From contig JADGJC010000010.1 of NCBI GenBank assembly GCA_027596075.1, positions 182,435 through 246,434 on the forward strand: 64,000 nucleotides of DNA, given 5' to 3'. Shown piece after piece: positions 1 to 64,000 of the stretch (the stretch's first letter is position 1; each line of letters opens with the position of its first letter). This stretch comes from Rhizophlyctis rosea (taxonomy: Eukaryota > Chytridiomycota > Chytridiomycetes > Rhizophlyctidales > Rhizophlyctidaceae). The position numbers and the translations under genes are program-made. The notes below the pieces were generated by a model. That model had not been told where the DNA came from. It did no database searches and saw only the letters and a list, made by a program, of their open reading frames with translations.

Positions 1-617
1 AGGTGCTGTTAGCAAACATACCCTTCAACTAAAGCCACTGAGTCCACTGCTCCGGTTGATTGCAGTAGCTTCAGGTTCTACTTGCGGACTTTAGAGGGAC
101 TGGGGTCTTCCAGAGAGCTTGTGATAGCGAAGGTGCTTATAGGCGAAGATTGTTCTGTCTCAATCTCTCAGTATTATGTATGGCGGACCAGATGGAGTGA
201 AGAGCCAAGACAGTCTCATATGACCCATAGTAGCAGTGGTGGTTTGTCCATTTCGGGGATACATTCGTTCAGTCATTACGCGTCATCGATTTCTCACTCA
301 CTCAAACATCCAGACAATCCCCCCTCAGCATTTTCCCATCCATTTTGCTCCTTTTCACGATGGCATCCAAGTCGACAAAACTTTGAAAACCGATACGGAC
401 CAACAGCAAACTTACGAACGCGCCACCAAACATTGTTGGGCCAGTAACTTACTGGGTTCGGTATTCACAGCGGATGACAGAAAAAGCACGCGAAAATGCC
501 TCTCATTCACACTGCGAGTGTCCTAATCGTTTCCTTTTTGCGCTCCCACCCACAGTTACGTGTAGACGAACCAAACCACAAACCACCCGACTATCATATT
601 AAGTGCGCCGGTATACT
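1..617. other. Left-edge intergenic sequence
   Basis: No convincing gene is visible. Two overlapping open frames of about 100 codons on the + strand show no domain, no codon-quality signal and no splice support. The stretch ends at the ATG of the OCRE/FHA gene and probably holds its promoter. Confidence 0.5.
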
Positions 618-1888
618 ATGACCGAGCCTGAACAACCAGATGATGCTGGACCGTCTCCTTCCGCAAACGATGCCTTCCTGACGCCAGAAGCCTTGGCTGC
701 GGGAGGGTGGGAGTTGGAATCCACACACAAACAATATTACGTTCACGCGTCGGGATGGTGCTATCACACCACATACGGACACTTTTACTTCGACGAGGAC
801 GGAAATCCCATATATACTTCTCAGGACGGTACTGCATCATCCGCTGTCGGAGAAGCCGAAGGCTTGAAAGACGGAGACGGTAACCTGCCCGTGCCGGGTG
901 ATTTACCTCTTCAAGAAGATGCCGGCGAGCTGGAAGAAGGTGAAATTGTCGATGACGCCGACGACGACAATAACAACACCACCCATCCCCAAGCCGAGCA
1001 ACAACTTTCATCATCAGAACCCACATATCCGCCCACCATTGCCGAAGATCCCCCCATAGCAACCTGGCCCTACGATTCCACACCACACACCGACTCGCCC
1101 TCCCTAACAGCATCTGGCTACGCCATCCCCACCTCCGACCTCTCCATGAAACTTGTCGTCCTCTCTACATCCCTTACCACCATCAAATTGGGCGATATCG
1201 TCCTCGTTGACGGGTCAGGTCTGACTATCGGACGTGATCGGTCGCACGAGAAGCGGTTGAGGCTGAACGAGATGGCTGTTAGTCGGTTTCATGCGAGTAT
1301 TTTTGTTGAGAGGGCGGCACCTGGTGGTGGGAATGCTGGCGGGGAAGATCTGGAGGAGGGTGAGGGTGAAGGTGATGGGGAGGCAGGAGGTGGAGTCGAA
1401 TGCTTTTGTATTGTGGATGCCGGGTCGACGCAGGGTACATTTGTTGATGGGGTTAGGCTGAGTGAACCAAAGGTATGTCTACTACCTCCCCGAAACACAA
1501 CCATCGTTGATTATTTTCAAACGCTTACACTACCCACCAGAAAAGCAGCACCCCCCACCCCCTCCCCCACCGTTCCCTCCTAACAATCGGCTCAACAACC
1601 TTTCAAATTCACTGTCATTCCTCCCCAACATCTTTCATTACGAGCTGTGAGGGGTGTCAAGTTACTTCTGAGAATGTTGTTGGGACGGATGAAGGAGTTG
1701 TGAAGCAGGAAACAACCCCAGTCGGCGTGGCGGCGTTGCCGATGATGACGACGGAGGAAAGGAAGGAAGCGTTGGAGAGGGAGAGGAGGAGTGAGTTGAA
1801 GAGGATTCGGAGGGGGGTGTTGGGGGATGAGGGGAGGGGTAGGGGGAAGAAAAGGAGGAAGGGAGGGAGGGTTGAGTATTTTGAGTGA
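618..1888 (+). CDS. OCRE and FHA domain protein, AGGF1-like
   Basis: Two exons, 618-1472 and 1541-1888, join in phase 0 across a 68-bp GT...AG intron. The ATG at 618 is used because the frame upstream offers only a GTG. Residues about 30-75 form an OCRE-like aromatic motif (YYVHASGWCYHTTYGHFYFD), a peptide-binding module of splicing-linked proteins. An acidic linker follows. Then comes an FHA phosphothreonine-binding domain with the conserved GRD, SRFHA and GSTQGTFVDG blocks; its last strand (LLTIGSTTFQIH) lies in exon 2, which supports the splice. The C-terminus is highly basic and ends in VEYFE. The OCRE-FHA order matches AGGF1, but the G-patch of vertebrate AGGF1 is not evident. A nuclear, RNA-linked role is inferred. 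Confidence 0.8.
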
Positions 1889-2686
1889 TTTCGGTGGTTT
1901 GGCATGGGGGAAAGAAATTTTGGAATCTATGCATAGAATGAAAACCATGGCGAAAGCAGTGGTGGTGCTTTTTCTACGTGGACAGAAGTTTGGCTCAAAG
2001 GCTGGTGGTGATGGGGGAAGAGATATATGCAGATTCTCACGAGCGGGGGACAGTTGCTGTTCTGAAGCAAGGTTCAAACTGAACTAGCCCAATGAAATCG
2101 ACCTTGACTCAGGCCTTCCTCATGACTATTTGAGAAATAGTCAACAATCCTCCTTTCCCATCATTTTACCAACTCAACGCCGCTGATGATATCCCTGATA
2201 GATGAAGGGGCTGCAACAATTGGAGATAGAGATTGGCTGGTGACCCGACTTTGACGGATTGTCAGGTGAAGGAAGACCGACTCGGTTGATTCCAAGAATT
2301 GATTCCAGGAGGCACAGCGGGATACCAATACTAATCAAATCAATCCATAAGGTGTTAGACCCTAATCGTGACATCTGCACCTCCAACCTCTCGTTGCACC
2401 CGTTTGCAATGTATCAGCTGCATTTGTCCCCTTTTACGCGCCGCTGCTGATCATCTTGCCACTACAGCAGTCGCCAAGTCAACAGGAGGGCCAAATGGTC
2501 CGTCTTCATCGGCAATGAAATGGCGCCGGCAAGTACTTCATTTCTCCAACCTCTGATTTGAAGATTTTTGGACTGATGAAGCTCATAGTTGAACAAAGCG
2601 ACCCAACCCGCAGAATTTGAATTCGGTACATTGCCTCCCACCTCCTTCCCCGTCTAACTATAGCCCCGCCACTCCACCCCGCCCCA
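1889..2686. other. Intergenic, convergent 3' ends
   Basis: Lies between the 3' ends of the FHA gene (+) and the F-box gene (-). I see only short frames without domains. It probably contains both 3' UTRs. Confidence 0.5.
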
Positions 2687-4089
2687 TCACACTCTCCCAA
2701 AACTCCAGCATTTGCGAACAATGTGCCAAATTCTCCTCAGCTTTTGGCCCCAGAAAGGCAAGATACCTGGGTCTTCAGAGTACCGCTTCCATTCCGCCAC
2801 CCTCATCCGCAAATGCCGCGTAATCACCTCAAAATCCACCGGTCGAATACCCCGTCCCAACGCCCATCGCAGCATCACTTGCTGTTCACTAGCAGGTAAA
2901 TCTATCATGAACTTCCATACACTCGAAGGCTCCTCATTGCTCTCTCTCGCTAAAAACTCGAGAGAAACACCCGCGAGGTCCACCAAGCATTCCGCCATCA
3001 TCGGATCCTTATGGTTTTCCAAACAGAATTTCATATACCATGACCCGTGCCCGTCGCTGCAAACGTCTACTCCCATCGCGATGGCGCGGTGTAAAATATC
3101 CATCGCATACCTACGTCCAGCAGCATCTCCGAACTGATAGGCTATGACTGATTTATTGAGAAGCTCTGGGTCGCGCAGCACGTCTGGGTTTTTGGAGAGG
3201 ACGTAGTTGCCGTATTCGATGTTGAAAGCCTGCTCTTCGTTAAAAGGTTTGCAGTGCGAAAAACACCTGATTAACGAATCGAAGGTTGGTGGGGGGAGGC
3301 AGTTGGGTGCGTGGGCTTCGAATAGGTGTAATGCGTCCATTGCAAGGGGTCCGGAGGTTATGTGCTCTGAAAAGGATGATGTAGCGGTGGAGGACTGGTC
3401 GAGGAGATTACTTGCATGCTCTACGAAAAATCGTAGGTGATCCAAGGACTGTTCATTGATTTCCGCTGGGTTGAGGATATCTGTTACAATAACCTGTTGA
3501 ATGCTGTTTTTGTCTGTAGCAGAAGAGCTTTCAAACGGTGCTCCTTGAGGAACGCTTTGACTGTAGTGTTTTGAAGATATTCTGCAATGAACTTACATAT
3601 GTGCGAGATGGACATCAGAAAATTAGATATCTGCCAGCATAGACGACGCGGCACATCATAACCAACTTCACGCGGCGTCATATACGGCTCTTCACCAGGG
3701 TCATAGTTGTTGAAAGAGGGCTCCGGCGGCGGTGGGGGGTCAGGATTCGCATGCGCAGGCAGGGCTTTGACCACCGAGCAGAAGAATCGAGAGCAATCGC
3801 GCAGATGCTCGCCGGATTTCAGTTCGTCGGGCGTAGGAAATAGAATGGGGCAAAGTTTGATGATGATTCTGAATGGATGCCATAGGTGACTATTAGGTGT
3901 ATTGCGGGAAATGGAGACTGCCACTTTGATGAAGTTGGATTGGACTCGCACTGCTGCGCGACTGGCTGTTGAGAGGGAGCAGAAGGTGTATAGGTCGTTG
4001 AAGGAGGTTGTGTGGAGGAAGATTTCAGTGAGGCAGGGGTCAGGGAGGGAGTTGAATGTGGTTCGAGTCGTCATGTTTGTCAAAGGCAT
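2687..4089 (-). CDS. F-box protein
   Basis: Two exons on the minus strand, 4089-3597 and 3513-2687, join across an 83-bp intron (GTAAGT donor, CTACAG acceptor, phase 1). They give 439 aa. Without the splice, each half looks like a separate open frame. Residues about 11-50 (FNSLPDPCLTEIFLHTTSFN and following) form an F-box, which binds Skp1 in SCF ubiquitin ligases. The rest is a helical substrate-side region of about 380 residues with no recognisable LRR or WD repeats. A Pro-rich stretch near residue 120 looks like a linker. The target is unknown. Confidence 0.75.
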
Positions 4090-4779
4090 CTTTTACCACA
4101 AATTCGACAAAAGTATTGTGCGGCGCGATCGTTTATGGAAAAAGTCCAACACAATGGCGGAGGAAAGCAGGTCAACCGGCGGATGGAAGTTGTGATGCCT
4201 TACTATGTAAACGAGGATTGCCACGGTGACGTAGTCCCTAAATAAACAAAACAAAGCGGAGATCACTCACGAATGATGTGCACACTTCGCCACCTTCATT
4301 TTTGGATCCAGATCCTTCATACCTTCAAAAGTTGACTTTGCTCGCCCCACCAATCTCTTTATCAGCAACGACATCACTTGAGATGGACACTATCAAGACT
4401 TCTTCATTGGCAAAATTGCAGGCTAATTGCTGCCAAATCTGCGCAGTGCAGTGTGCTCATTTGGTGTCGTCCGGCCCACGGTCAAATCTGCTTCAGCAAA
4501 TTGCGAGCTGTCAATTCCATCCGATCATCTGCACAAGACATTGATCAATGTCAGAAACATCGCCCCACCATCAATCTATGCAGGCACTTCTTCAGAAGGG
4601 GTTCCAAAGCTCATGCATGTTTCCAAACGTCCAATGTCAACAGGAAAATTGCTAAATGGGTAGCGGAACATTTAGATTTTGTGATAGATACAATATGTAC
4701 AGGAGAGCACACCGAAGGCTCCTTCGCTTCTCTCGTATATCATCGCCCAACTCGACGTAGAAGCGTCTCATCATCACGC
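4090..4779. other. Intergenic
   Basis: About 690 bases between two minus-strand genes. The + strand frames here have no recognisable domain. It probably carries the F-box gene promoter and the 3' UTR of the CCDC12 gene. Confidence 0.5.
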
Positions 4780-5635
4780 TCATTCTTCCATTGGATCATC
4801 GTCTAGATCGATGCCTGCCGTCCTTTCCGCATCAGCCGCTCCGGCTGCCTCAGCTACGTCTCCAGCTTTTTGTAATCTCTCTCCTGTTGCGACCAATTTC
4901 AGCGCAATTCAGTATAACGTGAACGAATGGCGGATAAGGGTCATGGTGTTATGTCAAGACATGATATTGAAGCAAAAAAGGAAACGTACGGATCAAATCA
5001 GCGATAGCAGCCTGTGTTCTTCGCTCCAACTTTTCCATTTTGGTCTCGAGATCGCGTTTCAGATCCCAATTGGGCTTTTTGGGCGCTAATGCTTGAAGAT
5101 CCTGTTTGTGCCAGGGAAACGAATTCATATGAATGTTTGAGATGTTGAATACTCCTTTTATTGGACACAAGCTCCCGTATAGACATTGTACAAGAGACCT
5201 AGATACTGACCACTTCTTTACTCCGTTGTTGTTCCTCCTCGAGAGCTTGTTGAGCAAAAATCTCCGTCTAGGTTCAGCCAAAAACCTGACAGTCAGTGGG
5301 CGTGATCACTTCATGCCTCTGCTTTGACATGACCACACCTGGCCCTCGACGGTATCTGTTACGTCCTTGGCGGTAGGCCCAACAGTCGGAGCCTCTTCCT
5401 GAAGCTTTTGGAGGTCCTCAGATATGGGTTGGTAATTCCGGAAGCGAAGTGAGGGTCTGTCGGTAGAACTGGTGTCAGCGGACAATTCTTTCGGGAGCTA
5501 CTGCCCGAAGAAAACATCGTCAGCGCACTTTGCGACATCTTCATTAGCGGATTCGATTTGAGGGACTGACGCTTTGGCGTTACGGAGGGCGGCTAGGCGA
5601 GCTTTTCGTTGACGGGATTGCTCTTCAAGGTTCAT
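4780..5635 (-). CDS. CCDC12: CCDC12/Cwf18 spliceosome-associated protein
   Basis: Assembled from five small exons on the minus strand. The start ATG is at 5635. Exon 2 ends at 5339, exon 3 is 5267-5211, exon 4 is 5101-4990 and exon 5 is 4883-4780. The last three introns are in phase and have good splice sites (71, 108 and 106 bp). The donor and acceptor of intron 1 (between about 5560 and 5440) are ambiguous. The protein begins with an Arg/Lys-rich helix, carries FRNYQP, then the family signature LAPKKPNWDLKRD followed by a coiled segment with RRTQAAIADLIRERLQK, and has an acidic tail. This is the diagnostic layout of CCDC12/Cwf18, a component associated with the Prp19/NTC-containing spliceosome. 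No single open frame shows the gene. Confidence 0.88.
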
Positions 5636-6438
5636 GGTGACTACTATCAGATCGATTTGTGTGGGAACGTGCAGAGTGAAGGAAGGAAGCAAGCAGGACA
5701 ATCATGCCGTGCGCGGCCCCTGCTGCGCAAGCCGCATGCCAAGCCCCACAAGCCTACTCGGAATCATATAAAAGGCCCAGTCTTCACTCTTTTGAACCTT
5801 CTTCTGTCCCCATCAGTATATTTCTCACAACGAATATTTACAATTCAGGACTTCTTGTATTCAGGCTCATGTTGTTCCGTCTGATAATTGTTTCTAGCGG
5901 ACTAAACAATGTAACCATCGCGAGCATTGCACTGGACACTGTTAGACTGTATACGTCCCCCGAAATATTCGACTTAAATTGCCAGCTCAAACTTCAAAGC
6001 CTTCCATCAAAATGTCCCTGATGGCTGATTCCATTGGATGGCTTGTGCCATATCAAAATGTAACACCAGCCGCAGTCCTAATACCGGTAATAGGCACCAT
6101 CTGCCCGGGACACTTGGAACCTTTGGGTCTTTAGTCTTGTCAGTGCTGCGGCAAATTGTGGCTTAGGCGTTAATCTATCGCCTCCTATTTTGGGATGCGC
6201 GGTCAGTGCCACCAATTTTGTGTGAAACCAAGTGTGGGCTGCGGGCTGCGGGCCGCAAGCGTTGCAACACTTTTTGAAGCTCTTTTTTCAAGTGGCCTGA
6301 AGGCCGCAAAACTCGGAACATCAAAAACAATGGAAAGCAACAGAGTTCCAAGCTTCTTGAAACTTTGCATTGTCCACTTTGACTCCCGCAGGAATCCTCG
6401 AGTTCGTCAAGGTTCATCCTGAGTAGCAATCGCACGAA
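5636..6438. other. Divergent intergenic region
   Basis: Separates CCDC12 (-) from the acyl-CoA reductase (+). It contains a TATA-like element on the + strand at 5768. The frame downstream of that element has no recognisable domain and no gene is called. Both neighbouring promoters must lie here. Confidence 0.5.
5768..5775 (+). promoter_or_regulatory. TATA-box-like element
   Basis: TATAAAAG, a perfect TATA consensus on the + strand. It sits 670 bp from the next ATG, too far for a simple promoter of the reductase unless there is a long leader or an unseen 5' exon. It could drive an unannotated short transcript. Confidence 0.35.
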
Positions 6439-8276
6439 ATGCCGCGCATCTTGGACTTCTATGCGGAAAAGTCGGTCTTTATCACGGGCGCAACTGGTTT
6501 CGTTGGAAAGGTGCATTTTCATGGTCATTGTGTGCGTCATATATTGGCGACACCACAACTTTCTCATGTTGGTTTTCTTAGGCTGTCGTGCAGAAACTCC
6601 TGACCAGCATTCCCTCAATATCAACCATCTATGTACTAGTGCGACCCAAGAACGGTGTGCCCGCCCTTGAGCGCAAGCGCGAGCTGCTACACTCTCTGCA
6701 ATTGCCCTCGCAGCAAAATTCTGATCCCCACAACAAAACCATACCGGAGAAGACAATTGTGTGTGTGGAGGGCGACATGGCCATATCGGGACTGGCCATT
6801 TCAGATGAGGACAGGGCCATGATCACTAAGAACATCAACGTGATCATACACGCGGCTGCAGTTGTGTCATGGAATAATCCAATAAGGGACTACATCAATG
6901 CCCATATTGGGGGAATGGCTGGGTAGGTCATATTAGCGAGACCTCTTTTGCATGCATTAATGGGGGCGAAATGTGGCCACTGCGATCCTTCCATTCTCGA
7001 CTGATATTCTTCCGCCGCAGCTTACTTGATTTGGCACATTCATGCACCAATCTCTTAGCCTTGGTGCACGTATCTACCGCATATGCAAATGCAGAATTAA
7101 ATCATGTCAATGAGAAAGTCTACCAGATGGAGACTGATCCCGCCATGACCGCAAAAGCTGCAACCTGGATGTCCCCGAAAATGCTTGCCGCTTGTGAGCC
7201 TGTTATGGTTGGCGATAAGATGAATGCCTACTGTTGGAGCAAGGCTGTCGCTGAAGCTTGTAAGGGTTGTAGTTCATTTGACTGATTGGCTTATCGCTGA
7301 TTTGCATTGCCTACATCTAGATCTGGAAAGGTATCATACCAATATCCCTGCTTGTATCATCCGCCCATCCATCATCACCGGCGCTTGGCAGTCTCCATAT
7401 CCAGGATGGGTTGAAGGCCTACACGGACCTGTGGGACTCATGATGGGCATCGACGCGGGAGTGATCCGTACCCTTCCTTCCAATGCTTCCGTGCCAGCCG
7501 AGATCATTCCCGTTGACATTGTTGCCAACATGTGCATCGCCGCCGCTTGGAGATTAGCTGCCGATCCTCGCTGTGGAACATCAAGCACCACGGCACCACT
7601 CCACATCTACAATCTTACGTCTTCCCCCTCCAACCTCATCACGTGGGAGCAATTCGTCAGGTTTATGGTTACGGCCTTTGCATCCCCGCAGAAGATGCCA
7701 GCAGTTTCCGGCAAAGAGGGACAACATACCCGCACCAGAAGCATGTCGCCAAGATGCAAACTGCATAAAAATAAAGTCCTGCACGCCATTGATGAATTTG
7801 TCTCACACACACTTCACCCGGGTCGTCTTATGCCTGCAATCTCCATGCCTTCCCTATCAATGCCGAAAGTCCTGACCAGAAGTCGGTCCGAACCATCCTT
7901 GCACTCCAGGGCTGCTAGCCCAGATCCGCCTAAAGTATTAGGATCCAACAAATCGGCTCCGAAACCACAATCACGCCGGCAAACATACAGTCCGCGCGCT
8001 CGCATCGACAAAGCTTATGCTCTCTTACAAGAGCTCCTATCAGGAGGTTTTGCGGTCGCGCTTTCCAAAAGGTGGACGTGGGAGACTTCTTCATCTGATA
8101 CTCTGGTAGAGATGATGTCTACGGAAGAACGAAACATGTTTCCCATCACTGCGCATGGGATTGATTGGGAGGATTATATAGTGCGATATTGTTTAGAGGT
8201 GAGGGAACTGAGCGAGAGGAGGAGGAGGGCAAGAGAGGCGAGAGAAGGGAAGGGGCAGGCAATCTCTCAAGAGTAG
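6439..8276 (+). CDS. Fatty acyl-CoA reductase family protein
   Basis: Four exons (6439-6510, 6582-6922, 7021-7259, 7321-8276) join in phase to 535 aa. The N-terminus is an NAD(P)-binding Rossmann fold with GATGFVG at residues 17-23. The extended-SDR catalytic pair lies in YCWSK (Y208, K212). Other family blocks include HAAAVVSWNNPIRDY, LVHVSTAYANA and IIRPSIITG. This is the FAR/NAD_binding_4 architecture, which reduces acyl-CoA to fatty alcohol with NADPH, usually at ER or peroxisome membranes. After about residue 350 there is a Ser/Arg-rich low-complexity insertion of roughly 110 residues. A helical tail with a sterile-like segment follows (WTWETSSSDTLVEMM). The insertion is unusual for the family. 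Substrate chain length cannot be inferred. Confidence 0.85.
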
Positions 8277-8481
8277 ACTGCTTCGGCATCAAATTCTTGA
8301 TTTCCATGTATCATAATCTTTGCACCATCAACCTTACTGTAATGTGTAAATAACCGTATGTTTGCTATGTAATCTTCACACTATGCCATCTTGGCAGCTA
8401 CACGGACCCGATAACGAAAGGGAGAATCAGCAAGAGAAACAACTGCTATGTTTGCAATATTTGCTCATACAGCAATGGCCA

Positions 8482-10745
8482 CTACGCATAAGCTACGACT
8501 TCTCTTACAAGTGCGACATGCTCCCAATTCAACATGATACCCTGCCTAGCAATCTCGCAAAATGGCAACTCGGCAACCTCAACCACGCCAGGGCGCCGGA
8601 AATCACTCAACCTCTGACAAATCCCCATCCCCTCCTTCGACCCCTCGTACAGCCTCCCCATCTCCCTCAACCCATCCAAAACCTCCTCCGCAACACCCAT
8701 AGGAGCACCAGGCACCCACCCAATCCTAACCTTTGGACACCCCTCCAACACCACCCTCAAACCCCTAGCACTCTGCCCCGCCATCCGACAATCCATTAAC
8801 AACACCCCTAGATTCGGACAATGCCCAGCAATGGTCCACAGCACTGCATTTGTGTCCCTTCCCTCCACATCCTGCGGGTTTCCGAATGTGTACATCAGGT
8901 TGGGCATCACAAGGGGACGGAGGTGTTCTCCGAAGACGGTGATGTCCATTAGGAGTTGCGCGAGGTGGAATGGGTTGTCGAATTCATAGGATTAGAGGGG
9001 GGAAGGAGTTTGGTGGGGCGGCGATGATGGGGTGGGGTGGGACGTAGCGCGTTCGGCGGTTTTGGGGACCGGAGAGGGAGAGGAAGCGGATGGTGCGGGG
9101 TAGTTTTGACTGAATGCCGCCGGAAGCTAGTTCGCTGATGTGAGCACCATGTTGAATTTGAAGTGGTGTGGTTGGAACACAGATAAGCAGAGAGGTGAGG
9201 CGGCGACATGACTTCCGGATGGTGCCAAGAACTTCTTTGCTGGCATAGTCATCAAAGTGGTTTTCGCATATGGGATGATGGCCGAATCCCAGATGAAGCA
9301 GGGTTGGCGCACGTCGCAGTAGAGTGATGAGCGTCTCGCAGTTGATGTTGGTCCAGGTCAAATCGAGAAAAACAAGATTGGTCAACGTGGCGGCCCGCGC
9401 AAACTCCATATAGAACTGCTCATTGAGATCATATCCGTTGCCTTCATCAGAACTATCAACGAAATTGTGGAAGTCAGCTACGCGTAAGCATCCTGTATCC
9501 CCCTCGGTTCCATCAATAGGAGTCGCAATTGCCGCATGGAAATGCAAATCGAGCCGAAACCGTTCAAGGAAGTCTACCTCCGATCCACCAAAGTGCAACT
9601 TTTGAACACCTTCTGAATGGTTCAGGACTGCTTCCACCGCCGCAATATCAATGGTACCCCTGCTGATCCAAATAGCCGTCACCTTTCCCAATTGTGGTGC
9701 GACCAGATTCACCAATCTTTGTTTCCAACCTCTGCCTGTCAGTCCGATCCTCAACTGAAGCATTTCTTCCCCACTCCAGCCCCGGAAGTTCACGGTCGTA
9801 GATGTAAAAATCATGGTCGCCTCTCCCGAACTCGACGATGCGCACATATTGCGTAATATCTTTCCGGCTGAGTAACAAGATGGCAACATTCAACATCCGA
9901 GCCATATTTGTCTGATTGAACCGCACCCGTTTCCAGAGCAGCCGCTTTGCATGTGAGTGAAGGCCCCAAGAAGTAATTGATAGTGAGCTGAGCGTGGCTT
10001 TATCATCTTCGAGATATTCTACGATGTAATCGAAGATATCTTCCCCTCCGATGAATCTGCCACTGCTTAGTTTCGCGGGTAGCGCTGAGGACGAGGGACT
10101 AGCTGTCGCTACTGGCTCGCGGGGCGTGTGCAAGTTCCTGTGCTGATGAACATGTGTAAGGCATAATGGTAGGAAAGAAATTGTGCTATTTGTCAAACCA
10201 CTTACCACTTCCTGAAGGTATTTTTGATTCTCGTGCAATAGCAAAATCAACAAAAAAATACGCCTCACCATGACTTCATTCCACGTACATTCATCATAAT
10301 CTTCGAAGTGGGGGTACCTATCACGAGCAATTCTCTGCCATTCGTCAGCTACATCCCTTGGTAGACCTCGCGGGGAAGGAACCGGGACGGCAAGTTCTCT
10401 ACTCTTCCACGTATTTGGTGAATTGCGATAAGCTTGTCTCTCCCCAATCTGATGGCTCATCCTGCGTTCATGCTCCGGTCGGGCATCAACAAGAATCCCA
10501 CCATTGATATTCCTATCGCACTCCGGTTCGCTGTCATAGTCATAATCATAGTCAGGCGCAAACCCATTCACCCCTTCAAATAGCACTAACTCTGAATCGG
10601 TGTCTTCGGAGTCTGCTTCACTTGTGATGACATCGCCATCATATTCATAGTCGCTATCTTCTTCGTCACTACCATACCGCCCGAAAGCTTCCTCGCCTCC
10701 ACTATCTGACAACAGCTGCGTGCTTGAGGACGAGCCAGGTTCCAT
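8482..10745 (-). CDS. F-box/LRR-type protein with apparent frameshift
   Basis: The start ATG is at 10745. A long acidic N-terminus is followed by an F-box-like segment (EDIFDYIVEYLEDDKATLSS and the next residues). After a short intron (about 9787-9730 by coordinate, GTGAAC...GACAG, phase 1) come irregular leucine-rich repeats such as LTNLVFLDLTWTNINCETL. Around 10144-10270 an AT-rich stretch with GTGAGG, GTAAGT and CAG sites may be an in-frame intron. The frame stops at 8984, but LRR-like coding resumes in another frame to 8482. No AG acceptor exists between the two frames, so a one-base insertion near 8985-8995 is the simplest explanation. It could be a real lesion or an assembly error. If real, the C-terminal ~165 residues are lost. 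Confidence 0.6.
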
Positions 10746-11182
10746 ATATTGAAGCTAGCTTTCTGTTGTGGTGGACGGATATGTCTGACCAGTGTGCTTG
10801 GATGGTGAAGCACTCTGCTAAGCTGCGTGGCTTGAAGCGTTGTCTGGAAACGATAGCGTGGGAAGTCAAATATTGACTTGGAAGCTTTTTGAACATGAAA
10901 CCTTTGAGCATGAAACCTCAAAGTGAAACCATCTGATCGCGTTGTCCAACTTCGCATGAGTTGCCGAGCCACCCACCCACACACGAGGGTTTTCAGTCAA
11001 TGGTGAGCAACTCCTACCGCACTTAGTGCTCAGTCACCAACACAAACGTTGATGGGTAATGAGGGTCAGTTTGAAGTATTCGAATTCAGGTTCGGGTATC
11101 TATACACAAAATCTATCCTCAACGTTATCAGGAAAGACCAAAGCTTCCCAAATCAAAACCGACGCTACTACGCTATACCTAA
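10746..11182. other. Intergenic
   Basis: Lies between the F-box/LRR start and the 3' end of the SLC44 gene. I see no gene or RNA. Confidence 0.45.
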
Positions 11183-14002
11183 CTACACTTTCGGCTCCTC
11201 AAACTTATGCTTATCTATGAATGCCTTCAAAGAATCCGACATGTAATACCTGGACATGATAAATATTGTCAGACCATCGTTCACAAAAGTGCAGGTATAA
11301 GCATGAGGTGTACTTACGGTCGTTGAGCCGATCCATTGTTCCGTTCACAGTCTTCACCTGGATTACAAGAACGAAGTAATCAGGCACTGCCATTGACGAA
11401 CACAGCAGGTTCTGTGAATCAAAGCAACGAAGCAGCCCTACTTACAGAAAGATAAGAATATGGTACTGATTGCCATTTGGAATATCGACATGAAGCCCGT
11501 CGCCGTTATGTACGCAAACAATAAAATCATCTGTGATTGGTGTGCGGAATCAATTTAGGTTTGGTCAAGTGAATGGTAAGGATACCGAAGTCCGGCAACA
11601 TGAGTTTGAATATACCATATACCGTCAACTCACCAGCAAGGGCACTGCATAATTTGATGCTGGCTCTTCACTCTTGTTGTACCATGCCATCAACGCCAAT
11701 CCTATTAGGACCGTCGCAAAGCATATCGCGAGTTTGCCAAGGAACACGAAGAAGTTGCCGATACGAGTGATGATGAAAACGCTGAATTCGGTACATTGGA
11801 TCAGAGGTGCCATTCCAAAGCGACGGAAATTGCCGACAGCTTACCGGAAAGCGTTTCGCATAATGATTTCCAAAGCCAAGCGGGCTGCTGTGCAGAAGGA
11901 GTACCCGTATACCGCAATCTGTAAAACAACCGCAACCGTCAGCAACATGACTCAAACTTCATCAGGCCAGACCTCCTCCCCACCTCAATATAAGCATTCT
12001 TATTCAACATCCGCAAAAACTTCTCCAAAACCGCCAAAACACACTGCAAACAACTCAAACACATCATCGCCGCTTTATTCCCGCTCTTCTTCACTCTCTT
12101 CATCAGTTCCAATAACATTAATCTCGCCAGCTGGGTCAATGCAATCAACAAGCTTCCCAGCGCCATAGATCCCAGGTGGTAGCGAATGACACGACCGAGG
12201 GATTTGAGGAGCGGGAAACGCGACATGTGTTTCTTGTCGCGGGTCCAGTACCATTGTGCGACGGCTCCGGCCATGGTGCATTGGGCTATGGCGATGATCC
12301 AGTTGTAGGTCCAGAGGAAGCCGAAGACGTAGTAGATTTGGAGGTATTGGAGTTGGCTGTGTGGGATGTGATAGGTGAGTATGTGCGGAGATTACAACTT
12401 GTGTGGAGAAACATCAAAAATGACGAGGGACTAATCAAAATTCTTACATAGTTCCATTGAAAGCTTTCCCCGGGAACGCCTGTTGAGTCTGATTTTGCAA
12501 AGTGTATGTCAACTCTGCCGCGACGTTCTCTCCAGATGTTGCGAGTAGGGCAAATATCCATACGAAAGCTGCCATGAGGAGGAGTAGTACGGCGTATTTG
12601 AGAAGAGGGAAGATGAAGATAAAGGGCATGGCTTGGAGGGCTCTGAAGTTGGTTTTTTCAGAAAACTGCAATCACCTATGCCAACTACCGGATGTGGGCC
12701 AGCAAGTTTAAATACTGCTTACCGGCTAGACTCCTTGATGATCTGGATTGCCAACCGAATGCGCTTCCCAGAACAGCAAATGATTAACGTCAAAAGGAGT
12801 GCGATAATGCCAAAGGCGACGCCTGAGTCAATCATAAGCGACATCAGTATCCGCCCACCAGCTATCAACAAGCCCCTTAACTCACCCATCCCCAATAAAA
12901 TCTTTTCGTTGTACAACGCAGAATCAATCGTCCCAAACCCAGTCCCAATCAGCGCCTGATGCACAACCTTGACTCGATAGAAGTTGTACAACAGATATGC
13001 AGCGACGGCCCAGGAGGAACCCAGAAGTATGATGCAGGTGAGGTAGATTATGAGTGCGCCGAACCATTGTAGGAAGGTGAACCAGAGGAAGGAGAGGACG
13101 AGGGAGGCTCCGCAGCAGCTGTGCAGAAGAAATCATGAGACATCACGTTAACGTTTTGAGATGGACATATGACATACGTACACAAGGATGATCCACCACG
13201 TCTCATAGATATCTTGGAACACCATCGTGGCGGCATCTCGAGCGTTGAGGTCTGAAGAGATGATCTTCCCCCAATCGCTCTCCGTTTGGTTCGACACAGT
13301 AAAATTCGCGGCGGCGGCAGCATTATATGCCATGGACTGCGACGCTTGGTCCACGAATGTGAGGAGGATCTCTGGGACGCAGCGGTGCATTACTGGGGAA
13401 AGTGGGGAGATGACATTCGAAAATCAGTCCCAAAACACCGAGAGAGCAATACGAAAGTGACAACCCCTCCTCCATAATTTCAAAGAACCTACCACTCCGA
13501 CTCTTCAACGTCGCCGTACAACTCCCATTATTCCAAGCCGCCTGGATATCACTCATTGTCGTCGGCACTGGCTGATCATACTGACAAATTGGGTCCAAAT
13601 CAACGTCCGGACATGAGGCGATGCATCGACGGTACGTGTCGAAGGTAGTAAGGTTGAAATAATATAGCTCCGTCAATCCCGTCAAGTTACGCGCGGAATC
13701 CTGTCCCACATCTGCACCGCAGAGATTTCCCTCCGAGTCGCGGCCGTAGAGGAGACTGTGGGGGTTGACGTGTCAGTGGCTAATGGGTGGAAAAAGTGGT
13801 AGTATCATTCCGAAAAACACAACACATACCGTTTCTCATCCCCATACTTGATCGCATATCCCGAAATTACGATCATCCCCACCATAACCAACATAAACAA
13901 AAACAACCAGAACACGTCCCGGCATCGTCTTCTTTTCTGTTTCGGGGCAGGCGCATCGTCAGGGACGTCCGGTTCTACTTCGGCCTTGTTTTTCTTCCCC
14001 AT
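11183..14002 (-). CDS. Choline-transporter-like (SLC44/CTL) membrane protein
   Basis: A multi-exon minus-strand gene running from ATG 14002 to TAG at 11183. Its pieces fall in all three frames. The N-terminus is a short Lys/Asp-rich cytosolic tail followed by TM1 (DVFWLFLFMLVMVGMIVISG). Exon 2 restores the family block LLYGRDSEGNLCG. Then come a Cys-rich extracellular loop with several N-glycosylation sequons, a run of TM helices, the IRLAIQIIKESSR segment, and the diagnostic RYHLGSMALGSLLIA followed by a Cys-rich FLRMLNKNAYI stretch. The last exon ends in YYMSDSLKAFIDKHKFEEPK, equivalent to the family's YFMS C-terminus. About ten TM helices are expected. The family transports choline or ethanolamine at plasma and internal membranes. 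A 63-bp intron near 12887-12825 is a multiple of three with perfect GTGAGT/CTCAG ends, so it hides inside an open frame. Confidence 0.85.
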
Positions 14003-14541
14003 TTTGGATTTGTTCTATGGTATCGCTATTTTGCGCAGGAGGGGATGTGGTAGGCGGTTTTATGGGGTATATATATGACCCTCAAGAGCTTCCTCCCCTT
14101 CGCAATTTCAAGATGATAGCTCTGAAATGCCCAACCAGCACTGTGTTTGCCGAGATCCGATTACGATGGAGTAGCAGGTTCAAAGTCTTGGCTAACAACG
14201 CAACCAGGTGACTGATTCGAGAAGGTCCGCAAATGCTCAATATCGGAGTACTCCGTAGGGCTGTATCATGTGGCGCAGGGTAAAGTTCGATCGTAAACAT
14301 ACCGGACGAGATGTCTGCTGTGATAGGGTGAGTCTGGAGGCATTCATACCAGCGACCGAGAGCAAGACCCGGAGGCTGCGCCACATGGACCCTGAGTTAG
14401 TTTCCTTGACATTTTTTGAGTTTTCAGCTTCGAACGTCCTTCACACCCACTTCCCTTTGTCATAGTTTGTTGTATAGACCTTCACATTTGTCCCAAGCTT
14501 TTGACTGCGTAAAAACTGTTGACACATCCTAGTGGCGAAAC
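14003..14541. other. Divergent intergenic region
   Basis: About 540 bases between SLC44 (-) and the LRR gene (+). No gene is seen; it must contain both promoters. A TATATATA-like run lies near 14070. Confidence 0.5.
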
Positions 14542-17083
14542 ATGAGCGACGAGGCTCCACCACCACCCTCCACACCTCCCATCGATGTCCCCAACGACGC
14601 CGCAGTAGATCTCACTGGTGAACCCCACACGGAGGACATTGGCCCCCCACCAGAAGTAACAGCAACAGACCACCCCCTAACCGACGGAACATCCCGCACA
14701 AGCCAAGTCTTCCACGAACCCGCCGAAACACCCGACGCCGAATCAGCACAACCAGACGATGCGCCCACCCCCGAAACCCGCCCAAGCGTCAGCCGCACCG
14801 CCAGCGGCATCGCAGACCGAGATTCGAAAACCCGCGAAGGAGGAGCGGGACGCAAATCCGTTGCATCCCGTCCCGTTTCCCGCGTCGGTGGCGCTGCTAG
14901 CAAACCATCCTCCCGCGAAGGGGGACGGGCTTCCGTCCCGGGTTCACGCCGTGGTACGCCCGGATCCAAGCCTCCCACATCTAAAGGCCGACAATCAACC
15001 AGTCAGCGGGGACATAGTTCCCTGCGAGCTGGGAGTGGGAGTGCTGCGACTGGTGTTGGGGGGTTGATTGGGATGGAGAAGGGGCGGAGTGGGGAGATTG
15101 GTGGGGAAGAGGGTGGGGAGGTGGAGGTTGGGGAGGATGGTGGTGGGGAGGAGAAGGGGGTTGGAGGGGAGGGGGTGAGGATTGTTGAGGAGGAGGTTGG
15201 AGAGGAAGTTTTGGAGGAGGAGGAGGAAGATGAGGGGTGGATGACGCCTTTGGAGGATGTTGATGGTATGGATGGAGTTTGAGAGTTTTCTAACGTGGGG
15301 AATGTGGCGTGATGACGGATGTGCTGATAGAGTCTATTTGATAGAGATCCCACGCCGCAAAACATTCTCCGACCCCTACATAACAGCCTGCAAGATCCTC
15401 GGCATCGTTCCATCCTCCTACATTTCCCAACGTCTAAAAAGTAACGAAATCGCCATGCCGCATCATGGGCTGGGACCGAAGGGTGCGCAGGCGTTAGCTC
15501 AAGTGCTCGAGGTAATGTGCATGGTATAACAGACTTCTGGATGCCGCCATGAGTTGACTGAAAGGGGCCTTGCAGACAAACACAAGTGTAACACACATCG
15601 ACCTAACGGGGAATCATATCGAATTCGGCGGAGCGCATTTGGGGAAGGCACTACATACAAATACGTCTATCACTCATTTGAATCTTACTGGCAATCAATT
15701 GGGTTAGTTGTAGGGAGAAGGGGTTAATTGGCATGCAGTATTCGTGATATGGCCAGGTTGTGACGTAAGTTGTTCAAAACCAGGATGGCAGGGAGGACGA
15801 GACATTGCCGAAATGTTGAGTGAGAACTCAACGCTCCGGGTACTCATTTTGAGAGGTACGAAGCAACCATATTTCCCGCTCTGTGGAATCTCTTGGCCGA
15901 AAGACCATTCATTCTCTACCCTATCCTTGCCTTTTAGACAACAAACTGGGGGACACAGAAGCATCCCTCATCGGTTCGCATCTACGGAACAACTCCACTC
16001 TAACATGTCAGTATTGATGCCGGTCCCCAATTCCCTGTCATTTTTCCTCGCAAGCCGCCGAAACTAACAATCTCACATTGCCCGAACAGTACTAGACCTA
16101 AGCCACAACAACATCGGATGCCTTGGCGCGATGGCGTTGGGAAGTGGTGTGGCGGGGAATGATACATTGAAGGAGTTGAATATTGGTGAGGAATTTGTCA
16201 TATCATGACTATTTTCAGACATATAGAGGGACGTGTGCTGATGATGATAAGTGCGTGTGCGTTGATAATAGGATGGAACCAAATCCGGCCCAAGGGGTTG
16301 ATGGGCTTCTTGACGGCAGTGAGGGATAATGTTGTGTTGAGTCATTTGATTCTTGAGGTGTGTGAGAGAATGGTGTTTGATTGCATGGTGGAGGTTTCAA
16401 AGCACTCATATCATCGGTTCTGAATTGAGTAGGCGAATGGCTTGGGAGAGAACGGGCAGCCTGTTGCAACGCTGCTAGCGAAGAACACTTCGTTGCAGGT
16501 ATTGAATCTGGCGTAAGTAGGTTTTTGCAATACGGGGCGCAACACCAACCACTCAGACCTCACATGTACGCAACCTCCCAGCCGAACCCGCGCAACGGAC
16601 ACGTGCATCCAAAATATGTTGAAAGCTGTTGAGCAGAGTTGTAAGTGTATGACCCGAGACCGTTGGATTCCTGCATTGTAGCAGGAAGCCCAGAGATCGA
16701 ACACAAAATACCCATTGCATCCAGACTCCCTCCGCGAACTCGACCTCTCGGACAACCCAATAACAGACCAAGGCGGTATCCCACTCTTCAAAGCCGTCAT
16801 GAACAACAGCGGATTGAAGAAGTTTTGCATCAAGGTGGAGACCAGAAACAATGATGGTTCCCCCGCTCACATTTTTGATCTTCCTTCCATCTCCCTCTTT
16901 TTTTTCCCTAACTCACAGAATATGAAACTAACGAAAGAAGGTCGTGGCAAACTTGAAGAACTCAAGGCTGAGAAACCGGAGTTGCTGATTGTGGAGGCCG
17001 ATCCCGATCCGTTGATTGCTATGCCTGCTCCTGCTCCTGTACCGGGTCAACCGCCGTCGGCGCCCCAGGAGGGTGCGCAGTAG
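14542..17083 (+). CDS. Leucine-rich repeat protein, ribonuclease-inhibitor type (LRRC74-like)
   Basis: The ATG is at 14542. Exon 1 (to 15265) encodes a disordered Pro/Ser-rich then Glu/Gly-rich N-terminus of about 240 residues. Exon 2 (15345-15511) and exon 3 (from 15576) join in phase. Then many short exons each carry about one 28-residue repeat of RNI type, for example THIDLTGNHIEFGGAHLGKA, LDLSHNNIGCLGAMALGSG and LNIGWNQIRPKGLMG. The last repeat (LRELDLSDNPITDQGGIPLF) is followed by the cap LEELKAEKPELLIVEADPDP and a Pro-rich tail. Exon-per-repeat structure is typical of NLRC/LRRC74 relatives. LRRC74-type proteins occur in ciliated lineages; a zoospore or flagellar role is only inferred. 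Exact ends of the middle exons (15.7-16.7 kb) are approximate. Confidence 0.75.
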
Positions 17084-17580
17084 GTGGGTTGTGACAGGAT
17101 GGAAAGTTAGCGGGTAGAGGTCTTATTGTTAATAAAGTGAGATTGATGGTGATATATACATTTTGAATGATGATTCGATGCAGCGAGACGATTTGGGGGA
17201 CCAGGTGATCTGGTGGAATGGAAGATGATGCGATTGGCTGCCGAATGACAGATTGACACTACCAAGGGTCTTCAAGTCATTCGCGGAAGAACAAACTCAT
17301 TACAATGTGACATCCTGGTTGTAAGTTGTTGTAACTTCTTGACTTGAAGGTGACTGACTGCAGGTACTTTCACAAAGGGAACATCAACCCCGCAAGTGCT
17401 TCGTGACTGTTCCCTGCATCCCTGGTGTTACGTACTGCTCCAACTTACCAAGTGCAACCCGACACCGTTGAAAAGGTGGTATAACCTGTCAAACTATTGT
17501 ATTTAAATTTTGGTGATACAAAAAGTCGTCCGTCTACCGATGTTCAGTGTGTTATTTTACAGTAAAACATGTATGAAAAC
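17084..17580. other. Intergenic
   Basis: About 500 bases between the LRR gene and the tRNA, with no open frame of note. It holds the 3' UTR of the LRR gene and upstream sequence of the tRNA. Confidence 0.5.
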
Positions 17581-17661
17581 GGCCGAATAGCAAAGTGGTT
17601 ACTGCGTCAGGTTTAGGCCCTGATCTCTTCGGAGGCGTGGGTTCGAACCCCACTTCGGTCA
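17581..17661 (+). tRNA. tRNA-Leu (anticodon UAG)
   Basis: All four arms fold. The acceptor stem GGCCGAA pairs with TTCGGTC (one G-U), with an A discriminator. The D arm contains the AGTGGTTA loop type. The anticodon stem TCAGG/CCTGA encloses the loop TTTAGGC, giving anticodon TAG at 17614-17616 with T33 and G37. A class II variable arm (TCTCTTCGGAGG) marks it as Leu. The T arm GTGGG-TTCGAAC-CCCAC is perfect. No intron is present. CCA is not encoded, as expected for a nuclear gene. A T5 run at about 17668 can end Pol III transcription. It reads CUA and probably CUN by wobble. Confidence 0.95.
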
Positions 17662-18382
17662 ATATACATTTTTATGCAGGCTTGGCTGACTGACATCGTC
17701 AAAGTTTGATATTTTTCAATTCTCACACATCTGTGGCAATTTACCCTCTGGACTCCTGGATCCTGGATCTTCGAGTCAGGATGACCATTTTACGCGTCTG
17801 CATATGAAAATTCATTTGAGGGGTGGCGGAAGGTTTGGGGTGTGACAGCTGAGGCTTGTAAGTTCAGACCCCGCATGTCGGGTCCTTTGACTTGTCCCTC
17901 TCTGTCACGCGTCACCCCTTGAAGCTGCCACCCTGCCGCATCTCCTCCTCCGCCTCTCCTCTTTCAAACGATGTATCTCAACTTTATCAAAATGGGGCCC
18001 TGATACCACCAGCCACACAATAAAGCGATGTGCTGTGAGAATGAAGATTGGGAAGACTCTTCGGATTGGGCAGCAGCCCATTGAGAGAGGGGTAAACTAC
18101 TAACTGCCAGTTAAAGAGGCAACTTGGCATCACAGACAAGACACCCCACTCGATAGCTAAGGGAAGCTACTCGAATTGGCAAACACCATTTATGGTGGTG
18201 GTGGTGGGAGACAAATTCAAGACCAGAGCTACCTAGCTCATGCATGCATGCATGCTTCCCACTCTCAACTCCTTTATAAACAAAGGCGCAACCCACTCTT
18301 CCACTCTCCTCACCCTTCCCACAATTTGATATTTGCTTTCACATCATCACCATCTCAATAAACGGAGAGCTCATATATCACA
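17662..18382. other. Intergenic with promoter of DUF579 gene
   Basis: About 720 bases without a gene. It contains a short (TGCA)n run at 18240-18254 and a TATA box before the next gene. Confidence 0.5.
18275..18280 (+). promoter_or_regulatory. TATA box of DUF579 gene
   Basis: TATAAA about 105 bp upstream of the ATG at 18383, in a pyrimidine-rich context. The spacing fits a short 5' leader. Confidence 0.6.
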
Positions 18383-19632
18383 ATGGTCAAGGAAGGTCTC
18401 CTCGGTAACGGTTCAAGCAAAGGGGAGTCGGGTTTCTCAAGTCTAGTGTAAGTAATCCCATCTCCCATTTACCAATGATCGAGCCTCTACTGGTAAACAA
18501 ACCAAGAAGTCAACCAGAGATTAACCATCAACTTTCCCATGATACCAGGACTCGCCGCACATGCTTCTTCCTCGTCTGCCAAGCAATATTCCTCACAATA
18601 TACATCCTATCTTCAAACCCTTCCGGCCAATCATCCTCTCCCTCCTCCTCCCTCTCCCAGTCCACCACTACCCACTTCACGAACCTCACTCCATCAACTC
18701 ACCGCCCAGCCGCTTGCACCCCCGACTTCGTCGGCTTCATCAAATCCGCAACCCAATCCAAAACCCCACCCCAACTCTCCTTCGACCAACTCCTCTTCAT
18801 TAAGACAATCGTCCAAACCTCCGCATACACCGTCACATCCTCCCCAACACCGCGCCGCCACAACTTCCTCGTCTGGGGGCTCGGGTTCGACTCGCCCATA
18901 TGGGAAAACGCAAACTGCGTCGCGACGGGCGGGTTCCCGTCGAATATTGGGACAGAGGGAACGTCAAAGGAGACCGTGGAGGCGGATGCGAAGATGACGA
19001 GGACGTTGTTTATTGAGAATTGGAGGAATTGGATTACGGATGTGCAGGGGAAGCATCCGAGTTTGGAGGTGGTGCATTTTGATAATTATGAGGCGAAGAA
19101 GGGTGCGAGTGTGGGGACTAGTGAGGTATTCTTTGAGAAGCCTTATTTGCTGCCCTTGCCGAGTGCTGTCAGCGATGTTTGTTGGAATGTTGTGCTTGTT
19201 GGTGAGTCGTCTTTGTGTGCGAGAGTGGGTGTGCATGTGCCGCGTGAGGGAGGAAGGGGCGGGGGGGGGCGGGTATGTTGGCTTGTTGTTTGGTCGGTCG
19301 GTTGGCTTTGGGGTTGATGTTCGAGAGGTTGTACCTAACATGTGTATGCTCGCCATTTCTCCACAGACGCCCCACAAGGCTACGAATCCACCCACCCCGG
19401 CCGCCACGCCTCAACCTACTGGTCCGTCAGCATGGCCCACCGCTGCCTCAAACAAGGCCTCCTCGACACCGTCACCATCTTCCTCCACGATGTCAACAGG
19501 CCGCTGGAAATCCAGATCATCGAACGCATCCTGAAGCCCAATGGCGGCGTGCAGATCGGGTACTTGAAGGGTCCGAAGGGGACGTTGGTGGCGTTCAGGT
19601 TCAGTCGGGAGAGTGTGTTTGAGGGGCGGTAG
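18383..19632 (+). CDS. DUF579/polysaccharide-synthesis methyltransferase-like protein (IRX15/GXM type), membrane anchored
   Basis: Three exons (18383-18447, 18549-19201, 19367-19632) join in phase to 327 aa. A short cytosolic tail is followed by one TM helix (about residues 26-43) and a Ser/Thr-rich stem, the layout of a Golgi type II protein. The globular part has the family blocks HNFLVWGLGFDSPIW at 126-140 (SAM-binding-type glycine loop), a WNVVLVDAPQGY block spanning the last splice, HPGRHASTYWSV and the acidic VTIFLHDVNR. These match the DUF579 family, whose plant members include glucuronoxylan 4-O-methyltransferases (GXM) and IRX15. The expected activity is SAM-dependent methylation of a uronic-acid-containing glycan, but the substrate in a fungus is unknown. 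Confidence 0.8.
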
Positions 19633-20439
19633 GGTGGGGAGATGAGCTTTCCATTGAGGGTAGTGTTGGGGAATTGTACATAGTGTTGGAGAACGATGCA
19701 GCCGGTGGAACCGGAAGAGGGGTACATGATAGTTTTTTTTCTCTTTTCTTCTCTGCTTTAAAACGTTTACCCTCACGTAGTGCGTGTATATTGCTAATTT
19801 GTCCATCCGTATAATGTCCTGTTTTCTACATGTAACATCTTGCATGTCAAGTCATCAGGCTCGGCTGTAGAAGGCCGCCAAGAGTAAAGAATGAGTGTGA
19901 AGAGCGAAGTGAGCGATAATTAATGACCAGCAGCACTCAAATGACTACCATGGGCACAAGCGTATTGATGGCACACAACAGCACAACAGCGCAACTGCCC
20001 AAATGGGCACAGAACAACGATCGTCTCAAATATTGAGAGCAAATCAATGGGATGGACCAGTGCTAATATATGAGCATTACCAATGAACACAGATAGGTAG
20101 ATTCAACTATGACGCTTGAAAACGATGAGATATCTTCATGTGTTGCCATTTAGAATATTACGGTTTTTGGTGCGAGTTTATAGTTTTGTTTATTCATTCA
20201 TCGGACGCGACCCTTGTCGACATGGACCCTGAACCCTTCATTACGTAAGTTATGCACCGAATTTTGGCCCCTCACAAGTTTGACAGGTCGAGCTTGCATG
20301 CTCAAAACTGCGGAATTCCAAACCTTTTTCGTCAAACTCAAAAGTCTGTCGGCGGATTACTATAGCCAAAAGGAATTGCGCCAATCACCACCGCACTGGT
20401 ATGCAGACCGCGCCCTCATTTACATCATTGTAATGAGTT
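19633..20439. other. Intergenic
   Basis: About 800 bases. A possible upstream exon begins with ATG at 20222 and has a perfect GTAAGT donor about 23 bp later, with a TTTGACAG acceptor at about 20287. The resulting frame soon closes, so it is not joined to the helicase. Otherwise I see nothing. Confidence 0.4.
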
Positions 20440-22870
20440 ATGATCCCCCCTCGTACAGAAACCGGTGACCGTCCACCCACTTCCCGGGAAAGTCGAGAAA
20501 CACCGCCCGTACCTACTGTTATAAGGTCATGGCAGCGCACGAAAGCCAATCGGGATGAAGGGGGACCGTCTGAAACGAATACGCCATCAAAGCAAAAGGG
20601 CAAACGCCCCACCAGCTCCCGCGACACCCCTCCCGAGCCTCCCGGTTCGCGGTCTCGGCAGCGTACCCAGTCTGGCTCCAGGGGTGGTGGTGGAGGTCGT
20701 GAAGCGTCTGTGAGCCCGTCTATTTTGGTGAATGCCAATGTAGCTCACGGTCGCTCAGGCGATCAGCCTGGAGACGATTCCCGCAACCCATCTCCCGAAC
20801 TCCTTGTTCCTTACCACAACCCACCTCACCACCCTCACGCCCAAGGTCCGCCCGTACCAGCCCAAAACACCCCGCTACCACAAATCACGGATCAACGTCT
20901 CGCAATCTTCCTCCAACTCTTCCCAAATCTAGGAGAAGTTCTCGAACAGGGAGATGCGGGAGCTACCATCGCACAGCAAAGCGTGGAGCAAGTTCAGAGT
21001 GGACTGCCTCGCATGATGATCGAGAACAATTTGTTGAGGTGGCTTTTGGATGTTCAGAGGGAGCAGTTGGCGAACTTTCGGGGAAGGGCAGGGCGTCCTC
21101 ATGATATGCCGGGGCAAGATGGTATGGCGGTGCCATCACCGGGGCATCGGGATACGACTGACGTCGGAGGAGCAAGAAGGGAGAGTGGCATGGTAAACCC
21201 AATACCGCAACATCTTACTTCCGGAACGCAAACGGAACATGAAGATTTTGGGATGTTGTTGGATGGGTGGGAGGAGTTGCGTATTGGTAAGAATACACTC
21301 TCCATCTCCTCCCTGGTCCATATATCCAGTACTGATGTCATCCAACAGACGCAGACCCCGATGTTGATGAAAGTAACCAAGACCATGACGAAGCATCCTC
21401 ATCCTCAAGCATGACAGACCTTGACACCACCAACCCACCTACCACGGAAGCCGACCAACCTAACCTTTGTCTCTCCTTCCTTGACACCCTCCCCGAACTC
21501 CAACAGCACATCCAAACCCTTATCGCTAAACAAGTCCCACCACCTACAAGTGCGTCCCTAATACCCCTCGTCACCACCCTCGTCGCGCTCTGTAAACGCG
21601 GTGAAGCAGCTGGCCTTCACGCATTGTCTATCGCGCAGGTCGAGTACGATGATGCAACCAAATATTCACAACAGCCTACAACGACTTCTATATGGACACA
21701 TTTGGAGACCGTCGCGCAACGGCATTTGTCGGCATATAACGAGCGCGAGGTTTGGAATCTTGCGGAGGCGTTGGCGGGACGGTTTATGGGGACGAAGTAT
21801 CTTTTTCGGGAAGCTCATAGTGTCATCCTCCACTCCCTCCTCCACTACGGTCCGTCCATAACCGCGCGGAACCTCCGTACCGCTCTTCACAGTACAGAGA
21901 AAATCTCCCAAGGGGGAAACGGGGTTAGGGAATTTTATCGCCCCTTCCTGTCGGCGCGACATCAGTTTCTTGTTGCGCTGGTGGGGTGTCATGAGTATGC
22001 GGCGCGGTTGAGTGGGGAGGATGACGAGTATCGGAAAATCATGTCGGAGAGGATTGTGAGGTTGGGTGTTAGGGGGAATGAGCGGCAGTGGGAGGCGGTG
22101 ATGAGTGGGGTGGATGAGCCGTTGGTTATTGTTGCTGGGTAGGGATTTTGTGTCTTCCGTTTCTTTTTTGGTTGCAAGGTTGGGCTTTGAAAAAGAGGAT
22201 TGACCATTTTGATCATTTCTTTTACCATGATTGCAGACCAGGATCCGGCAAAAGCCGAACACTCGTCGCACGAGTGTATCGCCTTATGTTTGGTGGTGTC
22301 TTACCCGAAGAACTAGTTATAATAACATTCTCGAACGACGCGGTCAAATCGTTGATGGACACACTCGCGCCCTCCTCTGCGCATGGATCGATTTCCGAGA
22401 TCTATCTTCCCTTCGTGACGACTATTGACGCCTTTGCGGAATGTATACGCAGATTGTATCTCCCGACACCGGCGGTTTTGAACATCGAGGACGATAAGGA
22501 TATTGTTTTGGAGGCTGTTGATGAGTTGTTGAGGAGTAGTCAGCTTCAGGGCGATGCGGATGGAAACCCCATACCGGAAAAGGAAGAATTGGTGGAGCAG
22601 TTTAATGCATACTTCACCAAAGGTCCCTCCGCCCTCTCACCCGTAGGCCAGCAACACCTCCCCACCTTCCAGCAAATCCTCACCTCCATGTACAACCAAG
22701 GCAAAGCCTCCCACCGCACCCGCCTCATCCACGTCCTACACTTCCTCCAATCGCAAGCGGGAGAACATCTCCTGAACTACTACCAACACTGCTGCCACTT
22801 CCTCATCGACGAATACCAAGACATCCTGGAATGGGCACAAGCCACAATCGAACAGCAGAGGCAATCATAA
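20440..22870 (+). CDS. UvrD/SF1-like helicase, truncated after motif II
   Basis: Three exons (20440-21286, 21349-22138, 22237-22870) join in phase to 756 aa. The ATG at 20440 directly follows in-frame stops. Residues 1-240 are disordered and Pro/Arg/Ser-rich. A helical region follows. From about residue 525 there is an SF1A helicase start: a Q-motif-like GNERQWEAV, Walker A AGPGSGKS (K551) spanning the last splice, motif Ia (VIITFSNDAVKSLM), an FVTTIDAFAE block and the Walker B DEYQD at 737-741. The protein stops 15 residues later. Motifs III-VI and the second RecA domain are absent, so helicase activity is unlikely. The 3' end lies 29 bp from that of the convergent TIR-like/TPR gene. It could be a regulatory remnant or a decaying gene. 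Confidence 0.75.
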
Positions 22871-22899
22871 CCAGCAAACTGGGCATTACAATACAATCT

Positions 22900-24471
22900 T
22901 CATGTGTCCGGCCTATTGTCGTTACTGAATCTCACTACCACTTCCCGCTGTTGCCGAACTCTACTCAAGGCAGCCACGACAGGTTGCGCGGAAGCAGGAA
23001 TCTCGTTGTAAGCCTTTCGGATATCTTCCAACAAGTCCCCATATAAGTCCTCAGCAAGGTCGTACCGCTTACGCTTTTCATATATCCCTGCCAACGTTTC
23101 TATTACCCGCCGGGTTTCTCCCCGGGCATAAAATTCCGGCCCTTCAAACAGCCCATTTCTCCATGGATCCCAACTCCTTAACCACTGCAGCCAAGATTTG
23201 TACAAACTCTCCGCCGAATCAGGCTTATTTCGCGCCAAGTACAACCCACCCAGCTCTTCAACAGCAAGCCAGGTTTCAGTAAGTGATCTTCTTTCTGCGA
23301 TGTTCTGTCCCGCATCGAGAAAGATCTTGTAGTACCGTTCTGCCGCATCGTAATTTGCAATAAGCCTGGAATATCTGGCCAATGCTAAGGCGCAGGCAAG
23401 AGTGTCTGGATGGCCATTGCCCAGCACTTGCCTTCTGGTTGCGAAGCTGCGCACGAGTAGCGGGCATGCTTTACGTATGGTGTTCTGGTCAGAATTCATA
23501 ACTCCTGCCATCACAATGGGACAAGCATGCGATCTCTTAATATAGACTGGTTTGAAACTGATTTGCTGCGCTATTCAGACTTACATACCTTGATCTTAAA
23601 AGAAATGACCCAAACAGATTTGCCATGTCGCTTCCCCTATTGAGTCTCCGTTGTCTGCTGCTGCTCGTATATGAGACTGCAGCCGGATCTCCATCCATTG
23701 CGTGAGCAGAGACAGAACCATTCCGTCAAGTGTGCGGAAACCGACGGAGTCTCGTACAGCCTTTTGAATGGCCAGCAGATCTTCAATTTTGGTGGCTTGG
23801 GCTTTTTCAGACTTCACTTGGACGAAAGTTTGATAGAAGATTTGAGGATCTTTCTGGAGGCTATCACGAAAACGAGTTTGTTCGGTCGGCGGAAGGGCGA
23901 TATGGAAGGCGGATTTGATTTGCGCGCAGACGTACAATTCGTAGACGCACCAGGCACGGGTCAGGGTGATGGGTTGGTCCCAGGGTGTAAGGATCATCAG
24001 GACGCTGCCGACGTTGGAGATTATATGCATGAAGGTGTTCTGGAGCCACTCCGATGCCATGGTTTCTCGCCCGAGCTGGGGCAGGGAGAACATGTCAATC
24101 CATAGGAATACGTTGGAGGATACTTGTTTGGTGAAGAAGGAGACGATTACGTCCACAAACTGAAGGAAGTTGCCCTGCCATGAATGGCTGATGAACCAGG
24201 TGGCCCGTCCAACTGCAGGAGGTGTGCTCAGGGCAAAGGAGTCGCAAAGAGACCTCGGTTCTGAGAATTCGGGGAAAAGAGAAAACCGAAGTTGGGCCTT
24301 CGTTTTTGGTATGATGAATTGTTCGCATATGTCCGCTGTGGAAAAGTGCTTGAGTTTGTGACGTCCGCCGCACTCATTGATGAAGTTTTGGAGAAAGGAA
24401 AGGTGGACGCCGCGAAGAGGAAGCCGTTTGGGTGTTTCTGCTGACCGCGTTGGTGATTCGGTGCGCAGCAT
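22900..24471 (-). CDS. TIR-like domain and TPR protein
   Basis: Two coding blocks on the minus strand. The first (to about 23600) begins at an acceptor or at ATG 24471. It has a TIR-like domain with RATWFISHSWQGNF, then FLWIDMFSLPQLGR, LMILTPWD and TRAWCVYELYVCAQI, the classical strand order of TIR-type folds, with the Glu of CVYELY placed as in the NADase helix. A helical linker follows. The second block (about 23570-22900) has TPR-like pairs (ATRRQVLGNGHPDTLACALA, YDLAEDLYGDLLEDI) ending RQQREVVVRF. The exact splice between the blocks and the true 5' end are unresolved; an upstream exon in 24598-24975 is possible. The order resembles kinesin-light-chain-like TPR proteins of oomycetes and algae. 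A signalling role is inferred. Confidence 0.6.
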
Positions 24472-24525
24472 AGTCTGCAAAATATCAAACACTTCAAACA
24501 AGCCCGAAGCGTAAGCAACGGTCAA

Positions 24526-25111
24526 ATTTCACATAAGTCTGCGTTGCTGTGCTCTCACCTCTTTCGATTCCTACAATGGATCAGATGGGTGCAAAATTCA
24601 AATATGCAACTTGCGGTCGGTGATGTCTGTGCAATACAAGGTTTGAAGCCAACCGCCTGAGGTTGGATACCATTCTCTCAAAGATGATGGAGACGTATTT
24701 GGCAACCATGCCGTCTCCTGGACTTCCAACTTCCTGGGCGTCAACCGCGTTGCCACAAACTGATCACAAACCTCACCCAGAACCGCATGCTTTGTCAGCA
24801 AACCATGTGCGAAAGGAATGAGAAGGTGCAAAGACTCTAACTCAGAAGCAAGAATAAGTGCTGCCAGGTCAAGATGGAAGCACAGCAATTGGTAACGCTG
24901 ATAGTTACCTACTGCAGTTGATCGCAATCCCTTCTCACCAATCCAGTTATTGTTTGGGGATGGCAACGCCACCAACCTTCAACCACTGGAAACGCGTCGA
25001 CCAAGCCACGGGTGGCATGATTCACAACCACCCGAAACACATAGTGACGTCGCTGGTGTCTAGGCACTATTCCGCTTCCCACAGCACACGGAGGCTTCCG
25101 GTTGGCATGCA
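24526..25111. other. Intergenic or 5' exon region
   Basis: Contains a minus-strand open frame (24975-24598) that starts without ATG and could be a 5' exon of the TIR-like/TPR gene. I could not find a donor in the right phase. Its sequence resembles no family I know. Confidence 0.35.
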
Positions 25112-25117
25112 TATAAA
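25112..25117 (+). promoter_or_regulatory. TATA box of small disordered-protein gene
   Basis: TATAAA within GCATATAAAGGC, 132 bp upstream of the ATG at 25249, followed by an A/C-rich leader. Confidence 0.55.
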
Positions 25118-25248
25118 GGCACCATCAGTGAGCATCCGTTGACAATATTCACCTCACCAAAACAATATCAAGTGCGACTTGCCATATCAACATAAATCAA
25201 TACCGCCGACAACCACAAATCCAAATCCACCTTCACCAACCATCAACA

Positions 25249-25596
25249 ATGTCTAAATCCCTCCCAACCGCTCAAGCAGAAGAACTCGCCCAAACCTCCC
25301 CAATCCACCTCCCAACCGCCCCAGAAATCACCTCAGCCCACTACCCCGATCCATCACCCACCACCCACGCAGACGCAAAACACCACATGCCTTACTCGCC
25401 GTCCAACACTCCCAAACCGTACTCCCAGGGCCAGGACGAGTACCAACACATCCATCTGTCGACGGACGAAGCCGTGCAGGAAGCGGGGGAGGTTGAGAAG
25501 GGTTGGAAGAATGAGACACATCAGGTTGGGGGGAAGACGCCCCATATGCCGGGACAACCGAATGAGGCGGGGCCGTTGCCGAATTATGAGGGGTAG
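25249..25596 (+). CDS. Small disordered hydrophilic protein, unknown
   Basis: A single-exon frame of 115 codons with a clear ATG in a CAACAATG context and a TATA box upstream. The protein is rich in Pro, Ser, Thr, Gln and Glu, with no Cys and no hydrophobic segment. It is therefore intrinsically disordered and soluble. It ends GPLPNYEG. I recognise no family. The promoter, A-rich leader and clean frame argue that it is expressed. The composition is compatible with a stress-type hydrophilic protein, but nothing shows that. Confidence 0.6.
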   Translation: MSKSLPTAQAEELAQTSPIHLPTAPEITSAHYPDPSPTTHADAKHHMPYSPSNTPKPYSQGQDEYQHIHLSTDEAVQEAGEVEKGWKNETHQVGGKTPHMPGQPNEAGPLPNYEG

Positions 25597-26065
25597 GGAG
25601 CGTGTAGGTCGGATAAGTGATTGTGATTAGGTTGGGCTGATGATGGATGGAGGGATCAGGGTAGCATAGCCAATGCGATTCTTGTGCGTAGTGAAATGCT
25701 GTTGTGGAGGCAGAATGTACAATACATGCCACTTACTGCACAAGTCTGAGTCGAGATGGAGTGGGCAGCGCTTTCACCACTGTGGATGTTTGAAAGTAAA
25801 AAAATGATTGGGCAAGCTTGTAATAGGTTCTGTGAAATCACCATCTTCAAGAAAATTATCATCAGACGAACTTCGTTTGCTCGGCGGTCAACCCCTCTGT
25901 GCCTCGCAAACCTTCATTCGGGAAGCCTTGGACCCGTAAGCCACTGGCGCATACCGGTAAAGGTGACACAACAGTTTCTGTTCCTCTCAATTCTCAAATA
26001 TATGGCAGCTTCAACCTGAAAACATTTCATCCACCAAACATACAGTCATTCGCATGCATATACCC
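25597..26065. other. Intergenic
   Basis: AT-richer stretch between the small gene and the winged-helix candidate. I see no supported gene. Confidence 0.4.
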
Positions 26066-26769
26066 ATGCGTGAAAAAAGAAAAAATCGCCGGTCCTGTGC
26101 ATTGTGTAGAAAACGGTTACCACCCACACAAAACGGTACATGATAAGTCTATGTCGACGAGCAAACCCTCCCTCTATTTTTCCAATTCTGACCTGTAACC
26201 ATTCAATGCACAGGAGACGGGCGGTACTCACGGCCTACAAATTCTACGAGACGAACGTCCTTTCTGAAAAAGAAGACATCTGGCCCTTCATTCACGCCAA
26301 CTGGAAGACATTCTTTACCCGTCCAGGTGGGAGGCGTGGGTCTGAATTTGCCATCGTGACCAAATTGTCAACTTACCTCCTTGTCCCTTGTAGAAAGCCA
26401 CACCGCCTCTCAGCCATCATATGCTTAGGCGTGAACACCTCATGGGGGCGAGTGCAGGACAAAAGTCCGGCTCCTGTCCCCTTACGCCGACCTTGTGCTG
26501 AAGACTTCACCGTCAAAGACTCGGTGAGAGGCTCCGCCTTTATTCCTCTCACCGACATTGAAAGCAGCTCAGAAGATTCAGAAAGTCCGTCAGAATTCTC
26601 TTCCTCTAAATCACCACCACCTGCACCATCCTCCATATCCATACCCCCACACTCCGATTTGGAAAAGCAACTGCAAGCGCTACAACATGAAAGCGGCTGG
26701 GGTCCATCACACGACATCTTCCGATCTCTGCACATCATCGAGGATTTCATCCAACATACAATTTCCTAG
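26066..26769 (+). CDS. Putative winged-helix protein, low-confidence model
   Basis: The model joins 26066-26115 to an exon from 26214 in phase, giving a basic start with a CALC pair. Then comes SEKEDIWPFIHANWKTFFTR, which resembles helices 1-2 of a winged-helix domain such as that in ASH2-type chromatin proteins. A likely second intron (donor near 26327, acceptor at about 26430) would place VNTSWGRVQ and FTVKDSVRGSAFIPL as the rest of the fold. A Ser/Glu/Pro-rich tail follows and ends IIEDFIQHTIS. Start, introns and identity are all uncertain, and SPRY or PHD partners are not seen. It may continue into the next block. Confidence 0.35.
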
Positions 26770-26780
26770 AGCAACTCTTA

Positions 26781-27370
26781 ATGGCATCATCGACGAATGC
26801 CCAGGTGCTCTACGGTTTTCAGCTAAGCTATCCTGATGGCACAGGACGGTATATGCAACGGTTAGGATACGGAGCAGCCATGGGGTTGATGGCGTACCGT
26901 ACGCAGTGGTCTGTCTCTTGTCTCAACCATTACCCACATCCACTGCAAACGCGCGCTTCCTCGCTGAACGAAATCGTGAGGAGCAGTTACCTGAAATCTT
27001 CAGCACATACTACCTTCAAACCACGCAGGACTACATGGTGTCGGTGACTCGACTGTCAGGTCCTGACCTCCCTGAAGAGATTGTCCATAAACTACTAGAT
27101 TTGAAGCTGCGGATGCGTTGCGTGGGGTTGGTAGCTCGTCTTCCTCCGGCAACTATGTCGCCCCGTGTGTTGGCGGAGCGTCTTCGGATTGAGTTGCCTG
27201 GTGAAGTGAATGTTAATATAGGTGGTGGGACGGAGGGAGATGTGGAATGGAGAATTCAGATTGTGGATGGGTTGCTAATGAGGCAAAGTCTCATTGTTTA
27301 TCCCATGATCTATGAGGAGGGAGGCTGCATCTTGGTTCGAGCGAAGGGACGGCGAATTGTTGGAAACTGA
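26781..27370 (+). CDS. Unidentified coding block
   Basis: From about 26850 one frame stays open to 27370 with coding-like composition, for example LPEEIVHKLLDLKLRMRCVG and a final MIYEEGGCILVRAKGRRIVG. No ATG precedes it in frame, so it must be spliced, perhaps to the 26781 frame or to the winged-helix candidate upstream. I could not find a phase-consistent junction. No family is recognised. Confidence 0.3.
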
Positions 27371-28126
27371 TGAAAAATGAAAGGGGTTCTTGTATGATAT
27401 TCCTCAATAGGAACATAAAAAGTAAACGTCATTTGCTCAAATGACATTAAATGACTTGCACCAGGCGTCACACAGCAATGGATGAACAAGCATCGTGAAA
27501 GGCGTCGGGTTGTATTTGATGCACCATGTGCGGCATACACTGGAAACGAAAGATGGGTATCATTCGTGCTTTGATCGCGACATCCCATTCTTGTTACATC
27601 ATCTCCACTTATGCATACGATGCAAGCGGAAGTATGGAGGTTGGAAGCAGTGTCTATTGAGGGGGCCAGAGTTGCCAGCAAAGCAATCGGCAGGGAACCT
27701 GATGTGCTTTGATGAGACAGTGCATTTTGCCCAGAGGTCGCTGTTAACGAAACTAGTCTTCAAGATACAAAAGGCCGCATCACATTCCTCGTGCTCAGAA
27801 CATGCATTCGTCAGCAAAAGCACAAATGTATTCAATTTACATACAGCGAAAAGCAAGAAAAGGTGTACAGGGAAAGCGATTGCAAAATGGACGGGGGAAT
27901 AAAATGAAAGAAAAAGCGAAAATCAAAATCTACAAAAGTGCAACAGAGGGGCAGAAAGGCCCACAAACCTAAACACAAGAACTAATAGGGGATTCTATGG
28001 GAATCTACCTCTAATTGTCTCACAAATTTGAATGCAAAAAAGAACCACAAACATATGCAAAAACTTCAAAAACTACAAACAACCCAACCAACAAAAAGTC
28101 CTACCAATCACGCCCTAAACTACTCC
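27371..28126. other. Intergenic
   Basis: About 750 bases, A-rich near 27900-28090. One 135-codon + strand frame lacks any domain and is not called. Confidence 0.4.
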
Positions 28127-30199
28127 CTACTCCCACCCACTCCTCGAATTAGCCACATACCCATTCTCCCCCACCCCATCCTCCCCCGGCGAATCATACG
28201 CATACGTCAAACTCGCATTCAACAAACTCCCCGCACTCGAATTGCCCCCGACACTCCCCACCGGACTCGCCTCCGGCTTCCACCCCGGCTGCGGCTCCCC
28301 TAAAATCGACAGGCGGTACGTATGTTTCTGTTCCGCCACTGGCGAATTCGGAAGCGAGGATGACGGGTGGGACGAGTGTTCGGAGATGGTTGGGAGGGAC
28401 GTTGAGGAGACGATGGAGGAGTCGGAGTAGTTGGAGGAGGCCCAGGAGAGGCGGGAGCTGCGGACGGAAAGGCGTTTTTGAATGGGGTTGAAGGGGGTTT
28501 CGTCGGTGGAGGAGATGGAGGGGGCCCAGGAGAGGGTGCTGTCGCGTTTGGATTTTGGTGGTGGGGTTTTGGTTGGGTCGGGGGTGCTTGTGGGACCGGG
28601 CGGTGTTGGCAGGGGCGTTTTGGTGGTGGAAGTTGGGGATGGGAGGCCGGCCCAGGTTGGGGTTGTGTTGCGGAAGGGTGGGGAGAGGCGTTTTGGTGCT
28701 TGGGGTTGTTGGGTCGAGGGTGGGGAGAGACTTAGGTGGCTTGCGTTATCGGGTTGGTCGTTTGGAGGGGTGTTGAGTGTTGGTTCCGTCGTGTAGCTGT
28801 CGAGGATGCTTCCGTACGTTCCGGTCCTCGTGGTTTCGTTGGAGCTCTTAGGATTCGAGACGGGAGCACGGCGTGGGGGACGCGGTGGGGTGCCGGTTCC
28901 GCCGACGATCATGGGCGGGGTGTCCGTCGGCGCGAGGGACGCGTCCGCAACGTCTTCGTTCAAGTTTACTACCGACCTCCTCAAAGGAGTATTGTACAGC
29001 TCATCCCTAATGAAAATCTCAGCCGCACTCAACGCATCCATCCCCAACAACCCATCATCACTCCTCCCATTCTGCGAACTCGAAAACTCCGTCCCAGAAT
29101 CCGACTCACGGGTCTGCGAATGAGTCCCAACATTCTTCGCCAACCCATCTCCCGCACTTTCCTTCTCAACATCCCAAGCCCAAGGTTTCGACTCGGCCTC
29201 CTTCTTGATCATCTCGCTGTACCCAATTCCATCACCCTCAATGATAAACTCCTCCTCCTTCTCCTCGCGCTTCCTCCGCTTCCTACAGAACCACAAGCAA
29301 GCACCAAGCGCGATCCCCATAACTAGGAGCAAAATTACGATCAACCCAATCATCCCTCCTGACAGCTTCTTTGGCGCGCTGTCACCAGAATCGGCGAGAG
29401 CATTGGAGTCGGTGCTTGGCGAGGGTGAGGTAGTCACGAAAGTCGAGTCGGTTGTGGTTGTGAATGGAAAAGGGGTAAGGTTCGACGTGATTGCACTTGT
29501 TGTCGTCAACGCACTCCCATCCGTCGTGGTGGTGAACGTCGTCACGGGTGTTTGCTGACTATCCGTGGTAGTGGTAAGGAAGGATACAGTCGTGGTGGTG
29601 GTGGCTATGACTGTCGTTGGAGGAATTCCCGAGTTGCTCTGATCCCACCAATCCGTAGGCGAAGGGGATTGCACCCCGTTTCCGGCCGTCGCAGACATTG
29701 TCAGCGAAGATGTAACAGAAGTACGTAAAGTAGTAGTTTCTGTCCGTGAAAGCGTCCCTCCCCGCGTCGTCGAAACGGGGAAGGGTGAAACTATGTCTTG
29801 CGGGTCAGGTAATTGGATATCTGTGGATGTAGGGGTTGAAGAAGGGGAGGCGTTTGCAAACGGGGTTGAAGTAGTTGTTGATCGTGGTGGCTGAGCTGAT
29901 GCACTGGTAACTATGGATGATAGGGTTGCCATGGTGGCTGTGAGGGTAATGAAAAAGGATGGCGTGGACATATGTGAAGATGCATGTGATGCTGAGCGAG
30001 AGGCTTGTACAGTTGTTGTGGTTAGGGTGGGGAAGTCGGCAAAGGTTGGTGAGGAGAACGGAGTCTCGATAAAGGTGGCGGATGTCACAACCGCGCCTTC
30101 TGATAGTGTGTCCATGCCGGATACCAAGGAGGGTAAGTATATGCGGGAGTCAACAAGGATACAAGGCGCAGCCGGTGGTGCGCAAGTCAGAAAAGTCAA
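28127..30199 (-). CDS. Mucin-like single-pass membrane protein
   Basis: A frame of about 690 codons on the minus strand. The outer part is about 260 residues of Ser/Thr-rich, TTTT-rich sequence expected to be heavily O-glycosylated. A TM helix (MIGLIVILLLVMGIALGACL) is followed by a Cys-Arg-Lys stop-transfer cluster. The cytosolic tail of about 380 residues is disordered and Pro/Ser-rich. The architecture resembles fungal Mid2/Wsc-type cell-wall stress sensors, but no WSC or other Cys domain is present. The first in-frame ATG is at 30115. The frame opens upstream (LEILTFLTCAPPAAP) without ATG, so a 5' exon with a signal peptide probably exists near 30240-30320. Confidence 0.6.
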   Translation of the reverse strand: MTFLTCAPPAAPCILVDSRIYLPSLVSGMDTLSEGAVVTSATFIETPFSSPTFADFPTLTTTTVQASRSASHASSHMSTPSFFITLTATMATLSSIVTSASAQPPRSTTTSTPFANASPSSTPTSTDIQLPDPQDIVSPFPVSTTRGGTLSRTETTTLRTSVTSSLTMSATAGNGVQSPSPTDWWDQSNSGIPPTTVIATTTTTVSFLTTTTDSQQTPVTTFTTTTDGSALTTTSAITSNLTPFPFTTTTDSTFVTTSPSPSTDSNALADSGDSAPKKLSGGMIGLIVILLLVMGIALGACLWFCRKRRKREEKEEEFIIEGDGIGYSEMIKKEAESKPWAWDVEKESAGDGLAKNVGTHSQTRESDSGTEFSSSQNGRSDDGLLGMDALSAAEIFIRDELYNTPLRRSVVNLNEDVADASLAPTDTPPMIVGGTGTPPRPPRRAPVSNPKSSNETTRTGTYGSILDSYTTEPTLNTPPNDQPDNASHLSLSPPSTQQPQAPKRLSPPFRNTTPTWAGLPSPTSTTKTPLPTPPGPTSTPDPTKTPPPKSKRDSTLSWAPSISSTDETPFNPIQKRLSVRSSRLSWASSNYSDSSIVSSTSLPTISEHSSHPSSSLPNSPVAEQKHTYRLSILGEPQPGWKPEASPVGSVGGNSSAGSLLNASLTYAYDSPGEDGVGENGYVANSRSGWE

Positions 30200-30274
30200 A
30201 ATCTCAAGGGTGTTATGTATTCCTGTAACATGTCATCACACACATCCTGCAGTCAGTTTACCGATTCAGACTTA

Positions 30275-33200
30275 ATTGACGCGCACCAATGATGTCGTGA
30301 AGCTTACCTTCTCATGCGCAGCCGTTCAATACCGAAGAAAGCACCTTCAAATTGGATCGTCGCCCACCAGCAGTAACTTTGCAGGCCGCGAGAAAACCAC
30401 GAAAAACGAACACCAAAATTGCAAACTTGAAAATGCTAAAGGATGTTGAACAACCCTTGAACCCTATCACCCAAATCATTGCTATCGATTTCGGATTTTT
30501 TCGTAGCCATTGCGTCTGAAACCCTTCAGCATATGTGTCATAAGCCAATAGTCGCTTGCTATAGCCAGGGGTCACTGGTCTGTTGCGTTTGCTAAGCCAT
30601 GGAACCCTTTTGTGCTATTATTAGGGTCCCGCAGGAGTGACCCATAGCAATAATGCACGCCACACCGCTTCAATTTGCGGCAAAGGACCCGGGCCAAGCC
30701 ACAACTCAAGTGGATGGCCCGAATCAACATATCAGCGATTAAATCATCTTGTGGGTTGGACAACACTGAATTGATCGGCCTGTTCTTTGAGAATGGCTTC
30801 CTTTATGTCTTTCCATGCTGTTTGATGCTCTCTGCTTGCTTTGTAGCGAGGCGGCCCGTTTTTTCATCAGAAAGATGAAATTGCAAAAGTGAAAGGATTT
30901 GCAATTCAACCAATTGCCTATTAGCACGGAAAAGTCGTTGTGGCATCATTTTTCTGGCTTTCATTCTCGAGTCGCAGCCCCATAAAGGATCATGGTTCAT
31001 GCATTTGTCAATCAATCTACGAAGAAAATCAAAATCCGCCTTTGCTTGCCTATCAATCTGCGAGAATTCGATCTCACGTGCTTATCCTTTTTTGCTGATC
31101 GGATAGCATCAATAGTTCCAACCAAACAAGAATATTTGAACGGGTAGAGGAATCTCGAGGCCAAAGACAAGCGGCAGAGCCGGGAGTATATTCAGGATCT
31201 CAAGCATCCTGACGAAAGCATTGACATTACCTATGGTTCAGCTGGTCTTTTCATGAAATGAATTGATGATGCTGTTAAGAAGCCGTGCTGGGGCCAGTGC
31301 AGTCACGTTGCATATGAATGGAAGTAGAAGAGACTGACAAGGCCAACTGGAAAGCTCATAGGGTCGTATTTCCGAGACGTGAGCTAACCTTTCATTGGGA
31401 AATGCAAGGATGTCCTGCAAAACTCTTCAACGGAAACCCATGATATGGCGAGGATCATTCGTCGAAAAGGTGGAACAGTGATTACTATGGTCAATAAGAT
31501 GTCCGCTGTTCAAAAGTCGACGTCGATGATCATGGCCAACTTGAGCCACATGACCGATGCATCGTGTACTCCCTTTAGTTTGGGAGAACAAAAGGCCGGG
31601 TCGTGCAAATGTGAAAACAAAACAACTCTAGCGCAAGTTCAGTTCATCATCATCGCTGAAGGGGCTGAGTCCACCTTCCATGGTGCATTCAACATTTGAC
31701 AAACACAAGGCTCTACAGAAGGACGTAGCGTATACAGCCATGCAATCCGGTCGTCAATGCAAAAAAGAATAACGAAGATTCGAGAGGGATCTATTGTCAA
31801 CTCAGGAAACGACATCGTACACAGATTGACTGACATTTTAGACTATTTCTGCAAGGCTCTCCGTTACAAATCCTTGTGTATGGCACTCTACAAAACGCAG
31901 CCCCTTACATCAGCTTTACATCGTGTCTTGTATCAGTACAGTCTCTACTGTGAGAACTCTAGTACTTTGGAGCAATTACATAACGGAGCATAGTCCCTTA
32001 ACGCATAACATTTCAAAGGTGAAAAAAGAACGCAGCTTGGGCAGGACTGAGTGGACTGTTAAGACGCGATCCAAACAGCCCTTCGTTTACGGCTCTTGTG
32101 ATCAACATTCGGCGAGTCAAGTTTGTCCTTCCTTGAGGATCCGTCACCTGACCAAACTTGGTTAATCTTGTTGCCCGGAGCTAACAGAAAATAACGCAAA
32201 GGCGCAGAGTGTGACTTACCTGGGACAGTTTTCATTTGTGTTGGCCATCATTGCGAGGGATGAAGGCCACATGTTCTGGCATTGTTGTCACTCGGGACTG
32301 AGAACGACCACTTGACTTTGCGAGCAAAGAGGATGCGCACAAACAAGTTCCACAGACTCCGCAGATAACGCCCAGAGTCAAGATGATTGCCAATATACGC
32401 AGAAAGGTTGCAGTATTCCCCCGTTGAATCTTTTAGAACGAGGCCACACATCTAACACGTGAAACAGATGGAGGCGTTTGCAACGATTGCTACATTGTGA
32501 TGACAGCGCTGCGATGGTCCATGTCCGCTTGATTGATGACTCTTTGCATTAGTCAATGAGTTGTCATCAGCCAATGTGGCGATGAGAAGGAAAGGACCTG
32601 ACCAATGGCATTACATTCATCACTGACCACTGCCGAGCTCATAAATGAATTAACGAGCCTCCGCCCTGCAAATTGTTCCCACTTTTGACTTACACTGTGA
32701 TGATGACACTCATAGTTGTTGGACTGATTGCATACGGACAGCATGTTGAGAACTCGACAAGATGGTCCTACAGACTGAAGATTGATCCTGTCTGTACATT
32801 GGTAAGTAGTCTGCACCAACTTAACATTACACTTGGGTCATTTGCCCACCTGACTGCGAAGTAGAAGGGTTGTGTTTTCAGTCCCTTGATGTGCATGTGA
32901 TTTCACAGAATACCAATAGCAAAAACAGGCGCGTGTCCACAGGTGGAATCCAAATGTGCAGGTCGAACGTCACATAGAAGACAAGTCTTTGTCGATAAAA
33001 CTGGAACCACCAGCTTGTGACTTCGTTCGGTATAAACGATGTCGGTTCCCCCATCGCCCTATCGGATATTGGTACATTTTGAAGTCTTTGTCGCAAGGCA
33101 CATCCGATTTGATCCCATCCAATGTTTCTGCTGTATATGCATGATAGCACCAAGCAGACTTGCGCGAAGCAGACGATTTGAGTGAATTGAGAGAGTTGCA

Positions 33201-34049
33201 GATTGAGACGGCTTCGCGTTTTGCCAGCTTTGCTACGCACTGACGGTTCATTGGTTGTCCGCTGTTTGCAGTTCTTCGTTCCACAAGACAGGCGGATGGT
33301 ACACAAATGACATATGGAAGCCTGCTGAATGTCGTTTGGTTCTTGGCGAGCATGAACGTGGGCGTTCCGTGCTACCAACGAGAATGATCACCCCACCACG
33401 TAGTCACGATGCTGCAGTTTGTCAAACCTGCTTACTCTCCGAAGCCCCCGTTGATGACAGAGCTTGAACTTTTCGGGAAGAGGTTCAGTATGCCGATTCT
33501 GCCGAAACCTCGGTTTGTCCAAAATGTCCAGCGATGGACCTTTCAGTGGATGACGTTGTTCTTCGACGAATTTTCGACGCTACGTCACTGTGTAACACGT
33601 GGCAGCGGTGCCCTCCGCGCCATACCTCCGCCCTCTGAGACCTCCTGAGCCTCCGGCTTTCACAAACTACGAATTTAGTGGGCGCCACAAGTTCACGAGA
33701 AGACCAGAAGGGTGGGTCCTGGGAACGTGCACATGAGAGAAGCTGCAGGAATGAGAGTGAATGCATGAACACAAAGACACAAAAAGGAAGAAGGGAATTG
33801 AGGGTGACATCATGAATCATGCCTTCCATAAGGGCCTGATCTTCATTGCTTTGCTGTCGCTGCATATGAGAAACGGTCTGGACCACGCTGTCTTCTTGGA
33901 CCTCTCGCACAGGAGGAGGTGAAGCATTTGAAGCATGGCTTGAGACGGAAGACACATCTGACGTCACATAAGCTGTTTCCCTCATTGCCAGTCATTTCCT
34001 GCTACGCCCTGATGCAGGAGACACCCCAACAGAGACCAACCTTGGACCT
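30275..34049. other. Gene desert, about 3.8 kb
   Basis: Both strands are full of stops. The longest frames are about 166 codons and carry no recognised domain. Some minus-strand pieces look coding-like (around 33600-33400 and 31420-31240), suggesting a decayed gene or element, but I could not link them. No terminal repeats, target-site duplications or reverse-transcriptase/transposase motifs were seen. Confidence 0.45.
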
Positions 34050-34057
34050 TATAAATA
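34050..34057 (+). promoter_or_regulatory. TATA box of small membrane-protein gene
   Basis: TATAAATA, a strong TATA consensus 152 bp upstream of the ATG at 34209. Confidence 0.6.
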
Positions 34058-34208
34058 GAACCATCCTCCGTTTCCGACTCCGAACAACCTCAACCAGGAA
34101 CAGCCTCTCCCACCCACCAAAACAAAACTACACTACTTCGCCAACAACCCCTTCTTGGCAACAGTCCTCATCTCTTCCCACCAACACCTCCAAAACAACT
34201 AACCAACC

Positions 34209-34496
34209 ATGTGCTATTCCTGCGAAATCGTTCTCTGGGACATCCTCGTCCTCCTCGCCATCGTCCTCCTGGTCTTGTGGGTCTTGTCTCTGACACACGT
34301 AAGTTGCTTCTTCCCTCGATGACGTTACTCTGTATACACGTTTCTCATACATGATTCAAAACAGGTCATCTTCGTCAACATGGGACCCCTCCTCCACGTC
34401 TTCCTAGCCGTCGGTATCCTCTTCCTACTCGTATGGCTCTTCATCAGGTGTTGCCGCGGTGGTCGCCGCAGGAGCGGCCGCACCATCGTCGTCTAA
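34209..34496 (+). CDS. 73-residue two-helix membrane protein, unknown
   Basis: Two exons (34209-34298, 34365-34496) join in phase 0 across a 66-bp intron with GTAAGT and AACAG ends. Residues 1-7 contain CYSC. Residues 8-30 form one TM helix rich in Leu/Val (ILVLLAIVLLVLWVLSL). After a short loop (VNMGP) a second TM helix follows (LLHVFLAVGILFLLVWLFI). The end is a Cys-Cys and Arg-rich cytosolic tail finishing RTIVV. The size and two-helix plan recall Pmp3-type peptides, but the signature does not match. The adjacent Cys pairs could be palmitoylated; this is inference. The TATA box, intron and exact joining make it a credible gene. Confidence 0.7.
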
Positions 34497-35124
34497 CGCG
34501 CTGGACGTTTTCTTGTGATGACGGTGTCGTGCAGGGTGCGGGCAAAGAGCGGTGAAATCGGACTTGTATAGTAGTTTTCTGTAGATATCCCAGATTGTAA
34601 TTTTTTTCTCTGTAGTTGTCTTCTTCGTTGTGGGATGAACGTGTTGGTTGTTGATGTACTTTCTATGAATACAAAGTGTGTATTTGTATGATGCTGTACC
34701 CGTTGCTTGTTCGTTTGAGGTGGTAGAGTGCCAGATGATGTTTCTATACTATGAAACACCTTGCATGCATTCCATCTGTTGATGCTGATGGCCCCCAACA
34801 TGTCATTTAGAGAGATGCTCTTATGCGATCATAAAAATTGCAGCGTATGTTTTACGAAGAGCACAAAGTAAAGAGCATTCTTCAGTTGTTTCGCGATGAC
34901 AACCTCCCGCTGGTTGTTCACATAATCAAGAGCTAGCTATATGACCAAAGAAGGTTAAATTAAGCGCGTGACTGGAAGGGCTGGGTAAATCCCACCACCT
35001 CACTCCTTCCTCATCTGAATCTCCGTTCCCACGGTCTTCCCGCTTGTGTGTTCACTCTCCTCAATTGTTGGTGGAAGTGTCGCGATTTGTGCTTCTGGCC
35101 CACGCACGAGAACCCAGTTGAACG
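34497..35124. other. Intergenic
   Basis: AT-rich 3' flank of the small gene and promoter region of the first U-box/WD40 paralogue. No gene seen. Confidence 0.5.
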
Positions 35125-36974
35125 ATGCCGGATATCCAGGTATGTCAGTGAAACGACGAATCCGGCCCATCGCAATTATATTGATGTGTCACGACTTCCA
35201 TCAGTTCGACGATGTGCTTCCAAGCGCCATTCCAACAGAACTTCTCGACTCCATTGAGCAAGAGCCACTTGTAGACCCCGTCGAACTACCCTGCCATCAC
35301 ACCTTCTCACGCCACACGATAACACCTTGGCTACAACGCTCGCAAAACTGTCCGATAGACCGAAAGGTTTACACCGCCGCTCAACTAACACCAGTCACCA
35401 ATGCCATCGTCATTCGAATGCTCGATGGCCTCCCGGTCCGGTGCCGTCACACCACGCTCGACCCTGTCAAAGTCGAAGGATGCACTTGGACCGGGCCAAG
35501 AAGCGATCTATTATCCCACCTGCAGTCTTGTGAATACGTCACCGTACCCTGTCGCAACGTGGTAGCAGGATGCACCTGGTCCGGACATCGCAAAGCCCAC
35601 ACCAAACACTTCGCAGACTCTTGCCCTTACCAAAAAGTGTTCTGTGAACATGCGGAACATGGATGTAAGTGGTATGGCGAGAGACGTCTGCGACCAGCCC
35701 ACGTATGCCAAGCACCCGACGTCCCCTGCAAGTATACGATAGTGCACGCCTTGCCACTCTGCACATACAGAGCTAAACCCACCGCAATCAAAGACCACGA
35801 AGCAGAATGTCTCTACCGCCTCATGCAACCAGCCATCGAAGCAATGCACTCCCTCGCCGACGAAGTCAGAGGCAAAGTAGAACCGGAGGACCGTCTCAAA
35901 ATGGAGGACCTGTACCGACAAGTGGATAGATGGCGGGAAGACACAACAGGTCTGATCAACCGGTTACAAAAACCTGGCGGGCCGTTCCACCTACAAGCAG
36001 CAAAAGCATCATTCCTCCACCAACAATCGTCCATGCCCCTCTCGCGCGCCCGTGACGCAGTCACTATGGGCCAAGGCCTCCTCAAAGCCATCACGGGCGT
36101 TGCACTCAGCGGCGATGGCAAACGCGTTGTAACAGCATCCAGTACCGGAACCATCAAGCTTTGGAAGGGCGATACAGGTGAAGTCGTCGGCCTGCCCGGT
36201 GCGTTCCTCGGCACATCGGCAATCGGTCTCAGCTTTGACGGGCGGAAAGTCCTGCTTGGCAAGGCTAGTGGGATGGTGGAAGTGTGGGACGGGCTAATGG
36301 GCAAAGTTGATGTGCGGTATCATTGTCACAATCAGGCTGGTTCCGTGTCATCCGTTTCAGGAAGCAAGGACCTGCACCGCATCGTCGCAGGGACATCAAA
36401 AGGGTTTGTTGTGATGTTTGATGGGCGGACGGGGAATCTTTTGACTTCTTTGTTTGTGGATTGTCGGAGGATTTGTGTGTTTGATAGAGCGTTGGTGGCG
36501 ATGAGTGGGGATGGACGTCACGTTGCGATGTGTATGAAGAAGACATTGGTGGTGTGGGATGCAAGAGATTTGAACCCTTCGGATATTGTACAGAAAGACC
36601 ACACCGAGGTCATTACATCGATCGCAATCAGCAAAGACGGGCGACGTATTGTGACGGGCTCAAGCGATGGAACGGCCAGGAGCTGGGAGTCTGATGGGGA
36701 GGGAAGGGCGAAAGAGATCAAGTCGAAGTGTTCGTTTGCACCTTTGGAAACTACTGCCTATCCCGTGGAAGGTGTTGTGATCAATGACGATGGGTCGAGG
36801 GTTGTAATTGGGTCGGGTTGGGGGGGTGCGTCACTTTGGAATGCGGAGAGTGGGCATTTGATTCGAAGTATTGAGGGAAAAGGGCACCCCGTTGAATTTG
36901 TTGGAATGGCTGGAAGTGGTGGGGTTATATTGACGGGATCGAGGGATCGGGGGTTGAAGGTGTGGAGAAGTTAG
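35125..36974 (+). CDS. U-box-like/TRAF-finger/WD40 protein, copy 1
   Basis: Two exons, 35125-35139 (five codons, MPDIQ) and 35205-36974, split by a 65-bp intron, give 594 aa. Residues about 18-62 are a RING/U-box-like module: DPVELPCHHTFSRHTI and NCPIDRK are present, but the first Cys pair of a RING is replaced by Asp/Ser. It is therefore a degenerate RING or a U-box. Next come TRAF-type Cys/His fingers (GCTWTGPRSDLLSHLQSC, then repeats), a helical linker, and from about residue 330 a WD40 propeller (GKRVVTASSTGTIKLWKGDTG, GRRIVTGSSDGTARSWES, ILTGSRDRGLKVW). The likely role is an E3-type adaptor with a WD40 substrate platform. It is tandem with two paralogues. Confidence 0.85.
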
Positions 36975-37429
36975 TGATTAGCGTCATGGCTCGCAAAATG
37001 TGAAAACCGGATATCAGTCCTAAATTTGAAACATATCAAATAGACTCCTCCTCAGTGGGGTTCGTTCGACCCATTGTAAAATACGTCAATGTGCAAGTTG
37101 TTGAACATATGTAAATCTGTGTTTTGGGAGTGCAGACCGGAATTTCATCGGCATTATCAGGCGGCACCGATTACAATTGCTAGTGTTGTTCCAAGCACCT
37201 TCTATTTGTTTACTTTTCCCCAACTGGCCTCGTTGTAACCCAAAATGGGTAAATGATACAGAGACAACTCAATTTCATCAACCTGTTTCCCACAGCTGTT
37301 GCAGCTACTCCTCCCACATCGTCCACACTTTCTCATACTGCCGACCGCCGACCGGACTCGATGTTATTCTCAAGCTTTTACATCTCGCGCATATGCCGGC
37401 TGACTCTCAAATACTCGATAACCTCACAA

Positions 37430-38098
37430 ATGTCGGACATTCAGGTGACGTGCAATTCGAGCAATTCTACGTCAGCCTAAACACTAAAAACCACACCATC
37501 TAAATAGTATATCTACATCCGTACAAACCTTATCCCGAACGATCTCCTCGACCCCATCTGCCAAGAACCCTTCATCGACCCCGTCGAGCTACCCTGCCAA
37601 CACACCTTCTCCCGCCACACAATAACGTCCTGGCTGCACCGCTCTCAAACACGTCCTGTAGACCACACACCCGTTACCGCAGCTCAATTTACGCCAGTCC
37701 CCAATGCCATCGTCAATCGAATGCTCAATGGCCTCCCAGTTCGCTGCCCCAAAGGATGCACATGGACAGGAGCTAGAAGTGACGTGCACCACCACCTGCG
37801 GTCCTGCGGCGACGTCCACACACTGGTACTACCGACACCATTACCCACCGTCGATGACGTCCTGGAGGGAGCAGACGTCAGTGCTGAGAAAAGGGAGTTG
37901 GTGCATCAGTTCTTGCTGGGGCAATTGCCGGAGGAAGAGGGTTGCGTAGAGGAGATTGAGCTCAAGAAGGAGAACGTGCTGGTTGGAGGAAAGTGGAAAG
38001 TGGAGATGTTATGGTTGTTGTTGGATTTCGGCCAGGGGACCTGGAAAAAGGTTAGGAGGAAGAAATCTTTGATTCTGGAAACTAGACATGAGCCTTGA
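37430..38098 (+). CDS. U-box-like/TRAF-finger protein, truncated copy 2
   Basis: The same gene plan as its neighbours: exon 1 of five codons (37430-37444, MSDIQ), a 63-bp intron, then exon 2 from 37508. It encodes about 201 aa. The U-box-like block (DPICQEPFIDPVELPCQHTF) and one TRAF finger (GCTWTGARSDVHHHLRSC) are intact and close to copies 1 and 3. After that the sequence changes to a Glu/Lys-rich helix and an unrelated basic end. The remaining TRAF fingers and the whole WD40 propeller are missing. It may be a partial duplicate, or a short dominant form that competes for E2 or partners. Confidence 0.7.
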
Positions 38099-38622
38099 TG
38101 GTGGTGGCTGCCGTTCGGTTGAACCCGAATTTTGATGAGAGCGGGGTCTCAGTCCTAATCTCGAAATACGTCGAACTTGCGGGGACTCGCCCTTGTTTAT
38201 AATATCGACCATGATTGTGCAATACTAATGTATGCCATTCCGTAAAATCCCTCGGGGTGTCTCGATTCATATCATCAACATAGATTAGTGTGGATGTAGC
38301 TATTTCTGCCGTGCCCATGTTTTGGTAGTATAAAGCCGGGATGGTGTTTGATTTGTTCCCGCTCACCAGATCTCTGAGAGTTTGGACACGCTTATCTGGC
38401 CGTATGACCCAAATAGGGTAAATGATGCGAACGACTTGTCCTTTGCGAACACCGTTTTCTTTCCCCCGCTGACAGATGGCATCCTACTCCTCCATCTTCA
38501 TCCGTCCTTTCCCACAGTGAAATACATCCATATTTACAACTCCTACTCACTTCGATTTGGCAGCTCACACGGTCCGTGTGAACGCCGCCTGACTCCAGAC
38601 CTCATTGATTACCCCCTCACTG

Positions 38623-40509
38623 ATGTCAGCGATCCAGGTGATGTGAAAGAAGCAACCCTCCTTTGAAACCCCGCACTCACAACACTTGGTGAATTAGTAC
38701 GACTATATACGTTCAGATATCCCAAATGAGCTCCTCGACCCCATCGACCTGGAACCGCTCATAGACCCCGTCGAACTACCCTGCCGGCACACATTTTCAC
38801 GACACACGATAACTCAATGGATGCAAAACCGCCACACCTGTCCCATAGATCGTAAGCGCGTCTTTCTCAGCCAGCTGAAACCCATCACCACCGCCGTCGT
38901 TTGCCGATTGCTGGACGGTCTGCTGGTTCGGTGCCGTCACGCTGCACCCCCTTCTTCCCACACCGAAGGATGCACTTGGACAGGTCAAAGAATCGACCTT
39001 CTGCCTCATCTCAAAACGTGTCAATACGTCGTAACACACTGTCGCAACGCGGAAGCTGGGTGCACCTGGTCTGGCCCTCGCAAATCTCTGCAGATTCACT
39101 GCACTTCCTGTCCGCACGCCATGGTTACGTGTCAAGACGCGTCGTACGGGTGTCAGTGGTACGGTCCGAGACGACTGCAATCTAGTCACGGATGCGGAGC
39201 CACAGCTGTACCTTGCAAATACGCTATGGTTCATGGCGTGCAGCTCTGTACAGTCAAAACCAATCCATCAGCACTCAAAGACCACGAAACCAAATGCTTG
39301 CACCAGATCATGGAGCCCGCCATTGAAGTAGTCAACAGTGTTACCGACGAAGTGGGCAGCAAAATGATTATTGAGGATCCTACCAAGCTGGAGCACTTAC
39401 GCCGAGACCTGAACGGATGGCACGAGACCAACAAGAACTTCATCAATCGATTGCAAAACCCCGCCGGACCCTTCGAACCACCATACGATTCGCCATCCAT
39501 GACGTCACTACCCTCCAGGCGGTATGCAATCCGCATAGGCGAAGGCATCCTCAAATCCATCGTCGGCGTCGCACTGAGCGGGAACGGCCGAAGAGTCGTG
39601 ACAGCAAGTAGCGACGGAACCATCAGACTCTGGGCGGCGACATCGGGATGCCCCCTATTCAGGACCTACATGTGCAAAGGAACAACAGCCGTAGCCATAA
39701 ATCGCGACGGAAGCAAAGTCGTTCTTGGCATGTCCGCCGGTGCAGTTCAAGTCCTAGAGTCATTATCAGGGAACGTCGAAGTACGTTGTACCTGCCCCAT
39801 CACCTCCGGCTCCGTATGTTCGGTTGCCACTTGTGCAGACGTGCACCGTATCGCGGTGGGGACGGTGAGAGGGGAAGCACTCATTTTTGATGGGCGAACG
39901 GGGTCCTTGATCTGGACCGTTCCACTTGCCGGTTGTGAGAAGGTGTTGGTGGCGATGTGTGAAGACGGAGGGTATGTTGCGATGGGGATGGGGAGGACGG
40001 TGATGGTTTGGAATGCGGATGAACCTGCCGGGTTGAAGGTGAGGCCTGAAGGTCATTCGAGGGAGATTACGTCTATTGCCATCAGCAACGACGGTAGGCG
40101 TGTTGTGACGGGGTCATTGGACGGGACGGCCAAGAGGTGGGAACATAGTGACGGGTCGCAACTGCAGCGTACGTTTGGGGATCATGAGGACTGGGTACTG
40201 TCGGTTGCTCTCAATGGAGATGGGTCGAGAATGGTGATGGGTTTGGGTAGTGGTTTTGCGTCTATTTGGGATGCGGATGATGGGATTCTTATTCAGTTGA
40301 TTGAGGGAGAGGAACTGGCCGTCGACTTTGTTGGCATGGAGGAGAGTGGGGTGGGGGTCTTGACCGGAACGGTGGATGGGGCAGTGAAGGTGTGGGGGCC
40401 TGCGAAAAGTGGGATACAAAACAAGGCGCTGAAGAACCCGGCGCACAAGCCGCTGGGGAGAGTGGTGAAGAAACCAGGGGTAGTGATCGTCGAGAGAGGA
40501 CGACGTTGA
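38623..40509 (+). CDS. U-box-like/TRAF-finger/WD40 protein, copy 3
   Basis: Two exons, 38623-38637 (MSAIQ) and 38698-40509, give 608 aa. Order: U-box-like block with DPVELPCRHTFSRHTI and TCPIDRK, TRAF-type Cys/His fingers, linker, WD40 repeats (GRRVVTASSDGTIRLW, GRRVVTGSLDGTAKRW, VLTGTVDGAVKVWG). Exon 2 opens with YDYIRSDIPNELLD, matching YIYIRTNLIPNDLLD of copy 2; this confirms the unusual five-codon first exon. The tail is Lys/Arg-rich. Like copy 1 it lacks the first Cys pair of a classical RING. A nearly full-length paralogue of copy 1. Confidence 0.85.
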
Positions 40510-40814
40510 CGGTTCCATAGTTTGCATAGTGTACATAGTTGATTGTGTGCCTGTTACATGTAGATGTATAGGGCAGGTTGTTCATAGGTAGTTAGGCTAA
40601 TCAATATTGCTGATGACGGAACAAAGTTTCCATCAACTCAAGTTCCTCTCTTCCGACCTTCGAACTCCCAAAAACAATCCGGTGTCTCAAATCCTACTAC
40701 TAAAATTCATCAAAATCAAATATACATAGAAACAAACGAGACACTACCCCAAAAACCTACATAGCCCTCTGCCACTCTACATAACCCCCAAAAAACCCCC
40801 CCTCCCTCTAGGAT

Positions 40815-43671
40815 CTACGCCTCCGCAGCCCCATACTTCCCACTAACAACCGCCTTACTAACCCCTTCAACCCTCACCCTCCCCCCACTCCCCTCCTCAA
40901 CAACCCCAACATCAACCCCACTCAACAAACTCCCCGAACTCGCAAACCTCACCGCTACCGTCCCCGGCCTCCCCACTTCCCCCGTCTCCACCCTCGCTAA
41001 CAACTTCTGCGCCGCCCCACCATCAGTGTCGGCATCGACTTTCCAAAACAACGCCCGCCTCTCAGCGTTCCACACCGCGTTAGGTTTAGATTGCACGTTA
41101 GTGATTTTCCCTCCTCCCTCACACGTAACGAAGAACGATAAATCTCGGAGGGTGATTCCGCGATTTCGAACGGCGTCGTTGATTTGGTATACCAGTACGA
41201 GGGCAGTGGACCGCTCCTCACACTTCCAAGCCGGCGTAACAAACACCGGCGCAAAAGCGTCATAAGTTGACGGATCAGCCGCGACTTGGTACTTCAATAT
41301 CACGACGGGCAAGCCTGGGCTACGAGCAACAGCGTCCAAATCAAGCGCGAAGTCGTGTGGAGTGTCGGGAGTTATAGACCGTGCAAACGCGTCGTTTGTT
41401 ATGACTTTACCGATGCTGGCAGCGTTACCTAACCGGATTCTCCCACCACCCCTCCGTCGCCCATCATTCATCCACCCACTGGAAACTTGCACGCTAACTT
41501 CCCCCGTCACGAGGAGTTTATCTACCACCCCACCCTTCAGCAACACGTTGACGGTTTCGGTTATGGAGATTCGTAATGGTAAGGGGTCGTCGTTTGTAAT
41601 GGGGCTGGCGGTTCGGAGTGGGGAGTGGTTGGTGGTTTGGAAGGGGTCTTCGGTGGTGTGGTTTGTTATTGAAGAGTGGATGGAGGGGGCGAAGGTGGTG
41701 CGTTTGCGGATGAGGTCGTCTAGGCCTTCAGCGGAGGCTAGGCTGGGGCTGTCGGACATTCGGCGTGTGCTGTGGGAGGGTTTGGTGGGGGGTGATATTA
41801 GTCAGATGGAGGTTCTTTGTGATGTCCCCAAGCACACCCCATACTTTTTTCTTCTCGTCGTAGGGACGGAGGGAAGCGTCGACGCAAATTTCTTCATCGT
41901 GTTCATGGCGTCATGAGGGTTCTCAACAATGGCTTGTTGTCTGATATCTACTTTCAATTTGGTGGATGGGGTCATGCTGAATAATATAAACGTCATCAGA
42001 TCCAGCCACGAAAAAGAATAACTGGGAAATGTAGCTTGGACATGGAATAATGACATACCTTCTAGAATCGCTATGCTCATCATCCTCGTCCAAATCTATC
42101 ATGCCACTGCCCCCCATTTCAGTCTCCCACGGCGCTCGCGAAGATGGTGGTGGAATGGTATATCCTTCCTCGTCTACTAATGGTGCTGCCCCCGCCGGTC
42201 CCTATTCGACCAAGTGATACGCATCAGTCCCCGGACCATTAAAGAGCAAAACGAATGACGTACATTTGATGGAGTTATTGAAGGAGCAGCCGAAAGAGGC
42301 CCTGCCGACACCGGACCAGCCTGACCATTTTGCGTTGGAATGACAACCGACCCATGCCGAGAGCTGCAAAATATACGGAAATGGTATCAATCCCGCGTCC
42401 ACCAACAGCAACTCGCACAAAACTACGTACGGTGCAGCCGATCCCCCCGCGCTACTCAATGCCTCTCCAGTATACGCATGAGTAGGATCTCCAGTCAAAT
42501 TGCTCTTCGCCACCAAGAAGCTCTCCATCTCATTCGTGACATCAAAGTTCAATGCTGCTGCGAGCAGGGCATCGGATATGGCGGGTCTGGACGAACCGTG
42601 TTTTGCATCTGATTGGGCGAAACGGACGATGGAGTCTTTGATGTTTGATAGGCGCTTTTCGTCAATGGTTTGTAATTTCTGATAGAAGAGGTTGATATGT
42701 GCAGTGCTTGTTAAGGACCAAGAAGAAACGAGGGCGTACCTGGAAGGCTTGCGCGGCGTTAGGTTGCCATTGGCTTTTCATATGTTCTGCTGCCGCATGT
42801 GCGTCCGCCGTCTTCTTATCTGGGTTTTGTTCAATATCGGGATCATGGAGTCACGATCAGTGCTTTGCGAACGGTTACCTTGCTTGTCCGAGTTACCCTT
42901 CTTCTTTGCCTTAGCAGCCGCCTATCAAGTACAATACATGTCAAGACTCATGCCTTCCCAAAAATCATCCATTTGAACCACTACCTTATGATACTTTGCA
43001 AGCTTCTCCTCAACCTCCTTAGCACCCTTCACCAGCTCCGTTTCATGCTAATCGCAACAATATCAGGTTGAATTAGTCCCGTCGACCTGCCAACCTACCC
43101 ACGGTGTCCGCCTTCTAACCTGTTTAGCCCATTGCATATCTGGATCTCCTTGGTTCCCCGTGCTCTTGGCAATCTCTGCCAAATCCTTTGCCTGTGCGGA
43201 GTGAAGTTGCGATACTTCCACCGTTGACGCGGTCAGTTGTTCCCATACGGGGGCGAACGTCCTGTCGTAACCTTGATCAGAATTCGCATCCTTCCGTACA
43301 AGCTTCAAGCGTTCCAACATACCCAAGCTCAACCGGCACAGGCTTCCGCGCCAGACGCGTCAGCGACGCTGCGTACGCTTCTTCGATTGCGGCCCTGTGG
43401 TATGAGGGTACGACGTTGGGTTTGCCCTTCAGTCGCGTTTTTCCACCAGTAAAACTCGACGACTCAGACCTCTCACGGAAATAACCCGTCACAACGTCCT
43501 CTAACGCGCTCCCACGCTTAACCCGGCCGAGCACCAGCTCCACCGTCTCCTTCGGCTTATCATACTGCCAAAAATAGCCCACCCCAGTTAGAGAGCTTGG
43601 TGACGTTGAACATGCAAGATACAACCCAAATATCAGCAGAACATACACTGAATGCCTCCGCAAAACCCATA
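40815..43671 (-). CDS. Muniscin endocytic adaptor, Syp1/FCHO family
   Basis: Multi-exon minus-strand gene from ATG 43671 to 40815. The 5' exons encode an F-BAR domain: ETVELVLGRVKRGSALEDVV, then IEEAYAASLTRLARKPVPVE and TFAPVWEQLTASTVEVSQLH, the order and motifs of FCHO/Syp1. Short internal exons continue the helical bundle (LLAAALNFDVTNEMESFLVA). A linker follows with DEEGYTIPPP and PSTKLKVDIRQQAI, both characteristic of muniscins. The last exon (from about 41759) carries the mu-homology domain, opening LPLRISITETVNVLLKGGVV. Muniscins nucleate clathrin-coated pits at PI(4,5)P2 membranes and recruit AP-2 and Eps15. All key parts are present and the gene looks intact, though individual exon ends in 41.8-43.3 kb are approximate. 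Confidence 0.85.
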
Positions 43672-44139
43672 GCTATACTGTGTTTCCCCCTTTACGTCGC
43701 GTTTAGATGTGTGGAATTGGTTGTTATGTGCTCATGAGGGTCTACCAAAAGTTAGTTTTAGTGACAGGAAAGAGGAAGGAGGGTTGAAATCGGGGTGGAG
43801 GGGATGGCACGATTGTGATATGGCTTGCATTCCAATCGCACTGCCACGTGCTCAATCCGACTGCAATGCATGCGTTTGTCACTTTGGCTTACTCAATCAT
43901 GACATCAGTGACATCAGATCGACACACCCTGTGACCGTCAATCAATGGCAATCAGTCACCAACAAACCCACATAAAACTGAAACCTCCCCCTCCTTCCCC
44001 AAATTCTTCTTTGTTTTTTGTTCCTCATCAGAACTCGTTTGTGTGTGTTGCATTGTGAGGGTATCCGACCTGGGCTCAACCACACTCACCTGAGCTCCTC
44101 AAGGTTCCTTCACTCCCGCCGAACTCGCCCACAAGACAC
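43672..44139. other. Intergenic
   Basis: About 470 bases: promoter side of the muniscin gene, pyrimidine-rich towards 44000. No gene seen. Confidence 0.5.
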
Positions 44140-45370
44140 CCACAAGTCAAGCGATCTGCCATGAGCCCTTTGCGCCTCGTTCGTTTCCATTTCGGAACGG
44201 GATATCGGTCGGCCCACACTGGATTATCCGGCATTTGCCGCGTTCAAGCCTTCTTGGCCTGACGCAGTCTGGAGAGCTGTCACGACATCTGCACGGGCGT
44301 CTGCCACTGGCGGAAATGTCTGTCACGCCGGCGCAATTGGGGCATGGGCATGGGATCAATTCCGATGTATAGTAGGACTCTTATTATCTTGTATAGTCAT
44401 TGCATTCATGTATAGATTAATGAACGCCTTCGACTTCGACACCAACCCCCCACTTGGAGCTCCCGCTCCCCAAGTTTTCGATCTACCATGTTTCAACCTC
44501 ACTCGCTGCAACGGACGTTCCTTCTTTGGAACGGGACCCCGACCCCCCGGACCGTACGCTCGTAACTTCCTGCCGATGAGCCTTTTTGGCCCGACAGGGT
44601 TGCAGCGCGGTTGGGGAATCTGTGCAGGACTCCTTCCCGAACAGATGGATGGAGAATTCCTGCCACGGTGCTGGCGATGGGGCATGTGTATGGGATCCAT
44701 CCGATGTATAGATAGCGACATAGTAGTAGTGTATAGGGTTTGTGTTATGTATAGATAGTCACACAACCTTCGACGTCAACATCCCCCCCCCCCCCCGCGA
44801 AGCACACGAGCTTCCGCCTCAAGTTCATCGATCTACCACATCACTCACTTCGCTCCACGTAACCGTTTCCTTCCTTGCGAACGGAATCTCCTGCCGCCCT
44901 CTTGAACCGTTTCAGGGGCAGACCGTTTTTCGGTTATAGCCCTACGCCGAAGTGCCTTTTTGTGCCGGGCGTGGACTTGCGAGGCGGCAGAGATGATTTG
45001 TGCTGAGGCTCTCTCCGTCACGGTTTTTCTGGCGGGAGGGTGAGCGGTTTGGGAGATGTGTGTATGGGATTCGAAGCATCGAGCTTCCCTCAAGTTCAAG
45101 ATCATCGATCTACCATGTTCGGCCATTCGCTCCACCATACGTTCCTTCTTGTGAACGGGATCTCCTCACCTCCCCGCGGACCGGTTCACGGGCACACTGC
45201 GTAGTATTGCCCCGCCAAAACGGCCTTTTTGGCTAGGCGCGGTTCCTTGCGGGGCGGTTAGAGATGATTTTGGGCGGCGCCCTGGCCACCTTTTGTGGTC
45301 GACGGGTTATGCCATGGTGGGGGGAAGGCTGCATGTGTATGGGATGTATCCGATGTATGGAGTAGGTTAC
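44140..45370 (+). repeat. Tandem ~300-bp repeat array, block 1 (about four units)
   Basis: Diverged units recur at about 44150, 44479, 44829 and 45108. Each begins near CGATCTACCATGT or a variant. It then has a first hairpin around CGTTCC-T-rich-GGAACG, a CCGGACCG-like segment, a second hairpin (GCC-TTTTT-GGC type) and a GGGCGGTTAGAGAT-like stretch. Units 1, 2 and 4 end near TATGGGATCCATCCGATGTA or a variant, unit 3 near a shortened form. No protein frame is conserved among units. The direction given is arbitrary. Confidence 0.7.
44922..44934 (+). other. T5-loop hairpin in repeat unit 3
   Basis: ACCG-TTTTT-CGGT, a perfect 4-bp stem with a T5 loop, one of the recurrent small hairpins of the array. 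Confidence 0.55.
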
Positions 45371-46249
45371 AGGATGGAGGGATACTTAGCTTTGTTCAGA
45401 TATCTTTGTATGGGATGATGAGGAGAAGGGGGGAGGTGATACGGCTTTGTGAGGTGAGTGCAGAGGGGAGTATATATTCCACCATGACCTTTTTGGTCAA
45501 GGGAGTTGAAGTCACCCCTGGCCGCGAGGTAACCAATCCTTGAGAAAGGGGGTGAGTGAAATGTTTTGTCATCCTAGATGGCGGACGTGGGATTGGGAAC
45601 CGTGGGGGTACGTGGCGAGGGGCTTCGTCCGGCGGTACCGTTTGGGTTGGGTGCTACTTACCACATTCTTTTGACCAGCACAGATAACGAACACGTCCTG
45701 GCTAGCGGAGATCACGAGGAGGGACTACTGGCAACGCGCCTGTGAATGCGTTGGTAAGTTTTTTGCTCCTCATCTTTGCGATCTCAAAGAACATCCATAG
45801 TAACCCTTCCTTTTCTTTAGAATGCCAGGCGCGGCATAAGTGATTGGCCTCTCCCGTGTCACCGAAAGGGGGTTTGGCGGCGATAAGCTGGGGAATTAGA
45901 GAAAGTGTGAGTTACATAGGAACCTCAGACGTCCATTCCTCTATGAGTTGATTGTTGGGGAGAGCCAACCTCGGAGTAGGTGACGGGGGAAGAGGTCTGG
46001 GTTATGATGTGCATTTGGAAATGGTGGGTGTAGGTGGATGGGTGGGATTTTGGAGGTATGTCTTGTTGGTATCTTTCATTCTTCGTTCAGCTTGTTGATT
46101 GGTGGAGTCTTTTTCTTTGTAGATCCGAATCGCTAGGACATGTGGTGACACACTAGTCGGCGGCCTTTCTGCGACATAGACTCTTTTCAAGACTACGATA
46201 CGGCCATCCCTTAACCCCATTCGCAACCCGTCGCGCTTCCCCTTAAGTT
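45371..46249. other. Spacer inside the repeat array
   Basis: About 880 bases that interrupt the ~300-bp units. A T5-loop hairpin occurs at 45485-45499, but the surrounding unit sequence is not recognisable. No gene is called. It may be a heavily decayed set of units. Confidence 0.4.
45485..45499 (+). other. T5-loop hairpin
   Basis: TGACC-TTTTT-GGTCA, a perfect 5-bp stem around five T residues. The stem sequence differs from other units although the T5 loop and inner CC/GG pairs are shared. Confidence 0.6.
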
Positions 46250-46293
46250 CAAGTCATCGATCTACCATGTCGACCTTCTCACAACCACCATAC

Positions 46294-46308
46294 GTTCCTT
46301 TTTGGAAC
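46294..46308 (+). other. T5-loop hairpin in repeat unit 5, first position
   Basis: GTTCC-TTTTT-GGAAC, a perfect 5-bp stem. Confidence 0.65.
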
Positions 46309-46370
46309 CGGATCTCCTAACTCTCACCCCCGCGGACCGGTTCACCGGCACACTTGTTGCCGCGCCATAG

Positions 46371-46385
46371 TGGCCTTTTTGGCCA
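46371..46385 (+). other. T5-loop hairpin in repeat unit 5, second position
   Basis: TGGCC-TTTTT-GGCCA, a perfect 5-bp stem, 77 bases after the first hairpin of the same unit. Confidence 0.65.
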
Positions 46386-47375
46386 GGCGAGGAATCGTGG
46401 GGGCGGTTAGAGATTGGTCTTGTGCTTGCGCTCGCTAGGCGGGTGCGGCGATGGTGAGAGATGTGTCGGCGTGTTGTATGGGATGTCAAGTTCAAGACCT
46501 CGATCTGCCATACACCTTCTCTCAGTCGCAGCACCACCGCGCGCAACCTTTTTGGAGCGAGATCCCTGCTGCCCAGGACCGTATCGGTTGCATATGGCCA
46601 CGTCTTACCTTTTTTGGGAGGGCGGAGTCCGGGCAGTATTATCCGATAGGTGTACATTGTACAACCGTTCCGTGGTGGGTGTGGTTGGGGAGGGGTGGAG
46701 GCATGAGATCAATCCGATGTAAGGTAAATTTCGTAGCTTTTTGTATAGGGTTGTGTTTATGTATAGTTGGCTACTCGGCTTCGAGGGAGCATTGGAGCTC
46801 CGCACGCACCTACCAACACCCTAATCTGCCATTTCGCCCCCGCCGTGTGCTTCCTTTTTGGAGCAGTGATCCAGTGTCCAAGACTGTTACGGCTGAGATT
46901 GATGCCACGTCTGGAGCTTTTTTGGCCCAGCGGAGTCGGACATGTTTGGGATCTGTATAAGTTTACTTTTCCACGGGCGGGGGGATTTGGGGTGTGCGGT
47001 TGGGGTATGGGATGTACAGTAGGAAAGTCTCGCAGCTTTGTATAGGGTCGTACTTCATGTATAGTTTAGCAACCTACGATCTCGTCTTCCGAGGGAGCAA
47101 TCCGAGCTTCCACGCATCTACCTACCACGCCTGAACTCCACTTCCTCCCCCGCCGTGTGCTTTCCTTTTTGGAGCTGTGATCACCCTTGTCCAAGACTGT
47201 TTGCGGCTGCGATTGATGCCACGTTCTAGAGCCCCTTTTTGGGTGGACGTAGTTCGGACATTGTTTGGGATCTGTGTATGTGGTAAACCACCACACCTTT
47301 TGTCCACGGACTGGGGGGGATTTCGGGGGTGGGTGGGGGTATGGGATGGTTTCCGATGTATAGTCTAGATGGGGG

Positions 47376-47950
47376 GTCGGGAGGGAGAGATGGAGGGGGG
47401 GAGGGGGTGCTGGATTGGAAGGTGAAAATCCAAGCATAGCGACCGTCATACTCGGTGGCTGCCGGGCGCCTGGGGGTGCACGGCAGACAAGGGACGGTAT
47501 GCCGTTTGGTGAAGTGACCAGGTAAAGTCGGGAATGCATGCCCTGCCATACCCCGTATTTTCCAATGCACACCCTGACATGTTTCTTTGTGGAAGAAGGG
47601 TGAGACCTCTCCACGAACAAAACACAAGACCACGAGCACAACCTTGCTGGCTCCTTGCTTTATGTAAGGTTTGGGACTGATGGCTTTCTTGCCCTCCCGC
47701 CCGTTACCCTTTCGCGGTTTCTGGGTAGACGCAACAAGACTATGATTCATGTGAGGGCACAGGATATGTAATATGAGTTTCTTAATCTTTGTTTACAAAT
47801 TTGTATATAGAATACTGCACTTCCGTTTCTACAACTGCTTTCACGTGTTCAAAAGTCTATACTTCGAGGTCCTACCCTTCCCTGTAAAATACTGCTAAAC
47901 ATACGAGATCCTTTCCTCTACATTCAAACTAATTCTCTTCCACCACCACA
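47376..47950. other. Intergenic
   Basis: G-rich purine tract at about 47370-47410, then unremarkable sequence into the 3' flank of the GH5 gene. No gene is supported. Confidence 0.45.
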
Positions 47951-50609
47951 TCACGCCTTCGACCCGGCAATATCAAAACTCTGATACTGACTTCCGCTGC
48001 AGGGCTGTACATGAGCTTCAGCACCTTCGGTCGTTTGTCCTTCGGTGTCGATGCAGTAGTTGCTGCCGTCGGCGGCTTGGATGCCCGTGACGGTGCTTGT
48101 GCCGGAGCTGTTTGGGGAAGAGAGGGGCGTTGTGTGAGTAGATGATTGGAGATGGAACAGAGGAAAGGGAGGGGGAAAGAGTGTACATACACGAAGTTCA
48201 GGATCCACAACGAATACTGCGTGCAATCCGCTCCTTGGGGTGTGAAGTCGATGTGGGTCGTTGTGGGCTAGTTGGTTTCATTGAGACGATGCAAAATCAG
48301 GATTTGTGTATGGCGGTTGAGCGTGGTTCACGAAATGGGAGCTTTCACAAGGGTAAACTTACACTGCTATGCCAAATGCACTGCTGAGACCACCCGCTCC
48401 GGATAGACCATGTGTTGTTTCCGACATAATCAAAGATCCACGAGTCGCTCGTCGTCGACCATGCGGCTCCCCAGGTGTTTTGACTGTTCCAAACAAGGAA
48501 GGAAATTGTAAATTCTTCGCACTCTTAACACCCAACCTCCCCTCAAACTCCCCCGATCCTCACCTCTCCGTAAAATACCACGTCGCCCCACCGGACACAT
48601 AAGTACTCGCAACCGAACTCGTAAAGTGCGCCGGCGCACCATTGGGAGTTTTGACGGGCCCAGGGATAGGACCAATGACGTTAGACCAAGCCGTCAACGA
48701 GCCACTCCTTTCCGCACCGCCTCGGACGCGGTAGAAGTAGTTCACTGTCGAGTTGCCGATGGGGTCGCGGTAGATTGGGGTACCGAAGGGGACGTTGTCG
48801 GTGACGTTTCTGGAGAGGGTTGTCCAGGTGGTTGGGCTGGATTCTGGGGCGCTTTGGACCTGTTTATGAAGAAGTGTGAGAGGGTGGTAGTTGGAATGGG
48901 AACGGTGAGCAAACAATACCTCATACTGACTCGCCCATGCCGAGCCTCTCCAAATAAGCACACCACCATTAGCAGCAGGAAGCATGACAGGCGGTGTCGT
49001 AGGCGCCGGGTACAACGGCACACTCAACCCATTGATCGTGAACGACGCGCCGAAGAGCAACTTAACAACAGGAATTTCCTCGGTTCCAAAGCCCGGGTCC
49101 CGTGCGGGGAATCCGGGGAAGTGGTAAGACCAGTACCCGCCGTCCTCGGAGTGGATGTAGAAGCCTCCCTTGTAGCTGTGGGAACGGAGAGACCAGATGA
49201 GGGCTCCGGCGGTGTTGGTTTTGATCACGTTGTTGACGAGGTTGGTGTAGGTTGTCAGGTCTGAGAGACCGAATTCACCGATGAAGTAGACCTGATTGAT
49301 GGGTATGTTTAGGTTGTGTTGTGTGAATGCGTCGAGGAAGTTGATGGAGATACGACACCTTTCCGGCACCATTGATGACACGCAAATCGTTCTTCATCCG
49401 CTGGATGTCGGTGTTTCCGCTGTCGTACATGTGGTTCGAGAACATATCGACGTAAGGACTATTCAATGATTGAGTAGCGATGCGGCTGGTGTTCGCGCCA
49501 ATGAGTGTTCCATCCGCAACAAGAACGTTGGGCGCAAGAGTCTTGATATGTTTGGCGATATCCGCTGTCCATGCACCCGCCGGAGGTCGCTGGTCCCATG
49601 ATCCGAGCTCGTTGCCGGTCTCAATGACGGCGAGCGCTGGGTCGTTGGCATAGATTTTGCCGTTGACGGTGTTGCGTCGGGTGAGAAGGAATGTCAAAAA
49701 GTCCTGAAATAGTGATCGATATCCACAACGGTGCTGTCACGAGATGCGCTTGGACTTACCTTGAACGATTGCCTCACGTCTGAATCCAAGAAGAATGTCT
49801 CCCAGGATCTGTTTCCTTTGCACAAGTATGCAAAGTCGCCCCCTAAAAGCGGAAGGTGTCAAGTTTTCCCACGCTAGGAAAAGGCACTTCCAGCGACATA
49901 CAGTTGCCGACGTAATCCAGATTTGTGTTGCTGGTGCCGTCGCTGTTGAGCCAGTCATTGTTGACCAGAGGAATCATCAGGCGGACGCCATCTGTGAGGG
50001 TGGGTGAGCTAATGCCTTCGTCATTCCCACGTGAAAAGCATCCATACTCTTCGCTGCGATATCCAACACATTGTCCAGAGAAACAAACGCAGCTTCCTTA
50101 TACTGTCGACAGCCGAGGATATGGAAATCAGGCCCCGAAGCGTAGGAACTGTCTATCGAAAGTGTCAGTCCGCTTCACTGATGAACGTAAATAAACAACC
50201 GAATGCGTACTGATTCCAAGTGTGTACGTGCGAACCAAAGGATTGTTCAGTCCTGCCACCGATTGAAGGTAATCCTGAACGTCGAACAAGTTGGGCAACT
50301 GGAACCCGTTGCCTCCATCCTATTGTGTACATGTTAAGATGGTGTCTCAGTATGCATGACATGCGAAGTACCACCTACCGCATTCAAAATGAGACTCGCG
50401 GCATTGAAATTGATGAACCGAAACTGCTTTCCCGACGCGTAGAGCTTGGTACCGCTTCGAGACAAGCGAGTGAGCTGTCCTTTTGTGATATGCGCGTACT
50501 GGGTGTTGGTGTTGTGCGGTGTGAGTTTCACAGTTTTTGCGTTTCCCAGGACTAGCATGCACGCTACCAGCAGCAGCAGCGCCAAGAGGGTTGTCAGCTT
50601 GACGGCCAT
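47951..50609 (-). CDS. Secreted glycoside hydrolase family 5 (mannanase-type) enzyme
   Basis: Multi-exon gene from ATG 50609 to a stop at 47951. The first 24 residues (MAVKLTTLLALLLLVACMLV...) are a signal peptide. Exon 1 continues to FRFINFNAASLIL, the start of a GH5 barrel. Conserved parts follow: RLMIPLVNNDW, then VIETGNELGSW holding the acid/base Glu after Asn, FSNHMYD, and VYFIGEFG with the nucleophile Glu. GALIWSLRSHSYKGGFYIHS closes the barrel. Downstream is a beta-rich region resembling a fibronectin-type module, then a C-terminal part with paired Cys and Gln (CIDTEGQ, PCSGSQYQSFD) that recalls a ricin-B-like lectin. It should act outside the cell on beta-mannan or a related plant glycan. 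Small-exon boundaries are approximate. Confidence 0.82.
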
Positions 50610-50659
50610 GGCTGTCGTTGTGTGCTGTTGGTTTAGAGGAGGATGGTTCCTATCTGGAC

Positions 50660-50665
50660 TTTATA
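50660..50665 (-). promoter_or_regulatory. TATA box of GH5 gene
   Basis: TATAAA on the minus strand, about 51 bp upstream of the ATG at 50609, implying a very short 5' leader. Confidence 0.6.
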
Positions 50666-51448
50666 GGGTATGTGTGGGAAAACGTGGCTGAACGGTGTGA
50701 TGGGAAGAAGAAGGATATAGTGTTGCCAAAGGGGAAAAGTTGCGGACCTGGAGGAGTGTGGGAATGTTGACAGGTTGAGGTTGGTGGCACAACACATCTG
50801 TGCCGCCGACGAATGAAATGAACAACCAGTCTGATGGACCACCATTCTGAATTCCTGGTGCAACTTTCTAAACCCAGAAGGCGAACACCGTGGCAACACA
50901 CAACCCCCTCTCTTGACACTTGTGTTCCTCAGAATCCTCACAACAAGCACAACAGCATTGATAGCCCCGGATGTGGCCCTGCTGGTCTGGGCCCTGCGGA
51001 ATGAAAGCCCTGATGAACTGACTGATGAATGACGATCGAAGGTCCTCCCAAAATGAAATGAGTCATTCTCTCTCCTGCGAATGTCACGCGACAGACTTGG
51101 CGTAGGGTGCGGTATAACTAAACTGCAAATTTGAAATATGGCCGCAATCCACGTGATCTTTCGTAATGGCCCACTGGACCCGGCCCGATTTGGTGGGGTG
51201 ATTCAATCTGAGAGGCAGAATTCGTCAACGGCAACCTCACCCGCCGCTTCAACACTTGCCAATCTCGCAACAACCCATTCCAGTTCATTGATACCATACG
51301 TAGTAGTGTATCACATCGTCAATTGTAAGCCCTGCCGGTCGGAACATAAGTAACTGTGACGATAACGCGTAAGTTCGCAGCTCGCTATACATTTCCACTG
51401 GGTTCTCACAAGCTTCTCAGTCTGACACCCCACAAAGCCAATCTAGAA
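50666..51448. other. Divergent intergenic region
   Basis: About 780 bases between the GH5 gene (-) and the VAP gene (+). It contains both promoters. No gene is seen. Confidence 0.5.
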
Positions 51449-52516
51449 ATGGATCTCAACCGCTCCCTCGCCGTGGAACCTGATAAGGAACTAGAATTCC
51501 GTCGGCCCTTTACCGCGCTCGTCAAACAAACCTTGACTGTTAAAAATGCGAACTCCGACGCCCCTTTAGTTTTCAAAGTGAAGACCACGGCACCAAAAAT
51601 GTACTGCGTCCGACCGAACAGCGGAAAGGTAGCCCCGAACCAATCAGTAGAGGTCCAAGTTCTCCTCCAAGCAATGCGCGAAGACCCCCCACCAGACTTC
51701 AAATGCAAGGACAAGTTCCTCGTCCAAGCCATCAAAGTCTCCAACGACATCCTCTCCCTCGACGGCGACGAGTACACCGCCCGCGTAGCAGACCTCTGGA
51801 ACCAAGCAGAACAACTGAAAAAATCCGGATCGGACGTTATTGCCGAACATAAACTCCGCGTCTCATACCTCCCCGCGGACCCCAACGCCGCCACAACATC
51901 CGCCCCACCAACAAACTCCATCCTCGCAAACCCTTCTACGCCAACTGTAACGGAACCCGCACAAACAGCGGACCGCACCATCCCCCGCCAACCCTCCGTG
52001 AAATTCAAGAACCAGGAATTCTCCAACGCAGATGAGAACCTCCCCCCTTACACCTCCCGCAACTCCCTCGCCTCAACCTCCCAGGCCGCTCCACAATCCG
52101 CAACCCCCTCCACCACCACATCCTCCTCCGCCGCCCCCCAACCGGCACCCGCACCTGCCGCCCCTCAAACCCCAAACCCCCCCATCACATCCCGAGCCCC
52201 CACCACCACCCAACCAAAACCCCAAACCCCAACCCCCTCACACGACACCGAACACCTCCACCAAAAAATCCGCACCCTCGAAGCCGCATGCGAAGGCTAC
52301 AAAACCGAGATCGAGCGTCTCAAACTCCTCCGCCAACGTCGTGGTGACTCATCGGACGGTGGGAAGGATCACGGATCTTCTGTTACGAAGAGTGGTGGGG
52401 GAAGTCCGACGACAGCGAGTTCGGTGGTGGGTCATCATGCGGGGCAGACGTTGCCGTTGCCGTTCGTAGCGGTTATTGCGTTTGTGGCTTTTATTTTGGG
52501 TGCGGTGTTTTTTTAG
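51449..52516 (+). CDS. VAP/Scs2 ER-resident MSP-domain protein
   Basis: A single-exon frame of 355 aa. The ATG at 51449 starts at MDLNRSLAVEPDKELEFRRP; the upstream frame offers only GTG. Residues 1-125 are a major-sperm-protein domain, with VFKVKTTAPKMYCVRPNSG, the segment that binds FFAT motifs. A long Ser/Thr/Pro/Ala-rich linker follows, then a short coiled coil (HLHQKIRTLEAACEGYKTEI). The protein ends in a C-terminal TM tail anchor (LPFVAVIAFVAFILGAVFF). VAP proteins sit in the ER and tether it to other membranes by binding lipid-transfer proteins such as ORPs. All expected parts are present. The linker is longer than in many homologues. Confidence 0.92.
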   Translation: MDLNRSLAVEPDKELEFRRPFTALVKQTLTVKNANSDAPLVFKVKTTAPKMYCVRPNSGKVAPNQSVEVQVLLQAMREDPPPDFKCKDKFLVQAIKVSNDILSLDGDEYTARVADLWNQAEQLKKSGSDVIAEHKLRVSYLPADPNAATTSAPPTNSILANPSTPTVTEPAQTADRTIPRQPSVKFKNQEFSNADENLPPYTSRNSLASTSQAAPQSATPSTTTSSSAAPQPAPAPAAPQTPNPPITSRAPTTTQPKPQTPTPSHDTEHLHQKIRTLEAACEGYKTEIERLKLLRQRRGDSSDGGKDHGSSVTKSGGGSPTTASSVVGHHAGQTLPLPFVAVIAFVAFILGAVFF

Positions 52517-52947
52517 GGAGGTGTGTATTGTGTCGCCAGTGGGGGTTTTCGGAGAGACGGTTATTGGAGGGAGGGGGGGAGTGTAGATGGGTCGTTGTGT
52601 GTTGATTTTGCGGTGGAGGGGGGGAAATGGAGAGGTAATTTGTTGCTTTTTGGGACGGAAGGGTTGGGCGAATGGAAATGGGGGAATGCCTCTTCAAGGC
52701 TTTGATTTGCGAAATTCGGTGGAGGGATGTAGTAGACTTCTTTGGTTAGTGTTTGCGGAAGAGATGTAGGGAAGGGGCCGGAGCCGGTGGTTATTTGCAT
52801 TCAAAGGAGGGAAAAGTGTAAAGAGGGGCAAAATCATGTTCTGTTTTCGTTTGTGTCTTTTGCGTCATACTAAAAATGCTAATTAAGTTTTTTTGCAATC
52901 AATACCTTGCCTTCTTTGCACGCGTATGTGCTTGAACGCTTTTGTGT
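52517..52947. other. Convergent intergenic region
   Basis: About 430 bases between the 3' ends of VAP (+) and the IQ/coiled-coil gene (-). No gene seen; 3' UTRs expected. Confidence 0.5.
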
Positions 52948-55900
52948 CTACGCGGGGGCGGCGAGAGGTTTGAATCTCATGAATTCCTCTGTTGCAAATG
53001 TCCGCTCTTGACGGGATTTGGGTTTCTGTTTTGATGGGGCCTTTACATCCTCAACGCACTTACGGAAGACCAAGATCTCACTTTGCCATGACCAACTTTC
53101 AACAAATTGTTGGCACACAAGCTCAGGCGTAAAGCCGACTTGCATAGGACGACATGAAGGAGGTTGTTAGCGAACAAACCCCCTTCAACTCCTACCCCAA
53201 CCCAACTCTCACTCATCCTCCCCGTCCCCACCATCCCTCCCAACACCCCACCCCCCCCCCCCACCGGCCGCCGCCGCCCGGGCCGCCGGCCCCGGCGCCG
53301 ACCCCACCACGCNNNNNNNNNNTGCTCCTCCTGCTCCTCCTCCTCCTCCTCCTCCCCCTTCCCATCTCTCACCCCACTCCCACCTCCCGACCCCCAACCC
53401 CTACCCCCCTCTCCAACCAACCCCCTCACAATCCCCATCAACTCCTCCACACGCAATTTCAACTCCTCATGTTCCGCCACCGACACTGCCAGCTGATGTT
53501 TCGCCACCGGCACTGCCCTCGGTTTCGACGGTGAAAGCACGGTTTGGAGTGCGAATTCCTGGGGGTGTTGAAGATATGTGTTGGTACACAAAAGAAAGAA
53601 AAAGGAAACTGAAGTAACGGAGGGTGATGGATAATACGTTACCCGTCTAGCCAAATAAGCCCTCCAATGCTTCTGTATAACAACCGCAGCTCCCCAACTC
53701 CTCCTCTTCTCCTCACCAACCTTCCAAGCGCGTAAAACCTCAACCTACACAAAAACCATCTCACGCATCAGCAAAAAATCACACCCATACAAAATACCCA
53801 ACACCCCCAAAAGAAAGAATAAAAACAAAACAAACCTCAGCATACAACTTCTTAACCAAATACTCCATCCTCCCACCCTCCTTCTGCGCCCTATCCACCT
53901 TCGCTCTCAACACCTCCATCTCAACCGTCACGCCCCGCATATGCTCTGCATGTCGTCGATGCAGGGCTTCGAGGATTTTTAGCCGGAATGTTGGGCCGAG
54001 AGTTTGGCGGGTGTGGTGGCCTCTCCTACAGAAGACAATCAGTAAAGGGGAGCGATGCCGAAGGGGAGGGGGTGTACAGACCAGATGCTTTGAATCCTAA
54101 CAGCCGCCCAATGGTGGAGTTGGAAATCGTGCACGGCTTTACGGGTGAGATGCCCACGTACGAGGGCTTGGATTTTTGTTGCGGATTTGGATTCTTTCGT
54201 ATCTGTGATGAACGGCCCACGTCATCCGTTAACGCCGCTGTTGCCGGGATCCAAAAAAGACGACAACAGCCCCTCACCTCCATCTCCCAACCCACCCCTC
54301 CCCGGCACCCTACACCACCTCTCCACCGCCTCCCACCCATCCGACCTACTCTTCCCCCGTCTTCGGCGAATGTGAATTCCCTTGTTACTTAGATCCCGCC
54401 GAACCTTTGACAAAAAAGGCATGGGTACTCAGGTCCATCCCAAGAAAAAAGAAAATTGAAAGAAAAGTGAGACATACCAAATACCCCCTAAAAACCGCCT
54501 GAATCCTCACAATACTCGGCGTATACCGCTCCTCCTCCAACCTCAAAATCGCTTTGAAGTACCGTCGCATCTCTTTCACCTGCAAAATCGGAAACATGCA
54601 CACGATTGCACGAAAAAGAAAGTAAATACATGCATCGCCAATTAGACCTCAACCCTAAACCAAATTCCGAGATTCCACATTGCCAATCCGGCCAACCTGC
54701 TTCTGAAGTCTCCCCATCTTCTCCATAAACGCCTCAACATGAACCACCCCCGACGCAGACGCCGCTCTCCTCGTCTCCTGCGCGTCAAAGTCTTGATCAT
54801 TGTCAATGAACAACTCTTCCGATGTGGGTCGTGATCTATATGGTCATGTCAGCGCACACGGATCATAGAGTGCGGACTAAGGAGAAACCTAAAACTCCCA
54901 CCTGCCTGGTGACATTGTTGGTGCATCTAGCTCTTCTATCGCCATTGTCTCGTCGTCAGTCGGTACTGTGAGGGGTACAATGTGTGATCAGAAACTTCGC
55001 CTTTTGCTCATGATCCAACTCGCTTCCAACTAACATCCCAAATGCCGCAACAAGTAAAACTCACATGGACTAAGCTTCTCCACCCTCCTCCCTTCCACCT
55101 CGCTCCCCTCCAACCCCACAAACCCTCCCTCGCGCCCTCCCTCCGCCCCTACCGCCGCACCTCCACCCCTCACCCCCTCCTCCCTACCTCCTCCCGACTC
55201 CAAAACCCCAGTCCGACTCTCCGACCTCGTCGGCGACAGCGTCACCCTCGAACTCACACCCTCCGTCGGCGTAACACTCGTCGCCCGCATCACCTCATCA
55301 AGATACGAATCAAACTCTTGCCTCCGAGCGCCGTAAGATTGGTATTCTTCCCATGCCGATTTCGGCAGGTTTGGTGATGTGGAGGGGTTTGGGTTCGGAG
55401 GAGGGTTGGTGGGGTGGATGTGGTTTAAGTGGAATTGGTCTGCGTGTTGCGTCAATTCAGTTTGATGAGTGGTCTTGCGAAGCTTATAAATGACTTACCC
55501 TGGGCGTAGACATTGGCGTTCTCAGTGGGAAGAGAGTCATGGGGCGAAGATGGGTCAGGTGTAGTCTGTTGTCGTCTTTTTTCGAGAGTGGCCTTTTCCT
55601 CAAGCAACATCCTCCTAAGCTGCTCCCGCGACGAAGGACTTGTACTTCCTTCCGAACGGCTTGCATCCTGGCGTAAGGTTCCACTCGTCCTTGCCGACCC
55701 ACTGGGATCCGAGCGCCTGGGCGATGGGGCTGTGCTACGGACGTCTCTTTGTTGGAGGGATTCTGGAGATGCTGACCCTGATCTAGCCAATGATTCGTCC
55801 AGCCTTGTCCTCATATCCGGAGGTTGGTGACGGTAGGCATTCTGACCCCGCCCCGCATCTTGCCGCGCCCTATTCATATAAACTTCTGGACCAGAAGGTC

Positions 55901-56721
55901 CGTACGAGGGCTGTCGAGAAGCGTTGATTGGAAATCCGGCAGCCGGATATGGTTGCATGGGAGATGAAAGCGATCGAGATCTCGCCATGGACTCCTCCAA
56001 TAGATTCCGCATCTGATCCGGCGTCAACCTATACGACTCAATATCTACTCTGCTAACATTTTGACGAAAGATCTCAACATCAGCCGGTAAGCCCGTCGGT
56101 GAGAGTGACTGCTGATACCGAGCTTCTGCAGACCCCAATCGTAATGAAGTCCCTCCTCGTGACCTGATCTCGTGCTTATCTGTATAACTCCCAATCCCGC
56201 CACCATCGATGCAATCATCAAACGACATATCGGTCCACCGTGACCGTTCTGAACGCTGTCCCGCCAACCGCGACGGCCCACCCGCATTATACCGTAAGGA
56301 ATCCATGGATCTCATTGGTCGTGGGCCATCTGTCATTGATCGCATGTGTGCGTCCTCTTGCCAGTGTCTCGCTGGTGGTGGGGTGAGGAATGGGTCTGCG
56401 TCTGGAGAGGGTATGGAGGAGGGGAACTGCCTCCGGTCATCTATGACGCGTGGGCGAGATCGGAACACTTCTTCGTATTCGTTCTGGGAACCAAATTAGT
56501 TTCTGAGATTGATTCAGAGGCCGTGCGAAAGTCAAAAATACCTCATCGTAGTCCACTTGGGGTATGAGATTGATGTTTGTGTGTTGCTGTGTCCGAGCTT
56601 CCGCGTTCGAGTTGTTCAACCCAGGGTATGAGACTGGCCGGTTGCTGCCCCCACCTCGTGGTGTTCTTGACGACCTGACTGGCTGCCTTCCCTTTGGAGT
56701 TCTGGCTGGCGCATTGGCCAT
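52948..56721 (-). CDS. IQ-motif and coiled-coil protein, centrosome-like
   Basis: Multi-exon minus-strand gene from ATG 56721 to TAG at 52948. A disordered Arg/Pro/Ser-rich N-terminus fills the long exon 56468-55452, ending in a basic helix (REQLRRMLLEEKATLEKRRQ). Then come exons with SAWEEYQSYGARRQEFDSYL, an EELFIDNDQDFDAQETRR block, coiled-coil exons, and two IQ motifs that bind calmodulin or myosin light chains: VRIQAVFRGYL near 54500 and AAVVIQKHWRAYLARR near 53670. A final Lys/Arg-rich exon ends RFKPLAAP. The layout resembles centrosomal or basal-body scaffold proteins, which zoosporic fungi retain. No specific family is recognised. An assembly gap lies in its 3' part, so the last exons are uncertain. 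Confidence 0.6.
53313..53322. other. Assembly gap (10 N)
   Basis: Ten unknown bases between an extremely GC-rich run (C/G-only for tens of bases upstream) and a (CTC)n-type run downstream. The true length is unknown. It falls within the IQ/coiled-coil gene, so the reading frame across it cannot be trusted. Confidence 0.99.
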
Positions 56722-57171
56722 TATGTGTATTGTGCAGTCAATCCCCTCCGTCGCAAGATGGTGTTCGGTGGGAAAGTGTGGGAAAGTGGAACCTGGAAAC
56801 AAAGGTTGGGTCTGTCCGAATCAGTGTGCGAGGATAGCCATAAAATAGATATCCACCCCGATTTAGCCAGATTGATGTGGCTTGGGCAGTTTATCAATGA
56901 TACCATCGATGATGAACGCAACGCCACAAACTCTATTTGTTTACTCTGGTCTCTGGGACCTCATAAGGGCCAACTCGTGTCTCTCGTCATTTCCCCGCTT
57001 CGCCATTCTTGACCTTGCCAGCACCCAAAACTCAATTTCAGTGTCCTTCCCACTCGCCACAGCCACCAAACCTCGTTTACAAAGAGTGCTACCAATGGAG
57101 CATAGATAGTATGATTAATAGTGTTCAGAGCCAACCCCTCAACGTACAGCACCTTTTGGAACCCTTCCTCC
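56722..57171. other. Divergent promoter region
   Basis: 450 bases shared by the IQ/coiled-coil gene (-) and the GH26 gene (+), which may be co-regulated. No TATA box stands out. Confidence 0.5.
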
Positions 57172-58830
57172 ATGGCTCACCAAGGTCCTTCCAACTCTCA
57201 ATATTGGAGCATCTTCCAGGATACCCCACTTTCCCACCAAACATCTGCAACACAAGATATACCTCTTAATCCATATCCGAACCGCCCCGGTCAATCCATG
57301 TCCACATATTCCACGCAAGACGTGCGCTATCCGCAAAAGCGCAAACCTAGAAGAAGCAACACCCGTTCGTGTCTCGTATGTCTATGTCTCCTGATAGTTC
57401 TTGGGGGAGCAGCCGCAGGAATATACTTCCTCGTGCGTCCCCAACCGTATCCATCACCTCCTGGGCCAGTCCTACCTGTTCTCCCTACTGACCTGAATCA
57501 AACGAGAGGAGTTATTTTTGGTGCAGATATCGATTGGGTATGTCGGACCATGAACAGCATCCCGATATGATCTCTGACATGTGTGCTCCTGCAGTCCAAT
57601 GAATCTCCATCCTACTTCAACGATCGCATCGGACACCGTGCCGCAAACTTCGGCAATTTTTACTACATATCTGGATCCTTCAGCGCCGGATCTCTGGATC
57701 GCGCAGTGAGACAAACAATGGAAACCGGCGCAATAGCGACCATCACCGTCATGCCGTCCGAAGGAATATCCGCTGTCTCAGACTCTGCACTAGAATCTCT
57801 AGCCTCAACCTGCGCCGACTTAAACAGCAAAGGAGCTCAAATCATGTTAAGATTCGGGCATGAGATGAACGGTATGACCCTTACTCAGTACAATCACCGG
57901 CTACCTGCCCAATTCTAACACACACCTCCCCCACCAGGAAATTGGTACAAGTACGGTCAAAGTCCCAACGACTACATCTCCCTATGGCGCCGCATGGCCA
58001 CCAAAGTCCGCGCAGCGACCAACAAAACCGCCCTCGTATGGGCACCCAACACCGCGGGCGGGTATCCCTTCCCCGGTGGAGCATACACACCATCAGAAGG
58101 AGATCCCCGTTTCGACCAAATGGACACAAACAAAGATGGTGTCCTCAACAGCAGTGTAAGCCACATACCTCCCCACCCCATCACTACCCCCACTCACACC
58201 ACAACCCAGGACGACCCCTTCACACCCTACTACCCCGGCGACGCCTACGTAGACTGGATCGGCATCTCCGCTTACTACTTCGGCCCCGGCACTTCTGGTG
58301 GCAACACGACGGATACTTCCACGGCGCCGAACGTCATGCCGAAAGATACCGAGTTCCTTTCGTACATAGACCCACTCTATAATTTCACGAGGCAGAGGAA
58401 TAAGTACTTCGCAGTGTCGGAGACGGGGGTGGCGTTTTATGTTAATAGTGCGCCGGGGCCGGGGGAGATTGAGATGAAGAGGAAGTGGATTGGGCAGGTG
58501 TATAATAGGACGGTGTTTGAGGTAAGGGTGCGAAGTCGGGTTTTGAGACGCGGATGACGACATGGATTGCTCCTTCTTAATCGTTTTACCTTTTGCCGTT
58601 CATCACCCCACCAGACCCATCCACTCCTCCGCGCAATATCCTGGTTCGACTACCTCAAAACGGAATACAACTCTCTTCGGGATTTTCGTCTTTCGGGGAA
58701 CGACACCGTGAGGGGAATCATAATCGATACGTTGACAGCGCTGAATGCCGTCAATGGGACGTTGATTTTTGCGCAACAGCCTCTTGTGTATAGTAATAGC
58801 ACTGTTGGGCAGAATAGTACGGGGCAGTAG
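57172..58830 (+). CDS. Membrane-anchored glycoside hydrolase family 26
   Basis: Five exons (57172-57537, 57595-57871, 57938-58155, 58210-58521, 58615-58830) join in phase to 462 aa. Residues 1-66 are a basic cytosolic tail. One TM helix at about 67-90 (CLVCLCLLIVLGGAAAGIYF) makes it a type II membrane protein, with no cleavable signal. The catalytic domain has GVIFGADIDW, IMLRFGHEMNG with the acid/base Glu (E212), WYKYGQSPNDYISLWRRM, VDWIGISAYY and AVSETG with the nucleophile Glu (E358). All are hallmarks of GH26, which includes beta-mannanases and related beta-1,3/1,4 hydrolases. Several N-glycosylation sequons lie near the end. The surface anchor is unusual for a plant-polymer enzyme; a role in cell-wall remodelling is an alternative. 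Confidence 0.88.
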
Positions 58831-60192
58831 TGAAACGGGAAAAGAAGAGGGGGGGGGATAGGATTTATGTAATATGTTGAGGTTCCATCCTTTTGAATGG
58901 AGATTATGTATATAGTGGGTTTTGGAAAGACCTTATAAATATCACTACTATTGGTCGAGATCAATCATTTCTTATTCCCTTGACGGATCAATGTTCAAGA
59001 TTATGGCCAATCAGTTTCAATGTTTTGTCCGGCAATATTCTCATCACGTTCGATCAATTTTCACGAACGCGCATTCCTCCATTTTCGACGTACCCGTGGG
59101 CCAGGTTTCTTCTCTCCGGGTTCACGTCTCCTTTGCGCTCTTTGTATTCAACAACAACATGCCTTGGTCCATCTCAACACGATTGAAGTTGATGGACACC
59201 ACCCGCCGAAAAGATCATTTTCTTTTGAGGCGCATTCCAAGGCTGAGACTGCGCATCGCTTTCGTTTCCCGTAGTACACCCATTTGCAGCGTCGCCGTTG
59301 GCTTCTGGGAGAGTGAAGATCTGACAGGAGGGGGATGATGGGTCCCATGTACAAGGTGAGGGCCAGGTTCACCTTGCATGTTGGCCCGTGGGCTTCCAGG
59401 GGCCTGCAAGCAGTGCGCTTAGGCTCAGGGGGGTTAAATGTTTCTGTAGCTGTAGCTGTAGCCAATGGGTGGGGAAGGATCACTGGTGTAAAGTGTCCTT
59501 TGTCCCTCACCGCGTTTTCTCAAACCTCAACTCCCCTCTCCCCCCCACCTCAATTCTCCTTATGGACAACATGCCACTCGACCGGGACGCCAAATCGAAA
59601 CGCATTATCGAAGATGCTGACCACACCTACCTACAACTCCAACCCTAATCTCATCATTTGAACGCAGTGCAATGTGTGTTTGGTCACTCAAAGAGCCGTG
59701 TGCATCGGCAGCACTTGCAAGAGATCAAGAGAACCTCATCAGACACGTCAAACACGCAGTTGCATAAGTATCTGATATGGCCACTGGTTGTATTAGGTAC
59801 GTGGATAGGAACTTTGGCCGTTCCGTACCAGTGCCATTAAGTGCCGGATGGGCTCGAGTTTTGAGCAGTTCACCAGTTCCTTTGTTTACTTACGTGAGCA
59901 TTCCGTCCGAGAGTGGCAGACAAGGCCAGCCGGAACGCCACTGCCAATCTTCTGCGTTCCCAAAACCCTTTAGGCTTTTCACCTTCCTCCGGCACCATTT
60001 CAACACCGACACATCTTCTTGCTTGGTTTACATGTATGGTCCAACCTCCGTGTGTCCGCCATTTTTCGTCTCGCCAAGCTTTCCGCAGTGCAAGTGCTAA
60101 CCGCACATTGTGTGTTTGACTCCCTCAGGCTTGCTTGAAACGTGCACCAGATCACCAACTTCAACACCTGTCGCTTTTCGGCAACTAATCGA
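58831..60192. other. Intergenic, about 1.35 kb
   Basis: No supported gene on either strand. Short frames (about 120 codons at most) lack domains and splice partners. The 3' part must contain the promoter of the Trp-Trp-repeat gene. Confidence 0.45.
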
Positions 60193-62142
60193 ATGACCAA
60201 TCTGAGGGGTACAAAGGGGAGGCCTTTGCCTTCCAGAGCCCAGCCGGCAAGGAAGGCAAAGGAAAAACTAAAGTTTGACATAGTCCAAATCGGTACGAAA
60301 CGAAAGCAGCCCCCCAGAATTGATCACCCAAACAAGCGCCTCAAACCCGGTCCTCCTATCTCCTCGTCCCTAACCCCTCTCCCACCATTAACCCTACCTT
60401 TTGAAATACTCGAACAAACCCTCCACCAAATCAACGTCAAAACCCGTTTCCACCTCGGCGTCATCCTCTCCATTGTTTATAAATACCCCTACATTCGCGA
60501 CGCCACAATCCCGCTCCTTAAACGTGCCTCAATGGACGCCGCCTCACGAAAGGGGCAAATCGACCTTCTGGACTGGTGGAAATCTTACCTGCAACGTCGT
60601 CCAGCCAGAACCCCACTTACCCCAACACCACCTGTCAATATAACCTCTGATGATATCGAAGAGAGCAACGACGATGAGAGGGAGGAGAGTAGCAGTGACC
60701 ACGGACACGGATGGGAATTGAAAGATGGGGCTGGTGTTGGACGGACGGACGCAGCTATGGACGGCGCCAGTCTTAACGGCCACGTCTCCGTCTTACAATG
60801 GTGGAAAGACAGCGGTTTAGAACTCAAATTTTCCCACGCGGCCATGGATGGAGCCAGTTCAGCAGGTCACGTCAAAGTACTAGAATGGTGGGTAGCAAAC
60901 ATCCCAAATGCACGACCTACCTGCGCTGCCATCGACGGAGCTGCCGAGAACGGGCACCTGGTCGTCTTGAAATGGTGGAGGGACGAATGCCCGGGCATCG
61001 GTGTCAGCATGTCTAACCTGGCTCTAGAAGGAGCCAGTGAAAACGGTCATCTCCACATATTGGAATGGTGGAGGGATAGTGGGTGGGGCGTGTTTGATGG
61101 TGTTGGTTCCATGCGTTATGCTACGGAAGATGGTCGATTGGACGTTCTGCATTGGTGGAAGGACCGGTCGGGCTTGACGTCAGAGCAATTGTTGTTTGGG
61201 GTTATGGGATCAGAGGGTGCGGTGGAGCTTCCTCCGAAGGATGGATATGACACCAAGTGGGATGAACCGCCTGATGGTGAAGCAGCGAAGGACGTTGTGT
61301 ATAATGGGGAGTACGAAGGTCGGGCATACGGACGGGAGTATGAGATACTTTCTGACATGCAGGAGGCCCTCTGTGAGGTTGCTAGAGTAGGGGCGTTGGA
61401 GGTGTTGAATTGGTGGAGGGATAGCAAGTTGTTAGCGCGTCGGTATTGGCCTATCGAGGCCTTCATCGCTGCAAGCGGAATGGGGGAGCTAGCCGTGCTC
61501 GATTGGTGGGTCGACAACGGGTTACAGATCCATCGAAATGACATTCACCGATGTCTGGATGCTGCGAGTGACAATGGCCACATCCAAGTATTTGAATGGT
61601 GGAAACATCGAGGCGGGAAGGCATTCCGAGACTGGTGTTCACTGCATCACGCCGCGAAAAACTCCGGCGTCAATATCGACAACGCAAGCGGATCAGGACA
61701 CCTCCACATCTTACAATACCTCCAAACCAACGCCATCCCCATCTCCTATTCCGAAGCTGCAATAGACACCGCCAGCGCCAACGGCCACATCGCAATCCTC
61801 AACTGGTGGACATACAGCGGTCTCAAACTGAAGTACCGCAACATGCTCTTCGACGCCAGCATCAATAACCGAATCGATGTCTTGAATTGGTGGGCTAAGC
61901 CGGGGGAACCAAGGTGGAATCGGAAGCAGATCAATGAGGACATGGCGGGGATGGAGGCTATGCTTGAGTATGTTAGCAAGAGTGGGTTTGTAGAGGTGTT
62001 GGAGTGGTGGAGGAAGAAGAAGTTTAGGTTGATTTGGAGTATGGTGATGTGTGGGGGGAACATGCCGTTGAGGACCAGACGGTGGTGGGTTGAGAATGGG
62101 TTTGTGCCTAGGGAGGCGGTTTGGTGGGAAGATGAAGAATGA
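60193..62142 (+). CDS. Ankyrin-like repeat protein with Trp-Trp repeats
   Basis: A single-exon frame of 649 aa from ATG 60193; the frame further upstream has only GTG. The N-terminus is basic, followed by a short F-box-like hydrophobic segment (LPFEILEQTLHQINVKTRFH). From about residue 115 a repeat of roughly 30-33 residues recurs at least ten times with the pattern DGASxxGHxxVLxWW, for example DGASSAGHVKVLEWW, DGAAENGHLVVLKWW, EGASENGHLHILEWW and DTASANGHIAILNWW. It is a degenerate ankyrin-type helix pair in which the second helix carries a fixed Trp-Trp. An acidic insertion splits repeats 1 and 2. Proteins of this type are common in chytrids; ligand and location are unknown. Confidence 0.8.
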   Translation: MTNLRGTKGRPLPSRAQPARKAKEKLKFDIVQIGTKRKQPPRIDHPNKRLKPGPPISSSLTPLPPLTLPFEILEQTLHQINVKTRFHLGVILSIVYKYPYIRDATIPLLKRASMDAASRKGQIDLLDWWKSYLQRRPARTPLTPTPPVNITSDDIEESNDDEREESSSDHGHGWELKDGAGVGRTDAAMDGASLNGHVSVLQWWKDSGLELKFSHAAMDGASSAGHVKVLEWWVANIPNARPTCAAIDGAAENGHLVVLKWWRDECPGIGVSMSNLALEGASENGHLHILEWWRDSGWGVFDGVGSMRYATEDGRLDVLHWWKDRSGLTSEQLLFGVMGSEGAVELPPKDGYDTKWDEPPDGEAAKDVVYNGEYEGRAYGREYEILSDMQEALCEVARVGALEVLNWWRDSKLLARRYWPIEAFIAASGMGELAVLDWWVDNGLQIHRNDIHRCLDAASDNGHIQVFEWWKHRGGKAFRDWCSLHHAAKNSGVNIDNASGSGHLHILQYLQTNAIPISYSEAAIDTASANGHIAILNWWTYSGLKLKYRNMLFDASINNRIDVLNWWAKPGEPRWNRKQINEDMAGMEAMLEYVSKSGFVEVLEWWRKKKFRLIWSMVMCGGNMPLRTRRWWVENGFVPREAVWWEDEE

Positions 62143-62325
62143 TAAGGAAAATTGGTTTGGCGGAATGTGAGTGCATCTTGTTTTTCGGACCCGAACTCCA
62201 AAGGATCGGGTTCCCATAGGTTAGAGTAATTGATAGGGGTACAATGTATGGCCGAGAATCATAACATGACATTGACTTATGAAAGAGTCATCTACATGGC
62301 TTGCATTGGCCCTCCGCCCAATAAA

Positions 62326-63937
62326 TCATCCATGATAGGCAAACTTCAACCTCTTCAACCTCTCCACAGCCTCCGTACTCCCCTCCTTTGCCGCAGCCCC
62401 AAACCAATCCATAGCCTCCTTCCGACTCCTCTCAACCCACTCCCCCTCCTCATAAAACTTCCCCATCTCCACCATAGCACCCACATGCCCCTGCTCCGCC
62501 GCCTTCCTATACCACTTCACAGCTTCCTCTCCATCCTCCTCCACCCCCACCCCCTCCTTATAACAATACCCCAAAGCAGCCTGCGCCTCCATATGTCCCT
62601 GTTCCGCAGCTTCCTGGAACCACTCTGCCGCTGTGGGTGTGTTATCTTCCGATTGGTAGTACAACCCGAGCTCAAATTGTGCGTCGGGGTTGGCGGAACG
62701 AGAGGCTTTGTCGAACCATTCGATCATTCGGTCTTCATCTTCTTCGACTCCGCGACCGTATTTGTAGGCTAGGCCGCTGTTGTATTGGGCGAGGGTGTGG
62801 CCTTGTTTGGCGGCGAGGGTGTACCAGTGGGTGGCGGTTTTGGCGTTGCGGCGGTGGTCGGTGCCTTGCGTTGGGTCGAAGGTTACTGCTAGTTGGTATT
62901 GGGCTTGCATGTCTCCTGCTTCAGCGGCTTTTTCAAGGTCTTCTAGAGGGTCTTTGGGAGGGGGTTCAGTGGTTGCGGTGGGTTCGGTGTGGCGTGCGAC
63001 GGCTTCTTTGACCCGGTCAACGATGTTGGAAAAGGAGGCTGATGTAGCATCTATGTACTGCGACTGGGTATTGACAAAATTGCAAGTGTCATGTGATTGA
63101 ACATCCGGAACCTTACCAAAAGATCACCTGCAATGAATCCAATGGAAGATCTGGACCAGTCGCATTTCTCGGACCCTACGATGACCAAAACCATTGGTAT
63201 TTGCAGTTTATGGACATACTTGAATTCCAGATTGCTGGGTGGGGAAAGTGGGATGGTGTCGTCAGAAGAGGGAAACTATGAGAGATTGACTGAATTTCCC
63301 TAAAAACTCACCAATTCTTGGACTTGATGTAGGCATCAGAGATGCATGCGACCACACATTTGGATGGGAGTATGCCAGTCACTAGTTCATCGTAGAGAGG
63401 GGTGGCATCATCAAGTCGATCTACATCCAGCCAAGTTGGGAAGCCGGCATCTGACAATTGACGGGCGAGTTGACGTGGATCACATGGCTGCAAAAACATG
63501 GAGCTCATTCACGATTTGTAGAAAAGATGCAAGTATGTGCCGGCCAACATATTCAAACAGCATACCCCGCATTCCAAAGCACCACCAGTTTGCTTCAACT
63601 CCGCAGCTTCACGCGAGTTCAACCAGCAATAACTCATAAACACGGTCCATTTTCCTAGCTCTTTCTTTCCACGTTGTGCGGGTTTAGGGGCTGTCGCGGG
63701 AGATGACGGTGGAGGAGTAGCAGGCGGTGTCATTTGGGAGCTGTCACCAGACTTCAAGGACTGCAGCATGTCAGTCCGTTGCTTGATGAATCCATAGTAC
63801 TTTTGGAGCCGCCGTTCGAGCTTTTCCGACGTGGCTTCATCGTCGGTCTCGAGAATTTCCGCCTCAAGTTCCCGGGTTTTCAGGAGAAGGTTGTCTAGTT
63901 CGGCGGTTAGGGCCTCGATGGAGGTTGTGGAAGACAT
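62326..63937 (-). CDS. TIR domain and Sel1-repeat protein
   Basis: Four exons on the minus strand (63937-63566, 63487-63312, 63234-63117, 63063-62326) join in phase to 467 aa. Residues 1-50 form a coiled coil (ALTAELDNLLLKTRELEAEI). A Pro-rich linker follows. The TIR domain starts at about 98 with KWTVFMSYCWLNSREAAELK and continues FPTWLDVDRLDDATPLYDEL, VVACISDAYIKSKNC, then NLEFKYVHKLQIPMVLVIVG. The Glu in NCNLEF (E186) occupies the position of the catalytic Glu of TIR NADases. The split codon before it is restored only by splicing. The C-terminal half has five to six Sel1-type repeats (AAEQGHMEAQAALGYCYKEG, AAKQGHTLAQYNSGLAYKYG). A signalling or NADase role is inferred. It ends 183 bp from the convergent Trp-Trp gene. 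Confidence 0.85.
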
Positions 63938-64000
63938 TGCTGTCAAGCGAAGGCCCAAGATGGGTTGTTTCTGAAAGTGGTGAAACCCTGCAAGCAAACG
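63938..64000. other. Right edge
   Basis: 5' flank of the TIR-Sel1 gene. Too short to interpret. Confidence 0.4.

Follow-up and report, generated by a model that had tools for sequence, protein, structure and literature searches.

We analysed a window of 64,000 nucleotides, that is, the whole stretch of DNA given above, and searched its contents against the 44.1-Mb assembly (634 contigs). The region studied here lies between a muniscin/FCHO-like gene upstream and two open reading frames in 48560-49697 downstream, all on the minus strand. In the former the muHD domain scored well above the Pfam cut-off and the FCH domain slightly under it; the two downstream frames gave no Pfam match. A VAP/scs2 protein is also encoded in the window; its best named relative comes from Rhizophlyctis rosea (81% over 57% of the query), and chytrids supply most of the next best named relatives among the 120 matches listed, in agreement with a chytrid origin. 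At the Rfam gathering thresholds the whole window contains a tRNA at 17581-17661 alone. The features of the region are given below. Bit scores refer to a covariance model, R1, which was built from alignment A2 (units U4 and U6-U9) with U1, U2 and U3 left out. Other contigs are denoted by the letter C and a number.

44017..44074, plus strand: 5' leader that follows a tract rich in pyrimidines; transcription is proposed to start in this region (BLASTN matches on C258 and C26)
44153..44357, plus strand: U1, A type (held-out match of R1, 39.3 bits, E 2e-9)
44480..44697, plus strand: U2, A type, central arm divergent (held-out match of R1, 31.8 bits, E 2e-7)
44830..45072, plus strand: U3, A type, carrying a further T5 hairpin, ACCGTTTTTCGGT (held-out match of R1, 27.0 bits, E 3e-6)
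45107..45346, plus strand: U4, A type (member of R1, 85 bits)
45454..46160, plus strand: element B, outer limits approximate (homologues on C442, C124 and C4, the last with three)
45754..45820, plus strand: predicted intron 1 of B, GTAAGT...TTTAG, 67 nt (aligned GT...AG in C442, 72 nt)
46056..46122, plus strand: predicted intron 2 of B, GTATGT...TTGTAG, 67 nt (aligned GT...AG in C442, 67 nt)
46259..46485, plus strand: U6, A type, 5-bp Watson-Crick stem in each T5 hairpin (member of R1, 88.5 bits)
46502..46710, plus strand: U7, A type (member of R1, 86.3 bits)
46823..47014, plus strand: U8, A type (member of R1, 94.7 bits)
47121..47348, plus strand: U9, A type (member of R1, 105.6 bits)

The sequence-only reading of this DNA had described a tandem array of about eight units of roughly 300 bp. 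Landmark matching confirmed eight homologous units on the plus strand, but the array is broken at 45347-46258 by another multi-copy element. The units are 192-243 bp long; start-to-start distances are 243-350 bp, but 1152 bp across the gap, and neighbouring units lie 16-132 nt apart, the gap excepted. Searching the 64-kb window with R1 under default filters returned exactly the eight units and nothing further. A model without base pairs still recovered U1, U2 and U3 (32.7, 31.1 and 25.4 bits, compared with 39.3, 31.8 and 27.0 bits with structure), the gain from structure for these held-out units being only 0.7-6.6 bits. Therefore the held-out signal is mostly one of sequence. Since the three units are recovered with and without pairs, common descent is secure, while structure contributes modestly. 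Sequence comparison shows that the eight A units share a single ancestor and arose from it through old duplications; pairwise identity averages 45% when gaps are scored as mismatches, and U4 and U6 are about 80% identical across the first 165 bases of U4.

We rejected the idea that the gap contains a ninth unit ('U5'), as the gap is occupied by the element that we call B and R1 gives just a 6.5-bit hairpin match there. BLASTN and one pattern run on the genome, and R1 run on 37 fetched loci, detected no A unit outside the window. Weak R1 matches at related loci (best 16.0-17.9 bits, top E 0.006) were left out of the unit count; eight alignments of this kind were inspected and consisted chiefly of hairpin A or C plus scattered pieces. 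The question of copies elsewhere thus received a divided answer: within the searches made the A units were found at this locus alone, whereas element B and the leader recur at others. Satellite DNA in the sense of many near-identical copies, which had been suggested, was rejected, as there are eight units of 45% mean identity and no TRF array here.

The statement that the units share no protein frame held, since gaps between U4 and U6 and between U8 and U9 break the frame. Seven open reading frames of at least 100 amino acids overlap 44140-47375, and the four that were scanned gave no Pfam match. A tandem protein-coding family was rejected on these two grounds. A known Rfam family was also rejected: the Rfam 15 covariance models, ribozymes included, gave no match in 43600-48000 at E up to 10. 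There was likewise no Rfam match to a C/D or H/ACA snoRNA at the array, though lineage-specific snoRNAs could escape such models.

The gap at 45347-46258 is not a spacer; it holds a noncoding, multi-copy element. With 44100-47400 as the query, BLASTN against the genome returned five matches apart from self, each of which falls in the gap; C442 and C4 have two apiece and C124 has one. After closer comparison six copies of B were recognised, namely the window copy, those on C442 and C124, and three on C4. The window and C442 copies are 71% identical over 513 columns, and the core of the element reads GGTAC..GTACC. A T5 hairpin is kept in all six copies, and each has a donor-like site 29-47 nt before it (GTGAGT, GTAAGC, GTAAGT, GTGAGC, GTAAGT and GTACGT); in the window GTGAGT stands 31 nt upstream of the hairpin TGACCTTTTTGGTCA. 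A pattern for this hairpin, allowing at most two mismatches, occurs at six places in the genome, five of them B copies, and the reversed pattern at none. By alignment, the gap element and the dispersed noncoding copies are paralogues. No match to the B hairpin was found in prokaryote genomes, nor to three exact patterns in IMG/VR; both results have little bearing on fungi.

When exons are joined across predicted intron 1 of B, CGCGCCTG and CAGGCGCG pair, and the same hairpin forms in C442. Joining across predicted intron 2 gives a 12-bp interrupted hairpin in C442 and a weak one in the window. These splice-junction hairpins were not below shuffles in energy (z = -0.7 and -1.3 for intron 1; z = -0.7 and -0.8 for intron 2). 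The consensus fold of B as a whole gave z = -3.1 on the plus strand and z = -4.8 on the minus strand.

The leader is 79% identical to a sequence on C258 and 83% identical to one on C26 (BLASTN). A pattern for the form found on C258, TTCAGAACTCGTTTGTGTTGCATC, with at most three mismatches allowed, was present on C258, C26, C28 and C367, while the reversed control gave none. The window leader differs from TTCAGAACTCGTTTGTGTTGCATC at five positions and so falls outside the pattern limit; it is linked to C28 and C367 through C258 and C26. We conclude from these matches that a 5' leader is common to the array and other loci.

Several of the related loci have diverged tandem repeats of their own. 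The 3' part of the B copies on C4 is also found on C6 and C612. A further repeat, type C, lies between the B copies on C4 and occurs also on C367, C25, C623 and C400. Matches to the twister-P1 ribozyme model, on the same strand in every case and all below the Rfam cut-off, lie close to B on C442 (38.0 bits) and close to repeat C on C25 (60.8 bits), C367 (45.5 bits) and C623 (35.3 bits). Genome-wide, 61 twister-P1 matches were scored among 3377 first-look candidates, all with E <1e-4 and four (on C624, C61, C59 and C101) at or above the cut-off; matches occurred in two of 14 control genomes, none reaching the cut-off. On C367 the leader lies about 80 nt from the twister match, and on C26 it precedes a twister-type match by 3.7 kb, both being on one strand. 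C258 carries a tRNA-like Rfam match; ARAGORN detected no tRNA on ten related loci.

Each A unit consists of hairpin A followed by a branched arm that is terminated by hairpin C. The start, hairpin A and hairpin C stand in the same order in all eight units, as had been claimed, but U8 and U9 have a degenerate start. The T5 loops proved less regular than described. Four of the eight A hairpins (U6-U9) and seven of the eight C hairpins (all but that of U1) have five or six consecutive T in the loop, or 11 of 16 as judged by eye. The end motif in its full form, with CCGATGTA, is present in five of eight units (U1, U2, U4, U7 and U9), while U3, U6 and U8 have TATGGGAT alone. The TGACC/GGTCA stem, listed earlier among the unit hairpins, had to be reassigned to element B; the third hairpin of U3 is ACCG-T5-CGGT. 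Counting hairpins with a Watson-Crick stem of at least four pairs on the plus strand of the window, we found four T5 hairpins within 44.1-47.4 kb (one of these in element B) and none in the remaining 60.7 kb. A5 hairpins by the same stem criterion were absent from this strand.

We wanted to know whether the units share a fold. Three alignments of the domain were used. A1 covers hairpin A through arm B in all eight units, and A2 contains the five best-aligning units, selected from the eight; both are structure-blind. A6 was fitted to the covariance model, i.e. to structure. RNAalifold gave a consensus energy of -52.4 kcal/mol for A2 and -26.1 kcal/mol for A1. Besides hairpin A, the A2 consensus has two stems (P4 and P5), a small hairpin with GGC/GCC pairing (P6), and an arm formed by P7 and P8 with hairpin C at its end. 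The consensus energies were below those of column shuffles (z = -5.9 for A2 and z = -3.2 for A1; the eight units in full length gave z = -4.3). With 200 alignments simulated on a fitted tree as the null, A2 (z = -4.7) and A6 (z = -7.1) were lower than every one, while for A1 (z = -3.4) at least one was lower. Folded singly on the plus strand and compared with dinucleotide shuffles, U1, U2, U3, U4, U6 and U7 gave z = -1.8 to -3.2, whereas U8 and U9 were not below the shuffles (z = -0.6 and -0.5); 21 control windows ranged from z = -2.7 to 1.4.

In A6, 84.2% of 222 cells pair, compared with 32-48% after sliding. Both-sided change was observed in 15 of 28 pairs (shuffle mean 8.9, reached by 0/500), and the covariation score was reached by none of 500 shuffles; further pair types showed no excess over shuffles (127/500). 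In A2 both-sided change was observed in 9 of 28 pairs (reached by 10/500 shuffles), again with no excess of further pair types (223/500). In the phylogenetic null each of the 200 simulated alignments was scored with its own best structures. The sequence-only reading had seen compensatory change and had counted covariation no better than phylogeny predicts among the outcomes that would speak against it. Such covariation is what the structure-blind alignments gave, the both-sided counts of A2 being reached by 32/200 and those of A1 by 35/200, but not the structure-fitted A6 (0/200). The proposal of a structured RNA family is therefore upheld by consensus-fold energy and not by both-sided pair counts on A1 and A2. 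We regard a common fold for the domain that spans hairpin A and arm B as supported, not proved.

Folding did not settle the strand. Fold energy was lower on the plus strand in all eight single units, but by z the minus strand was stronger in four of eight single units and in five of eight unit alignments (e.g. for U7-U9, -6.3 compared with -3.1 for the plus strand). On A6, G-U cells numbered 17 and A-C cells 11. At 23 related loci, oriented by leader, B, repeat C or twister, we counted 12 T5 hairpins, five or six of them outside recognised elements, and no A5 hairpin. For the array and the related loci together, T5 hairpins on the proposed RNA strand outnumber A5 hairpins by 16 to 0. With folding undecided, the case for the plus strand depends on splice signals in B, the common leader and loop orientation.

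We favour, at slightly better than even confidence, the reading that the locus is a gene of about 3.4 kb for a spliced plus-strand noncoding RNA, belonging to a modular superfamily in this chytrid. Transcription by RNA polymerase II would begin near 44.0 kb. Splicing would remove two or more short introns from B, after which the flanking exon strands would pair. Each A unit may form a domain closed by the stem GATC/CCAT...ATGG/GATC, which is present in the consensus fold of all eight units. More speculatively, the U-rich hairpin loops, about 16 in number, could be docking sites for one RNA-binding protein, and the transcript might act as a multivalent scaffold in which stems drift while pairing and loops persist. 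The gene would be part of a wider modular noncoding set comprising leaders, T5 hairpins, B, other modules and, at some loci, twisters.

A rather unlikely alternative is a polycistronic precursor from which each unit is cut out as a separate RNA of about 200 nt that acts singly, as in snoRNA clusters. The closing stem of each unit and the short spacers outside the B gap would suit such a precursor, and the twister and tRNA-like matches at related loci suggest that RNA cutting may occur in the superfamily. The lack of any Rfam match in 43600-48000 argues against it, as does the lack of a uniform 3' end, the CCGATGTA tail being present in five of eight units. Since a precursor overlaps with the favoured reading up to processing, the probabilities that we attach to the readings do not sum to one.

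It is unlikely that the locus is what remains of a mobile, ribozyme-bearing RNA element of the retrozyme kind, the modules of which were copied and then decayed here. Dispersal of B, repeat C, the leader and twisters over many contigs, often with diverged tandem copies, would be expected of such an element; against this, A units were found at one locus by BLASTN and one pattern, most dispersed copies are 70-90% identical and hence old, and no ribozyme match at E up to 10 lies in 43600-48000.

Two further explanations are improbable. Near-palindromic stems could serve as protein-binding sites in DNA, the hairpins mattering as DNA, and minus-strand folds that are equal or better by z in five of eight unit alignments would fit this, but the 16 to 0 loop orientation, the predicted introns within B and a divergence too great for a homogenised satellite count against it. 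The units could also be old repeats without a functional structured RNA, in which G+C-rich inverted sequence mimics pairing, as the both-sided counts of A1 and A2 inside the phylogenetic null and the shuffle-like folds of U8 and U9 would allow; the energies of A2 and A6 beneath all 200 null alignments and a covariation score reached by 0/500 shuffles speak against this.

Returning to the spliced noncoding RNA gene, we compared it with known systems. Drosophila roX1/roX2 and the mammalian Xist A-repeat are long noncoding RNAs with repeated structured domains that drift fast while their stem-loops are kept. The array resembles them in being noncoding, in repeating homologous hairpin domains at one locus and in a fold shared according to the energy tests. 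It differs in having eight multi-arm domains of about 200 nt and not short stem-loops, in being fungal and known from sequence alone, and in that its leader and the element embedded in it are members of a dispersed set.

Comparative screens have described structured noncoding RNAs of fungi, some of them intronic (PMC8216456, PMC5640933). The array, as we read it, is likewise structured and noncoding, and it has no Rfam 15 match at E up to 10. The words 'chytrid' and 'tandem' do not occur in the main texts of these two papers, and structured RNAs of early-diverging fungi therefore look little explored. Literature titles and the openings of abstracts contained no chytrid RNA like this array, which is not proof of absence in print. 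Retrozymes and ribozyme-bearing circular RNAs are described as dispersed noncoding elements with small self-cleaving ribozymes (PMC4918200, PMC7229834, PMC10162972); the array has no ribozyme match and its units are at one locus, but the related loci do have twister matches. OLE, ROOL and GOLLD are described as large, ornate structured noncoding RNAs of bacteria (PMC12286853). The RNA proposed here would also be large and structured, but the array is found in a chytrid, has repeated units and belongs to no Rfam family.

We put forward a broader reading only tentatively. The genome may contain dozens of modular noncoding RNA genes that form one superfamily, in which a small set of structured modules (leader, A units, B, repeat C, twister and tRNA-like parts) were shuffled around U5-loop hairpins. 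These would be lineage-specific large ornate RNAs of a eukaryote with a common protein partner, and the array would be a highly amplified case. Eight paralogous domains together with paralogous loci would record how a large RNA grows by domain duplication with its fold kept. The many twister matches in the genome, several of them beside these elements, would offer a fungal system for ribozyme function in nuclear noncoding RNA. The body upstream of the twister is 72% identical over 812 columns between two such loci (L066 and L069), with gaps that break the frame. A segment of this body, GTAGAAGTCCTTTTTGTGACTCGC, is present at three of 11 twister loci, and the body also matches C124 near the B copy there.

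Matches to the twister-P1 ribozyme were numerous in this chytrid. The genome-wide search of the 634-contig assembly gave 61 places, scored out of 3377 candidates, and 4 of these 61 reached or exceeded the gathering score, the Rfam cut-off. The best matches were the following:

C624:163537-163608, minus strand, twister-P1 match
C61:2636-2709, minus strand, twister-P1 match
C59:70855-70928, minus strand, twister-P1 match
C101:7650-7719, plus strand, twister-P1 match

One cluster of matches lay on C624, and beyond the 61 we observed matches at three further places (C442, C367 and C623). A common noncoding body preceded many of the twister-P1 matches of this genome, and three loci of the noncoding repeat type C had a match downstream. 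Two copies of this repeat lie on C4 (locus L019), with others on C367, C25, C623 and C400:

L019:4459-4643, repeat type C
L019:4684-4866, repeat type C

By eye, we read a long closing stem, CTTGCACGT...ACGTGCAAG, in the C367 copy. On the 3' side of the element B copies in L019 there is a conserved stretch, ATCCGTAGCTCCC-loop-GGGA-CCGTRATAGCCGGG, also present on C6 (L036) and C612 (L049); Rfam gave no match to it at these three loci.

The noncoding, leader-bearing locus of C258 contained an Rfam tRNA hit of 34.9 bits (L047:1214-1283), at which no tRNA was called by ARAGORN. T-arm-like GGTTCGAATCC was present in a tandem pair on C28:

L064:2363-2488 and 2479-2603, reverse strand of L064, 127-bp tandem pair

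Two other features were observed in the window:

17581-17661, tRNA-Leu gene
44783-44796, run of 14 C, located between array units U2 and U3
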